This document shows positions 1-41,887 of a DNA stretch of 41,887 nt, in pieces. The notes beneath the pieces were generated by a model. That model worked only from the letters and a program-made list of their open reading frames with translations, was not told the DNA's origin and made no database searches. Within the stretch, counting starts at the first letter, position 1, and each line of letters opens with the position of its first letter. The DNA comes from Telmatospirillum sp. (lineage in GTDB: Bacteria > Pseudomonadota > Alphaproteobacteria > Rhodospirillales > Magnetospirillaceae), in the NCBI GenBank assembly GCA_009712185.1, contig WASQ01000026.1:1-41887 (forward strand), given 5' to 3'. The translations under genes were made by a program, and so were the position numbers.

Positions 1-34
1 AAGGCCGCAGGTTCAAATCCTGCCCCCGCAACCA
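1..34 (+). tRNA. tRNA-fMet (initiator), 3' end only
   Basis: The first 34 bases are the T arm, acceptor 3' strand and encoded CCA of a tRNA. The T stem-loop GCAGG-TTCAAAT-CCTGC is followed by CCCCGCA, discriminator A and CCA. The 3' end CCCCCGCAACCA matches the initiator tRNA pattern known from E. coli, in which A72 faces C1 in an unpaired first position. The 5' part, with the anticodon, lies outside the window, so the identity rests on the acceptor and T-arm pattern. Confidence 0.8.
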
Positions 35-42
35 GATCCCAC

Positions 43-82
43 AAAAAGCGCCGCCCGGCCCCAAAAGCCCGCGGCGCTTTTT
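43..82 (+). terminator. Rho-independent terminator after the tRNA
   Basis: AAAAAGCGCCGC (43-54) pairs perfectly over 12 bp with GCGGCGCTTTTT (71-82), with a 16-nt loop. The arm ends in a T run, so this is a classic intrinsic terminator nine bases after the tRNA CCA. The A run on the other arm means it could also stop transcription arriving on the minus strand from the cytochrome c gene. Confidence 0.85.
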
Positions 83-159
83 CGTTGCAAAAATAAAAGA
101 ACATATCATGAACATTGCGGCGACGATTTCTCAAGAATCCCCGAATGGAACCGATGCGA

Positions 160-540
160 TTATCTGGCTTTCAAAATTATTCCTGTCATATATTCATTGA
201 GATCGCGAAAATCCTTAACTGTCCATGTGAATGCGGGAAGTGTGACGCCGTTTTCGCGCAGCGTTTTCGGGATCAAATCTCCGTTCGGACGAAGTATGAC
301 GGATGAGACAATGACGCCCGGATAATCCTGCAGACGCTTCTTGAACGCCGGTGTTGTCAGATCAGGCGTCGGAGGGACGCTTTTGGTGGCTAATGGTCCT
401 GTGCCCCTGATATCCGTTCCGTGGCACATGGCACATCTCTTCAAAAAAATCCTCTCTCCATTTTTGATGTCGGCAAATGATGCGGCTGGGAATAAAAATA
501 TTGCAGCCACCATGGTGGTAAATATAGTTTTATTTTTCAT
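160..540 (-). CDS. Small periplasmic c-type cytochrome
   Basis: This encodes a 126-residue monohaem cytochrome c that probably shuttles electrons in the periplasm. Residues 1-23 form a signal peptide with a Lys-rich start and a hydrophobic core ending in Ala-Ser-Phe-Ala. The haem-binding CAMCH motif is at residues 36-40, and a Met near residue 118 in the C-terminal helix is the likely distal haem ligand. An upstream in-frame ATG at 567 would add nine residues but has no ribosome site and would bury the signal peptide, so 540 is preferred; its own Shine-Dalgarno match is weak. The gene is AT-richer than its neighbours and stands alone on the minus strand. Its partner is unknown. A link to the molybdenum reductase operon at 1899 is possible but rests only on proximity. 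Confidence 0.85.
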   Translation of the reverse strand: MKNKTIFTTMVAAIFLFPAASFADIKNGERIFLKRCAMCHGTDIRGTGPLATKSVPPTPDLTTPAFKKRLQDYPGVIVSSVILRPNGDLIPKTLRENGVTLPAFTWTVKDFRDLNEYMTGIILKAR

Positions 541-840
541 TTTATTCTGTGTTCTCAATGACGCCATTCAGATCGCGATGTTACCTGTAGTGTTCCATTT
601 TATGAGGCGCCAGCCACAGCCCATTCCCCACCGGTCAATCATCTGCATCCCGCTGTCGCGCCCCGCAAGGGCTCTGGGCCGCGTGGAGGCTTCCTTGGAG
701 CCCTTCTACCATACGGGGGCGCGGATACAATCGTCAGCACAAGGACGGGCGCGGTCGTTCGAATAAGAGGGAGTGTCAAACGCCTGCCCGGCCGATAGGA
801 CCGCACCGGGCCGAGCGGTTCCCATCAGCGCGGCGCGGTT
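541..840. other. Intergenic stretch with one long-range hairpin
   Basis: No convincing gene is present. AAGGGCTC (667-674) and GAGCCCTT (698-705) form a perfect 8-bp inverted repeat with a 23-nt loop. The open frames here have no ribosome site and no recognisable protein. The promoter of the cytochrome c gene should lie in the first 100 bases, but I see no clear -35/-10 pair. Confidence 0.4.
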
Positions 841-1629
841 CTATCGGCGGCGCCAGTCGGAGGGCGTGCAGCCCGTTCTTTGATGAAACATGTGCGTGAA
901 GGCCGAGGGCGTGTTGTAGCCCAGGTCGAGCGCGATCGCGGTGATGTTGTCTTCGGTTTCCAGCAGATCGATCGCCTTGAACAAACGGAGCCGGAGGCGC
1001 CATTCGCGCAGGCTGATCCCCAATTCTCTCTCGAAATGCCGCGTCAGGGTCCGGGGCGATGTGCCCAGTTGCCGGCTCCATGCCTCCAGGTCCCGCCTGT
1101 CGGCCGGATTGGAATAAAGCGCCTGACACATGCTTTGCAGCATCGGGCTTTTCGGCCATGGCAGGTGAAAATCGAGCTCCGGCTGGCGGGGAAGCTGGTC
1201 GAGGGTCAGGGTCTCAAGGCGGCCGACATAGTCCGCGTCCTCCGGTCGTTGATGAACATCGGCCAATTCCATGATCAAGGCCCGCAACAATGGCGTCACC
1301 GACAACATCAGGCTTCGTGGCGGCATCCCGACATCGAGGCTGTCGGCAACATAAAGATTGCGGAGCTCGGCATCCTGCAGGGCGCCGGTGGTATGTGGAA
1401 CGCCGGTCGGCACCCACATCGCCTGATCGGGCGAGATGACATACCAGTTGTTCCCCACGGTCACCAGCAAGGTGCCGGACGACGCATAGACGATTTGATT
1501 CCACCGATGCTGATGAACAGGGAAGCCGTGCCGGCGCGGCAGATGCTGGAATCTGAGGACCAGTTTGCCGTTCAGTTGATCGATCCGGGGGAGATCGACC
1601 CGGATCCAGCCTTCCATCGGGTCATGCAT
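841..1629 (-). CDS. AraC-family transcriptional regulator with cupin sensor domain
   Basis: This 262-residue protein is an AraC/XylS-type regulator. The N-terminal half (about residues 25-110) is a cupin-like AraC ligand-binding domain containing HQHRW at 39-43 and a VPTGVPH turn. The C-terminal 100 residues hold the two HTH units, with SRQLGTSPRTLTRHF and LDLGYNTPSAFTHMF as the recognition regions. The ATG at 1629 is chosen because GGAGG lies about five bases upstream. It is divergent from the dms-type operon starting at 1899, and three 18-bp direct repeats lie between the two, so it most likely regulates that operon and itself. The inducer is unknown; a cupin of this type usually senses a small molecule. 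Confidence 0.9.
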   Translation of the reverse strand: MHDPMEGWIRVDLPRIDQLNGKLVLRFQHLPRRHGFPVHQHRWNQIVYASSGTLLVTVGNNWYVISPDQAMWVPTGVPHTTGALQDAELRNLYVADSLDVGMPPRSLMLSVTPLLRALIMELADVHQRPEDADYVGRLETLTLDQLPRQPELDFHLPWPKSPMLQSMCQALYSNPADRRDLEAWSRQLGTSPRTLTRHFERELGISLREWRLRLRLFKAIDLLETEDNITAIALDLGYNTPSAFTHMFHQRTGCTPSDWRRR

Positions 1630-1662
1630 GGCTGCCTCCGGATTGCGACGTCTGGTCGATAT

Positions 1663-1788
1663 AAAATGGCATTTTATCGAATGGCCGCCTTCCCGTCAAA
1701 AGCCGGCATCTTTCCGATGTATTTGTTCATCTGGCTGTACCTTCGGTTCAAAATGGCGGTTCATCGACATAGAACGGCATCTTATCGA
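1663..1788 (+). promoter_or_regulatory. Three direct repeats: candidate AraC-type operators upstream of dmsA
   Basis: Three similar 18-bp boxes share one orientation: AAAATGGCATTTTATCGA (1663-1680), AAAATGGCGGTTCATCGA (1750-1767) and AGAACGGCATCTTATCGA (1771-1788). The last two start exactly 21 bp apart, two helical turns, which is the usual spacing of AraC half-sites. The first lies 34 bp upstream of the AraC-type start codon and could mediate autoregulation or looping. No FNR-like TTGAT-N4-ATCAA site was found in this interval. Confidence 0.65.
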
Positions 1789-1898
1789 AGGCATGTCGAA
1801 TGGTCATATGACTAATGTCGTGCAGGTGTCCTCGTACGGCGGGACGCCTCTCCGTGATCGGACCTCCCGGGAACGGAGCAGGAATGCGAGGGAATGGA

Positions 1899-4361
1899 AT
1901 GCCTGAAAATTTCGATGAACTGCTTTCGGCGCGAGTGAGCCGTCGTACCGTCATGGGGGGCGTGGCACGGACCGGCATCGCGGCATCCGTGTGCGGCGGA
2001 CTGACGCTGCCGTTCGTCGCCGGCGCGAGGGGCGAAGGGGGAGCCGACCCGGTCTCTCCCGGTATGGCCGCGCCGGGCGAAAGCATCCGCCACAGCGCCT
2101 GTCTGGTGAATTGCGGAAGCCGGTGCGCGTTGAAGGTCGTGGTCAAGGACGGCGGGATCGTCCGTATCGAACCCGAACCGGCCGTCGACGAGGCCGTGTT
2201 CGGCCGGCATCAGATCCGCCCCTGTCTGCGGGGACGTTCCAGCCGCTGGCGCGTCTACAGCCCCGACCGTCTGAAATACCCGATGAAGCGGGTTGGCAAG
2301 CGCGGCGAGGGAAAGTTCAAGCGGATCACCTGGGACGAGGCCGTCACGCTGGTCGCTTCGGAAATAAAGCGTGTGCGTGAAACCTACGGAAATGCGGCGA
2401 TCTATTACAATTACGGATCCGGCGCTTATTATTCCAATCAGGGATCGCACGCCTGGAAGCGGCTTCTGGGACTGGCCGGCGGGTATCTGCGATATCACAA
2501 CACCTATTCCACCGCCGAGATCGCCACGATCACGCCCTATTCACAAGGGACCTATGTCGCGTCTCCGTTCCAGGAGGTCCGGCATTCGGATCTGGTCGTC
2601 CTGTTCGGTCTGAACCTCTCCGAAACCCGGATGTCCGGCGGCGGACAGGTTGAAGAGATGCGCCGGGCGCTGGAGCAGTCCAATCCCCGTGTGATCATCA
2701 TCGATCCCAGGCACACGGATTCCGTCGTTGCCGAGCATGCCGAGTGGATCCCCATCCATCCCACCACCGACGCGGCGCTGGTGGCGGCATTGGCCCACAC
2801 CCTCGTCACGGAAGGGCTGATCGACGAAGCGATGGTCAACCGCTATTGCGTGGGTTATGACGCGAGCACCCTGCCGGCGGGAGCGCCGGCCAATGCCAGC
2901 TACAAGGATTACGTCCTCGGGCGGGGAGACGACCATATCGAGAAGACGGCGGAATGGGCCGCCCCGATCACCGGGATCCCCGCGATTCGCATCCGCCAGC
3001 TCGCGCGCGAAATCGCCTCGGCGCGGACCTGCTATATCGCGCAGGGCTGGGGACCGCAGCGGCACGCCGTCGGCGAGCAGTCGGCATGGGCCATTCAGGC
3101 TCTGCCGATGTTGACGGGGCAGTTCGGCCGACCGGGCACGAACAACGGCAACTGGCCTTACACGACGCCCTATGGCGTTCCCACCCTGCCGGACGGCCCC
3201 AATCCGGTCACATTGTCCATTCCCTGCTACCTGTGGACCGATGCCGTGGCGCGCCCGCAGGACATGACCGCCAGGACGGCCTATATCAAAGGCGGCGACA
3301 AGCTCGATGTGGGCATCAAGCTCATCATCAACCAGGCGAGCAACACGCTGATCAATCAGCATGGCGAGATCAACCGCACGCGCAAAATCCTGGAGGATAC
3401 GTCGCTCTGCGAGACCATCGTCGTCATCGACAACCATATGACGCCGAGCGCCCTCTTCGCCGACATCCTGCTGCCGGAAACCAGCTATCTGGAGGCGGAG
3501 GATCTGGTGGACAATTCCTACGCGTCAGGAACGTACAACTTCATGATCGCGATGGAAAAGACCGTGGAGCCGATGTGGGAGGTGCGGAGCACCTATGATG
3601 TCTGCGCCGACATCGCCGACATCCTGGGGATCCGTGACAAATTCACCGAAGGGAGGACCCAGGCCCAGTGGGTCGAGTATCAGTATCAGCAAGTGCGGAA
3701 AAAACGTCCTTATCTGCCGGATTGGTCCGTGGCCCGGACCATGGGGGTGGTCGATCAGCAGGCATCGCCGGACGGCACTGATATCGCGTTCGCCGATTTC
3801 CGTCGCGATCCGGCCGCCGCCCCCTTGAAAACAGCCTCCGGCAAGGTGGAACTCTACTCCGCGGCTTTAGCCAGGCTGGCGACGGAGTGGGAGCTGCTGC
3901 CCGGACAGGTGATCGCGCCGATTCCGGCGTTCGTTCCGGCCGTCGAGTCCCATCTCAACACCGGTCTCGCGGCCAAATACCCGCTGCAATTGTGCGGCTT
4001 TCATACCAAGGGACATGCGCATTCCACCTACGCCAACCTGGCCCAGTTGCACGAGGCGGCGCCCGATCAGCTCTGGATCAACCCGATTGATGCAAAGCCG
4101 CGAAATCTGTCCACCGGTGACCGCGTGCGGGTGTTCAATGACCGTGGCGTCCTGGAGATTTCCTGCAAAGTGACGAACCGAATTCTTCCCGGGGTCGCGG
4201 GGATCCCGCAGGGATGCTGGGCGCGTCCCGATGACCGGGGCGTCGATGTCGGCGGCTGCGTCAATACGCTGACCAGCCATATCCCGACACCGCTGGCCAA
4301 GGGCAATCCGCAACACACCAACATGGTCGAGGTGACGCGTGTGGATGGGGTGATGCCATGA
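1899..4361 (+). CDS. dmsA: DMSO reductase family catalytic subunit (DmsA-like)
   Basis: This is the molybdo-bis(MGD) catalytic subunit of a respiratory reductase, about 820 residues against roughly 810 for E. coli DmsA. A Tat signal (SRRTVMGG, residues 14-21) precedes a hydrophobic stretch, so it is exported folded. The 4Fe-4S ligands are CLVNCGSRC (C67, C71, C75) plus the Cys of RPCLRGRS near 108. The Mo ligand should be the Ser in HNTYSTAEI near 202, as in DmsA. The block PMKRVGKRGEGKF is typical of DmsA/YnfE. GAGGG lies six bases before the ATG at 1899; an in-frame ATG at 1884 with GGAG is an alternative. The stop overlaps dmsB by four bases. The natural substrate (DMSO, another S- or N-oxide, or another oxyanion) cannot be read from sequence. 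Confidence 0.92.
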   Translation: MPENFDELLSARVSRRTVMGGVARTGIAASVCGGLTLPFVAGARGEGGADPVSPGMAAPGESIRHSACLVNCGSRCALKVVVKDGGIVRIEPEPAVDEAVFGRHQIRPCLRGRSSRWRVYSPDRLKYPMKRVGKRGEGKFKRITWDEAVTLVASEIKRVRETYGNAAIYYNYGSGAYYSNQGSHAWKRLLGLAGGYLRYHNTYSTAEIATITPYSQGTYVASPFQEVRHSDLVVLFGLNLSETRMSGGGQVEEMRRALEQSNPRVIIIDPRHTDSVVAEHAEWIPIHPTTDAALVAALAHTLVTEGLIDEAMVNRYCVGYDASTLPAGAPANASYKDYVLGRGDDHIEKTAEWAAPITGIPAIRIRQLAREIASARTCYIAQGWGPQRHAVGEQSAWAIQALPMLTGQFGRPGTNNGNWPYTTPYGVPTLPDGPNPVTLSIPCYLWTDAVARPQDMTARTAYIKGGDKLDVGIKLIINQASNTLINQHGEINRTRKILEDTSLCETIVVIDNHMTPSALFADILLPETSYLEAEDLVDNSYASGTYNFMIAMEKTVEPMWEVRSTYDVCADIADILGIRDKFTEGRTQAQWVEYQYQQVRKKRPYLPDWSVARTMGVVDQQASPDGTDIAFADFRRDPAAAPLKTASGKVELYSAALARLATEWELLPGQVIAPIPAFVPAVESHLNTGLAAKYPLQLCGFHTKGHAHSTYANLAQLHEAAPDQLWINPIDAKPRNLSTGDRVRVFNDRGVLEISCKVTNRILPGVAGIPQGCWARPDDRGVDVGGCVNTLTSHIPTPLAKGNPQHTNMVEVTRVDGVMP

Positions 4362-4984
4362 AACAGCTTGGTTTCTTCGTCGACTCGTCGAGATGTTCCG
4401 GCTGCAAGACCTGCCAGGTGGCCTGCAAGGACAATAAGGATCTGGACCTCGGCCAGCGCTTTCGGCGCGTTTATGAATTTGGCGGCGGATCCTGGCACAA
4501 TGACGGCGGCGCCTGGCATCAGGAGACGTTCACCTATTATCTGTCGATCGCCTGCAACCATTGTGATGACGCGGTCTGCGTGTCCGGCTGCCCGACAGGG
4601 GCCATGCACAAACGGGCCGAGGATGGTCTGGTGGTCATCGACGACAAAGTCTGCGTCGGCTGTCGCTATTGCGAGATGCGCTGTCCTTACGGGGCGCCGC
4701 AGTTCAACGCCAGGACGAAGGTCATGCAGAAATGCGACGGCTGTCTCGACCGGCTTGACCGCGGCCTGAGGCCGATCTGTGTGGAGTCCTGTCCGCAGCG
4801 GGCGCTCGATTTCGGCCCGATCGAGGATCTGCGTGCCCGTCATGGGATGGAAAACGAGATCGCGCCCTTGCCCTCCCACGATCTGACCCGTCCTAATCTG
4901 GTCGTCAGGCCGCATCCGACAGCGCGTCCCACCGGGGATCCTGACGGTCATGTGCAGAATTGGGGGGAGATCCGCCATGCGTGA
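4358..4984 (+). CDS. dmsB: DMSO reductase iron-sulfur subunit (DmsB-like)
   Basis: This is a 208-residue electron-transfer subunit with four [4Fe-4S] clusters, the same length class as E. coli DmsB. Sixteen cysteines fall in four groups: CSGCKTCQVAC near the N-terminus, CNHCDDAVCVSGC, CVGCRYCEMRC and CDGC...CVESC. The segment CPYGAPQFN after the third group is characteristic of the DmsB family. It carries electrons from the membrane subunit to the molybdenum centre. Its ATG overlaps the dmsA stop (ATGA) and its own end overlaps dmsC by eight bases, so translation is probably coupled. It has no signal of its own and should be co-exported with the Tat-targeted catalytic subunit. Confidence 0.93.
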   Translation: MKQLGFFVDSSRCSGCKTCQVACKDNKDLDLGQRFRRVYEFGGGSWHNDGGAWHQETFTYYLSIACNHCDDAVCVSGCPTGAMHKRAEDGLVVIDDKVCVGCRYCEMRCPYGAPQFNARTKVMQKCDGCLDRLDRGLRPICVESCPQRALDFGPIEDLRARHGMENEIAPLPSHDLTRPNLVVRPHPTARPTGDPDGHVQNWGEIRHA

Positions 4985-5789
4985 ATTGCCACTCGTCTTC
5001 TTTACCGTGCTGACACAGACGGCCGTCGGCGCCTGGATTATCCTGATGGTGTCCGGAACGATCCGGCCGAAGGGATGGGCGGCGCCGGCAACCCTTCTCG
5101 GGCGGTTGTGGCCACGCTGGCCGCTGGCCCTTCTGGGGACTGCGAGCGTCTTCGTCCTGGCGATTCTGATCAGCACCCTGCATCTCGGGCAGCCGCTGCG
5201 TGCGGCGAATACGCTTTTTCAGGTCGGGGTGTCGCCGATGAGCGCCGAAATCGCCCTGGCGGGTTTGTTCGCTCCGCTGGCCGGGATCTCCGCCGTGATG
5301 ATGCTGTTTCAGGCCGGCCCGCGGTGGACCGGACGGATGCTGGCGTGGCTGGCGGTCGCGATCGGCATCCTGTTCCTGATGGCGATCCCCAGGGTCTATC
5401 GGATTTCCACGGTTGTCACCTGGGAGAGCGACTGGACCCCGGCGATCATGGGGCTCACGTCGCTGGTGGCCGGCGGCGCCCTGGCCGCGCTGCTGGGAGC
5501 CCGGCACCTGGGGGCGGCGGTATCGCTGGCCGGCATCATCGCGAGTTTCTGCATCCGTCCGGCCTATCTGGTCTGGCTGATGCACGCCGACGCCGGGCTC
5601 GCGTCGCAGCAGACCTCCTGGTTCAGCGCGCAGATGATCCTCCTGGCCGCCGCGGTCTGCGGCGGACTCTGGACGCTGTGGCGCGATCGGCGCACCTCGA
5701 TGGTGGCGCTCACCCTGCTCCTGGTCCTTGTCGCGGAACTGGTGGGAAGGATTGCTTTCTATAACCTCTGGACCTTGCCGATGGCATGA
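4977..5789 (+). CDS. dmsC: DMSO reductase membrane anchor (DmsC-like)
   Basis: This 270-residue protein consists almost entirely of hydrophobic segments; about eight membrane helices can be drawn. It matches the DmsC anchor family, which oxidises menaquinol/ubiquinol and passes electrons to the iron-sulfur subunit. The start MRELPLVFFTVLTQTAVG is typical of DmsC. The ATG at 4977 is chosen because a GGGGGGAGA ribosome site lies about six bases upstream; an earlier in-frame start at 4950 would lack one. It overlaps dmsB by eight bases and the chaperone gene by four. E. coli DmsC is slightly longer. Confidence 0.88.
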   Translation: MRELPLVFFTVLTQTAVGAWIILMVSGTIRPKGWAAPATLLGRLWPRWPLALLGTASVFVLAILISTLHLGQPLRAANTLFQVGVSPMSAEIALAGLFAPLAGISAVMMLFQAGPRWTGRMLAWLAVAIGILFLMAIPRVYRISTVVTWESDWTPAIMGLTSLVAGGALAALLGARHLGAAVSLAGIIASFCIRPAYLVWLMHADAGLASQQTSWFSAQMILLAAAVCGGLWTLWRDRRTSMVALTLLLVLVAELVGRIAFYNLWTLPMA

Positions 5790-6442
5790 CGGAAGCCCCT
5801 GTGACCCCGGGCGCCCTGGCCCGGCCTCCATCTCCGGCCGTGGCGCCGGACGCGGAGGTGGCCCTGCTGCCGCGACTGCTGGGAGCGCTGTTCTACCGTC
5901 CTCCCGCCGTCCTTGAGATGAGGCCGCTGCTTGACCAGTTGCCGCATCTGCCCGACCTGTTTCCCTGGAGAAATGTCGAGGCGGTGCGCCTGGAGTGTCT
6001 CAGGATGCCCGACTGGGCGGCGCAAGCCGTGCAACTGGAGTTCGAGACGCTGTTCGAGGCCCAGGGCAATCGGATCGCCCCGCCCTGGGGGAGTGTCTAT
6101 CTGGACCGGGACAATCTTCTGATGGGGCCGTCCACCGCCCGCTATCGGGACTTCCTGAGCCGCAACGGCCTCTCTTTCGCCGCGCGGAACCGGGAGCCGG
6201 AGGACCAGTTCGGACTGATGCTGTTGGCATTCGCCTGGCTGCTGGAGGCCGGCCGGCCGCAGGCCGCCCGGGACCTGCTGGAACAGCATCTGATGCCCTG
6301 GAGCGGCCGGTATCTGGAGCGTCTCCGGGACAACGGGGTCAGCCCGGCCTATGCCTGGCTCGCCGGCGTGGCCGGACAATGGCTGGAGGATCTGAGGGCG
6401 ACGCACGATCTGCACCCCGCCACACCCAGGCTCTTTTATTGA
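5786..6442 (+). CDS. dmsD: TorD/DmsD-family redox enzyme maturation chaperone
   Basis: This is a 218-residue cytoplasmic chaperone of the all-helical TorD family, which binds the Tat leader of the catalytic subunit until the cofactor is inserted. Diagnostic pieces are FETLFEAQG, PPWGSVYLDRDN (compare the PPWGSVYL segment of DmsD) and EPEDQFGLML, the family's E-P-x-D-H motif with Gln where His is usual. The first 25 residues are Pro/Ala-rich and probably disordered. The ATG overlaps the dmsC stop (ATGA). It is the last gene of the operon, and its stop codon lies within the hairpin at 6425-6449. Confidence 0.88.
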   Translation: MTEAPVTPGALARPPSPAVAPDAEVALLPRLLGALFYRPPAVLEMRPLLDQLPHLPDLFPWRNVEAVRLECLRMPDWAAQAVQLEFETLFEAQGNRIAPPWGSVYLDRDNLLMGPSTARYRDFLSRNGLSFAARNREPEDQFGLMLLAFAWLLEAGRPQAARDLLEQHLMPWSGRYLERLRDNGVSPAYAWLAGVAGQWLEDLRATHDLHPATPRLFY

Positions 6443-6449
6443 GCCTGGG
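6425..6449 (+). terminator. Hairpin at the end of the dms operon
   Basis: CCCAGGCTC (6425-6433) and GAGCCTGGG (6441-6449) form a perfect 9-bp stem with a 7-nt loop. The TGA stop of the chaperone gene (6440-6442) lies at the loop/stem junction, so the terminal codons are part of the structure. There is no T run after the stem, so it may protect the 3' end rather than terminate on its own. Confidence 0.6.
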
Positions 6450-6522
6450 CGGGGTGGGCAGGTCCGGCTCCCTGCAACGGGCCGGTTTTTACGCGCCTCC
6501 CATCACAGTCACGCAGGACCCC

Positions 6523-6597
6523 CGCTCGCTATCCACTCGCGGACCCTCATCGGGCCGGCCAACCGGCGATGAGCAATCCTCAGTGCCGGTTGGTATC
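6523..6597 (+). repeat. Dispersed hairpin repeat, copy A (3' half only)
   Basis: This is the right half of the roughly 155-bp repeat seen complete at 9383-9537 and 13428-13582. It contains CGCTCGCTATCCACTCGCGG and the final hairpin AACCGGCGATGAG...CGGTT, and ends in the terminal TTGGTATC. The left half is missing. The last two bases (6596-6597) form part of the TGA stop codon of the adjacent LysR gene. Confidence 0.85.
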
Positions 6598-7486
6598 AGG
6601 ATTTTGCGCGGATATTTCGAGTGCAATATTCCACGAAATTCGTCGCCGCGAGACCGAGCGATCCCTTGCGCCAACACATTTGTAATTGCAAACGCCGGAT
6701 CGGCAGCAGGGGGCGAAAGACGATCTCGGGGATTTTGATCATGCCACCAGTATCAAAAATAAAGCTTGCGCAAAGATTCGCACTGACGAGACCAAATACC
6801 GCTAGTATTCCATAAGCAAAAAATGGGGAACGGGGCAGAAAGCCGGCTTCACGACATAAATCAAGCAGCGACTCATGAAGCCCCCACATATTTGAATAAG
6901 GCGGCAACGCAATTTGTTCGTCCTTGAGGTCCTGCCAATGGATAACCTTCTCCGCTGCCAGCGGGTGATCTTTATGAATGGCGCAGAGCCATCGTGGGCG
7001 CTCAAGCGTTACATAATCAAGTTGAGGATGTCGTCGCCCCCCACATGTGTAAATAATATCGAGTTTTCCATCAAGCGTCTGCTCCAGCAATTGATCTGGA
7101 AAGTATTCATGTGGAATTATCTTTATTTCTGGTGATTGCACTTGATATTGTTTAATGGTTCGCGGCATGCGGCTTAGAACAAAGCTGTTGTCGTAGCCGA
7201 AATTTAGTTGTCCTGTTTCCCCTTTTTCCGCTCGTTGTGCGGCGTACGCCGCATCATCCATTTGTTTTATAAGCTGGAGGGCTTCATGCAAATAAGTGCG
7301 GCCGGCCTCGGAAAGTTCAACATTGCGCGTATTGCGGACAAGCAGCCGAACCCCCAGCTCCTCTTCCAGTTGCCGAAGGTTATGGCTGAGGGCGGGTTGC
7401 TCAATATGCAAGGCGGTCGCCGCGCGTCCGAAATGTAACTCGCGGGCAAGAACCACAAAATATCTCAGATGCCGCAGTTCAATCAT
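6596..7486 (-). CDS. LysR-family transcriptional regulator
   Basis: This is a full-length LysR regulator of 296 residues. The winged HTH occupies residues 1-60 (RHLRYFVVLARELHFGRAA, then ALSHNLRQLEEELG) and the substrate-binding domain runs from about 90 to 290. The ATG at 7486 has GGAGG six bases upstream. It is AT-richer than the flanking operons. A 45-bp element just upstream (7506-7550) recurs at 9779-9823 in front of the flavoprotein gene at 9964, so this regulator probably controls itself and that gene, and perhaps the outer-membrane channel at 8003. The stop codon is shared with the end of repeat copy A, so the repeat inserted exactly at the gene's 3' end. The effector is unknown. Confidence 0.9.
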   Translation of the reverse strand: MIELRHLRYFVVLARELHFGRAATALHIEQPALSHNLRQLEEELGVRLLVRNTRNVELSEAGRTYLHEALQLIKQMDDAAYAAQRAEKGETGQLNFGYDNSFVLSRMPRTIKQYQVQSPEIKIIPHEYFPDQLLEQTLDGKLDIIYTCGGRRHPQLDYVTLERPRWLCAIHKDHPLAAEKVIHWQDLKDEQIALPPYSNMWGLHESLLDLCREAGFLPRSPFFAYGILAVFGLVSANLCASFIFDTGGMIKIPEIVFRPLLPIRRLQLQMCWRKGSLGLAATNFVEYCTRNIRAKS

Positions 7487-7505
7487 CTAATGCCTCCGTG
7501 GCATT

Positions 7506-7550
7506 GATAAATCATATCGATAAATCGTTAAAAAAAACGATATTTCTCTT
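7506..7550. promoter_or_regulatory. AT-rich 45-bp element, copy 1 (candidate LysR operator)
   Basis: This 45-bp stretch is 38/45 identical without gaps to 9779-9823. It contains the inverted repeat ATCGTT (7524-7529) / AACGAT (7536-7541) over an A-run and ends in ATATTTCTCTT. It begins 20 bp upstream of the LysR start codon, the usual position for an autoregulatory site. Two near-identical AT-rich elements in front of separate transcription units in a GC-rich chromosome are unlikely by chance. Confidence 0.65.
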
Positions 7551-7749
7551 CATACCCGGATGCCTCTTACGATCGGATCGAAATTCACCATTCAAGGGGG
7601 CGGGTGTTTGAAAATGGTCGAGCCGCAACACGCCTTGGCGGTTTGGGCTTGGTCGCGAGGCTGCGGCGGTCGCCCGGCGGCAGCTCTGTCGGCGAGGAAA
7701 TGTCTCGACATCGGCAAAATGGGCGGCCGGTCGCGGGCGGGGGGCAATT
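7551..7749. other. Intergenic DNA without a recognised gene
   Basis: This is the stretch between the LysR-side element and repeat copy B. Open frames exist on both strands, but none has a ribosome site or a recognisable protein. It may be leader sequence for the channel gene at 8003. Confidence 0.35.
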
Positions 7750-7897
7750 CTGAAGACCGCCGGTCTGGTGCCGTTGGCGGTTGGCTGGCCCGCTTCGGGC
7801 CCGCGCCATCGTTGGCGCGAAGCCAAGGGTTTCGGCGAAACCCGCTTAGGCAGCCTGAGGGCTGTGCTGATGGTTCCGATCAGCACAGGCTGGTGGT
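7750..7897 (-). repeat. Dispersed hairpin repeat, copy B (inverted, degenerate)
   Basis: This copy of the roughly 155-bp repeat lies in the opposite orientation to copies C-E. Its right part carries CTGTGCTGAT / ATCAGCACAG and the AGCCAAGGGTTTCGG block; its left part carries the GCGCCATCGTTGGCGCGAAG variant shared with copy C. The outer end (7750-7790) has diverged, so the boundary there is approximate. It sits in the leader region of the channel gene at 8003. Confidence 0.75.
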
Positions 7898-8002
7898 TAA
7901 TGTTGTCAGGAAGAATTCCGCAGTTAACTCCTGTATTACGGGATGAATTTTACGGCCATAAAAATTTTTATCATATTGGCCGAACAAAGAGGGGGACTCC
8001 AA

Positions 8003-9064
8003 TTGAAGAAATATTCAAATTGTATCGAACGTGCGTGCCACGGCATTAAGGGGGCCGTGGTCATCGGTCTGGTGATGGGCGTGGTTTCGTCCGGCTCATC
8101 CTATGCAGCGGAAGCAACGGTTGAGGCGACTCCTTACGGGGGCAACGACGTGGGGGCGGGCCTAGTGCCCCCTCCGGGGTTATATGCGGCGACCGGCTTT
8201 CTTTACTTTACCGGGCGAAGCTATCTACCTGATACGTGGGGCAAGGCGACAAATACTCATATATCATTAAATTCGGCGATACCTTTTGGGGCCATCGAAT
8301 ATTCTTATCCATTCCAAATTTTTGGAGGTCAGGTCGCGTCACTGCTGCAGGTGCCTGTGGAACACGGAAGAATCCATGTTCAGCAATCCGGTGGCGCGGG
8401 TTACGACCAGCATGATGATTCGATCGGTGACATATATATGGATGCATTTTACTGGTCGAAAAATCTCGGAGCTCCGGGATATCGGATGACAGATGAGAAT
8501 ATAGCTCTTACTCCTTGGCCTATGTTTCCTCTTGGATTCAATATTGCTACTGGTCTTGCTTTAAAAGCGCCAACTGGTCATTATAATTCCGCAAAATATT
8601 ATAATAACGGCAGCAATATATGGGTATTTTCGCCAAATATTGGTATGACGTATCTGTCTCCTCCCGATCCTCTTGGTGGTCCTTTTGAGGTGAGCGCCCG
8701 GGCGTATTATAGTTTTCCTTTAAAGAACAGTGAAACTCAGTGGCAGAGTGGGCAGGTCCTGGATATTGATTTCGCCGTTGGTCAATATATCACTCCATTG
8801 CTTGAGCTTGCCATTGCCGGATCGTGGGAGAAGCAAACCACGAGTGACAGTCATGAATCTATCATGGCGCCAAATGGGGTGCGGTATCCGGAGGATTTGC
8901 CGGCGGGGAACAGATTCGGTCAGGTTCTTCTTGGGCCGGTCATGAATATCAACCTTCCAAATAATTATGGTTCCATAAAATTGAAATATCAAACCGGGGT
9001 ATATGAACGTAATCATTTCAACGGTCAAGAGTTTGTTCTCAGCTACGGCTTGAAGTTTTTCTAG
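8003..9064 (+). CDS. Outer-membrane channel of the phenol-degradation (SphA/MetA) type
   Basis: This is a 353-residue predicted beta-barrel resembling the Phenol_MetA_deg/SphA family, proteins often encoded with aromatic or hydrocarbon catabolic genes and presumed to admit hydrophobic substrates. The TTG at 8003 is chosen because GAGGGGGA lies six bases upstream and because it gives a standard signal peptide: a basic start, a hydrophobic core at about 17-30 and cleavage after Ala-Ala near 36. An in-frame ATG at 7943 would add 20 residues without a ribosome site. The mature part alternates aromatic and polar strands and ends in Lys-Phe-Phe, the usual C-terminal aromatic of outer-membrane proteins. 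Codon use is AT-rich. It lies between the LysR gene and two flavoenzyme genes, which suggests uptake of their substrate. Confidence 0.75.
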   Translation: MKKYSNCIERACHGIKGAVVIGLVMGVVSSGSSYAAEATVEATPYGGNDVGAGLVPPPGLYAATGFLYFTGRSYLPDTWGKATNTHISLNSAIPFGAIEYSYPFQIFGGQVASLLQVPVEHGRIHVQQSGGAGYDQHDDSIGDIYMDAFYWSKNLGAPGYRMTDENIALTPWPMFPLGFNIATGLALKAPTGHYNSAKYYNNGSNIWVFSPNIGMTYLSPPDPLGGPFEVSARAYYSFPLKNSETQWQSGQVLDIDFAVGQYITPLLELAIAGSWEKQTTSDSHESIMAPNGVRYPEDLPAGNRFGQVLLGPVMNINLPNNYGSIKLKYQTGVYERNHFNGQEFVLSYGLKFF

Positions 9065-9072
9065 AGCGCGAT

Positions 9073-9110
9073 GACATTAAATGGACGCAGTCTTGCGTCC
9101 ATTTAATGTC
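9073..9110 (+). terminator. Strong 16-bp hairpin after the channel gene
   Basis: GACATTAAATGGACGC (9073-9088) pairs perfectly with GCGTCCATTTAATGTC (9095-9110) across the loop AGTCTT, eight bases after the stop codon. There is no T run. It most likely terminates or protects the channel mRNA. Repeat copy C begins only two bases later. Confidence 0.7.
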
Positions 9111-9111
9111 T

Positions 9112-9266
9112 GATACCAGTCTGTGCTGATTGAAACCGATCAGCGCAGCCCTCAATCGGCCCTGAGCCAAGTTTCTCCGAAACCCTTGGCTTCGCGCCAA
9201 CGATGGCGCGGGCCCTCATCGGGCCAGTCAACCGGCGATGAATAATCCTCATCGCCGGTTGATCAT
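9112..9266 (+). repeat. Dispersed hairpin repeat, copy C
   Basis: This full-length 155-bp copy starts GATACCAGTCTGTGCTGATT and shares its first two hairpins with copies D and E. In the middle it carries the variant CTTCGCGCCAACGATGGCGC, like copy B, instead of GCTCGCTATCCACTCGCG. The right terminus is altered to TTGATCAT. Several arms carry mismatches, so it looks older than D or E. Confidence 0.85.
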
Positions 9267-9382
9267 GAATTGAATCCATTTCCCCAGTCGTTCGTCAGCA
9301 ACGGCCGTGCCTTTCCGGCGGAAAGGGCTTCCATACCATCGTCGTTAACGACGTTCCCCCATCATGAGGACAGGCGGCGATT

Positions 9383-9537
9383 GATACCAGCCTGTGCTGA
9401 TCGGTTCCGATCAGCACAGCCCTCAGGCGGCCCAAGCGGTTTTCTCCGAAACCCTTGGGCCATTGCTCGCTATCCACTCGCGGGCCCGGGGTGGGCCGGC
9501 CAACCGGCGATGAGCAATCCTCAGCGCCGGTTGGTAT
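9383..9537 (+). repeat. Dispersed hairpin repeat, copy D (best preserved)
   Basis: This complete 155-bp copy is bounded by GATACCA and TGGTAT. Hairpin 1 is TGTGCTGATCGG (9393-9404) / CCGATCAGCACA (9407-9418). Hairpin 2 pairs GGCCCAAG (9429-9436) and GGTTT (9438-9442) with AAACC (9449-9453) and CTTGGGCC (9454-9461). Hairpin 3 is AACCGGCG (9502-9509) / CGCCGGTT (9525-9532), with inner TGAG / CTCA. It encodes nothing and is probably a non-autonomous palindromic element. It lies free in the intergenic region. Confidence 0.88.
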
Positions 9538-9778
9538 GAGGCTGACCCCTGATCGCGCCTGTGGTGAAAATAGGCGGCCCCCCATCGGCCGGGCGTTCCC
9601 TGACCGGCGGGGCGAATTCTCTCATGTTCATGTCATCACCACCGGTCGGTATCAGGCCTCCAGCCGCCTGAACCGCTGATACAGGCGCATGATCGCCGCT
9701 CTTTGTCATGGACGCCGGATGCCAATCCGTTTCCCTTTTGTCCGGAGGGGAGGGGCGTCATATGTGAGTATTCGCATT
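9538..9778. other. Intergenic DNA with a possible repeat remnant
   Basis: No gene is recognised here. CGGTCGGTATCAGG around 9643-9656 resembles the right terminus of the dispersed repeat (CGGTTGGTATCAGG in copy A), so a decayed sixth copy may be present. The rest shows no clear structure. Confidence 0.35.
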
Positions 9779-9823
9779 AATAAATAAAATCAATAAATCA
9801 TTAAAATAATCAATATTTCTCTT
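9779..9823. promoter_or_regulatory. AT-rich 45-bp element, copy 2 (candidate LysR operator)
   Basis: This is the second copy of the element at 7506-7550, 38/45 identical, ending in the same ATATTTCTCTT block. It begins 185 bp upstream of the flavoprotein start at 9964. It links that gene to the LysR regulator encoded at 6596-7486. Confidence 0.65.
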
Positions 9824-9963
9824 TTACCCGTCGCTCCGACTACCGTGATTCTTGTGAATTGAGGGGAGCTGCCCGCAATGCCGGACTGTGGGTGCCGGGT
9901 GGGCTTCGTGTCCCCTTGACGATGCGACATGCTCGTAATTTTTAAGAAAGGGAGGCGAACAGC

Positions 9964-11301
9964 ATGAAGAAGGTCATAGTTGTCGGAGGTGGTTCTTCAG
10001 GATTGTCGGCCGCCTATACGTTGAAAAAGAATGGCTATGACGTGACGTTGTTCGACCGGGATAAGAAACCTGGCGGACGGCTTAAGATGTATCAGAAGGA
10101 CGGATTTTCGATCAATATCGCCACACAACTGTTCGTTCCGTCGTATGCGATGGCGCACAAACTTGCCGGTGATCTTGGTATATCTGACCAGTTCATGACC
10201 GTTGATATGAGCCTGATGAGGGTCTATTACGAAAATGGATGGGTTAACTCCAAGCCCAATCCAAATGATCCCGCCGAATTGGCAAAAGCCGGTGCCTATG
10301 CTCAAAATATGGGGCCGAATTTGCCCAAATTATTCGAGTGGGTTTCCAGCGTATCGCAGAATATGTACGAAGGAAGTTCCGACTGGCTGGCGGATCTGGA
10401 TGGCGATGACAGCGGCAACTTCGGGGACTACGTCCGAACTCATTTCGGAGAAGAGGTTCTCGAATGTTTCGTTCAGCCGATCGTCGCCACGCTTGCACAG
10501 GACGACCCCGGCAAGTTCGGCGTTGCTTATGGCGTGATGCTCCTGAAATCGGTGATGGGGGGCACCTGCGAAGTTTTGAAGTACGGTGTCGGCGATCTGG
10601 CCACTCAGATGATCAAATATCTGGGGGATTCGATCGTGGCGAACTCCCCGGTGACGGAGATCAAGGTTGTCAACGGCCGCGCCACCGGCGTCGTGGTGAA
10701 CGGTGTGCTTTATGAAGCGGATGCCGTGATTTGTGCCACCCAGGGCAACAAGGTTCTCGGTCTGATTCCGGGGCTCAGTGACGCGCAGAAACAGGCAATC
10801 TCGAAAGTCACTTACTGTGGCTGCATGCACTCGATGCTGTTTTACGACAAGGTCCTGTCCGATGAAATGATGGGAGGCATGATCCCGGGCAGGACCGGCG
10901 CGCCGTTCTGTGGCCTGTTGTTTAATTCCCGATTTGGAAGCGCCGCGCTGCCTCCGGGGAAAGAATGTGTCTCCCTGTTCTACTATGGTTCCGGGCGGGA
11001 CAAATATTGGAATTCAAGCCAGGAAGAAATCGCGCAGGTATCCGCTACCGAGTTCCGGAAGTTCTTCCCATCCCTGCCAAAAGATTTCCTGTTTGCCCAT
11101 ACGGAAAAGATCGAGGATGCCATTTATACGATGGAGGCTGGTTCGGCTACCGCTATGCGGAAGCTCCGGGAACAACACTATCAGGATGTGAAGGGATTAT
11201 ATCTTGCCGGTGAATATCTGTATACCGGTTCGGTTGAAAGTGCTCTGAATTCTGGTTGCCGGGCTGCCGAATTCGTCATGGAACGACGGGAAGAAATATA
11301 G
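9964..11301 (+). CDS. FAD-dependent amine-oxidase/phytoene-desaturase-like oxidoreductase
   Basis: This 445-residue flavoprotein belongs to the NAD(P)/FAD-binding amino-oxidase superfamily. The dinucleotide fold is at the N-terminus (VVGGGSSGLSAAY, Gly8-9-10 and Gly13), followed by an acidic residue and PGGRL near 38. The C-terminal FAD contact is GLYLAGEYLYTGSVESAL. The length and PGGR motif fit protoporphyrinogen-oxidase/carotenoid-desaturase relatives, but the substrate is not deducible. The start has GGGAGG eight bases upstream. There is no signal peptide, so it acts in the cytoplasm. A copy of the putative LysR element precedes it. A second, unrelated FAD enzyme follows 378 bp downstream on the same strand. 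Confidence 0.82.
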   Translation: MKKVIVVGGGSSGLSAAYTLKKNGYDVTLFDRDKKPGGRLKMYQKDGFSINIATQLFVPSYAMAHKLAGDLGISDQFMTVDMSLMRVYYENGWVNSKPNPNDPAELAKAGAYAQNMGPNLPKLFEWVSSVSQNMYEGSSDWLADLDGDDSGNFGDYVRTHFGEEVLECFVQPIVATLAQDDPGKFGVAYGVMLLKSVMGGTCEVLKYGVGDLATQMIKYLGDSIVANSPVTEIKVVNGRATGVVVNGVLYEADAVICATQGNKVLGLIPGLSDAQKQAISKVTYCGCMHSMLFYDKVLSDEMMGGMIPGRTGAPFCGLLFNSRFGSAALPPGKECVSLFYYGSGRDKYWNSSQEEIAQVSATEFRKFFPSLPKDFLFAHTEKIEDAIYTMEAGSATAMRKLREQHYQDVKGLYLAGEYLYTGSVESALNSGCRAAEFVMERREEI

Positions 11302-11679
11302 AATAAATATCGTCACCATTTTCATGACAGTATCGTCGAGACATGTGATTTCTCTCGACGCTATTTGTTAATTCTTGGAAGATTTCATGCAGAGGTCATG
11401 CTCCGTATAGGCGCTCCGCCACTGAGTGTTCGATGATTTTCCAAGTAATGATGCGGTTAAACGATCCTGGTGGATGGAATCCGACGCTGGGTTTCCTGAC
11501 GAGTGGGACGGGCATCTTGCCCGCCTCCACCGCCGGAGGCGGTGGTAAAGCCTGCTTTCCGGCTTTGCCGGAAGACAGAAGGCGCGCCCGCCCCATTCAA
11601 GGCCCACCCCATTCAAGGATTGGGGGACTCTGTCGTCTGATTTTTCCACGGGAAACCCGGGATTGAATAGGATACTGCG
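11302..11679. other. Spacer between two flavoprotein genes
   Basis: The first 200 bases show nothing clear. The second half contains three adjacent short hairpins (separate entry) and a direct repeat of CCCCATTCAAGG at 11591-11602 and 11607-11618. No protein is supported here. Confidence 0.5.
11509..11573. repeat. Cluster of three tight hairpins (REP-like)
   Basis: Three perfect stem-loops follow one another in 65 bp: CGGGCA/TGCCCG (11509-11523), CCACCGCC/GGCGGTGG (11527-11545) and TTCCGGC/GCCGGAA (11557-11573), each with a loop of 3-4 nt. They differ in sequence from the 155-bp repeat. Their position suggests a transcription attenuator, a REP/RAYT-type element or an mRNA stabiliser between two co-oriented genes. 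Confidence 0.65.
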
Positions 11680-13383
11680 GTGGAAAATAAACAGAAGTCG
11701 ATTGAAGGCTCCAGCGGCCCTTGGTATGGCGCGGAGCCGGAGATTCCGGAATCGGCTCCCATGGAGACCGTCAACACTGAAATACTCATCATCGGAGGGG
11801 GAACGGGAGGCATGACGGCCGCGATCTTCGCGGGAAGGATGGGGGCGAAAACGCTTGTTATCGAAAAGAACGCGACCGTCGGTTACTACAAGACATATAA
11901 CGGCGTCATCGACTCCCGGGCTCAGCGAGAGGCCGGGGTCAAAGGAAAGATCGACAAGGAAGACCTTGTTCAGGAACTGTTGCATTATCCGGCCCAATAC
12001 GATGATGTCGACAGGAGGCTGATCGAGAACGCCAATCCCGTCGACGAGAAGCTGATCCGTTTGTGGGTGGAAGAGAGTGGCGTGGCTATCGACATCCTCG
12101 CTGACGAACTGTCTGAGTATGGTATCCGGCATGTGGCGGAAACCGACGTCGGCGACGGCCATCACGGCAAATTCAAGATCTTTCCAACTCATACCAAATT
12201 CATCGTACCGCTTCTCAAGGGGGGGCCGAAGGGGCATGTCCACGGCGGGGTCGGGGTCATCGAGCCCTGGCTGGTGAAAAAGGCCAAAAGCTTCGGAGTC
12301 GAATTCCGATTCAACACGCCGCTTGTGAAATTTGTTAAGCGAAACAACAAAGTCATCGGAGCGATCGCCAGAAAAAAGAATGGAGATTATATTCGGATCG
12401 AGGCGAGCCGTGGTGTTCTTCTTTGCACCGGTGGTTATTCAGATGACCATGAATTGTTCGCAAAACTTAATCCACAAGCCGCCGCGGTGACCAGTTTATA
12501 TTACGGGCAAAAAGGGAATACGGGGGATGGCCTCAAGGCTGCCATTTGGGCGGGGGGCGAGAAGGCCCGTTATGGAACCGCCGGTCTTTTCGATCGCGGT
12601 ATGGTGAAGCCGGGCGGGAAGGCCGGTCCGCCGTTCCGGCGTCTTGGTCCGACCTTGGGGCCGCTCGACGCCTTTCACATGGGAAGCCAGCCTTTCTTGA
12701 AGGTCAATATGGATGGAAAGCGCTTCTTGAACGAAGCGGTTCCCTATGACGTCATCATTTACCCGTTACAGTACGAAAAGAACCATGTCTGTAACGTCAT
12801 CTGGGATTCAAAATATTGGAAAAATATTGAAAGCTTCCGCCTCGTCGGATGCTGCCGGCAGATTCCCAGTCCGACCAAACCCCGGACCTATGAGGGTATC
12901 GGAAAGACGATCAATCGTGTGCTCCTCGCGAGGGGGGCGATGACCGGATACATCCAGAAAGCGGATACGATTGAGGGGTTGGCCAGGAAGCTCAGGCTGC
13001 CCGTCGCTCAATTCAAGGCCACCGTCGATCGATACAATAAAATGGCGAAAGCCGGTGTGGACGAGGATTTCGGCAAGCCGGCCAAGGACCTCATCGCCTT
13101 GGATAATCCACCGTTCTATGGTGTCACCAATGCGGGTTGGATGATGCACACGACAGATGGCTTGCGCATAAATGAGGATATGCAGGTCCTGGATAAGGAA
13201 GGGGGGGTGATCGGAGGACTTTACGCGACCGGTGACGTGGCGGGCGGGTTCTTCGGAACGAACTATTATCCGGAACTGATTGTTGGAGTAGCCTCCGGCA
13301 AAACGATCACCTTCGCAAGGCATGCCGTCCTGCATATGATGCGGGGAACCGATACCGTCCCCGCGGGTTCCTGGGGCTTTTGA
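11680..13383 (+). CDS. Fumarate-reductase-type FAD oxidoreductase (FAD_binding_2)
   Basis: This 567-residue flavoprotein is related to fumarate reductase, urocanate reductase and 3-ketosteroid dehydrogenase flavoproteins. The FAD fold is IIGGGTGGMTAA at about residues 36-47, then VIEKNATVGG-like VIEKNATVGY; GVLLCTGGYSDD and the C-terminal GGLYATGDVAGGFFG complete the FAD site. It lacks a Tat signal, a haem domain and an FMN_bind domain, so its electron donor is unclear and it should be cytoplasmic. The start is GTG at 11680 with AGGA seven bases upstream; the first 30 residues are a polar extension. This is one of several flavoproteins downstream of the LysR gene. Saturation or desaturation of a C=C bond next to a carbonyl is the family's usual chemistry; the actual substrate is unknown. 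Confidence 0.83.
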   Translation: MENKQKSIEGSSGPWYGAEPEIPESAPMETVNTEILIIGGGTGGMTAAIFAGRMGAKTLVIEKNATVGYYKTYNGVIDSRAQREAGVKGKIDKEDLVQELLHYPAQYDDVDRRLIENANPVDEKLIRLWVEESGVAIDILADELSEYGIRHVAETDVGDGHHGKFKIFPTHTKFIVPLLKGGPKGHVHGGVGVIEPWLVKKAKSFGVEFRFNTPLVKFVKRNNKVIGAIARKKNGDYIRIEASRGVLLCTGGYSDDHELFAKLNPQAAAVTSLYYGQKGNTGDGLKAAIWAGGEKARYGTAGLFDRGMVKPGGKAGPPFRRLGPTLGPLDAFHMGSQPFLKVNMDGKRFLNEAVPYDVIIYPLQYEKNHVCNVIWDSKYWKNIESFRLVGCCRQIPSPTKPRTYEGIGKTINRVLLARGAMTGYIQKADTIEGLARKLRLPVAQFKATVDRYNKMAKAGVDEDFGKPAKDLIALDNPPFYGVTNAGWMMHTTDGLRINEDMQVLDKEGGVIGGLYATGDVAGGFFGTNYYPELIVGVASGKTITFARHAVLHMMRGTDTVPAGSWGF

Positions 13384-13427
13384 CGGATTGTCAGCCGGTT
13401 TCGCCCGGAATACCGAGCGTCAGATCT

Positions 13428-13582
13428 GATACCAGCCTGTGCTGATCAGTTCCGATCAGCACAGCCCTCAGGCGGCCCAAGCGGCTTTCTCCGAAACCCT
13501 TGGGCCATCACTCGCTATCCACTCGCGGGCCCGGGGTGAGCCAGCCAACCGGCGATGAGTCAGCCTCATCGCCGGTTGGTAT
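13428..13582 (+). repeat. Dispersed hairpin repeat, copy E
   Basis: This complete 155-bp copy, nearly identical to copy D in all three hairpins, runs from GATACCAG to TTGGTAT. It fills the gap between the converging flavoprotein genes. Its last base (13582) is also the last base of the TAA stop codon of the minus-strand CrtI-like gene, so the repeat abuts the coding end exactly, as copy A does for the LysR gene. Confidence 0.88.
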
Positions 13583-15267
13583 TACAACGGACAGTCGGTC
13601 TCCCGTGCGATTCTGCCCATCAACCGGACGAAGCCGAAGGGCCCCATCGCGGCCCCGGCGGCGGCGGCCCCGGCAAAAGCCGCTCCCGCGACCCCTGGAA
13701 CGAAGGCGTCCGCGCCGGTCAACAGCAGGCCGGGAATGGCTGTTCTCACACCCAGCAGGCCAAGCGCCCTGTAACGCTCCACGGTTCCGGTGAGGCCATA
13801 GATGGCCCCACGCGGACTGGCGATGAAATGCCCGACGCTGAGCGGCGTCGAGACTTCCCGATAGGAGATCATCCCGGCAAACCCTGGATACCGGGCCTCG
13901 ATTCTGGCAATCAGCGCATCGGCCAGACGGTCCTTGAGCGCCTCATAATCGCGCCCTCGCCGCCGCCAGGGCCGGTCATGCCAGGGGGCAAAGACGTCGG
14001 CGGACAAAAAGGAGACGATTTCGGCGGTGTGCCGTTTCCTTTCGCCGGACCGGAGGGTGGGAAAGGACAGGAACACCACTGTCGGCGCCGACGGACAGGT
14101 CCGGTCGGGCTGTCGCAGGATCGCATCGTGATCGAAGCTGTCGAAGAGCCACACATTGCCTCCGGTGAAGCCAAGGTCGCGCGGAGACCCGTTGAGGCCG
14201 AGATAGACCGACAGGCCGCTGCACGGTTCGATGAACGGAGCCAGCCGGTCCGCCATCCGCGCCCCCGCCTCCGGCGCCAGCAGGTGGCGGTAGGTGTTCT
14301 CCGCGCCCGCGTCGGAGATCACCAACGGAGCCGGGATGGCGACCCGCCGATCCTGTCCCGCGATGCGGGTGACGGCATCGATGCCGGCGACCCGGCCTTT
14401 CTCCAGACGGATCTGTGTCACCCGGTGACGGCGCAGGATCCGGCCGCCGGCGTTGCCGATCACGGTCAGGGCCCCCTTCGCGAGAGCCGATCCCCCGCCG
14501 CGCGGGTACCAGGCTCCATCCAGATAGTGGGCGACGACCGCCGCATGCAATGGAAAGGCGCTTCGGGAGGGGGGGACGCCATAGTCTCCCCAGATCGAGG
14601 CCAGGAGCCCCCGTAACCGCGGATTGCAGAATCGTCGCGCCAGATAGTCTCCCGTGCTTTCTGTCCGGGTCCAGTCGGGCAGGACGCCCAGTCCGCGCAG
14701 AAGCCCGCGTACCGGGGGCGGCAGGCGCGGTTCCAGGAGCGCCGAGCCGACGCTGCGGGCGACCGTCCGGACGTCCGAGAAATAGGCGTCGATTGCGGCT
14801 ACGTCTTCCGGAAACAGCGCCTTCAGCCGTGTCGTCAATCCGGTTTCCCCACCGCCTGAGGCGAACTCCAGATCCGGATAAAGAAACAGGTCCGCCGGTT
14901 CCGGCAGGCGCAGCCAGTCGACCGAATGGCCCGTGATGGCATCCATCAGGCGGCGGGGCCACCGGCCCTCGGCCATTTCGCCGACATAGTGGACACCCGC
15001 GTCCCATTCCCATCCGCCGGGCCGGCGGAATGTCTGGGTCAGGCCGCCGACCGTGCTGTGCTGCTCCACAAGGCAGACGCGCCGCCCGCCAAAACGCGCC
15101 AGCAGTGCCGCGGCCGCCAGTCCCCCGATGCCGGAGCCGACGACCGCCACATCATAGCTGTCGATGCCGTCGGTCAATCGCGGGAGTGTCCGGGCGGACG
15201 GCCGCCGCCCCGGCCCGGGGACACGGCGCCGGCTGCCGTCCTGCCGTCCGGTGCTTGGGGCGTGCAC
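13582..15267 (-). CDS. CrtI/CrtO-like FAD-dependent phytoene-desaturase-family oxidoreductase
   Basis: This 561-residue NAD(P)/FAD oxidoreductase belongs to the phytoene desaturase/carotenoid isomerase/retinol saturase group. The FAD fold DVAVVGSGIGGLAAAALLAR begins near residue 36, followed by VGGLTQTF and GWEWDAGVHYVGEM. The C-terminal GLLLTGADAFVPGVAGAAFAG is the conserved FAD-binding end. GTG at 15267 is chosen because GGAGAGG lies just upstream; it leaves a basic Arg/Pro-rich leader of about 33 residues before the fold. A start at the TTG at 15177 would remove the leader but has no ribosome site. No phytoene synthase or other carotenoid gene is nearby, so a role in pigment synthesis is not supported. 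It converges with the flavoprotein gene at 11680 and is GC-rich, unlike the AT-rich genes at 6596-11301. Confidence 0.82.
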   Translation of the reverse strand: MHAPSTGRQDGSRRRVPGPGRRPSARTLPRLTDGIDSYDVAVVGSGIGGLAAAALLARFGGRRVCLVEQHSTVGGLTQTFRRPGGWEWDAGVHYVGEMAEGRWPRRLMDAITGHSVDWLRLPEPADLFLYPDLEFASGGGETGLTTRLKALFPEDVAAIDAYFSDVRTVARSVGSALLEPRLPPPVRGLLRGLGVLPDWTRTESTGDYLARRFCNPRLRGLLASIWGDYGVPPSRSAFPLHAAVVAHYLDGAWYPRGGGSALAKGALTVIGNAGGRILRRHRVTQIRLEKGRVAGIDAVTRIAGQDRRVAIPAPLVISDAGAENTYRHLLAPEAGARMADRLAPFIEPCSGLSVYLGLNGSPRDLGFTGGNVWLFDSFDHDAILRQPDRTCPSAPTVVFLSFPTLRSGERKRHTAEIVSFLSADVFAPWHDRPWRRRGRDYEALKDRLADALIARIEARYPGFAGMISYREVSTPLSVGHFIASPRGAIYGLTGTVERYRALGLLGVRTAIPGLLLTGADAFVPGVAGAAFAGAAAAGAAMGPFGFVRLMGRIARETDCPL

Positions 15268-15614
15268 CGGTCCTCTCCGGTCAGCGCATATCGGGATAAC
15301 CGCCACACGGTCTGAGCCTTCTCCCCCGATGCAGATCCGAGACCTGTAGATGGACGTGGTCGCCAGCCGAATCCATACCTTCCTCAAGCCACTGACGGTT
15401 TTCCCGATCTTTCTCACCTGGGACCCGCGCTGACCGGAACCGGTCGGCCGCGCAATCACCGGACGGGGGCCATCCGGCTCCCCGGGATTTTCCGGTCCTG
15501 CCGGTCGACGCCGGGAATATCCGGTTAAGATTTATACCATGATAATGTCTCGTCTTTACCGGGATCCAGGGGCTGGTGACAGTGGCGGGGACACCTCTTG
15601 AGGAGATTGCGTTC
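15268..15614. other. Divergent promoter region with several short palindromes
   Basis: This 347-bp stretch separates the CrtI-like gene (minus) from the Rossmann protein gene (plus). It holds GACCGGAACCGGTC near 15433-15446 and other CCGG-rich inverted repeats. An AT-rich patch at 15528-15548 (TTTATACCATGATAAT) is a plausible -10 region for the plus-strand gene. I see no gene here. Confidence 0.4.
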
Positions 15615-16511
15615 ATGCGTGTTTTCGTCACCGGCGCCACCGGATTCATTGGTTCGGCCGTCGTCAGGGACCTGATCGATGGCGGACATCGCGTCCTTGG
15701 CCTGTGCCGTTCGGACGCCAAGGCCGCGGCTCTGGCGGCCGCGGGGGCCGACGTCCTGCGCGGGTCGACCGGAGATCCGGTCTGCCTCAGGGAGGGCGCG
15801 TCGGTTTCCGACGGCGTCATCCATCTCGCGTTCAATCACGACTTCACAAAGTTCCGCGAAAATTGCGAGGAGGACCGGCGGGTGATCCTGACGCTGGGGG
15901 CCGCGCTTGCCGGGACCGGACATCCCCTGATCGTCACCTCGGGAACGGGGGTCGTCGGCGCAGAGCCCGGGCGGGCGGCGACCGAGACGGACACCGTCCC
16001 GGAAGGCGGGGCCATTCCCCGGGCCGCAGCGGAAGAGGCCGCCGCCGCCGTCGCCGCGGATGGCGGCGTTGTCTCGGTGGTTCGTCTACCACAGGTGCAT
16101 GACCCGGTCCGGCAGGGACTGGTCAGCTACGCGATCGCGATCTTTCGCGAACAGGGGCGGTGCGCCTATGTCGGCGACGGGCTGAACCGGTGGCCCGCCG
16201 CCCATGTCAGCGATGTGGCCCGGCTTTACAGACTGGCGCTCGAACGGGCTCAACCGGGCGCCACCTACCACGCGGTCGCGGAGGAGGGGGTGATTTTCCG
16301 CGACATCGTGGAGACCGTCGGCCAGCGACTCGATTTACCGGTGGTTTCCATCGGCGAGGAGGAGGCTCAGGCCTTTTTCGGCTGGCTGGCGATGTTCGCC
16401 GGACATGATCTGCCGGCCTCGGGCGCGTGGACGCGCGCGACGTTGGGCTGGACTCCGACGGGCCCCGGGCTGATCGCCGATCTCGAGGCCTTGATGCCAG
16501 AGGATCTCTGA
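15615..16511 (+). CDS. NAD-dependent epimerase/dehydratase-family (atypical SDR) protein
   Basis: This 298-residue Rossmann protein resembles extended/atypical short-chain dehydrogenases such as those annotated as SDR family oxidoreductase or NAD-dependent epimerase. The cofactor motif GATGFIGS is at residues 7-14. I see no convincing YxxxK active site, so catalysis is uncertain, as in many atypical SDRs. The ATG at 15615 is preferred because GAGGAG lies nine bases upstream; an earlier frame start at 15576 has none. The substrate is unknown. It converges on the HxlR gene at 16589, with a hairpin between them. Confidence 0.82.
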   Translation: MRVFVTGATGFIGSAVVRDLIDGGHRVLGLCRSDAKAAALAAAGADVLRGSTGDPVCLREGASVSDGVIHLAFNHDFTKFRENCEEDRRVILTLGAALAGTGHPLIVTSGTGVVGAEPGRAATETDTVPEGGAIPRAAAEEAAAAVAADGGVVSVVRLPQVHDPVRQGLVSYAIAIFREQGRCAYVGDGLNRWPAAHVSDVARLYRLALERAQPGATYHAVAEEGVIFRDIVETVGQRLDLPVVSIGEEEAQAFFGWLAMFAGHDLPASGAWTRATLGWTPTGPGLIADLEALMPEDL

Positions 16512-16555
16512 TCCCAACGGATGCCGGTGGGGGACTCAATGAAAGGGGTGGGAGC

Positions 16556-16579
16556 GGGGCGGGGACATCGCTCCGCCCC
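16556..16579. terminator. Hairpin between converging genes
   Basis: GGGGCGG (16556-16562) pairs with CCGCCCC (16573-16579) across a 10-nt loop, and an overlapping GAGCG/CGCTC pairing is also possible. It lies between genes that converge here. There is no T run, so strength is uncertain. Confidence 0.4.
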
Positions 16580-16588
16580 GGCGTCCGG

Positions 16589-16969
16589 TCAATGTCCGCC
16601 GGGCGCGATCACCTGATCGTAGCGCTGTCGTGCCGCGACGATCGCCTGGTGGTGGATGTCCGCCCAGAAAACGAGGGCCTGCATCGGCTCCAGGAAAGAG
16701 CGTCCGAGGTCTGTCAGGGTGTACTCGACCCTTGGCGGGACCTCCGGGAACACGGTGCGGGCGACGAACCCGTCCTGTTCCAGGCGGCGCAAGGTCCGGG
16801 CCAGCATCTGTTTCGAAATGTCGCCGATCTCGCGGAGCAGGACGTTGAACCTCTTGGTCCCGCCGCGTAACGTTTCCAGAACAAGCAGACTCCACTGATC
16901 GCCGATCCGGTCAAGCACATCCCTGATCGGGCAGGGCTGTTCGAAAACTATCCGTTTGTCGGGGGGCAT
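16589..16969 (-). CDS. HxlR-family transcriptional regulator
   Basis: This is a 126-residue winged-helix protein of the HxlR family. The typical pattern is CPIRDVLDRIGDQWSLLVLETL, where Cys near residue 13 may act as a redox or electrophile sensor, then RFNVLLREIGDISKQMLARTLRRLE for the recognition helix and PPRVEYTLTDLG for the wing. The start MPPDKR at 16969 fits the family; an in-frame ATG at 17023 would add 18 polar residues and start only five bases from an operator-like palindrome. It is divergent from the NAD(P)-binding protein at 17145, which it probably represses, a common HxlR arrangement for stress-inducible oxidoreductases. Confidence 0.88.
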   Translation of the reverse strand: MPPDKRIVFEQPCPIRDVLDRIGDQWSLLVLETLRGGTKRFNVLLREIGDISKQMLARTLRRLEQDGFVARTVFPEVPPRVEYTLTDLGRSFLEPMQALVFWADIHHQAIVAARQRYDQVIAPGGH

Positions 16970-17028
16970 GATTGCGTTCCGCTGTCCATTTTGTTGTCGG
17001 AGATCGTCGTCCGGATCCGGCATTTATG

Positions 17029-17063
17029 GTCACGTTTCGCTGACCAGGTCACCAAACGGTGAC
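17029..17063. promoter_or_regulatory. Two palindromic operators in the HxlR/oxidoreductase gap
   Basis: GTCACGTTTCGCTGAC (17029-17044) and GTCACCAAACGGTGAC (17048-17063) share the form GTCAC-N7-TGAC and start 19 bp apart. The second is a perfect 6-bp inverted repeat. They lie between the divergent HxlR and NAD(P)-binding genes, as expected for HxlR binding sites. Confidence 0.65.
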
Positions 17064-17144
17064 GTCTTGCGAAGCCGGAGAACCGGCCTTTAATATCGGT
17101 CTCCAATTTAGACCATGTCATATATCCGCACCATGGAGATCGCA

Positions 17145-17756
17145 GTGGCAAAAATCGCTCTTATCGGCGCATCCGGCAATGCCGGTTCCCGCATTCTGAA
17201 GGAATTGTCTGATCGCGGACATCAGGTCACGGCGATCGCTCGCAATCCCGAAAAGATTGCGGCGCTGCCCCGGGTCGTCGCCGTCAGGGGCGATGCCAGC
17301 GACCGGAACGGGCTCGCGGCGCTGCTGACGGGACATGATGCCGTCATCAGTTCCATTCACTTTACCGCCAGCGATCCGGACGTGCTGATCGCGGCGGTCC
17401 GGACGGCCGGGGTTGGCCGCTATCTGGTCGTTGGCGGGGCGGGCAGTCTGGAGGTCGCGCCGGGACAACGACTGATCGATCAGCCCGACTTCCCCGAGGC
17501 TTATAAGGCCGAGGCGTCGAAAGGCGCCGCCTTCCTGGACCGTCTCAAGACAGTCGACGACCTGGACTGGACCTTCCTGTCCCCTTCGGCCATGTTCGTT
17601 CCAGGGGAACGGACGGGTCGTTTCCGCCTGGGCGGAGACCAGCTTCTGTCCTCCCCGGCCGGTTCCAGCATTTCCTTCGAGGACTATGCCGTCGCTCTTG
17701 TCGACGAAATCGAGAAGCCGGCCCATATCCGCCGCCGTTTTACCGTCGGATATTGA
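17145..17756 (+). CDS. NAD(P)-binding protein (NmrA/YwnB-like, NAD(P)H-binding family)
   Basis: This 203-residue Rossmann protein is of the NAD(P)H-binding/NmrA-like type. The start MAKIALIGASGNAGSR carries the GxxGxxG cofactor motif, and VVGGAGSLEV and FLSPSAMF are family landmarks. The GTG at 17145 is chosen because GGAG lies six bases upstream and because family members begin right at this strand; in-frame ATGs at 17115 and 17133 would add up to ten residues. Members often act as flavin or quinone reductases, or as redox-responsive proteins. It is divergent from an HxlR regulator with two operator-like palindromes between, so it is probably induced by an electrophile or oxidant. Confidence 0.85.
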   Translation: MAKIALIGASGNAGSRILKELSDRGHQVTAIARNPEKIAALPRVVAVRGDASDRNGLAALLTGHDAVISSIHFTASDPDVLIAAVRTAGVGRYLVVGGAGSLEVAPGQRLIDQPDFPEAYKAEASKGAAFLDRLKTVDDLDWTFLSPSAMFVPGERTGRFRLGGDQLLSSPAGSSISFEDYAVALVDEIEKPAHIRRRFTVGY

Positions 17757-17792
17757 CGGGCCCGGAACCCCGGGCCGCCGGAGCCCTGGCCG

Positions 17793-17832
17793 CCGGAGCA
17801 ACGCGCGTCAGATGTGACGGTCGTTGCTCCGG
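17793..17832. terminator. Bidirectional hairpin between the Rossmann protein gene and the P-type ATPase operon
   Basis: CCGGAGCAACG (17793-17803) pairs perfectly over 11 bp with CGTTGCTCCGG (17822-17832). It sits between converging genes that end at 17756 and 17861, so it can serve both. There is no T run. A second GC-rich palindrome, around 17760-17780, precedes it. Confidence 0.6.
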
Positions 17833-17860
17833 ACGGTCGTGAGACAAGGACGCCTTCCTG

Positions 17861-19987
17861 TCATGTGGCGCGAACGCTTGCGCCGCGTTCCGTCCCGGAC
17901 AGGGGGCGGATCGCGTTCAGAAGGATGCCGATGGTGCTGCCGTTGTGAAGGATGGCGGTTGCGATCGGCGACAGCAGCCCGAAGGCAGCTCCCAGAAGGA
18001 TTCCGCTGTTGAGGCCGACGGTGAGGCGGTAGTTCGAGCGGATTCTGGCGGTGGTTTCGTTGGCGATCGCCTTGGCGTCAGCCACCCGGGCCACATCATC
18101 CTCCAGAAGGGCGATATCGGCGGTCAGCCGGGCGATATCGGCGCCTTTTTGCATGGCGATGCCGACATGGGCGCCGGCCAGGGCCGGCGCGTCATTGATC
18201 CCGTCGCCGATATAGGCGATGCGGGCCCCTTCGGCATTGAGGCCGGCGATGATCCGGGCCTTGTCCTCCGGCAGCAATTCCGCGTGACAGGCGTCCAGTC
18301 CCAGGCGTTCCGACAACTCCTCCGCCCGCTCGCGGTGATCGCCGGTCAGCATCAGGATCCGTTTGGCGCCAAGGTCCCGGAGGCGCCGGACCGTGCGCGC
18401 GCTGTTGTCGCGCAGGCCATCCTTCAGACCCAGGATTCCCAGCAATCGGCCGTCGAAACCGATATAGAGCAAGGTCTTGCCCTCGCGGTAAAGCCGGTCC
18501 ACGATCCTGCGGCGGCCGGAAACGGCGATGCCTTCGTCCTCTTCGACAAAGTGGCGGGACCCGACAACGATGCGCTTTCCGTCCACCACACTCGCCACGC
18601 CATGAGCGACGATGAACTCCACTTCCTGATGTTCGAAATGACGGCTTCCGGTGTTCTTGGCCGCGCTGACCACTGCCTGGGCGATCGGATGAAAATAATG
18701 TTCCTCGATCGACGCGGCGAGGCAGATCAGGTCATCGCGTGAGAAGGCGGAATCGAAGACAAACACGTCGGTGACGTCGAGACATCCGGTGGTCAGAGTT
18801 CCCGTCTTATCGAAAACAAAGGTATCGGCTTCCGCCAGCCGTTCCAGCGCATTGGCGCTTTTGACCAGAAGGCCGGAATGAGCCGCGCCAAACATCGCGG
18901 ACTTGAACGTCACCGGGGTGGCCAGTTTCAGGGCGCAGGAGTAATCGCCTTGCAGGACCGAGGCGGCACGCCCCCACTGACCGGACAGCAGCCATGTCAG
19001 GCCGGCCAGCGTCAGCACCGTCGGGACCAGACGGTCGGCGAGACGCGTGGCTTCAAGCTGGGTGTCGCTTTTGCTCTGCAAGGCCTGTTCGACATAATCG
19101 GCGATACGGGCGGCGGCCGTCTGATTACCGACGTGCTCGGCATAGAGAACCAGTCGCCCGTCCTCCACCGTCGTGCCGGACAGGACCGCGGCGCCCCGGC
19201 TTTTGGCGACGGAAACGCTTTCCCCGGTCATGGTGGCCTCGTTGACCGTGGCCTCGCCGTCGAGAACCGTGCCATCGACGGGAATGACGGCGCCGGCCCC
19301 GACCACCACCATGTCGCCGGTCGCCACCGAGGCGGCCGGACAGAGGATTTCCTGCCCGTCGCGCAAGACCCAGACATCGTCGCTGGTGGGGCGTAACAGC
19401 GTTTTCAGCAGATCGTCCGACCGCCTGGCGATCGAGTCCTCGAGATACTCTCCCAGCGCCAGCATCAGGGTGGTGGTGTTGGCGGTGAGATGATCGCCCC
19501 GGCCCAGCGAGATGGCGACCGCCAATGCCTCCAGGACGTGGGAATTAATTCCGTCCGTCCGGTAATCCCGGATGGCTTGGCGGAACAACGGGATGGCGGT
19601 CGCCGCGGTCAGCGGGAATCGCGTGGCCGGCGGCAGGAGGCTGTTGGCCGCTAAGGACGCCAGGGGGATGCCGACCGTCCGGATACCGGAGGGATGGACC
19701 GGGCGGCCGGGCGCCCCACGATCCGACGCCCCACGATCCGGCGCCCCGAGGTCCGCGATCTGCCGGCACAGTCCGGCGGCGTCCGTGATCGCGGCATCGA
19801 ATTGCAAAACCAGGGACCGCGCGGTCCCATTGACGCGGGCACCGGCAACACCGCCAAGAAGGGCGCTGCGTTGTTCGAGGGCCCGGGGATCGAACGTGGC
19901 GGCCCGGGGCGGCCGATAGCGCAATCGCACCCGCCCCGGGCATTGGTGAACGATCCGGACGTCGGCAAGCCAGGGCGTTCCGGTCAT
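17861..19987 (-). CDS. fezB: P1B-type ATPase with YSC motif, candidate ferrosome ATPase FezB
   Basis: This is a 708-residue metal-transporting P-type ATPase. Catalytic elements are TGES near 256, the phosphorylation motif DKTGT near 391, the P1B His-Pro pair in HYFHPIAQ near 431 and GDGINDAPAL near 593. The metal-site helix reads DYSCALKLATP near 348, so Tyr-Ser-Cys replaces the usual Cys-Pro-Cys. The N-terminus has no CxxC metal domain but carries HQCPGRVRLRY (residues 15-25), a motif shared with two small proteins of the operon. A short Ala/Asp/Arg-Gly repeat (residues 78-92) follows. The ATG overlaps the upstream stop. An unusual P1B ATPase with small membrane proteins and a Fur-box promoter matches ferrosome (fez) clusters as I know them; iron as the cargo is inferred. 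Confidence 0.82.
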   Translation of the reverse strand: MTGTPWLADVRIVHQCPGRVRLRYRPPRAATFDPRALEQRSALLGGVAGARVNGTARSLVLQFDAAITDAAGLCRQIADLGAPDRGASDRGAPGRPVHPSGIRTVGIPLASLAANSLLPPATRFPLTAATAIPLFRQAIRDYRTDGINSHVLEALAVAISLGRGDHLTANTTTLMLALGEYLEDSIARRSDDLLKTLLRPTSDDVWVLRDGQEILCPAASVATGDMVVVGAGAVIPVDGTVLDGEATVNEATMTGESVSVAKSRGAAVLSGTTVEDGRLVLYAEHVGNQTAAARIADYVEQALQSKSDTQLEATRLADRLVPTVLTLAGLTWLLSGQWGRAASVLQGDYSCALKLATPVTFKSAMFGAAHSGLLVKSANALERLAEADTFVFDKTGTLTTGCLDVTDVFVFDSAFSRDDLICLAASIEEHYFHPIAQAVVSAAKNTGSRHFEHQEVEFIVAHGVASVVDGKRIVVGSRHFVEEDEGIAVSGRRRIVDRLYREGKTLLYIGFDGRLLGILGLKDGLRDNSARTVRRLRDLGAKRILMLTGDHRERAEELSERLGLDACHAELLPEDKARIIAGLNAEGARIAYIGDGINDAPALAGAHVGIAMQKGADIARLTADIALLEDDVARVADAKAIANETTARIRSNYRLTVGLNSGILLGAAFGLLSPIATAILHNGSTIGILLNAIRPLSGTERGASVRAT
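19711..19755. repeat. 3 x 15-bp tandem repeat inside the ATPase gene
   Basis: Three consecutive 15-bp units (GCGCCCCACGATCCG, ACGCCCCACGATCCG, GCGCCCCGAGGTCCG) encode a repeated five-residue Gly-Ala-Pro/Ser-Asp-Arg unit. It lies in the linker between the N-terminal domain and the first membrane helices, where length variation by slippage would be tolerated. Confidence 0.8.
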
Positions 19988-20298
19988 GCCACGCCGCTTT
20001 GGCCCGCGTCCATTTCGGCCTTGATATCGGCCACCTGCTCCCGGAACTCGGCCAGTCCGCCCGCCAGCTCGGCATAGAGCGACATACCGGACCGCAGAAG
20101 CCTGCCACGGATGTTTTCATCGGCCAGCACATAGGCGGCGACCGCCCCGATCGCCGCGCCCAGCAGGAACTGGGCGGTTCCGCGCGCCGGCAGAAGGCGG
20201 GTGAGGCCGCCCAGCAATCCGCCGTTCTGCGCAGGCGCCGCCGTCAGGGCCGCCTCATTCGCTTTCCGTCTGTTTTTCTTATGCTTCTTCTTTGCCAT
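19984..20298 (-). CDS. Small glycine-zipper membrane protein of the fez-like operon
   Basis: This 104-residue protein is not assigned to a named family. The first 15 residues are strongly basic (KKKHKKNRRK), followed by a Gly/Ala-rich region and one hydrophobic segment (about 43-58, FLLGAAIGAVAAYVLA) with a small-xxx-small pattern. The rest is an amphipathic helix rich in Glu/Ala (AELAGGLAEFREQVADIKAEM). Such proteins can coat or curve membranes. The stop overlaps the ATPase start (ATGA), so the two are probably co-translated. It is part of the six-gene operon 21982-17861, and its role in an iron organelle is inference from context. Confidence 0.8.
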   Translation of the reverse strand: MAKKKHKKNRRKANEAALTAAPAQNGGLLGGLTRLLPARGTAQFLLGAAIGAVAAYVLADENIRGRLLRSGMSLYAELAGGLAEFREQVADIKAEMDAGQSGVA

Positions 20299-20367
20299 CT
20301 GATCTCTCCTGATGTCCGGTGCCGATGGTGTGGCCTGAACCTGTCCGGTCGTCCCGGGAACCTGTTG

Positions 20368-20661
20368 TCACGTCCTTTCCGCCGGCGGGTCGGCCAGCAG
20401 CCGTTCCGCCATCCGGATGCCGGCCGCTCCGGCCGCCACTCCGACAAGAGCGGCGCCATAGTCGCGGTGGCGGATGGCTCTCGCCGCCACCGTCGCGACG
20501 GAAAGCGCCGCTCCGCCGGTCACTGCCTGACGCAAGACGGACCGTGCCGTCGCCCTGTCCGGCCCGGCGAAGGCGCACAGCAGCCCGGTGGCGAGAAAAC
20601 CGCGCAGAAAGGCGCTGGCGGCGCTGTTTTCGTCATCGATCCGTGTTTTGCGTTTCTTCAT
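20368..20661 (-). CDS. Small hydrophobic protein of the fez-like operon
   Basis: This 97-residue protein is of unknown function. A basic, polar start (KKRKTRIDDENS) is followed by three hydrophobic, Ala/Gly-rich stretches near residues 18-32, 47-60 and 69-84, the last with GVAAGAAG. It may insert into or line a membrane. Its start overlaps the stop of the preceding gene (ATGA at 20658-20661) and a 69-bp gap separates it from the next. The name-free assignment rests on operon position only. Confidence 0.75.
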   Translation of the reverse strand: MKKRKTRIDDENSAASAFLRGFLATGLLCAFAGPDRATARSVLRQAVTGGAALSVATVAARAIRHRDYGAALVGVAAGAAGIRMAERLLADPPAERT

Positions 20662-21065
20662 GACGGTTCCCCGTCGTGCGGAACCGAACCGGCGGCGGGA
20701 GCCGCCCGGCGCCGTTTGCGGGGCTTTTCGGCTGTCGTCCGCGGGGCATCCGGCGGGGGCGCAGCCCGGCGGCGCGGGGGGGCCGGATCCTCATGCGCGG
20801 AGGCCGGATCCAGTCTAGTGGGATCCGCGGCCGTCGCGTCCGATTCCCCGGGGCCGGCGGTGCGGGCGTCAGGGGAAAGCCGGCCGCGCAACGCGGCAGA
20901 TGACCGTTCCAATGTCTCCAGCCCCGACACGGTGGCGCGGCGTAAGCCGCCCTCGGCCGTTTCCAGGCCCCGTCGTGCGGTTTCAGGGAGTTTGGCGTTT
21001 TTTATCGTCCGGACGCCGGCAATTCCGGCAAACAGCCCCCCGGCGAAAATCAAGAGAGGATGCAT
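20658..21065 (-). CDS. Small N-terminally anchored, Ala/Pro/Arg-rich protein of the fez-like operon
   Basis: This 135-residue protein has an N-terminal hydrophobic segment (residues 4-17, LLIFAGGLFAGIAG), a helical middle (residues 25-65) and a low-complexity C-terminal half rich in Pro, Ala, Asp and Arg that ends with a basic block (EKPRKRRRAAPAAG). The tail should be disordered and could bind nucleic acid, phosphate or mineral, but this is speculation. No named family is recognised. It lies 47 bp after the gene ending at 21113 and overlaps the next gene by four bases. Confidence 0.75.
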   Translation of the reverse strand: MHPLLIFAGGLFAGIAGVRTIKNAKLPETARRGLETAEGGLRRATVSGLETLERSSAALRGRLSPDARTAGPGESDATAADPTRLDPASAHEDPAPPRRRAAPPPDAPRTTAEKPRKRRRAAPAAGSVPHDGEPS

Positions 21066-21112
21066 GTCTTTTCCCCTTCCTATCCAATTGATGACCGCAT
21101 CTGTCCTGTGGC

Positions 21113-21490
21113 TCAGTCCGTCGCCAGGGGGCGGGCCCCCCGGAATGCGTCCTCGAGACTGCGCAAAAGCCGGTCGGCGGCCTCCCCTCCGGTTCCGCAG
21201 AGAAGATCCTGCCAGGCCGACGGCGGAATAACCCCGGCGTCGTATTCAATGACGCAGGACAGGGCGAGCGGATTGAGCGTCACGGACCGGATCGCCGATC
21301 CGCCGTTTTTCTCCAGAATCCTCACAAAATGCCGGGCCGTATCGGCAAGGTTCCGAATCTGGCGGGTTCCGGACATCCCGATCCTGAACCGGATGCGGCC
21401 CGGAATATGGTGCGCGATGGCAATCGACTCCGAAAGCTGCGCCACAGCGTCCCGCAGTTCGATCATGGCGTCGTTCATGGGTCGCTTCAT
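21113..21490 (-). CDS. HMA2-like small protein with HxxPGRxRFR motif
   Basis: This 125-residue soluble-looking protein contains AHHIPGRIRFRIG near residues 26-38, the same His-x-x-Pro-Gly-Arg-x-Arg pattern found at the N-terminus of the ATPase and in the next protein upstream. The fold resembles the HMA_2 domain family: a strand-helix-strand unit (SVTLNPLALSCVIEYDAG) without the CxxC of ordinary metal chaperones. It may dock on the ATPase or on the organelle membrane. It is separated by three bases from the upstream gene, so it is translated from the same mRNA. The ATG at 21490 could be replaced by the internal Met5. Confidence 0.8.
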   Translation of the reverse strand: MKRPMNDAMIELRDAVAQLSESIAIAHHIPGRIRFRIGMSGTRQIRNLADTARHFVRILEKNGGSAIRSVTLNPLALSCVIEYDAGVIPPSAWQDLLCGTGGEAADRLLRSLEDAFRGARPLATD

Positions 21491-21493
21491 CCC

Positions 21494-21982
21494 CTACCGA
21501 AACAGCGTCCGGCGATAGGTCGCCATGTGACACAACGCCAGAACAACAAAGGATCCTCCGGCCAGGGCATGCAAACGCTTCGATCCGGCCAACCCCGCGA
21601 GAGACAGGGCGAGGCCGGTCATCATTCCGATCTTGACCGGCCGGTTCATGTCGCCAAGGCGCCATGACCGTCGCCCCTTACCCGTACCCGTGCCGGTCCC
21701 CGGATCCGGCGGAGGGGGCGTGGCAGGAGCGGCGGGATCCAGGGCTCCGGCCAGGGTGATAATCATGTCTTCGGTCCCGGCGGCCGATTCCGACCGGGCG
21801 TCATAATGAACCAGGATGCTTCCCGCATCGGGGGCCTCCCGGACGGCCGTCACGCCCGGCAGGGATGCCAGGGATGACGCCAGATCCCGCAACCGCTTCG
21901 GCACGCGCAGATCGCGATGCCGGATCCTGATCCGGCCGGGCAGACGGGAGGCAATGGCGGGGGGTGTCTTTATCTGAGGCAA
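21494..21982 (-). CDS. HMA2-like protein with C-terminal membrane segments, first gene of the fez-like operon
   Basis: This 162-residue protein has ASRLPGRIRIRHRDLR near residues 11-26 at the N-terminus, a version of the Pro-Gly-Arg-x-Arg motif with Arg in place of the His. A betaalphabeta region resembling HMA_2 follows (GVTAVREAPDAGSILVHYD), then a Pro/Gly/Thr linker (residues 80-105) and two hydrophobic segments near 117-131 and 139-152. This layout, a small metal-domain-like head with a membrane tail, suits an organelle membrane protein. It is the first gene after the Fur-box promoter at 22213-22265, with a leader of about 230 nt. Function is inferred from context. Confidence 0.8.
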   Translation of the reverse strand: MPQIKTPPAIASRLPGRIRIRHRDLRVPKRLRDLASSLASLPGVTAVREAPDAGSILVHYDARSESAAGTEDMIITLAGALDPAAPATPPPPDPGTGTGTGKGRRSWRLGDMNRPVKIGMMTGLALSLAGLAGSKRLHALAGGSFVVLALCHMATYRRTLFR

Positions 21983-22212
21983 ATCCGGCCTCTCCTGTAG
22001 GCGATGTCGATGTTGTCAACGGATCGCGGCGGAAAACAGCGCCTTGCCGCAAATGACCCTAGAATGATTACGATTTTACGACAAGCGATTGTTCACAATG
22101 CGGGACGCGCGAGGACGGGATGGGATGTGGCGGGATCCGGCTTGGTTTCTCCTTGCCGTCCGGAAGGCCTGTCGTCGCGGGGGAGGGATGGGGCATGACG
22201 CTGGATTTTTAT
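21983..22212 (-). other. Long leader of the fez-like operon
   Basis: About 230 nt separate the predicted start of transcription from the first gene at 21982. I see no recognised riboswitch or small RNA, and open frames here lack ribosome sites. An AT-rich block at 22059-22083 interrupts otherwise GC-rich DNA. Confidence 0.4.
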
Positions 22213-22265
22213 GATAATGATAATGAATTGCTTTTTTATTACAGCATGCAACGACGGATTGTCAA
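22213..22265 (-). promoter_or_regulatory. Promoter with Fur-box-like operator for the fez-like operon
   Basis: On the minus strand TTGACA (22265-22260) is a perfect -35, followed after 16 bp by TGTAAT (22243-22238), a 5/6 match to -10. Just beyond it, at the expected start of transcription, the plus strand reads GATAATGATAAT (22213-22224) then GAATTG, which is two perfect hexamers of the GATAAT-type Fur box plus a weaker third. Such a position would block transcription when Fur is iron-loaded. No gene lies between this site and the operon start at 21982. Confidence 0.72.
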
Positions 22266-22353
22266 TTCCTCCAACAGGGTTATCAGGCGATGGTCTGTCG
22301 CCGGCGACATGGCGCGCTATCACAGGACCGGACCGTCGCGCTGATCGAATTTA

Positions 22354-22382
22354 TTACCAAATATTCCCTAAAGATCTATAAT
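22354..22382 (+). promoter_or_regulatory. Promoter candidate for the HTH/DUF4180 genes
   Basis: TATAAT (22377-22382) is a perfect -10 hexamer, with TTACCA (22354-22359, 4/6 to TTGACA) 17 bp upstream. It points to the gene starting at 22433, leaving a leader of about 45 nt. It is separate from the divergent Fur-box promoter. Confidence 0.55.
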
Positions 22383-22432
22383 GAAGGCGCATTAAGGAAT
22401 TTTGCGGTATTTCATCTGTTGCGGAGGAACCG

Positions 22433-22849
22433 GTGTCCACCGATCTTTTAACAGTCGATCAGGCGGCCCGACGGCTTAGCCTTCATCCCAAAACCGTCCT
22501 GCGCTTCATTCATGACGGGCGGTTGTCGGCTTCGCGAATCGGACGGTCTTATCGGATTCAGGAAAGCCACCTCGCGGGACTGGTCGGGATCGAGGAGGCG
22601 GGGGCCGCGGTGGAGGCGCGCGCGACCAGCATTGTCGAGCTGGCCCAGGTGACGCCGGAGAACGCTGCGGGCCTTTCCAGTCTGTTACAGGCATCCCTGG
22701 CGACGGCCACAGCCCGGCCGGACCCGGTTCATCTGGATACCGCCTATGACCCGGCCCGGCGAACCCTGAAAATCGTCGTGATCGCGGCACCGGCCGATGC
22801 GGCGTCTCTGCTTCAGGCGCTGGCCGCCTTTCTGGAGGCCCATCCATGA
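22433..22849 (+). CDS. Helix-turn-helix (excisionase/MerR-type) DNA-binding protein
   Basis: This 138-residue protein has an N-terminal HTH_17-type domain (residues 5-50): LTVDQAARRLSLHPKTVLRFIHDG, then the wing ASRIGRSYRIQESHLAGL. The C-terminal part, residues 60-138, is Ala-rich and predicted to be alpha/beta; I do not recognise it. GTG at 22433 has GGAGG five bases upstream. It overlaps the DUF4180 gene by four bases (ATGA), so the two are one unit. No integrase or phage gene is nearby, which argues for a chromosomal regulator rather than an excisionase. It is divergent from the iron-responsive operon. Confidence 0.82.
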   Translation: MSTDLLTVDQAARRLSLHPKTVLRFIHDGRLSASRIGRSYRIQESHLAGLVGIEEAGAAVEARATSIVELAQVTPENAAGLSSLLQASLATATARPDPVHLDTAYDPARRTLKIVVIAAPADAASLLQALAAFLEAHP

Positions 22850-23259
22850 CCGGATCCATAACCGGGAGCGGATCGGACGCGGGGCCGCCCGGCCGGCACG
22901 ATATCGGCGGGATGTCCGGCCTGGTCCTGTCCGCGGACGGTCCGGCTCTCGCCGCGGAAGGCGATGCCGACGACATCCTGTGCGAGGCCTGGGCTCAGGA
23001 CGTTGCCATGGTGGCGATACCCGTGGCCCGGCTGGCGCCCGGCTTTCTCAGCCTTGGAACCCGTCTCGCGGGCGCGGTGGTTCAGAAATTCGTGACCTAC
23101 CATCTGCGTCTGGCCGTCGTCGGCGACATTTCCGCCAGAACGCGGGACAGTGGCGCGCTTCGGGATTTCGTGACCGAGGCCAACCGGGGCCGCGATGTCT
23201 GGTTTGTCCGCGATATCGACGAATTGTCACAACGTCTGTCCCCGGCCCGGGCCGGCTGA
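22846..23259 (+). CDS. DUF4180 domain protein
   Basis: This 137-residue protein contains the DUF4180 pattern: an aspartate-rich start (GDADDILCEAW), IPVARLAPGFLSLGTRLAGAVVQKFVTYHLRLAVVG-type core, and NRGRDVWFVRD at the end. It looks like a small STAS-like alpha/beta fold; its molecular role is unknown. The first 22 residues are a polar extension and Met23 is an alternative start, but the ATG at 22846 overlaps the HTH gene's stop. Pairing of DUF4180 proteins with DNA-binding partners suggests a regulatory module, an inference from context. Confidence 0.82.
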   Translation: MTGSITGSGSDAGPPGRHDIGGMSGLVLSADGPALAAEGDADDILCEAWAQDVAMVAIPVARLAPGFLSLGTRLAGAVVQKFVTYHLRLAVVGDISARTRDSGALRDFVTEANRGRDVWFVRDIDELSQRLSPARAG

Positions 23260-23274
23260 CTGGTTTCGAAAACC

Positions 23275-23733
23275 ATGGAGAGATTGGCTTTGGCGGTAAC
23301 GATCAGGCCCTCACGTCCCGATGACGGGGCTTCGGTGGTGGATATCTGGCGGCGCGCGGTCGATGCCACCCATGAATTTCTGTCGTCCGCCGACCGGGAG
23401 GCCATCGCGGCGGAGGTGGCGGCCTTCCTGCCGGCCGCGCCCCTGTGGCTGGCCGTCGACGACGCCGACCGGCCCTCAGGGTTCATGCTGCTGAATGACA
23501 GTCATATGGAGGCGCTGTTCATCGATCCCCGCAGCCATGGCCGTGGCATCGGTCGCGCGCTCGTGACCCACGGGTTGTCGCTCCACCCTCGGATGACGAC
23601 GGATGTGAATGAGCAAAACACCCGGGCAATGGAGTTTTATCAACATCTGGGCTTCGTCCGGACAGGACGCTCCGAGCGTGACAGCCAGGGGCGCCCCTAT
23701 CCGTTGATCCATCTGCGGTTTCAAGGACGCTGA
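23275..23733 (+). CDS. yjaB: GNAT N-acetyltransferase, YjaB-like
   Basis: This 152-residue GNAT acetyltransferase is closely similar to E. coli YjaB: VDATHEFLS, APLWLAVDDADRPSGFML, the acetyl-CoA loop MEALFIDPRSHGRGIGRALV and TTDVNEQNTRAMEFYQHLGF all have counterparts there. The natural acceptor is not established. The ATG at 23275 has no ribosome site; a TTG at 23290 lies seven bases after GGAGAG and would start MAVTIRPS, as YjaB does, so the true start may be there. Its end overlaps the regulator gene on the other strand by 13 bases. Confidence 0.85.
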   Translation: MERLALAVTIRPSRPDDGASVVDIWRRAVDATHEFLSSADREAIAAEVAAFLPAAPLWLAVDDADRPSGFMLLNDSHMEALFIDPRSHGRGIGRALVTHGLSLHPRMTTDVNEQNTRAMEFYQHLGFVRTGRSERDSQGRPYPLIHLRFQGR

Positions 23734-24650
23734 GACATCCCTTCCGGCGGGACGCCGGCATTCCGGAGACCCAGCTCAAAGGCATCGCTTTCCGGACGAC
23801 CGGCGACAGCGGCGTAGAACACAAGTCGCAAATGGCGTTCGGGATCGACCGGCAAGGTCGAATGATCGAACCCCACCGGCCCGATGCCCTCGACCCGGAT
23901 GGTCCGGCGTCCCTCGCAGCGACCCTGGACGTCGTGACGGTTCCAAAGGTCGCGAAACAGGGGAGAACGCCGTTCCAGCGCCGCCACCAGTGCCTCCATG
24001 TCCTCGTTTCCGGGCGCCTGGGCAAAGTCTCGGCGGAAACTGGCGACGATCCCCGGCGCCTGTCCCCGCCAGTCGTCGATGCGGCCGGACAGGCGGTCGT
24101 CGGCGAACAGCATCCACAGCATGTTGCGTTCCCCCTCCGGCTGCCCGGGAAAGGCGAACAGGCTGGCCGCGGCCGCGTTCCAGCCGATCACGTCCCAGCG
24201 CAGATTGAGGACATAGGCAGGGCGCAGGGTCAGATCATCCAGCAGGCGCCGGATGAGGGGAGGCATCTGGCACCAGGGCGTTCCCGGGGTGGCCGGCGGA
24301 CGTCCCTGCGCCAGCAGGAACAGATGCCGGCGCTCGGTTTCGTCCAGTCTCAGGACGCGGGATACGGCATCGAGGACGGCGGGGGAGACCGTGATGTCGC
24401 GCCCCTGTTCCAGCCATGTGTACCAGGTCAGGCCGACCCCCGCCAGGGCGGCCACCTCCTCGCGTCGCAAGCCCCGGGTCCGGCGGCGCCGTCCGGCGGG
24501 AAGGCCGGCATCCTGAGGCGACAGGCTCTCCCTGCGCCGGCGCAGGAAGTCCGCCAGTTCCTGTCGTGTACGATCCAGGCGCTGTTGTCGGCTGTTGGTC
24601 GTGGCAATAGGATAATTTGTCATCTGGTAACAGAATAAGCGACGTGACAT
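23721..24650 (-). CDS. XRE-family regulator with MmyB-like ligand-binding domain
   Basis: This is a regulator of up to 309 residues. The HTH region (about residues 55-85) reads RTRGLRREEVAALAGVGLTWYTWLEQG, the hallmark of the XRE/MmyB group, followed by a C-terminal PAS-like domain (NLRWDVIGWNAAAASLFAF, then WMLFADD). It is divergent from the MFS exporter at 24676, which it probably represses until a ligand binds. The start may be the ATG at 24623 (MTNYPIA), since the first nine residues lie in the promoter region and neither start has a clear ribosome site. CCTTCT-CA-AGAAGG (24652-24665) is a perfect palindrome over the exporter's ribosome site and a candidate operator. Confidence 0.87.
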   Translation of the reverse strand: MSRRLFCYQMTNYPIATTNSRQQRLDRTRQELADFLRRRRESLSPQDAGLPAGRRRRTRGLRREEVAALAGVGLTWYTWLEQGRDITVSPAVLDAVSRVLRLDETERRHLFLLAQGRPPATPGTPWCQMPPLIRRLLDDLTLRPAYVLNLRWDVIGWNAAAASLFAFPGQPEGERNMLWMLFADDRLSGRIDDWRGQAPGIVASFRRDFAQAPGNEDMEALVAALERRSPLFRDLWNRHDVQGRCEGRRTIRVEGIGPVGFDHSTLPVDPERHLRLVFYAAVAGRPESDAFELGLRNAGVPPEGMSQRP

Positions 24651-24675
24651 CCCTTCTCAAGAAGGAGATGCCACC

Positions 24676-26181
24676 ATGTCCCACGATTCCGCCCGGTACC
24701 CCGCCGGTCTCCGCCGCGAACCGCCCGTCGCAGCCCGGCCTTCCGGGGGGGAGGCCCGTTCCCGCCGGACATTGGCCGTCCTGCTGATGGGGGGCTTTCT
24801 CACCGTTTTCGATCTGTTCGTGGTCAATGTCGCCATTCCCTCGCTTAAAGCCGGTCTCGGCGCGACGATCGGAGAGGCGGGATTTGTCATCGCCGGTTAC
24901 GAACTGGGGTTTGGCGTCCTGTTGATCGCGGGCGCCCGTCTGGGCGATCGTCACGGCTGGAGGCGGGTCTACTCCTTTGGGGTTCTGGCGTTCTCGGCCA
25001 CATCGTTGCTGTGCGGCGTGGCGCCCGACGCCCCCTTCCTCATTGCCGCCCGTGTGCTGCAAGGGGGCGCCGCAGCCATCCTGTTTCCGCAGATTTACGC
25101 GCTGCTGCGCGCGCTGCCCGACGAGACCGGCCGGCGACGCGCCTTCGGCCTCCTCGGAATGACGCTGGGGCTGGCGGCCATCGCCGGGCAGGTGCTGGGC
25201 GGACTGCTGGTCGGCGCCGATCTCTTCGGCCTTGGCTGGCGCTCCGCCTTCCTGATCAACCCGCCGCTGGGACTGATGGTGATGGTTCTGGCGCGCCCGA
25301 TCCCGAACCAGCGGTCCCGGACAACGCGGCCGATCGACTGGACGGGGGTCGCACTGGCGGCGCTGGGGCTGTTTCTTCTGATGGCAGCGCTTCTGGAAGG
25401 GCCCGCCCATCACTGGCCGCTGTGGTCGCTGATCTGCTTTCCGGCGGCGGGTCTGCTGCTGTGCGCTTTTGTCGGCTGGGAACATCGCATAGTCCGTCGC
25501 GGCGGGGATCCCGCCATCGATCCCGGATTGTTCCATGGCGCCGCGTTCTCCGCCGGGATCGCTGTTGTCCTTCTCGTCTATTCCGCCGCGTCCTCGCTGT
25601 TTCTGGGATTTGCCCTGATGATCCAGAACGGGTTCGGGCTGGCGCCTTTTGCAGCGGGTCTGCTGTTTGCGCCGGCAAGCGTCGGTTTCGTCATCGCATC
25701 GGCGGCCGCCCCCGGTCTGCGGGTCCGTTTCGGTTCCGCCGCCCTTGTCGCCGGTCCGTTGTTGTACGCGGCCGGGATTGCGGGCCTGATCGTGACGGCC
25801 TTCCGGCTGTCGCACGGATCGGTGACGGGGGCGGGGACCGGGGATTCCGGTGGTTGCGCGATGTTCCTGCCACCGCTGATCCTGTTCGGGTTCGGACAGG
25901 GGTTGTCGATGACACCACTGCTGAATCTTGTCATCGGAAGTGTCGATTGCCGCCGGGCAGGGATGGTGGCCGGGATCGTGTCGACCGCACAGCAACTGGG
26001 AGGCGCGCTCGGCATTTGCGTCACCAGTCTGTTTTTCGCGCATGTCCTTGCCAGCCCCGGCAACGGCCCCGCGGCCGCCGGTTATGCGGGGGCCTTCGGC
26101 GGCGCCATGCTTTTCAATCTTGCCGCCGTTCTGGCCGCCGCCATTCTGATCCGGCGGATGACAAAGGGCCGACCCGTCTGA
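24676..26181 (+). CDS. MFS drug exporter, DHA2 (14-TM) family
   Basis: This 501-residue major facilitator protein has about 14 membrane segments. The first reads VLLMGGFLTVFDLFVVNVAI, with the Asp-x-x-x-x-Asn pattern of DHA2/EmrB-QacA exporters; ARLGDRHGWRRVY is motif A, and GMVAGIVSTAQQLGGALGI near the end is also typical. It should export a drug or toxic organic compound by proton antiport. AGGAG lies upstream of the ATG at 24676. It is divergent from the XRE/MmyB-type regulator. Its last 68 bases overlap the 3' end of the convergent SDR gene. Confidence 0.88.
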   Translation: MSHDSARYPAGLRREPPVAARPSGGEARSRRTLAVLLMGGFLTVFDLFVVNVAIPSLKAGLGATIGEAGFVIAGYELGFGVLLIAGARLGDRHGWRRVYSFGVLAFSATSLLCGVAPDAPFLIAARVLQGGAAAILFPQIYALLRALPDETGRRRAFGLLGMTLGLAAIAGQVLGGLLVGADLFGLGWRSAFLINPPLGLMVMVLARPIPNQRSRTTRPIDWTGVALAALGLFLLMAALLEGPAHHWPLWSLICFPAAGLLLCAFVGWEHRIVRRGGDPAIDPGLFHGAAFSAGIAVVLLVYSAASSLFLGFALMIQNGFGLAPFAAGLLFAPASVGFVIASAAAPGLRVRFGSAALVAGPLLYAAGIAGLIVTAFRLSHGSVTGAGTGDSGGCAMFLPPLILFGFGQGLSMTPLLNLVIGSVDCRRAGMVAGIVSTAQQLGGALGICVTSLFFAHVLASPGNGPAAAGYAGAFGGAMLFNLAAVLAAAILIRRMTKGRPV

Positions 26182-27001
26182 GCCTGTCGGACCGGGACAG
26201 CCGGACCCGGCCCGAGAGAGCGGGTTTCCGGTGCGACAGAGGCGCGTGGCGGCACAGATTGGCGACGCCGCCATCGACCAGAAGATCGGTTCCGACGATG
26301 AAGCGGCTTTCGTCCGACGCCAGAAACACCGCCGCCTGTGCAAGATCCGACGGCAACCCCAGACGGCCGATCGGAACCAGCCTCCGGATTTCTTCGCGAA
26401 GGGCCTCCGCCTGTTCCTGTGACAGACCCAGACGGTCGACGGCCGGCGTTTCGGTCGGCCCCGGGCTCAGTCCATTGACCCTGATATTCCGGTCTTTCAG
26501 TTCGGCGGAAAGCGTGCGCGCCAGGGACAAAAGGCCGGCCTTGCTGGCGGCATAGACGCTCGACTGGGGAAAGCCGATGCGCGCGGAGACCGAACCGCAC
26601 AGGATGATCGATGCCGGATCGGCGAACAGGGGAAGCAAGGCGCGGATCAGAAAGAAGGGCCCTTTCAGGTTGGTCGCCATAAGGGTGTCAAAGGACGCCT
26701 CGTCCCATGTCTCCAGCGGGCGGTGGGTGACGTCACCCGCATTGACGAACAGGATGTCGAGCCGGTCCCACATCGATCGCAGGGTCGCGGCCAGGGCTTC
26801 CTGATCCGCCAGAGAGCCGGCATCGCTGCGAATGACCGCGACCCGTTCCCCGAGATCGCGGTGCGCGGCCTCCAGTCCGGCGGGAGACCGTCCGGTGACC
26901 GCCACTCTGGCCCCTTCTGCCAGGAACCGTCGGGCCGTCTCCAAACCGATGCCGCTGGTCCCACCGGTGATCACTGCTGTTTTTCCCTGCAGCCGTTCCA
27001 T
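26114..27001 (-). CDS. Short-chain dehydrogenase with unusual C-terminal extension
   Basis: This is a classical SDR of 295 residues. The cofactor motif TGGTSGIGLE is at residues 12-21, NAG near 87-89, Ser of CGSVSARIG near 136 and the catalytic Tyr/Lys of YAASK near 148-152. SDRs of this class normally end about ten residues after FIVGTDLLVDGG, near residue 248. Here the frame continues for another 46 Arg/Ser-rich residues into the antisense of the MFS exporter, which looks like loss of the original stop or a frameshift. The core is complete and probably active. It is divergent from the HxlR gene at 27147. Confidence 0.85.
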   Translation of the reverse strand: MERLQGKTAVITGGTSGIGLETARRFLAEGARVAVTGRSPAGLEAAHRDLGERVAVIRSDAGSLADQEALAATLRSMWDRLDILFVNAGDVTHRPLETWDEASFDTLMATNLKGPFFLIRALLPLFADPASIILCGSVSARIGFPQSSVYAASKAGLLSLARTLSAELKDRNIRVNGLSPGPTETPAVDRLGLSQEQAEALREEIRRLVPIGRLGLPSDLAQAAVFLASDESRFIVGTDLLVDGGVANLCRHAPLSHRKPALSGRVRLSRSDRLRRVGPLSSAGSEWRRPERRQD

Positions 27002-27056
27002 CTCATGCCTCCGTGCGGTGAATCCCGCGATGGGATCCGAAGGCAGTGTTCCAACA

Positions 27057-27095
27057 TTAGTATCTTTTGTATAGTAGGCACCTTTTTGATACTAA
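27057..27095. promoter_or_regulatory. HxlR operator candidate between SDR and HxlR genes
   Basis: TTAGTATC (27057-27064) and GATACTAA (27088-27095) form a perfect 8-bp inverted repeat 23 bp apart, with an internal GTATAGTA that resembles the half-site. It lies in the divergent promoter region of the SDR and HxlR genes, the usual place for HxlR control sites. Confidence 0.6.
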
Positions 27096-27146
27096 AGGGG
27101 GCGGACGCGGCAATCGCCGCCAGGGCCCGGGCAAGGGAAACGTCCG

Positions 27147-27524
27147 ATGGGTGCACATCCTGATCTGTCCTCCACTTCCGGGGCCGGCAACTGCCCCATG
27201 GTGGCGTTTGTCAACCTGATCGCCGGCAAATGGGCGATCCCCATTCTCTATCGCCTGATCGTCGAGGACGGTCCGGTCCGGTTCGGCGTCCTGCAACGCG
27301 CCGCCACGCCGATCACGCAAAAGGAGCTGACGCGGCATCTCCGCCTGTTCGAGGCGCAAGGGCTGGTGTCCCGCACGGCTTATCCCGAAATGCCGCCACG
27401 GGTGGACTACCAGATCACCGATCTCGGCCGGACCCTGAGGCCGACGCTCGAGTCCCTGGCCGATTGGATGCGCCGGTACGGGCCCGAGATCGCGGCCCGC
27501 CCCGATGCCCCGCCGTCCCGGTGA
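27147..27524 (+). CDS. HxlR-family transcriptional regulator
   Basis: This is a 125-residue winged-helix regulator of the HxlR family. It contains CPMVAFVNLIAGKWAIPILYRL (Cys near residue 16), ITQKELTRHLRLFEAQGLVSR as the recognition helix and PPRVDYQITDLGRTL as the wing. It is divergent from the SDR gene, so the pair is probably an electrophile- or oxidant-inducible oxidoreductase and its regulator. The ATG at 27147 has only a weak ribosome site; the frame fits the family start. The C-terminal 15 residues are polar and variable. Confidence 0.88.
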   Translation: MGAHPDLSSTSGAGNCPMVAFVNLIAGKWAIPILYRLIVEDGPVRFGVLQRAATPITQKELTRHLRLFEAQGLVSRTAYPEMPPRVDYQITDLGRTLRPTLESLADWMRRYGPEIAARPDAPPSR

Positions 27525-27781
27525 GAAAAGAGGGCGGGGGCAGCGGAACTCGAACGCCGCCATGCCCCGGGGCCCGACACCGCATGCGTCCTCTGGTGAC
27601 CGTTCCCCGGGGTGGTCTGATTCCAACGATGTCGGGACCTGAGAATCCCGGTGCGCCGGGGGCAGTGCCCCATCCCCTCCCCGGAGAGGGCCGGAGTATC
27701 CTGGGGACGGGGCCCGCCGGGTTCCTTTTTTGACGGGAAGGCGTGGCGGGTCGCGCCGCGACTGCCGCCATGTGCCCGGCG
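27525..27781. other. Intergenic region between converging genes
   Basis: No gene is seen. A GC-rich stretch with CCCCGG-type runs lies at 27650-27720; no clear intrinsic terminator with a T run is present apart from TTCCTTTTTT around 27722-27732. Confidence 0.35.
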
Positions 27782-28252
27782 TCAGAAGTCCCGCCGCCGC
27801 AGCAGATGGGTGGTCATCAACAGTCCGGCACCGATCGCGGCGATGGTGAAGGCGACCCTGACCATGAATTCGACGGATGTTGTCACCACCTGAGTGTTGC
27901 CTGGCGCCGGTTGCAATGACAGGGTGAACAGGCCGAAGATGGCCTGGGTGGCGAAACTGCCGGGGATCATGGGAATGCACCCGGCCACCGCGAGTGCATT
28001 GCCGGCAACGCCCAGGCCGGCGCGCAGAAGTCGTCCCGCTCCACCAACGGACGCAGCCGCCACGAAAGACGCGGCCTCCAGCGGCCAGCCCGCCTCCGTG
28101 CCAAGGGTCCGGACAGCCAGGGCCAAAGCGCCGCACAGGGCGCACCAGACGAGATCGCGCCAGCCGAAATTGAACAGAATGCCAAATCCGGCGGCGGCGA
28201 CGCCGCCGAACAGGGTCTGATGCAGCAGAGTGGGCAGGATGTCGTGCATCAT
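27782..28252 (-). CDS. Threonine/serine exporter family, small subunit (ThrE_2-like)
   Basis: This 156-residue membrane protein has about five hydrophobic segments, among them LFGGVAAAGFGILFNF, LVWCALCGALALAVRTL and the conserved GCIPMIPGSFATQAIFGLF. It is the C-terminal half of a split ThrE-type threonine/serine exporter. The start MMHDILPTLL at 28252 overlaps the stop of the large subunit (ATGA), so the two are co-translated. A much longer frame reaching upstream to 29041 has no support, because it would run antisense-like across the partner gene. Both parts together should form the 10-TM exporter; the substrate is inferred from the family. Confidence 0.82.
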   Translation of the reverse strand: MMHDILPTLLHQTLFGGVAAAGFGILFNFGWRDLVWCALCGALALAVRTLGTEAGWPLEAASFVAAASVGGAGRLLRAGLGVAGNALAVAGCIPMIPGSFATQAIFGLFTLSLQPAPGNTQVVTTSVEFMVRVAFTIAAIGAGLLMTTHLLRRRDF

Positions 28253-29034
28253 CACGCGGGAACCCCGAGCACCGTCCGGGCGACCAGGACCCCGGTGGCA
28301 ATGAACATCAGCATCATGATGACCGACACGGTCCGCGCGCTTCCCAACGTCGGATGCCCCTCCATGATATCGGATTGCGCGTTCAGGGCTGGGACGCCCG
28401 GGACCAGGAACAGGACTGCGGCGATCATCGCCGCATTGACCGTGGCGCTGCCCAGATGGCGCGATGCGATCCCGCAAAGCCCGGACGCCAGAGCCGCGAC
28501 GATCGCGGCGGCGACGAAGGGGTTCGTTCCCCGGGCGGCCAGGACATGGCGAGTGGTCTGCCCGAGGGCGCCGGCGGCGGCGACCGGCAGGAAGGAGACC
28601 CAGTCGATACCGAACAACCGGCCGAACGAGGCGCAGGCGATTCCCGCGGCCAGCGCACAGAGCCACAGGGGATGGGACGGGACGGACCGGTCGAGCCCTG
28701 CCAATTCCCGTTCGATCGCGTCGGGGGTCAGGAGGTCCTTCCCCACGCGCCGGGCCAGCGACCGCACGGCATGATCCATCCGGTGGTTGACGCCGATCCT
28801 GCCGACTTCGCACATGCGGGTCACGGTTTCGCCGCCCGAGGCGACGGTGATGCAAAGCGACGCGTAGCCCGAGCGGATATCGACGTGCCGGGCGCCCAGC
28901 CCCTTTGCGACAAGGCTGCTTCCCTGATGCACGATGTCCGCGCGGGCCCCGCATTCCATCAGGCGGCGCGCGACGCTGAGGGCGGACATCGCGACCGGCT
29001 CGAGCGCGACCGGTTGGTCGTTTTCCTGATCCAA
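28252..29034 (-). CDS. Threonine/serine exporter family, large subunit (ThrE_1-like)
   Basis: This 260-residue protein has a soluble N-terminal half, about residues 15-120, containing MSALSVARRLMECGARAD, then about five membrane segments (LWLCALAAGIACASFGRLFG, FVAAAIVAALASGLCG, MIAAVLFLVPGVPALN). It matches the ThrE_1 domain. The TTG at 29034 is chosen because AAAGGAGAA lies eight bases upstream; a GTG at 29097 in the same frame has none. It overlaps the small subunit by one base beyond its stop. Amino-acid efflux is inferred. Confidence 0.82.
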   Translation of the reverse strand: MDQENDQPVALEPVAMSALSVARRLMECGARADIVHQGSSLVAKGLGARHVDIRSGYASLCITVASGGETVTRMCEVGRIGVNHRMDHAVRSLARRVGKDLLTPDAIERELAGLDRSVPSHPLWLCALAAGIACASFGRLFGIDWVSFLPVAAAGALGQTTRHVLAARGTNPFVAAAIVAALASGLCGIASRHLGSATVNAAMIAAVLFLVPGVPALNAQSDIMEGHPTLGSARTVSVIMMLMFIATGVLVARTVLGVPA

Positions 29035-29259
29035 CAGGCATTCTCCTTTCCGCGGCAAGTCCGGAGTGCCACGATTTTTAAGACGTCGGAGGCCCACGGG
29101 ACTTCAGTAGGAGAGGATGCCGGAAACTGTCAATCGCAGGATTGCGCATTGCAGCGGAGCCGCATGCCAGCAATGGTCCCGGCGCATGCCCCGCCGGATT
29201 GGCTCCCCGGGGAAATTGTGGGACGGGAGACGCGGCGCACCCCCTCCCGTCCCGGTCGG

Positions 29260-30663
29260 TCACTTGTGGGCGTCGCCCGTCTTGTCTTCTCCGTCGTCCG
29301 GACCGTCGTCGGCGGTGTCCTCGTCGCTGCCGGGGGTGCCGGTCTCCATTGCCGGTCCGGGATCCATCACGCCGACCAGGGACAGCGAACCGTCAAGGAA
29401 GGCGTTGATCCGCTGTTCCGTCATGGCGAGGATCGAGACGATCCCACGGGCATCGCTCTGGCGTCCGTTCAGCTTCAGCGCATTGTCGGCGAAATCGAAC
29501 GCCGCCTGCAATCCGCCGCCCGGCACCTCTTCAACAGTGCCGGTCGCCATGGCGATGGCTTTTTGCTGGTCGCTCAGAACCGGCCCGGTCAGCTTGGCCT
29601 GCCCCGACGCGCGGAACTGGCGGGCGATCGGCAGGGGGGCGCCGGCCGCCGTGGCGTCGGCCGGACGCAGTTCGAACAGCAGCTTGGCGTCCAGGGTTCC
29701 GGTCCCGATGGTCCCGCCCATCCGGGTGATCCCCAGCGACAGGCCTTTGGTCAGCAGGGCTCGCACGGCGGGACGCAGCCGGGTCTCGTCTTCCGCGGTC
29801 AGAGTCCTGAGGCCGTCGGAGGCGCGGACGATGTCGCCCATCGTGGCGGACGCCTCGGCGTCCATGCCATCGGCGGTGATTTCAAGGGCCAGATCCTTTG
29901 CCGCCGTGCCGGATACCTTTGCGCTGCCGACCGTGTAGACCATGGTGACGTGCAGCTTGTCGGTCTTGCGGGTGACCTGGCTTTCGAATTTCAGGCCGTC
30001 GGCGACGTCCTCGCCCACGGCGACATGGCCGATCGTCAGACTGGAGCGGCCGATACCGGTTCTCCGGTCCTCGATGTCGGAGTCCATGGACAGATGTGCG
30101 ACGTCCAGGGAAGCCCTGTCTCCCTTCACCGACAGCGTGTCGATGGCTCCCTGGAAGGCCACGCTGTCGCCCTTGATCCGCAGCCGGCCGGAAAGAGGCG
30201 AGACGGCCAGCGTCGTTCCTTCGCTCGTGCCGCTCAATGCCGGCATGGTCACCGAGGTGGACAGGCTGTCGTCATAGCCGACCGTGCCGTCGCCCTCCAA
30301 TGCCAGCGTGTCGCCAAACAGAGGCTTCAACAGCTCCTGCATTTTGCCTTCGGGCTTCGTCTTCCAGTGGACGCGGGCCAGCGACGTCGGCAACAGCAGA
30401 TGCGACGCCTGATAATTCGCCGAAAACCGGGCGTTGTCGGTCAGCCCGCGCCCAAGGATCTCGATCTCGAACGATCCCGATGACGACAGGAAGCCGGTCT
30501 TTTGTTCCAGTTTAGTGATCCGGAATCCACTTTTCTCCGCCGGCGTGTCAGCGAAGGCCTTCATGTCGGCCGAGGTCCGTCCCGCGGAGTACTGGCTTGC
30601 GCCAATCCAGGCTACGGCACAGACGCCAATTCCACCGAAGGTCGCAATCAGACTTTTCTTCAT
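29260..30663 (-). CDS. DUF945 (YdgA-like) protein
   Basis: This 467-residue protein has an N-terminal membrane anchor (residues 5-24, LIATFGGIGVCAVAWIGASQ) and a long periplasmic part built of beta-rich repeats. It resembles the YdgA/DUF945 family, whose function is not established. The C-terminal 40 residues (SDEDTADDGPDDGEDK) are acidic and probably disordered. It stands alone on the minus strand, with no visible operon partner. Confidence 0.78.
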   Translation of the reverse strand: MKKSLIATFGGIGVCAVAWIGASQYSAGRTSADMKAFADTPAEKSGFRITKLEQKTGFLSSSGSFEIEILGRGLTDNARFSANYQASHLLLPTSLARVHWKTKPEGKMQELLKPLFGDTLALEGDGTVGYDDSLSTSVTMPALSGTSEGTTLAVSPLSGRLRIKGDSVAFQGAIDTLSVKGDRASLDVAHLSMDSDIEDRRTGIGRSSLTIGHVAVGEDVADGLKFESQVTRKTDKLHVTMVYTVGSAKVSGTAAKDLALEITADGMDAEASATMGDIVRASDGLRTLTAEDETRLRPAVRALLTKGLSLGITRMGGTIGTGTLDAKLLFELRPADATAAGAPLPIARQFRASGQAKLTGPVLSDQQKAIAMATGTVEEVPGGGLQAAFDFADNALKLNGRQSDARGIVSILAMTEQRINAFLDGSLSLVGVMDPGPAMETGTPGSDEDTADDGPDDGEDKTGDAHK

Positions 30664-30934
30664 TCCGCCATTGTTCCCATTCGCGCCGCCAGATATCTGG
30701 GGCCGGGTGATCCCGAAAAGATCCCTTGCCGGCGGAGTCGCCGAAAGGTCCGTTTACCGCGCGAGCCAGGGGGGCGCCCCCGGTTCAGCCGGACGGGGGC
30801 ACAGTCCCATCCAGAGTATCCCGCGCAGGTAAAGGCACGCTAACTGAAAACGGTCAGTAACGCTATAGGCGTGCGGTTCGCGATAAAGATCTCGTTCTTG
30901 CACAACCTCTTTCTATTTACCGGTTCATCCTTTC
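30664..30934. other. Intergenic region
   Basis: No gene is seen. A GC-rich palindromic patch (GGGGGCGCCCCC, around 30770-30782) is present. An AT-rich stretch at 30850-30940 could hold the terminator of the upstream minus-strand gene, but no hairpin with a T run is evident. Confidence 0.35.
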
Positions 30935-31687
30935 TCAGGAATCGTTGTCGGGAAAGACATTTCGCGTCGTCTGTGCCGGCGTGCGCGAGAACGCACTTAT
31001 GGCGGTTCGAAAGGCCTGCATATGGAATGCCGCCTGGGCGGGGCCGTAGAGATGTTCCGCGCCGACCGGGCAGGCCCGCCGGGCCCGGCAGCCCCCGCTC
31101 ATGCAGTCTTCTCCTCCGGTCGTCTCCAGATGCCGGACACAGGCTGGCACGTCATAGCCGCCGACCCGGAAGGCATGGGCGGGACAGGTGGCGAGGCAGG
31201 GCTTGTCCCGGCAGTCCTCGCAGGGCGACGGAGACGTCGGGGAAGGGCGCACCCCCAGGTCGCGGTCGAACAGAAGCGCCGCCCGAAGCGCATGCCACAA
31301 TCCGAACCGGGGGTGGATGAGGAGGCCCAAGGGCGAGAAATGGCATCCCCCGGCTTTGACGGCCCAGCGCTGGAACGGCCGGGGTGGTGTGTCGAACACG
31401 AAGACCGGGGTGGCGTCATACCGGCGGGCGATCTCTGTCACAACGGCCCTTGTCCAGTGGTCCAGCGGATCGGGCCCGGCCGGCATCGCGGCCTGAAAAC
31501 GACGCCACATCGCCGGACCGGCATTGCCGACCAGCAGCAGGCTGCGTGCCCGCCGACCCCGGGCGACAATGGGGACGTCATCGGCGTCATCAGGCGTGAA
31601 ACCGCCGCACAGGCGCAGCCCCTCGCGTTCCAATGCCGCCACCACCGCCGGCAGGGAGAGGGCGGCTTTGTCTCCGGTTCCAGTCAT
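30935..31687 (-). CDS. 4Fe-4S dicluster-type protein of unknown function
   Basis: This 250-residue protein carries an iron-sulfur signature CEDCRDKPCLATC near residues 157-169 (C-x2-C-x4-C-x3-C), a lone Cys in ACVRHL, then CMSGGCRARRACPVG, enough for two clusters. The N-terminal 100 residues look alpha/beta (RARSLLLVGNAGPAMWRRF). This resembles small ferredoxin-like proteins related to the iron-sulfur part of epoxyqueuosine reductase; the reaction is not known. There is no signal peptide. It lies 48 bp after a LysR gene on the same strand. Confidence 0.78.
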   Translation of the reverse strand: MTGTGDKAALSLPAVVAALEREGLRLCGGFTPDDADDVPIVARGRRARSLLLVGNAGPAMWRRFQAAMPAGPDPLDHWTRAVVTEIARRYDATPVFVFDTPPRPFQRWAVKAGGCHFSPLGLLIHPRFGLWHALRAALLFDRDLGVRPSPTSPSPCEDCRDKPCLATCPAHAFRVGGYDVPACVRHLETTGGEDCMSGGCRARRACPVGAEHLYGPAQAAFHMQAFRTAISAFSRTPAQTTRNVFPDNDS

Positions 31688-31735
31688 GCCGACATTCCTC
31701 TGGTTGGAGTGGACTGTCTGTTTCCCGTAAGCCGC

Positions 31736-32587
31736 TCATATGCCGCGGCCTCGCAGCGCCGCTTTCAGGCGGGCCAGATCGGCACGGGTCTGGCGGTCGC
31801 CGGCCTTTGCAAAAAAAACGATGTCGCGATCGGGCAAGGGGGGCAGTCCGAGGCGAGGTCCCGCATCGGCCGTACCCGGCGGAGCAAATCGCCGTCCCAG
31901 CGCCGCGACCGCGAGACCGGCCGAGACCGCGGCGCCGACGGTGCCAACGCCGCCGCCCACGAAGACCTCCTCCCAGGGGAGGCCGGCGGCATCGAGGGCG
32001 GAGGTCGCCATGGTACGGACCATACAGGGCTTCGCCTGGGCCGCCAGCGGCAACGGCCTGTCCCGCAGGGGGTGGAAATCCGGGGCGGCCATCCATCCGA
32101 AGGCTTCCGTTCCAAGGACCTCGCCGTCGTGACGATGCCGGTCATGGTTGAGCACAATGGCCGCGTCATAGGTCCCGGCGTCATAATCGTCCAGCACCTC
32201 GCGCGAGCTGCCGACATGCATCTCAAGCGTCAGCGCGGGCTCTGCGTCGCCGAGGCGCTTCAGCAAGACCGGCAGGTCCCTGCCGATGACATGGTGGCTG
32301 AGCCCCACCACCAGCCGGCGGCGGCCACCACCGAAGGAATCGATGGCAGACCGGTGGGCCGCCATCAACTCCCGCGCCGGTTCCAGAAACCGCGATCCCT
32401 CGGCCGAAAGCCGGACCTGCCGGGGCGTCCGCTCCAGAAGACGCCGCCCCAGGCTGGTCTCCAGCCGTCTGATCCGAAGGCTGATGGCCGACTGGGTGGT
32501 TTCCAGCGCCTCCGCCGCGCGGGTGAAGCTTTTCAACTCCGCCACAAGAAGAAAGGCCTGGACCGCCTGGATGTCGAGAGCCGTCAT
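31736..32587 (-). CDS. LysR-family transcriptional regulator
   Basis: This 283-residue LysR regulator has the HTH FTRAAEALETTQSAISLRIRRLE at residues 21-43 and an effector-binding domain with typical RRLVVGLSHHVIG. The ATG at 32587 (MTALDIQAVQAF) is the family start; a TTG at 32602 would overlap the likely operator at 32596-32610. Targets are probably itself and the iron-sulfur protein gene 48 bp downstream. The effector is unknown. Confidence 0.88.
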   Translation of the reverse strand: MTALDIQAVQAFLLVAELKSFTRAAEALETTQSAISLRIRRLETSLGRRLLERTPRQVRLSAEGSRFLEPARELMAAHRSAIDSFGGGRRRLVVGLSHHVIGRDLPVLLKRLGDAEPALTLEMHVGSSREVLDDYDAGTYDAAIVLNHDRHRHDGEVLGTEAFGWMAAPDFHPLRDRPLPLAAQAKPCMVRTMATSALDAAGLPWEEVFVGGGVGTVGAAVSAGLAVAALGRRFAPPGTADAGPRLGLPPLPDRDIVFFAKAGDRQTRADLARLKAALRGRGI

Positions 32588-32595
32588 GGTCCGCC

Positions 32596-32610
32596 ATTTC
32601 AAATTGAAAT
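32596..32610. promoter_or_regulatory. LysR box upstream of the LysR gene
   Basis: ATTTCAAATTGAAAT is a perfect 7+1+7 palindrome containing the T-N11-A pattern of LysR operators (T at 32597, A at 32609). It ends nine bases before the ATG at 32587, so it probably mediates autorepression. Confidence 0.65.
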
Positions 32611-32676
32611 AGTTTGGTGAGATTACCGATCGGAATGCTGATGCTCAACCGCGATCGTTGCCGGAGCGCCGGGGCC

Positions 32677-32721
32677 TGCCGTCGCGTGGCCGGCCGTCGC
32701 GTGGTGTGCCGTCGCAGGCCG
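32677..32721. repeat. Short 15-bp tandem repeat
   Basis: Three imperfect 15-bp units, TGCCGTCGCGTGGCC, GGCCGTCGCGTGGTG and TGCCGTCGCAGGCCG, follow one another in the gap between the MFS and LysR genes. This looks like slippage-prone spacer DNA. Confidence 0.75.
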
Positions 32722-32775
32722 TCTTGCATGTCCCGCTCATTCCAGACCTCGTCGATCGGAACCGGTCAACGAGCC

Positions 32776-34047
32776 TTAAGACCGGCGCAAGGTCAGGCTG
32801 ACCTGCAACAGGGTCAACCCGCCCAGGACGAACACGGCCGGGGCCCAGCGGCTGTCGCTATGGAACAGGACGGAGGCGGTGGCCGCGACGCCGGCCAGTG
32901 TCTGCTGAAGAAAGCCGGCCAGGGCCATGGCATGGGCCCCGTGGCTGCGACAGTCGCTGACGGCCGTTGCCATGCTGTTGGGAAACAGGACGGCTTGCCC
33001 GAATGTCGTCAGGCAGTAGAGACCGGTGAAGACCACGAGGCCCGATGTTCCCTCAAGAAATCCCAACAATCGCAGCAGCAGCATGGCGCCCGTGGCGGCG
33101 CCGATCAGGCGGGCGCCGGTCTGCATCAGGCGTCGTCCGCCGACATGGGCGACCTTGCGGTTGACCAGCAGGGCGCCCGAGAAATAGGCGAGACCGATCA
33201 GCAGTCCGATCGTGCCGAATCCGGTCGGGGGAAGATGAAACTTCTCCTCGAACAGGAAAGGGCTGACCTCCTGTAAGGTGACCGTGGTGGCAAACCCCAG
33301 GCCTCCGGCGCAGGCCGGCCAGAAAAAGCCGGGACGCACGAGAATCGATAGATAGATGCCCAATCCCCCGCTCCGGATCGTTCCGGTTGGCGTTCCCTTC
33401 GGCGTTCCCTTCGGCTGCGCGTCCGTGCCGCCGCCCGCCGCCCGTCGTCCCCCGTCCATGGGCAGGGAGAAAGACAGGGCGATGGCGGCCGCCGATGTGG
33501 CCGCCATCAGCAGGAACCCGCTTTGCCAATGGCTGTAGCGGGCGATCAGGCCGCCTGCGAACTGGCCGCCACCCAGCGCCGTGATAAAGGCGATGGACAG
33601 GACCGAAAGCCGCCGGGCCAGTTCGTCTCCCTGCCAGTTGTCGCGCACGATGATGCGCGCGATGATCGCCGCTCCTCCGGCCGCGACCCCCTGGAGGGTC
33701 CTCAGGACCAGCAGTTCCGTGGCGCCCGCCGCGGCGGCCAGCAACAGGCTGGTCGCCGCGAACAGCGACAGGGCGCCCAGAAGAGGGCCGCGCCGTCCCC
33801 AGCGGTCAGCCGCCCAGCCCCAGAACAGCACCGGCAACGCGGCGCCGACCACGAAGGCGGAGATCGACAGCTCCACCATCCCCTGTGTCATGCCAAGCTC
33901 TGCCATGACCGTGGGCAGCGATGGCAGATACACGGTGGTCGCCATCTGCGCCATGAACACGATCAGGCAGCACAGCGCCATGATCCGGAACGGGGGGCGG
34001 GCGGCGGGCCGGGCGCCGTCTGCGCCGGGGATGGAACGGTCGGTCAT
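32776..34047 (-). CDS. MFS transporter, Bcr/CflA-like
   Basis: This 423-residue, 12-TM major facilitator protein resembles the Bcr/CflA subfamily: ATTVYLPSLPTVMAELGMT in the first loop, WGWAADRWGRRGPLL for motif A and LRTLQGVAAGGAAIIARIIVRD after it. The central loop has a small Pro-Lys-Gly-Thr repeat (KGTPKGTPTGT). It lies 24 bp downstream of a mandelate-racemase-family gene, so it might import or export that enzyme's sugar acid. The Bcr assignment instead points to drug efflux; I would not decide between them. Confidence 0.82.
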   Translation of the reverse strand: MTDRSIPGADGARPAARPPFRIMALCCLIVFMAQMATTVYLPSLPTVMAELGMTQGMVELSISAFVVGAALPVLFWGWAADRWGRRGPLLGALSLFAATSLLLAAAAGATELLVLRTLQGVAAGGAAIIARIIVRDNWQGDELARRLSVLSIAFITALGGGQFAGGLIARYSHWQSGFLLMAATSAAAIALSFSLPMDGGRRAAGGGTDAQPKGTPKGTPTGTIRSGGLGIYLSILVRPGFFWPACAGGLGFATTVTLQEVSPFLFEEKFHLPPTGFGTIGLLIGLAYFSGALLVNRKVAHVGGRRLMQTGARLIGAATGAMLLLRLLGFLEGTSGLVVFTGLYCLTTFGQAVLFPNSMATAVSDCRSHGAHAMALAGFLQQTLAGVAATASVLFHSDSRWAPAVFVLGGLTLLQVSLTLRRS

Positions 34048-34071
34048 GGTCCTCCGGTGTCGTGGTGCCGG

Positions 34072-35184
34072 TTACCGGACCGCGAAACGGTCCAGGGCTT
34101 CGGCGGTGAGCGTGGTCCCGGCGCCGGGCGCCTCCGGGATGCGATAGCCCCCGTCGACGCCGGCCACCGGTTCTGCGAAGCAGCCAAGGGTCCAGGGAAT
34201 ATATTCCAACAGGGAACAGGCCGGGTGCGCCATCACAAGATGCAATTGGGCCTGCATCATGTCGCCATGATGCGGGGTGACGGGCAGATGGAAGGCATGT
34301 CCCAGGTCGGCGATTTCCCAGACCGCCGTCAGGCCGCCGCAGCGCGTTGCGTCGGGTTGCAGATAGTCGACCGCCCCGGCCAGAACAAATTCCTTGAAAC
34401 TGTCGAGGTTGTAAAGCAGTTCGCCCAGCGCGATCGGCGTGTTCATCATGCCGGCAAGCTGGCGGTGCCCGGCCACGTCCTCGTGCCACAGCGGTTCCTC
34501 GAACCAGGTGACGTCATAGTCGGCCAGCCGGGGACCATATTGGCGCGCGATATTGATCGTCCATTTTCCGTTGGCATCGACCATCAGGCGGGGTTCGGGG
34601 CCGATGGCCTTGCGCACGGCCTCGATCCGGCGGAAATCCTCCTTGGGGTCGGGTTTGCCGATCTTCATCTTGATGGCGTTGAACCCTTCCTCGAAGATCA
34701 TTTTGCGGCAGTCGTCGACCAGTTCGTCCTCGGGACGCACCAGCCAGCCGCAATCGGTGTTGTAGGCGTCGACCCGGGCGCCGGCGGATCCCCCCATCAG
34801 TTGCCAAAGCGGCTGGCCGGCGGCCTTGGCCTTCAGGTCCCACAACGCGATGTCGATGGCCGAGAGCGCCATCTGCGGCAAACCGCCCCGTCCGATCCAG
34901 ATGTTGGTCGAGCTTTTCGACATCAGATGATGCAGATGGCGGACGGCGGTTGGATCCTGACCGATCAGCATGGGGCCGAACACGTCGGCAATCAGGGTCG
35001 TGATCATCCTGTCGGTGACGATATCGGCGTGGGTGCCGCTGTAGCCATAGCCGACGAGACCGTTGTCGGTCTCGATCATCACGCCGGGCATGCCCCAATG
35101 GGTGATGGAGTGGGTCGAGTCGCCGATGACGCTCTTGCTGACCGGGACGTGGAGAATGAAGGTTTTCAGGGCCTGGATCTTCAT
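34072..35184 (-). CDS. Mandelate racemase/enolase-superfamily dehydratase
   Basis: This is a 370-residue enolase-superfamily enzyme of the mandelate racemase subgroup, probably an acid-sugar dehydratase. The KMK base pair (KMKIG) is near residues 170-172; metal ligands are Asp of MVDANGKW near 202, Glu of FEEPLW near 229 and Glu of ALGEL near 253; the catalytic His of TPHHGD is near 304 with Asp of PDATRCGG before it. Talarate/galactarate-type dehydratases are the nearest kind, but the substrate cannot be fixed. It is followed by an MFS transporter, and a 16-bp palindrome lies 72 bp upstream. Confidence 0.86.
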   Translation of the reverse strand: MKIQALKTFILHVPVSKSVIGDSTHSITHWGMPGVMIETDNGLVGYGYSGTHADIVTDRMITTLIADVFGPMLIGQDPTAVRHLHHLMSKSSTNIWIGRGGLPQMALSAIDIALWDLKAKAAGQPLWQLMGGSAGARVDAYNTDCGWLVRPEDELVDDCRKMIFEEGFNAIKMKIGKPDPKEDFRRIEAVRKAIGPEPRLMVDANGKWTINIARQYGPRLADYDVTWFEEPLWHEDVAGHRQLAGMMNTPIALGELLYNLDSFKEFVLAGAVDYLQPDATRCGGLTAVWEIADLGHAFHLPVTPHHGDMMQAQLHLVMAHPACSLLEYIPWTLGCFAEPVAGVDGGYRIPEAPGAGTTLTAEALDRFAVR

Positions 35185-35255
35185 GATGCGCCTTCCTTGC
35201 CGAAGCCTGTCTGTGTTTATCGGCCAGACAGTAGTCGACCGTCAGGGGGCAAGAC

Positions 35256-35271
35256 TGTCAATTTTTTGACA
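35256..35271. promoter_or_regulatory. Palindromic operator upstream of the dehydratase gene
   Basis: TGTCAATTTTTTGACA is a perfect inverted repeat (TGTCAA/TTGACA) centred 80 bp upstream of the dehydratase start. GntR-family operators controlling sugar-acid genes have this look. One arm, TTGACA, could also be a -35 hexamer for the minus strand, but I see no -10 at the right distance. Confidence 0.5.
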
Positions 35272-35295
35272 ATCGGGCATCTGGCAATCGGCCGT

Positions 35296-36030
35296 TCAGG
35301 TCCCATCCCGGGCGAGACGGCGCAGCGCGCCGATGTCGCGGACCAGAATGCGGCCATAGCCGGTTTCGATCCATCCCAGGCGCTGCCAGTCGACCAGACG
35401 CTTGTTGATGGTCTGCCGGCTGGTTCCGATCACCGAGGCCAGATCGTCCTGGGTCAGATGCAGATCGATACCGGCTCCCCGATCCCCGGTGGCGCCGGAG
35501 GCCTCGGCAAAACTGACCAGCCGTTTGGCAAGTCTTGCGGACACCGACAGCAGACTGCCGTCATTCAGCATGGTGAAGGCGGTGCGTATGACACGGCACA
35601 GCAACAGTGCCAGGAATTTGTAGAACAGCGGGTGCCGTTCCAGGATATCCGCCAGATCGCGGGGCGCCAGCGTCAACAGCAGGGTGTCGTCGACGGCGAC
35701 CGCGTCATGGGTGCGCGCCGAACCGTCCAGCATCCCGATCTCGCCGAACCAGCTTCCGGGCGACATGTAACGGAACACGCATTCCAGTCCGTCGGCGGAA
35801 AGCGACCGCATTTTGACAGAGCCCGACAGGACGGCGTAAAGCCCGGTGGAGGGCTGTCCCTCGTAATGGATCACCGTTTCGGCCGGAACGGCCGCGATCG
35901 TCGCCGCGGTCATCAGTGCCGCCACCAGATCGTCCGGAAGATCGCGGAACCAACTGTTGGACATCAGGACGGACACCGCCCAGGCCCTGTTTTGCGGCGC
36001 CGCGACGGTCCGATCCGGGGTCATTGTCAT
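35296..36030 (-). CDS. Crp/Fnr-family transcriptional regulator
   Basis: This 244-residue regulator has a cyclic-nucleotide-binding-type N-terminal domain, about residues 25-145 (GLYAVLSGSVKMRS, then GSWFGEIGMLDG), and a C-terminal Crp-type HTH (HLTQDDLASVIGTSRQTINKRL). There are no N-terminal cysteine ligands as in Fnr, so an oxygen-sensing cluster is unlikely and the effector is unknown. It lies between the sugar-acid dehydratase and the CMD-protein operon, with a gap of 63 bp to the latter. Its targets cannot be read from sequence. Confidence 0.87.
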   Translation of the reverse strand: MTMTPDRTVAAPQNRAWAVSVLMSNSWFRDLPDDLVAALMTAATIAAVPAETVIHYEGQPSTGLYAVLSGSVKMRSLSADGLECVFRYMSPGSWFGEIGMLDGSARTHDAVAVDDTLLLTLAPRDLADILERHPLFYKFLALLLCRVIRTAFTMLNDGSLLSVSARLAKRLVSFAEASGATGDRGAGIDLHLTQDDLASVIGTSRQTINKRLVDWQRLGWIETGYGRILVRDIGALRRLARDGT

Positions 36031-36093
36031 TCTCCGTCCTCCGGCCGCTGTTGTGGCGAGCCGGAGGCTGAAGAGGCCATTCCGGCCCGCGAT

Positions 36094-36753
36094 TTATAAC
36101 GGACGGCCGGACGCGATGGCAGGGGCGTCGGAGGGAATCGACACGGGCGCGGGATGGGATGTCACCGGGCCCCCCAGCGACAGCATCAGGCGGTTGGCCC
36201 AATTGAAGAATGCGGCGCTCTGGATCAGGTCGGCGATGGCGCCCTCGTCAAGACCGGCTTTGCGGAGGCGCGTCACCTCGGCCGCGCCGAACCGGCTGGG
36301 GGTGGCGGTGATGGCCTTCGCCGCGGCCACCAGCGCATTCCACCGTTCTCCCAGGTCGGCGTCCGGCCCCTGGGCGAGGAGACGGTCGATATCCCCGGGC
36401 CGGCGCGAGTAATGGGCGGCAAAGCGCGCATGCACGGAGGCGCAGTAGATGCAGCCGTTGACCCGGGATGTTGCGGTGGCCGCCAGTTCGCGTTCCGCCC
36501 GGGGCAGGCCGCCGGCATCGTTGTGAAAAATATCCCGGGCGGTCTTCGTGCGCGCCTCCAGGATGGCGGGGGCGCGGGCCAGCAGGCGGAAATAGTCGGA
36601 CCTGACGCGCGCCTTGTCCACCAGGGCGGTCTTCTGAACGTCGGTCAGATCAGCCTCGGCCACCGGCTCGAGCCAGGGCAGCCAGGGCAGATCGTCCCGC
36701 GTGAAGCGGACCGGGGACTGGCCGCCCCCGTCGGGTAAAAGGGAACTGGTCAT
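36094..36753 (-). CDS. Alkylhydroperoxidase-domain protein, Avi_7169-like
   Basis: This 219-residue AhpD/CMD-fold protein has the redox pair in NGCIYCASVHARF (C101, C104) with His108, the known proton relay of AhpD-type peroxidases. It matches the Avi_7169 family, described as part of a cluster with Avi_7170-type CMD proteins, KPN_01858-type luciferase-like monooxygenases and peptide-type ABC transporters, all present here in order. The substrate of the pathway is not known. It is the last gene of the operon. Confidence 0.82.
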   Translation of the reverse strand: MTSSLLPDGGGQSPVRFTRDDLPWLPWLEPVAEADLTDVQKTALVDKARVRSDYFRLLARAPAILEARTKTARDIFHNDAGGLPRAERELAATATSRVNGCIYCASVHARFAAHYSRRPGDIDRLLAQGPDADLGERWNALVAAAKAITATPSRFGAAEVTRLRKAGLDEGAIADLIQSAAFFNWANRLMLSLGGPVTSHPAPVSIPSDAPAIASGRPL

Positions 36754-36779
36754 GCGGAACCTCTTTGAAACAGTGGGCC

Positions 36780-37367
36780 TCAGGCCGCCAGAACGCGGAA
36801 CCCCTGGATGGTCCGAACCTGAAAGGACAGGAACGCCACCAGTTGCGACAGCGTCACGATAGCGTTGGCATCGAAGCCGGCGTCGGTCAGTTTTCGCAGG
36901 TCCTCCGGGCCGGCGTCGCGCGGGTGAAAGACCAGCAGATGGGCATGCGCCAGGGCGGCGGCGAGCCGCGGGCCGAGCCCGGCCGCGTCCGGTTCCCCGA
37001 TCCGGAAACGGGGGCCGTCCTGCCGTTCCGCGGCCAGGGGGCCATCGGGATAGCCGCCGTAGGGCCCCTGGGTCTGGCCGCGGCCGATCTGCACGGCGAT
37101 GAGGTCGCTCAATCCCTCGGCCAGGGCGGCAAGGCGCGCGCCATAGAACAGGGTCGATGCCGGATCCGCGTGCAGACCGGCGACGAAGGTGGCCACGGCG
37201 AGCCGTTCGACAAGGCTGACGCCAGCCGGGTCCGCCGGCTCGAACAGCGCCTGAAAACTGCGTTGGGCCTCGGTTCTGGCCACCGGGCGCGCAGCGCGGA
37301 TCTCGTCGACGGCGGACCCTTGCCGGAGGCCCGCCAGCAGGCCGATGACGTCGGGGGGGAGGGGCAT
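36780..37367 (-). CDS. CMD-domain protein, Avi_7170-like
   Basis: This 195-residue protein is of the carboxymuconolactone decarboxylase-like fold, Avi_7170 type. It lacks the CxxC pair of its neighbour, so it is probably not a peroxidase by itself and may partner with it. The start MPLPPDVIGLLAGL at 37367 has GGAGA eight bases upstream; an upstream frame start at 37412 runs into the monooxygenase gene. It lies 26 bp before the Avi_7169-type gene and 22 bp after the monooxygenase stop. Confidence 0.82.
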   Translation of the reverse strand: MPLPPDVIGLLAGLRQGSAVDEIRAARPVARTEAQRSFQALFEPADPAGVSLVERLAVATFVAGLHADPASTLFYGARLAALAEGLSDLIAVQIGRGQTQGPYGGYPDGPLAAERQDGPRFRIGEPDAAGLGPRLAAALAHAHLLVFHPRDAGPEDLRKLTDAGFDANAIVTLSQLVAFLSFQVRTIQGFRVLAA

Positions 37368-37389
37368 GGTCGATGTCTCCAATCGCAGA

Positions 37390-38481
37390 TCAGTGCGCGA
37401 CCGCGACGGCACGGTGGCCGGCGGTGGCGGCGGAGGTGGAGGGGGGCGCCTCCACCCGGTCCGGCGGTTCCTCCCGCGTCACCCGTGGCTGCCATCCCAG
37501 GGCGGGAGCCACTTTTTCCGCTGTCAACGCGATCGATCGCAGAATCAGCGGATGCGGCGGATCGATGGAATGCACCTGAAACACGAGATCGGTGGCGCGG
37601 GCCAGCGCGCTGTCGGCGGCCAGACTTTCGATCACCTCGTCGGGCGTTCCGACATGAACGTCGAACGCGGTGATCAGATCGTCGAGGCTGCGGCCGGGAA
37701 CGCTGTGGCCGCTGGCGAGAAAGCGGTCCAGCGCGGCGCGAAGGCCCGCCTCCGCGAGACGGCGGGCTTCCGCCCGGTCGTCGGCGACGAACAGGGTCCG
37801 CGATCCCAGGATGCGCGGTTCGCGCCCGGCGGGCAGGGCGTCAAGATAGGCGTCGATGATCGGATGTTGCAGGTCGGGCAGGCCGGCCTTCGGCCGGTCG
37901 GCCGGCCGCGGCTGGGTCCTGGACAGCATCAGGCCGTCACCCGCCTGCCCGGCGCGCCGGCCCCCTTCGGCGGAAAACGTCGCCTGCCAGACCCGGTCGG
38001 CGAGATGCGGTGCCGCCGGATAAAGACGGTTTTCGTCATGTCCCAGCGGTTCTCCGCGCCAGGCGTCCTGAAGTGTGCGGTAATGGCGCTGAAAAACCGC
38101 GTAGCGGTCGGTGGCGGCGAAGCCGAAGGCCTGGAAGGAGGCCGGAGTTGCGCCGGTGCCAAGTCCGATCTCAAGACGCCCTCCGCTCAGCAGGTCGAGG
38201 ACGGCGGCATCTTCCGCCACCCGGACCGCGTTCTCCATCGGCAGCGTGATGACGCCGGTGCCCAGCCTGATCCGCCGGGTGCGGGCCGCGACCTGGGCCA
38301 GGAACACGAATGGTGAGGGCAGGCCGCCCTCCGCTTCGTGAAAATGGTGCTGGGCGATCCAGGCGCTGTCGAAACCGGCGGTCTCGGCGGCCTGGATCTG
38401 AAGGGTGGCGAGCCGGTAACGCTCCGCCGCCGGCTGGGCGTCGAGAAGACGGGTGAAAAAGCCGAGACGTTTAGCTGTCAT
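37390..38481 (-). CDS. Luciferase-like FMN-dependent monooxygenase, KPN_01858-like
   Basis: This 363-residue bacterial luciferase-fold monooxygenase contains AWIAQHHFHEAEGGLPSPFVF, RIRLGTGVITLPM and RLEIGLGTG, typical of the LLM superfamily. It should use reduced flavin and oxygen on an unknown substrate. The combination with CMD proteins and a dipeptide-type ABC importer matches the KPN_01858 family, whose reaction is not established. The start MTAKRLGFFTRLLD overlaps the stop of the ATPase gene (ATGA). The C-terminal 25 residues are Ala/Pro-rich and variable. Confidence 0.85.
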   Translation of the reverse strand: MTAKRLGFFTRLLDAQPAAERYRLATLQIQAAETAGFDSAWIAQHHFHEAEGGLPSPFVFLAQVAARTRRIRLGTGVITLPMENAVRVAEDAAVLDLLSGGRLEIGLGTGATPASFQAFGFAATDRYAVFQRHYRTLQDAWRGEPLGHDENRLYPAAPHLADRVWQATFSAEGGRRAGQAGDGLMLSRTQPRPADRPKAGLPDLQHPIIDAYLDALPAGREPRILGSRTLFVADDRAEARRLAEAGLRAALDRFLASGHSVPGRSLDDLITAFDVHVGTPDEVIESLAADSALARATDLVFQVHSIDPPHPLILRSIALTAEKVAPALGWQPRVTREEPPDRVEAPPSTSAATAGHRAVAVAH

Positions 38482-40253
38482 GAAACGGAGTCCTCTTGCG
38501 GGATGGGGGCGGCCGGCACCGGTCCTGGCCGTAATGGCGGCCGGCGGCCGGGAATGGCGTCGATCAGCTCCCGTGTGAAGGGGCTGACGGGATGGTCGAA
38601 GACCAGTGCCGTCGGGCCGGCCTCGACCGGCACGCCCCGGTGCAGCACCGACACGCTGTCGGAAATCCGCCGGACCACGGCGAGATCGTGGGAAACGAAG
38701 AGGTAGGTCAGCCCCAGATCGCGTTGCAGCTCCTCCAGCAGAGTCAGGATCTCCGCCTGGACGCTGACATCCTGGGCCGAAACGGCCTCATCCAGGACCA
38801 GGATGCCGGGTGACAGGATCAGGGCGCGGGCGATGGCCACCCTCTGGCGCTGGCCGCCCGACAGATCCGCCGGCCGGCGGGGCAGGACATCCCGCGGGAG
38901 GCGGACGCGGTCGGTCATTTCGGCGATTTTTTGCCGTTGCTGCGGCCACAGGCCGAAATTGCGCAGTGGTTCGCCGATGATCTCTCCGATCGTCTGGCGG
39001 GGGTCGAGGGAACTGTAGGGATTCTGATAGACCAGTTGGATGTCCCGCCGGGCCAGTCGCAGGTCCCGGCCTTTCAGGGCGGACAGGTCGCGCCCGTTGA
39101 TCAGGACCCGGCCTCCGTCGGGACGCAGAAGCCCCATGACCGCGCGGACCGTCGTGGTCTTGCCGGATCCCGATTCGCCCACCAGGGCGTGGGTGGTGCC
39201 CCGGCGGACGCGGAAGGAGAGGCCGTCGAGGGCGGGGGCTCCCGGCGCGCCGGCGAACCGGTGGACCAGGCGGTCGACGACAATAGCGTCATCCGGCGCG
39301 TCATCCGGTTCGCCCCCGGGGGGCGTGGCGGTGGCGTCGCGGGGGGCGCGCGCCTGAGGCAGGGCGAGACAAGCCCGGTCGGCCAGCAGTCGCCGTGCCA
39401 CCGGGCTTCGCGGGCGGGTCAGCACCTCGGCCGCCGGTCCCTGCTCGACGATCCTGCCGTCCTTCAGAATGACCACGCGGTCGGCCCGGTCGCGGGCAAC
39501 GCCAAGATCGTGCGTCACCAGCAGCATGGCCGTCCGGTCGGCGGCCCGCAGATCGTCGATCAGGTCCAGGATCCGCCGCTGGTGGGTGACATCCAGGGCG
39601 CTGGTGGGCTCGTCGGCGACAATCAGACGGGGATGGAGGGCGATGGCAATGGCGATCAGCACCCGCTGGCGCATGCCGCCCGACAGTTCATGCGGATAAC
39701 GCTTCGCCAGATCGCGGGGATCGGGCAGCCCGACGCGCGCCAGGAGGTCCGGAACCCCGTCGGCGATCCTGCCGCTTTGTCCATGGATCCGGAACATCTC
39801 CGCCAACTGGGCGCCGATGGTCCACACAGGGTTGAGCGAGACGGCCGGATCCTGGGGAACAAGGCTGATGCGGGCTCCCCGCAGCGCGGACAGGCGCCTG
39901 TCCGGCCAGCCAAGGATGTCCTCGCCCTCGAAGCGGATGGCGCCGCTCTCGATCCGGCCGGTGCCCGGCAGCAGTCCCAGAATCGCCTGGGCGATGGTGC
40001 TTTTCCCCGACCCGGATGAGCCCACCAGGGCGACCACCTCGCCGGGCGCGACGGTGAGGCCGATGTCCTCGACCACGGTCCTCCGCTTCCCCGCCAGCCG
40101 GTAGGAGACGCGAAGTCCCTCGATCTCCAGCAGGCCGGTCGTAACGGGAGTGACGGCCGTAACGGGGGTGAGGGGGGCGACGGGGAAAAGATGCCCCAGG
40201 ACATCGGTCGCGGGATGCGCCAAGGAAAAAACCGTGGGGTGCCGCCCGGTCAT
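38478..40253 (-). CDS. Fused dipeptide/nickel-type ABC transporter ATPase (DppD-DppF)
   Basis: This 591-residue protein joins two ABC ATPase domains, as in fused oligopeptide/glutathione-type importers. Domain 1 has Walker A GSSGSGKST, signature LSGGMRQR and Walker B LIVADEPTSALD; domain 2 has GESGSGKTT, LSGGQRQR and ILVLDEAVSAQD. It hydrolyses ATP to drive uptake through the two permeases encoded just upstream. The start MTGRHPTVF at 40253 overlaps the permease stop (ATGA). An upstream in-frame extension to 40901 overlaps the permease gene and is not real. Confidence 0.88.
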   Translation of the reverse strand: MTGRHPTVFSLAHPATDVLGHLFPVAPLTPVTAVTPVTTGLLEIEGLRVSYRLAGKRRTVVEDIGLTVAPGEVVALVGSSGSGKSTIAQAILGLLPGTGRIESGAIRFEGEDILGWPDRRLSALRGARISLVPQDPAVSLNPVWTIGAQLAEMFRIHGQSGRIADGVPDLLARVGLPDPRDLAKRYPHELSGGMRQRVLIAIAIALHPRLIVADEPTSALDVTHQRRILDLIDDLRAADRTAMLLVTHDLGVARDRADRVVILKDGRIVEQGPAAEVLTRPRSPVARRLLADRACLALPQARAPRDATATPPGGEPDDAPDDAIVVDRLVHRFAGAPGAPALDGLSFRVRRGTTHALVGESGSGKTTTVRAVMGLLRPDGGRVLINGRDLSALKGRDLRLARRDIQLVYQNPYSSLDPRQTIGEIIGEPLRNFGLWPQQRQKIAEMTDRVRLPRDVLPRRPADLSGGQRQRVAIARALILSPGILVLDEAVSAQDVSVQAEILTLLEELQRDLGLTYLFVSHDLAVVRRISDSVSVLHRGVPVEAGPTALVFDHPVSPFTRELIDAIPGRRPPLRPGPVPAAPIPQEDSVS

Positions 40254-41071
40254 CGTGGTTCTCCCTTGAGCGACAGGCTGATCCTGTTGGCGGCCCCGAC
40301 GATCAGAACGACGGCGATCCCCGGGAAAATGCTGATCCACCAGGCGGTGGCCAGATAGCGCCGCCCCTCGGCGATCATCAGCCCCCATTCCGGTGTCGGG
40401 GGCTGTGCGCCGAAGCCCAGGAAGCCGAGGGTGGAAATCGCCAGGATGGCGCTGCCGAACTGGACGGCGGCCAACGCCAGCACGGGGGGCAGGGCGTTGG
40501 GCAGGATGTGGCGCAGCATGACCGCAGGCCGCCGGGCGCCGGCGACAATGGCGGCCTCGACGAAATCGGCCTGACGGACGCGGATCACTTCCGCGCGGGC
40601 CAGCCGGGCGAAGGCGGCGACGGACGTCACGCCCACGGCAATGGCGGCGTTGATGGTGCCGGATCCCAGCAGAATGATGATGGTGAGCGACAGGAGAAGC
40701 GGCGGCACCGCCAGCAGCACATCGATCAGCCGCGCGATGGCGTCGTCGAGAGCGCGTCCCCCCGATGCGGCGGCCAGACCGAGGGCCGTGCCCGCCACCA
40801 GCCCGAGAGCGACCGCAGATACCGCGCCGGACAAGGTCTGGCGCGCACCGAAGATGATGCGGGCCAGGATGTCGCGGCCCAGCGCGTCGGTGCCAAGCCA
40901 ATGGACGGCGCCCGGTGCGAGCCGGTGCTGTCCGGGAATGCCGTCGGTGCCGCTATAGGCGGTGAACAGTCCGGGCGCCACCGTCCAGGCCGCCGCCAGT
41001 GCCAGGATCAGAACCGCCAGGATCAGGCCGGCCGGGGGAACCCGGGGCAGGGGAACGGTCATGACCGCCAT
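40250..41071 (-). CDS. ABC transporter permease, DppC-like
   Basis: This 273-residue binding-protein-dependent permease has five to six membrane segments. The segment HWLGTDALGRDILARIIFGAR is the DppC/OppC hallmark, and the EAA loop reads EAAIVAGARRPAVMLRHILPN. GAGGAGG lies about six bases before the ATG at 41071; Met4 at 41062 overlaps the upstream stop exactly (ATGA) and is an alternative. It is part of an importer for peptides or similar small solutes; the binding protein is outside the window. Confidence 0.9.
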   Translation of the reverse strand: MAVMTVPLPRVPPAGLILAVLILALAAAWTVAPGLFTAYSGTDGIPGQHRLAPGAVHWLGTDALGRDILARIIFGARQTLSGAVSAVALGLVAGTALGLAAASGGRALDDAIARLIDVLLAVPPLLLSLTIIILLGSGTINAAIAVGVTSVAAFARLARAEVIRVRQADFVEAAIVAGARRPAVMLRHILPNALPPVLALAAVQFGSAILAISTLGFLGFGAQPPTPEWGLMIAEGRRYLATAWWISIFPGIAVVLIVGAANRISLSLKGEPR

Positions 41072-41887
41072 GCGACGCCTCCTCTGGCGGCGGGAGACTT
41101 GCCGGAAAGCCGCGGATCGAGCAGGGGAAAGAGAAGATCGACCAGCAGATTGACCAGGACGAAGCCGGTGGCGGACAGCATCGTGACCGCCAGCAGAAGC
41201 TGGGTGTCCTGACTGTTGACCGCCTCCTCCGTCAGGCGGCCGATCCCGTTCAGTCCGAACACGGTCTCAGTGACAATAGCGCCGCCCAGCAATTCACCGA
41301 ACATCAGGCCGGCCATGGTCATCGCCGACGGCAGCGCGTTTCGCAGGACATGCAGCCAGAAGACGCGGTTGCGGCCGGCCCCCTTGGCACGGGCCACCTG
41401 GATGAAAGGCCTGGACATCACCTCGTCGATGCTGCGCAGCAGGACCTGGGTCAGGGGGGCGGAAACCGGAACGGCCAGCGTGACGACGGGCAGTATCAAC
41501 GCCCGCCATCCCTCGACGCCGACCACCGGAAGCAGTCCGAGACGGAAGGACAGGATCTCGATCAGGGCGATGCCCAGCCAGAAGGTCGGCAGAGACACGA
41601 AGAGAGCCGGGATGGCCCGGAACAGGGACCGGAGACGGGCGGGCGGCGCCAGGGTGGCGCCATAGGCGATGATCGCGGCCAGGATCGCGGCCAGGACGGA
41701 GCCCAGACCCGCCAGCCACAGCGTCGAAGGCAGGCTGGCGGCGAGACGGTCGGAAACGGGAACGCCCGATCCGATGGAGAGGCCGAAATCCCCCCGCAGG
41801 AGGTCCCACAAGGCGCGGCCATACTGCCACCAGAGCGGCCGGTCGATGCCATAAGCGTCCCGGATGTCCGCGATCTGTCGGGCGTCG
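41059..41887 (-). CDS. ABC transporter permease, DppB-like (5' end outside window)
   Basis: This permease is truncated by the window edge; 275 residues are visible. The frame is open to base 41887 and reads RDAYGIDRPLWWQYGRALW, LLRGDFGLSIGSGVPVSDRL and FIQVARAKGAGRNRVFWLHVL (EAA loop), diagnostic of DppB/OppB permeases. The start codon lies beyond the right edge. It overlaps the DppC-like gene by 13 bases. Confidence 0.9.
   Translation of the reverse strand, partial: DARQIADIRDAYGIDRPLWWQYGRALWDLLRGDFGLSIGSGVPVSDRLAASLPSTLWLAGLGSVLAAILAAIIAYGATLAPPARLRSLFRAIPALFVSLPTFWLGIALIEILSFRLGLLPVVGVEGWRALILPVVTLAVPVSAPLTQVLLRSIDEVMSRPFIQVARAKGAGRNRVFWLHVLRNALPSAMTMAGLMFGELLGGAIVTETVFGLNGIGRLTEEAVNSQDTQLLLAVTMLSATGFVLVNLLVDLLFPLLDPRLSGKSPAARGGVAWRS

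Follow-up and report, generated by a model that had tools for sequence, protein, structure and literature searches.

A stretch of 41,887 nucleotides from Telmatospirillum sp. (contig WASQ01000026.1; the window) carries six genes that almost certainly, on the sequence evidence presented here, belong to a fez operon. We have high confidence that this operon is complete, and that it would act under Fur control to furnish membrane vesicles with FezB-driven Fe(II) import, FezC-dependent redox chemistry and iron storage. Ferrosome formation in this organism is predicted from its genes. The original prediction of a ferrosome locus was sustained by the placement of the ATPase with that of Desulfovibrio (Solidesulfovibrio) magneticus RS-1 and by the recognition of gene 1 as FezC.

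A compact operon with an ATPase gene at its end

The predicted arrangement of six tightly packed minus-strand genes was found as described, with open reading frames spanning 17861-21982 in the order fezC, HMA_2 gene, fezA-like gene, gene 4, YtxH-like gene 5 and fezB (Table 1). Two junctions are 4-base overlaps, and the widest gap is 69 bases. Of the 251 ORFs in the window that are 60 aa or longer, only three contain an arginine-rich motif, [PS]GR[IVLM]RxR; these are the ATPase, gene 1 and gene 2, in agreement with the (H)xxPGRxRxR motif claimed for the ATPase and two of the small proteins. The small proteins had been described as mostly membrane-associated or HMA2-like, and a simple hydropathy count gave one membrane-like segment each in four of the five (genes 1, 3, 4 and 5) but none in gene 2. 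An Rfam search of 17700-22500 returned two matches, both below the gathering score, and none of the four neighbouring genes scanned in the window was an iron gene.

Table 1. Features of the putative fez operon in the Telmatospirillum sp. window.
Feature	Position	Strand	Details
Gene 1, fezC	21494-21982	-	162 aa, TTG start
Gene 2, HMA_2-like	21113-21490	-	125 aa, HHIPGRIRFR, no CxxC
Gene 3, FezA-like membrane segment FAGGLFAGIAGVR with basic tail behind	20658-21065	-	135 aa
Gene 4, glycine/alanine-rich membrane protein	20368-20661	-	97 aa
Gene 5, YtxH/DUF5132-like	19984-20298	-	104 aa
fezB-type P1B-6 ATPase	17861-19987	-	708 aa, TM4 DYSC, TM6 HN
Fur-box-like palindrome	22212-22226	.	over or just after the likely transcription start
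Promoter-like TTGACA (22265-22260) / TGTAAT (22243-22238)	22238-22265	-	read by eye

The ATPase groups with FezB

The ATPase had been identified as P1B-type with Tyr-Ser-Cys in its metal site, and GDYSCALKL is indeed present at residues 347-355, together with TGES, DKTGTLT, HP and GDGINDAP motifs and an N-terminal HMA_2-like domain with PGRVRLR. Its TM4 lacks the CPC, CPG, CPH and SPC motifs, and the HN of its TM6 is reported as a P1B6 feature (PMC9374683). Asp348, Cys351, Lys354, His681 and Asn682 are invariant in 12 rows and are candidate metal-site residues; Tyr349 is nearly invariant, and Ser350 is replaced by Ala in some rows.

Phylogeny of the ATPase had been proposed as a check. In a tree of 40 FezB-type rows and 22 other P1B rows, the window ATPase and that of RS-1 fell in one FezB clade (SH-aLRT 100), apart from the CPC, CPG and SPC rows. 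The 40 rows omit L027 (in-frame stop), L331, L293-L298 (6 of 15 matches) and some Desulfovibrionaceae matches; the other 22 comprise 19 of the 70 listed non-Fez loci and the own-genome paralogs L002-L004. The RS-1 genome, recognised by 3000/3000 bases identical to plasmid pDMC1, contains a single FezB-like match at E<=1e-120.

Gene 1 encodes a FezC-type protein

Comparison of the small proteins with FezC-type families had also been suggested, and it gave a clear result: a gene 1 profile (7 rows) matched the RS-1 FezC profile (2 rows) at 99.5%, against 0.2% for the reversed control. In a two-sequence comparison the proteins aligned over their full length (36% over 153 aa, E 1.5e-21). The gene 1 protein consists of an HMA_2 domain (PGRIRIR) followed by a C-terminal membrane helix, in which His138 and His152 are both invariant in 12 rows. 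DUF4405 was weakly detected in four of the five relatives scanned and was not found in the window protein; RS-1 FezC combines HMA_2 with a weak DUF4405 match. We had considered gene 1 a new fusion of HMA_2 with a FezC-type cytochrome and dropped this idea because RS-1 FezC has the same two parts. The AlphaFold model of gene 1 alone was poor (mean pLDDT 50.9); it begins strand-helix-strand-strand and shows a helix over residues 138-160. Judged by sequence, gene 1 is FezC. Recombinant FezC of Desulfurispirillum indicum is reported to contain haem b, its homodimer haem site being a model (PMC10979944).

Genes 2 to 5 and candidates for FezA

None of the six proteins matched FezA (DUF6110) in Pfam. 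Gene 3 matched a pooled FezA profile at 70% over 43 residues, and its likeness to FezA/DUF6110 spans just 16-43 residues. Gene 5, with a Lys-rich N-terminus and a single glycine-rich membrane segment, scored 82.8% against the RS-1/L333 FezA pair, 28.1% against the pooled profile and 0.6% against the clostridial profile. Gene 3, or gene 5, may be weakly FezA-like. The YtxH/DUF5132 likeness of gene 5 lies below the Pfam cut-off, and matches to this gene occur in 24 of the 29 FezB loci compared. Gene 4 matched a protein of an Arcobacter fez cluster by profile (89.8%), and a gammaproteobacterial protein of 101 aa at 84.5% after pooling only (1.3% directly). Apart from two scraps, only the nine of these 29 loci that carry all six genes gave direct sequence matches to genes 3 and 4. 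The three small proteins originally left unplaced can be described in part: gene 3 as weakly FezA-like, gene 5 as YtxH-like and gene 4 as conserved within the six-gene set. An apparent lack of a usual start codon in gene 2 of one relative (L020) was discounted on finding in-frame TTG codons.

A Fur-like site precedes the operon

The palindrome upstream of the operon fits 12 of 14 positions of TGATAATNATTATCA, and when the 401 upstream bases were Markov-shuffled 1000 times, an equally good site arose once. The 6.1 Mb genome holds 11 such sites at <=2 mismatches, compared with 1 for the pattern read backwards. Three of the ten other sites lie upstream of iron genes: one 43 bases upstream of feoA, with feoB next, one 71 bases upstream of a sigma-70-family (ECF-like) factor, and one 70 bases from the start of a TonB-receptor ORF. 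The remaining seven have no obvious iron gene alongside.

The original prediction set a Fur-box-like site over the transcription start. The site itself is strong, but the promoter pair was read by eye: with its 16-base spacer, the site would cover roughly +5 to +19, and a consensus promoter scan of 17500-22600 did not list the pair, returning two promoter-like sites, both on the plus strand, where 1.0 was expected. The span first given, to 22265, takes in the six genes and the site, but also a leader of ~230 bases that separates the site from gene 1.

Among 18 fez upstream regions, three (the window, Arcobacter L014, L017) had <=10 of 1000 shuffles with a site as good, and the site was near chance upstream of fez in L013, L019, L020 and six clostridial loci. 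The C. difficile fez genes are reported to be Fur-repressed (PMC12574912). On the strength of the predicted Fur site, expression of the Telmatospirillum sp. operon is probably switched on by iron shortage.

The six-gene set is conserved among relatives

The complete set, in the same order, was present in 9 of 29 FezB loci compared with window, L013 and L018 proteins as queries (L013 and L018 therefore match themselves). These nine include Azospirillum brasilense and four photosynthetic genomes (G733, G778, G807 and G831), presumably Rhodopseudomonas because of the family of an Afipia genome, their Photo_RC genes and, for three of them, an irr gene adjoining the operon. A separate contig scan with two motifs common to P-type ATPases found at least 80 loci; at least ten of the matches listed were FezB-type (L192-L198, L201, L223, L262), which the 29 exclude, and the matches listed contained no locus from R. 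palustris or Shewanella. The gene content had been thought a possible new variant. This idea was abandoned because relatives carry all six genes in order, and a six-gene set of R. palustris, RPA2333-2338, is already published (Grant et al. 2022, cited in PMC12016538).

The window operon has the same number of genes as the R. palustris operon. The presumed Rhodopseudomonas loci share all six genes in order, with FezB 66-68% identical. Three of the four (L299, L300 and L301) differ in having irr next to the operon, which the shorter stretch L302 does not show; the window instead carries a Fur box, with no iron gene among its scanned neighbours. Iron genes near fez in other relatives, given as examples rather than as a tally across all loci, include FeoC (L020), rubrerythrin (L018), an iron ABC transporter (L013), FeoA (L015, L330, L334) and FeoB with FeoC (L032).

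More distant systems share fewer features. RS-1 (L328) has a FezB of the same clade, 35% identical to that of the window, and a FezC that is alike throughout and has both histidines, but its three genes stand in the order A-B-C, whereas the window places C first and B last with further small genes. Clostridial DUF6110 and P1B-6 pairs (L192-L194, L196, L197, L223) belong to the same ATPase clade, and their FAGGVLFGTAG membrane segment resembles gene 3. They consist of two genes with no FezC seen alongside, unlike the window, and DUF6110 is clear in the three scanned, whereas gene 3 is only distantly alike.

A proposed mechanism and its alternatives

When iron is short, Fur would leave its site and the operon would be expressed. 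The small glycine-rich membrane proteins of genes 3, 4 and 5 may concentrate FezB in membrane that is curved or pinched off, and FezB, as a P1B-6 ATPase, would drive Fe(II) into the resulting vesicle. A FezC homodimer would bind haem, as suggested by the spacing of its two histidines, which lie 14 residues apart within a single membrane helix. It could carry electrons through the vesicle membrane, allowing iron to be oxidised when stored and reduced when released. The arginine-rich HMA_2 motif common to FezB, FezC and gene 2, which lacks CxxC, might serve phosphate binding or mutual docking; this is a guess.

We tentatively entertain, as a rather doubtful extension, a distinct architecture in which genes 3, 4 and 5 and a second arginine-rich HMA_2 protein (gene 2) replace the DUF6110 FezA. 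The HMA_2 face of FezB, FezC and gene 2 would then bind phosphate and, in a phototroph, couple the import of iron to electron transfer by haem and to the deposition of iron phosphate; here FezC could link the release of iron to a redox state driven by light.

An unlikely alternative is a metal-efflux platform resembling CtpC/PacL1, in which the ATPase would expel Fe(II), or a different metal, from the cell at clusters held by the small membrane proteins and no organelle forms. In the mycobacterial PacL1/CtpC zinc platform, too, a small scaffold-like membrane protein accompanies a P1B ATPase, and the DUF6110 proteins that partner P1B6 ATPases are reported to be relatives of DUF1490 (PacL) proteins (PMC9374683). 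A first tree, built from 25 FezB-type rows and 26 other rows of which four were flagged long, placed CPC ATPases of one member of the Mycobacteriaceae and of a gammaproteobacterium closest among the non-Fez rows (SH-aLRT 97). That zinc platform differs, however, in its CPC site, its DUF1490 protein with a C-terminal metal motif and its lack of an organelle (PMC9374683), and the window proteins have neither the CPC motif nor, in Pfam, any DUF1490 match in the six. The gene content, FezC included, fits fez operons, and a Fur box would imply expression on iron shortage, the wrong sense for iron detoxification.

It is very improbable that the host keeps the operon without making ferrosomes, for example using FezB and FezC for iron redox at the cell membrane; the lack of a DUF6110 FezA match in Pfam would suit such a role, but the same set recurs in nine loci, and R. 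palustris CGA009 is reported to make ferrosomes with six fez genes (PMC12016538). A copper, zinc or cobalt ATPase (P1B-1, -2, -4) with metallochaperone-like HMA proteins is scarcely credible: although the ATPase matches the generic TIGR01525 model and scores above the cut-off of TIGR01512 (cadmium), it has DYSC in TM4 and sits in the FezB clade, and the PGRxRxR HMA_2 domains have no CxxC.

Implications

The Telmatospirillum sp. operon is clearly a further case of a recently described system, and not a new kind of system. The host genome has photosynthetic reaction-centre genes, in keeping with the proposal that ferrosomes have an anaerobic role (PMC12016538), and the organism would add one more phototroph to the likely ferrosome makers. 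The locus also offers useful comparisons, in that gene 1 of the six-gene type corresponds to FezC and gene 3 or 5 is the candidate for FezA. These gene-by-gene comparisons suggest deletion targets that may separate the proteins responsible for membrane bending from those responsible for redox.

Gene organization and the FezB-type ATPase

The six minus-strand ORFs run from 21982 to 17861; two junctions overlap by 4 bases, and no intergenic gap exceeds 69 bases. Searches of Pfam and NCBIfam assigned the last ORF to the heavy-metal P1B ATPases (TIGR01525, E 4e-144), gave HMA_2 matches below cut-off for genes 1 and 2 and a weak YtxH/DUF5132 match for gene 5, and returned no match for genes 3 and 4. 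The arginine motif that had been noted in two small proteins and the ATPase, searched as [PS]GR[IVLM]RxR, occurs in 3 of the window's 251 ORFs, every one within the operon.

Coordinates of the operon and of features discussed in the text (L-numbers are compared loci; genes 1 to 5 and the ATPase gene are on the minus strand)
Feature	Position	Description
Gene 1	21494-21982	fezC, predicted
Gene 2	21113-21490	HMA_2 gene
Gene 3	20658-21065	FezA-like, candidate
Gene 4	20368-20661	
Gene 5	19984-20298	YtxH-like
ATPase gene	17861-19987	fezB-type
Leader	21983-22230	~230-250 bases, likely transcription start to gene 1
Fur-like site	22212-22226	
Divergent gene	22433-22849	excisionase-type HTH_17 protein; start ~200 bases from Fur-like site
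irr (IrrA model)	L299:7701-8423	divergent beside six-gene operon
irr (IrrA model)	L300:7812-8342	divergent beside six-gene operon
irr (IrrA model)	L301:7750-8280	divergent beside six-gene operon
Ferritin-like gene	L014:4339-5022	Arcobacter sp. DSM 115972 plasmid, inside fez cluster
Two FezB-like ATPase genes	L330:4251-9229	Mailhella family; successive, FeoA-domain protein between

Close relatives of the ATPase share VLQ(A/G)DYSCALKLATPV; most other P1B ATPases compared carry CPC, CPG, CPH or SPC. In a 62-row tree, the FezB-type ATPases (40 rows) lie on one side of a branch with SH-aLRT 100, and there Azospirillum brasilense, members of the window's own family and four Afipia-family genomes group with the window ATPase. 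This clade takes in the ATPase of Desulfovibrio magneticus RS-1, a genome (G998) in which the first 3000 bases of contig C3 are identical to plasmid pDMC1 and in which a single FezB-like match reaches E<=1e-120. The original D. magneticus ferrosome paper reportedly describes an operon of three genes. For the three RS-1 genes at L328, the names FezA, FezB and FezC were assigned here on the basis of this one locus and of citing papers. The TM6 HN motif, a feature of P1B6 ATPases according to excerpts of PMC9374683, is present as His681-Asn682, and the cargo of the ATPase would be Fe(II).

The small proteins

The 146 aa RS-1 FezC, whose gene follows that of FezB, contains an HMA_2 domain (4e-10), and its last helix gives a weak match to DUF4405 (0.2). 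Gene 1 matches it at 36% over 153 aa (E 1.5e-21) in a two-sequence comparison and at 99.5% by full-length profile (reversed control 0.2%). DUF4405 appeared below cut-off at the equivalent position in four of five full-length gene 1 relatives scanned (0.046-0.21); it was found neither in the L019 relative, from the window's family, nor in window gene 1, searched whole or as a C-terminal piece. An alignment of 12 rows shows no variation at His138 or His152. Excerpts of PMC10979944 describe haem b spectra for recombinant FezC and a modelled homodimer with a DUF4405-like site. We conclude from sequence that gene 1 is FezC, and its likeness to RS-1 FezC, the invariant histidine pair and the haem b reported for recombinant FezC give good grounds to expect that it binds haem. 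The arginine-rich HMA_2 face might, at a guess, bind phosphate.

Genes 2 to 5 were compared by profile with proteins of other FezB clusters (reversed controls <=6.1%). Gene 2 scored 97-99.4% with their HMA_2 proteins, as against 2.0% with a divergently placed gammaproteobacterial HMA gene, and gene 5 scored 96-99% with their YtxH-like proteins. Gene 4 matched an Arcobacter protein (89.8%), and a gammaproteobacterial 101 aa protein at 84.5% only after pooling (1.3% directly). The search for FezA left two candidates. Gene 3 reached 68% with clostridial DUF6110, a likeness limited to 16 to 43 residues around FAGGLFAGIAGVR, 47% with an Arcobacter 91 aa protein and 42% with a gammaproteobacterial YtxH-like protein. 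Gene 5 reached 82.8% with the FezA pair of RS-1 and L333, 28.1% with a pooled FezA profile and 0.6% with clostridial FezA. Either may be the FezA equivalent.

Regulation

The Fur-box-like site predicted at the front of the operon was recovered as one of 11 genome sites within two mismatches of TGATAATNATTATCA; the reversed pattern gives one. Three of the others lie 43 bases upstream of feoA, followed by feoB, 71 bases upstream of a sigma-70-family (ECF-like) factor, and upstream of a TonB-dependent receptor ORF, so the consensus picks iron genes, though not exclusively: the remaining seven of ten have no obvious iron-uptake gene alongside, one having a SnoaL protein on one side and an iron-containing alcohol dehydrogenase on the other, and another preceding a chemotaxis receptor. 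We infer that Fur regulates the operon. The leader matched no Rfam family at gathering score.

When 18 fez upstream regions were scanned with the same consensus, each against 1000 shuffles, at most 10 shuffles were as good in three: the window (12/14), the Arcobacter locus (13/14) and L017 of the window's family (11/14). The rest, including A. brasilense and clostridial regions, exceeded that number (30 for L018). The L017 site begins 57 bases before gene 1, as against the window's leader of about 230-250 bases. Other iron regulators possibly control fez in relatives; Irr, for example, may control the six-gene operon in the presumed Rhodopseudomonas genomes (L299-L301).

Distribution of the six-gene set

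A tblastn search (E<=1e-4), in which each of the six was queried in its window, L013 and L018 form, found all of them, in identical order, in nine of 29 FezB loci: A. brasilense plasmid p3 (L013), L017-L020 of the window's family and L299-L302 of the family of Afipia. Gene 3 and gene 4 matches were restricted to these nine, bar two gene 3 scraps (E 4e-5, 5e-5); gene 5 matched in 24.

FezB was uncommon in the samples queried with the window protein. Counting the window's own genome each time, it occurred in 5 of 41 relatives (E<=1e-120) and, at E<=1e-110, in 2 of 289 genomes of the class and 7 of 299 of the phylum; in the Afipia family the count was 15 of 248 (E<=1e-105, the motif of the weakest matches unchecked). 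A Mailhella (G605) query gave FezB-like matches in 119 of 199 Desulfovibrionaceae (E<=1e-120, motif checked in fetched loci only), where ferrosome genes look common.

The ferritin-like gene in the Arcobacter cluster encodes a rubrerythrin/DUF2202-like domain (below the Pfam cut-off) followed by a glycine-rich membrane-like tail; its product may be a membrane-attached iron oxidase of the ferrosome.

Four Afipia-family matches have 66-68% identity to the window ATPase. Their genomes contain Photo_RC genes, irr adjoins the operon in three of them, and they are most likely Rhodopseudomonas. R. palustris CGA009 reportedly forms ferrosomes with six fez genes (PMC12016538), and excerpts of PMC6879726 describe these six as lowered at low light together with iron genes. 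The suggestion that the gene content may be a new variant falls, because the same six-gene set occurs in these genomes.

The original prediction of a ferrosome (fez) operon agrees with what is read directly from the genomes, namely gene content, gene order, FezB clade and FezC homology, together with the Fur-like site and the reaction-centre genes of the host; by these comparisons the operon is fez-like in all but a clear FezA. It would be expected to form vesicles, and we regard it as a sound sequence-based prediction of a known ferrosome system in a new host.
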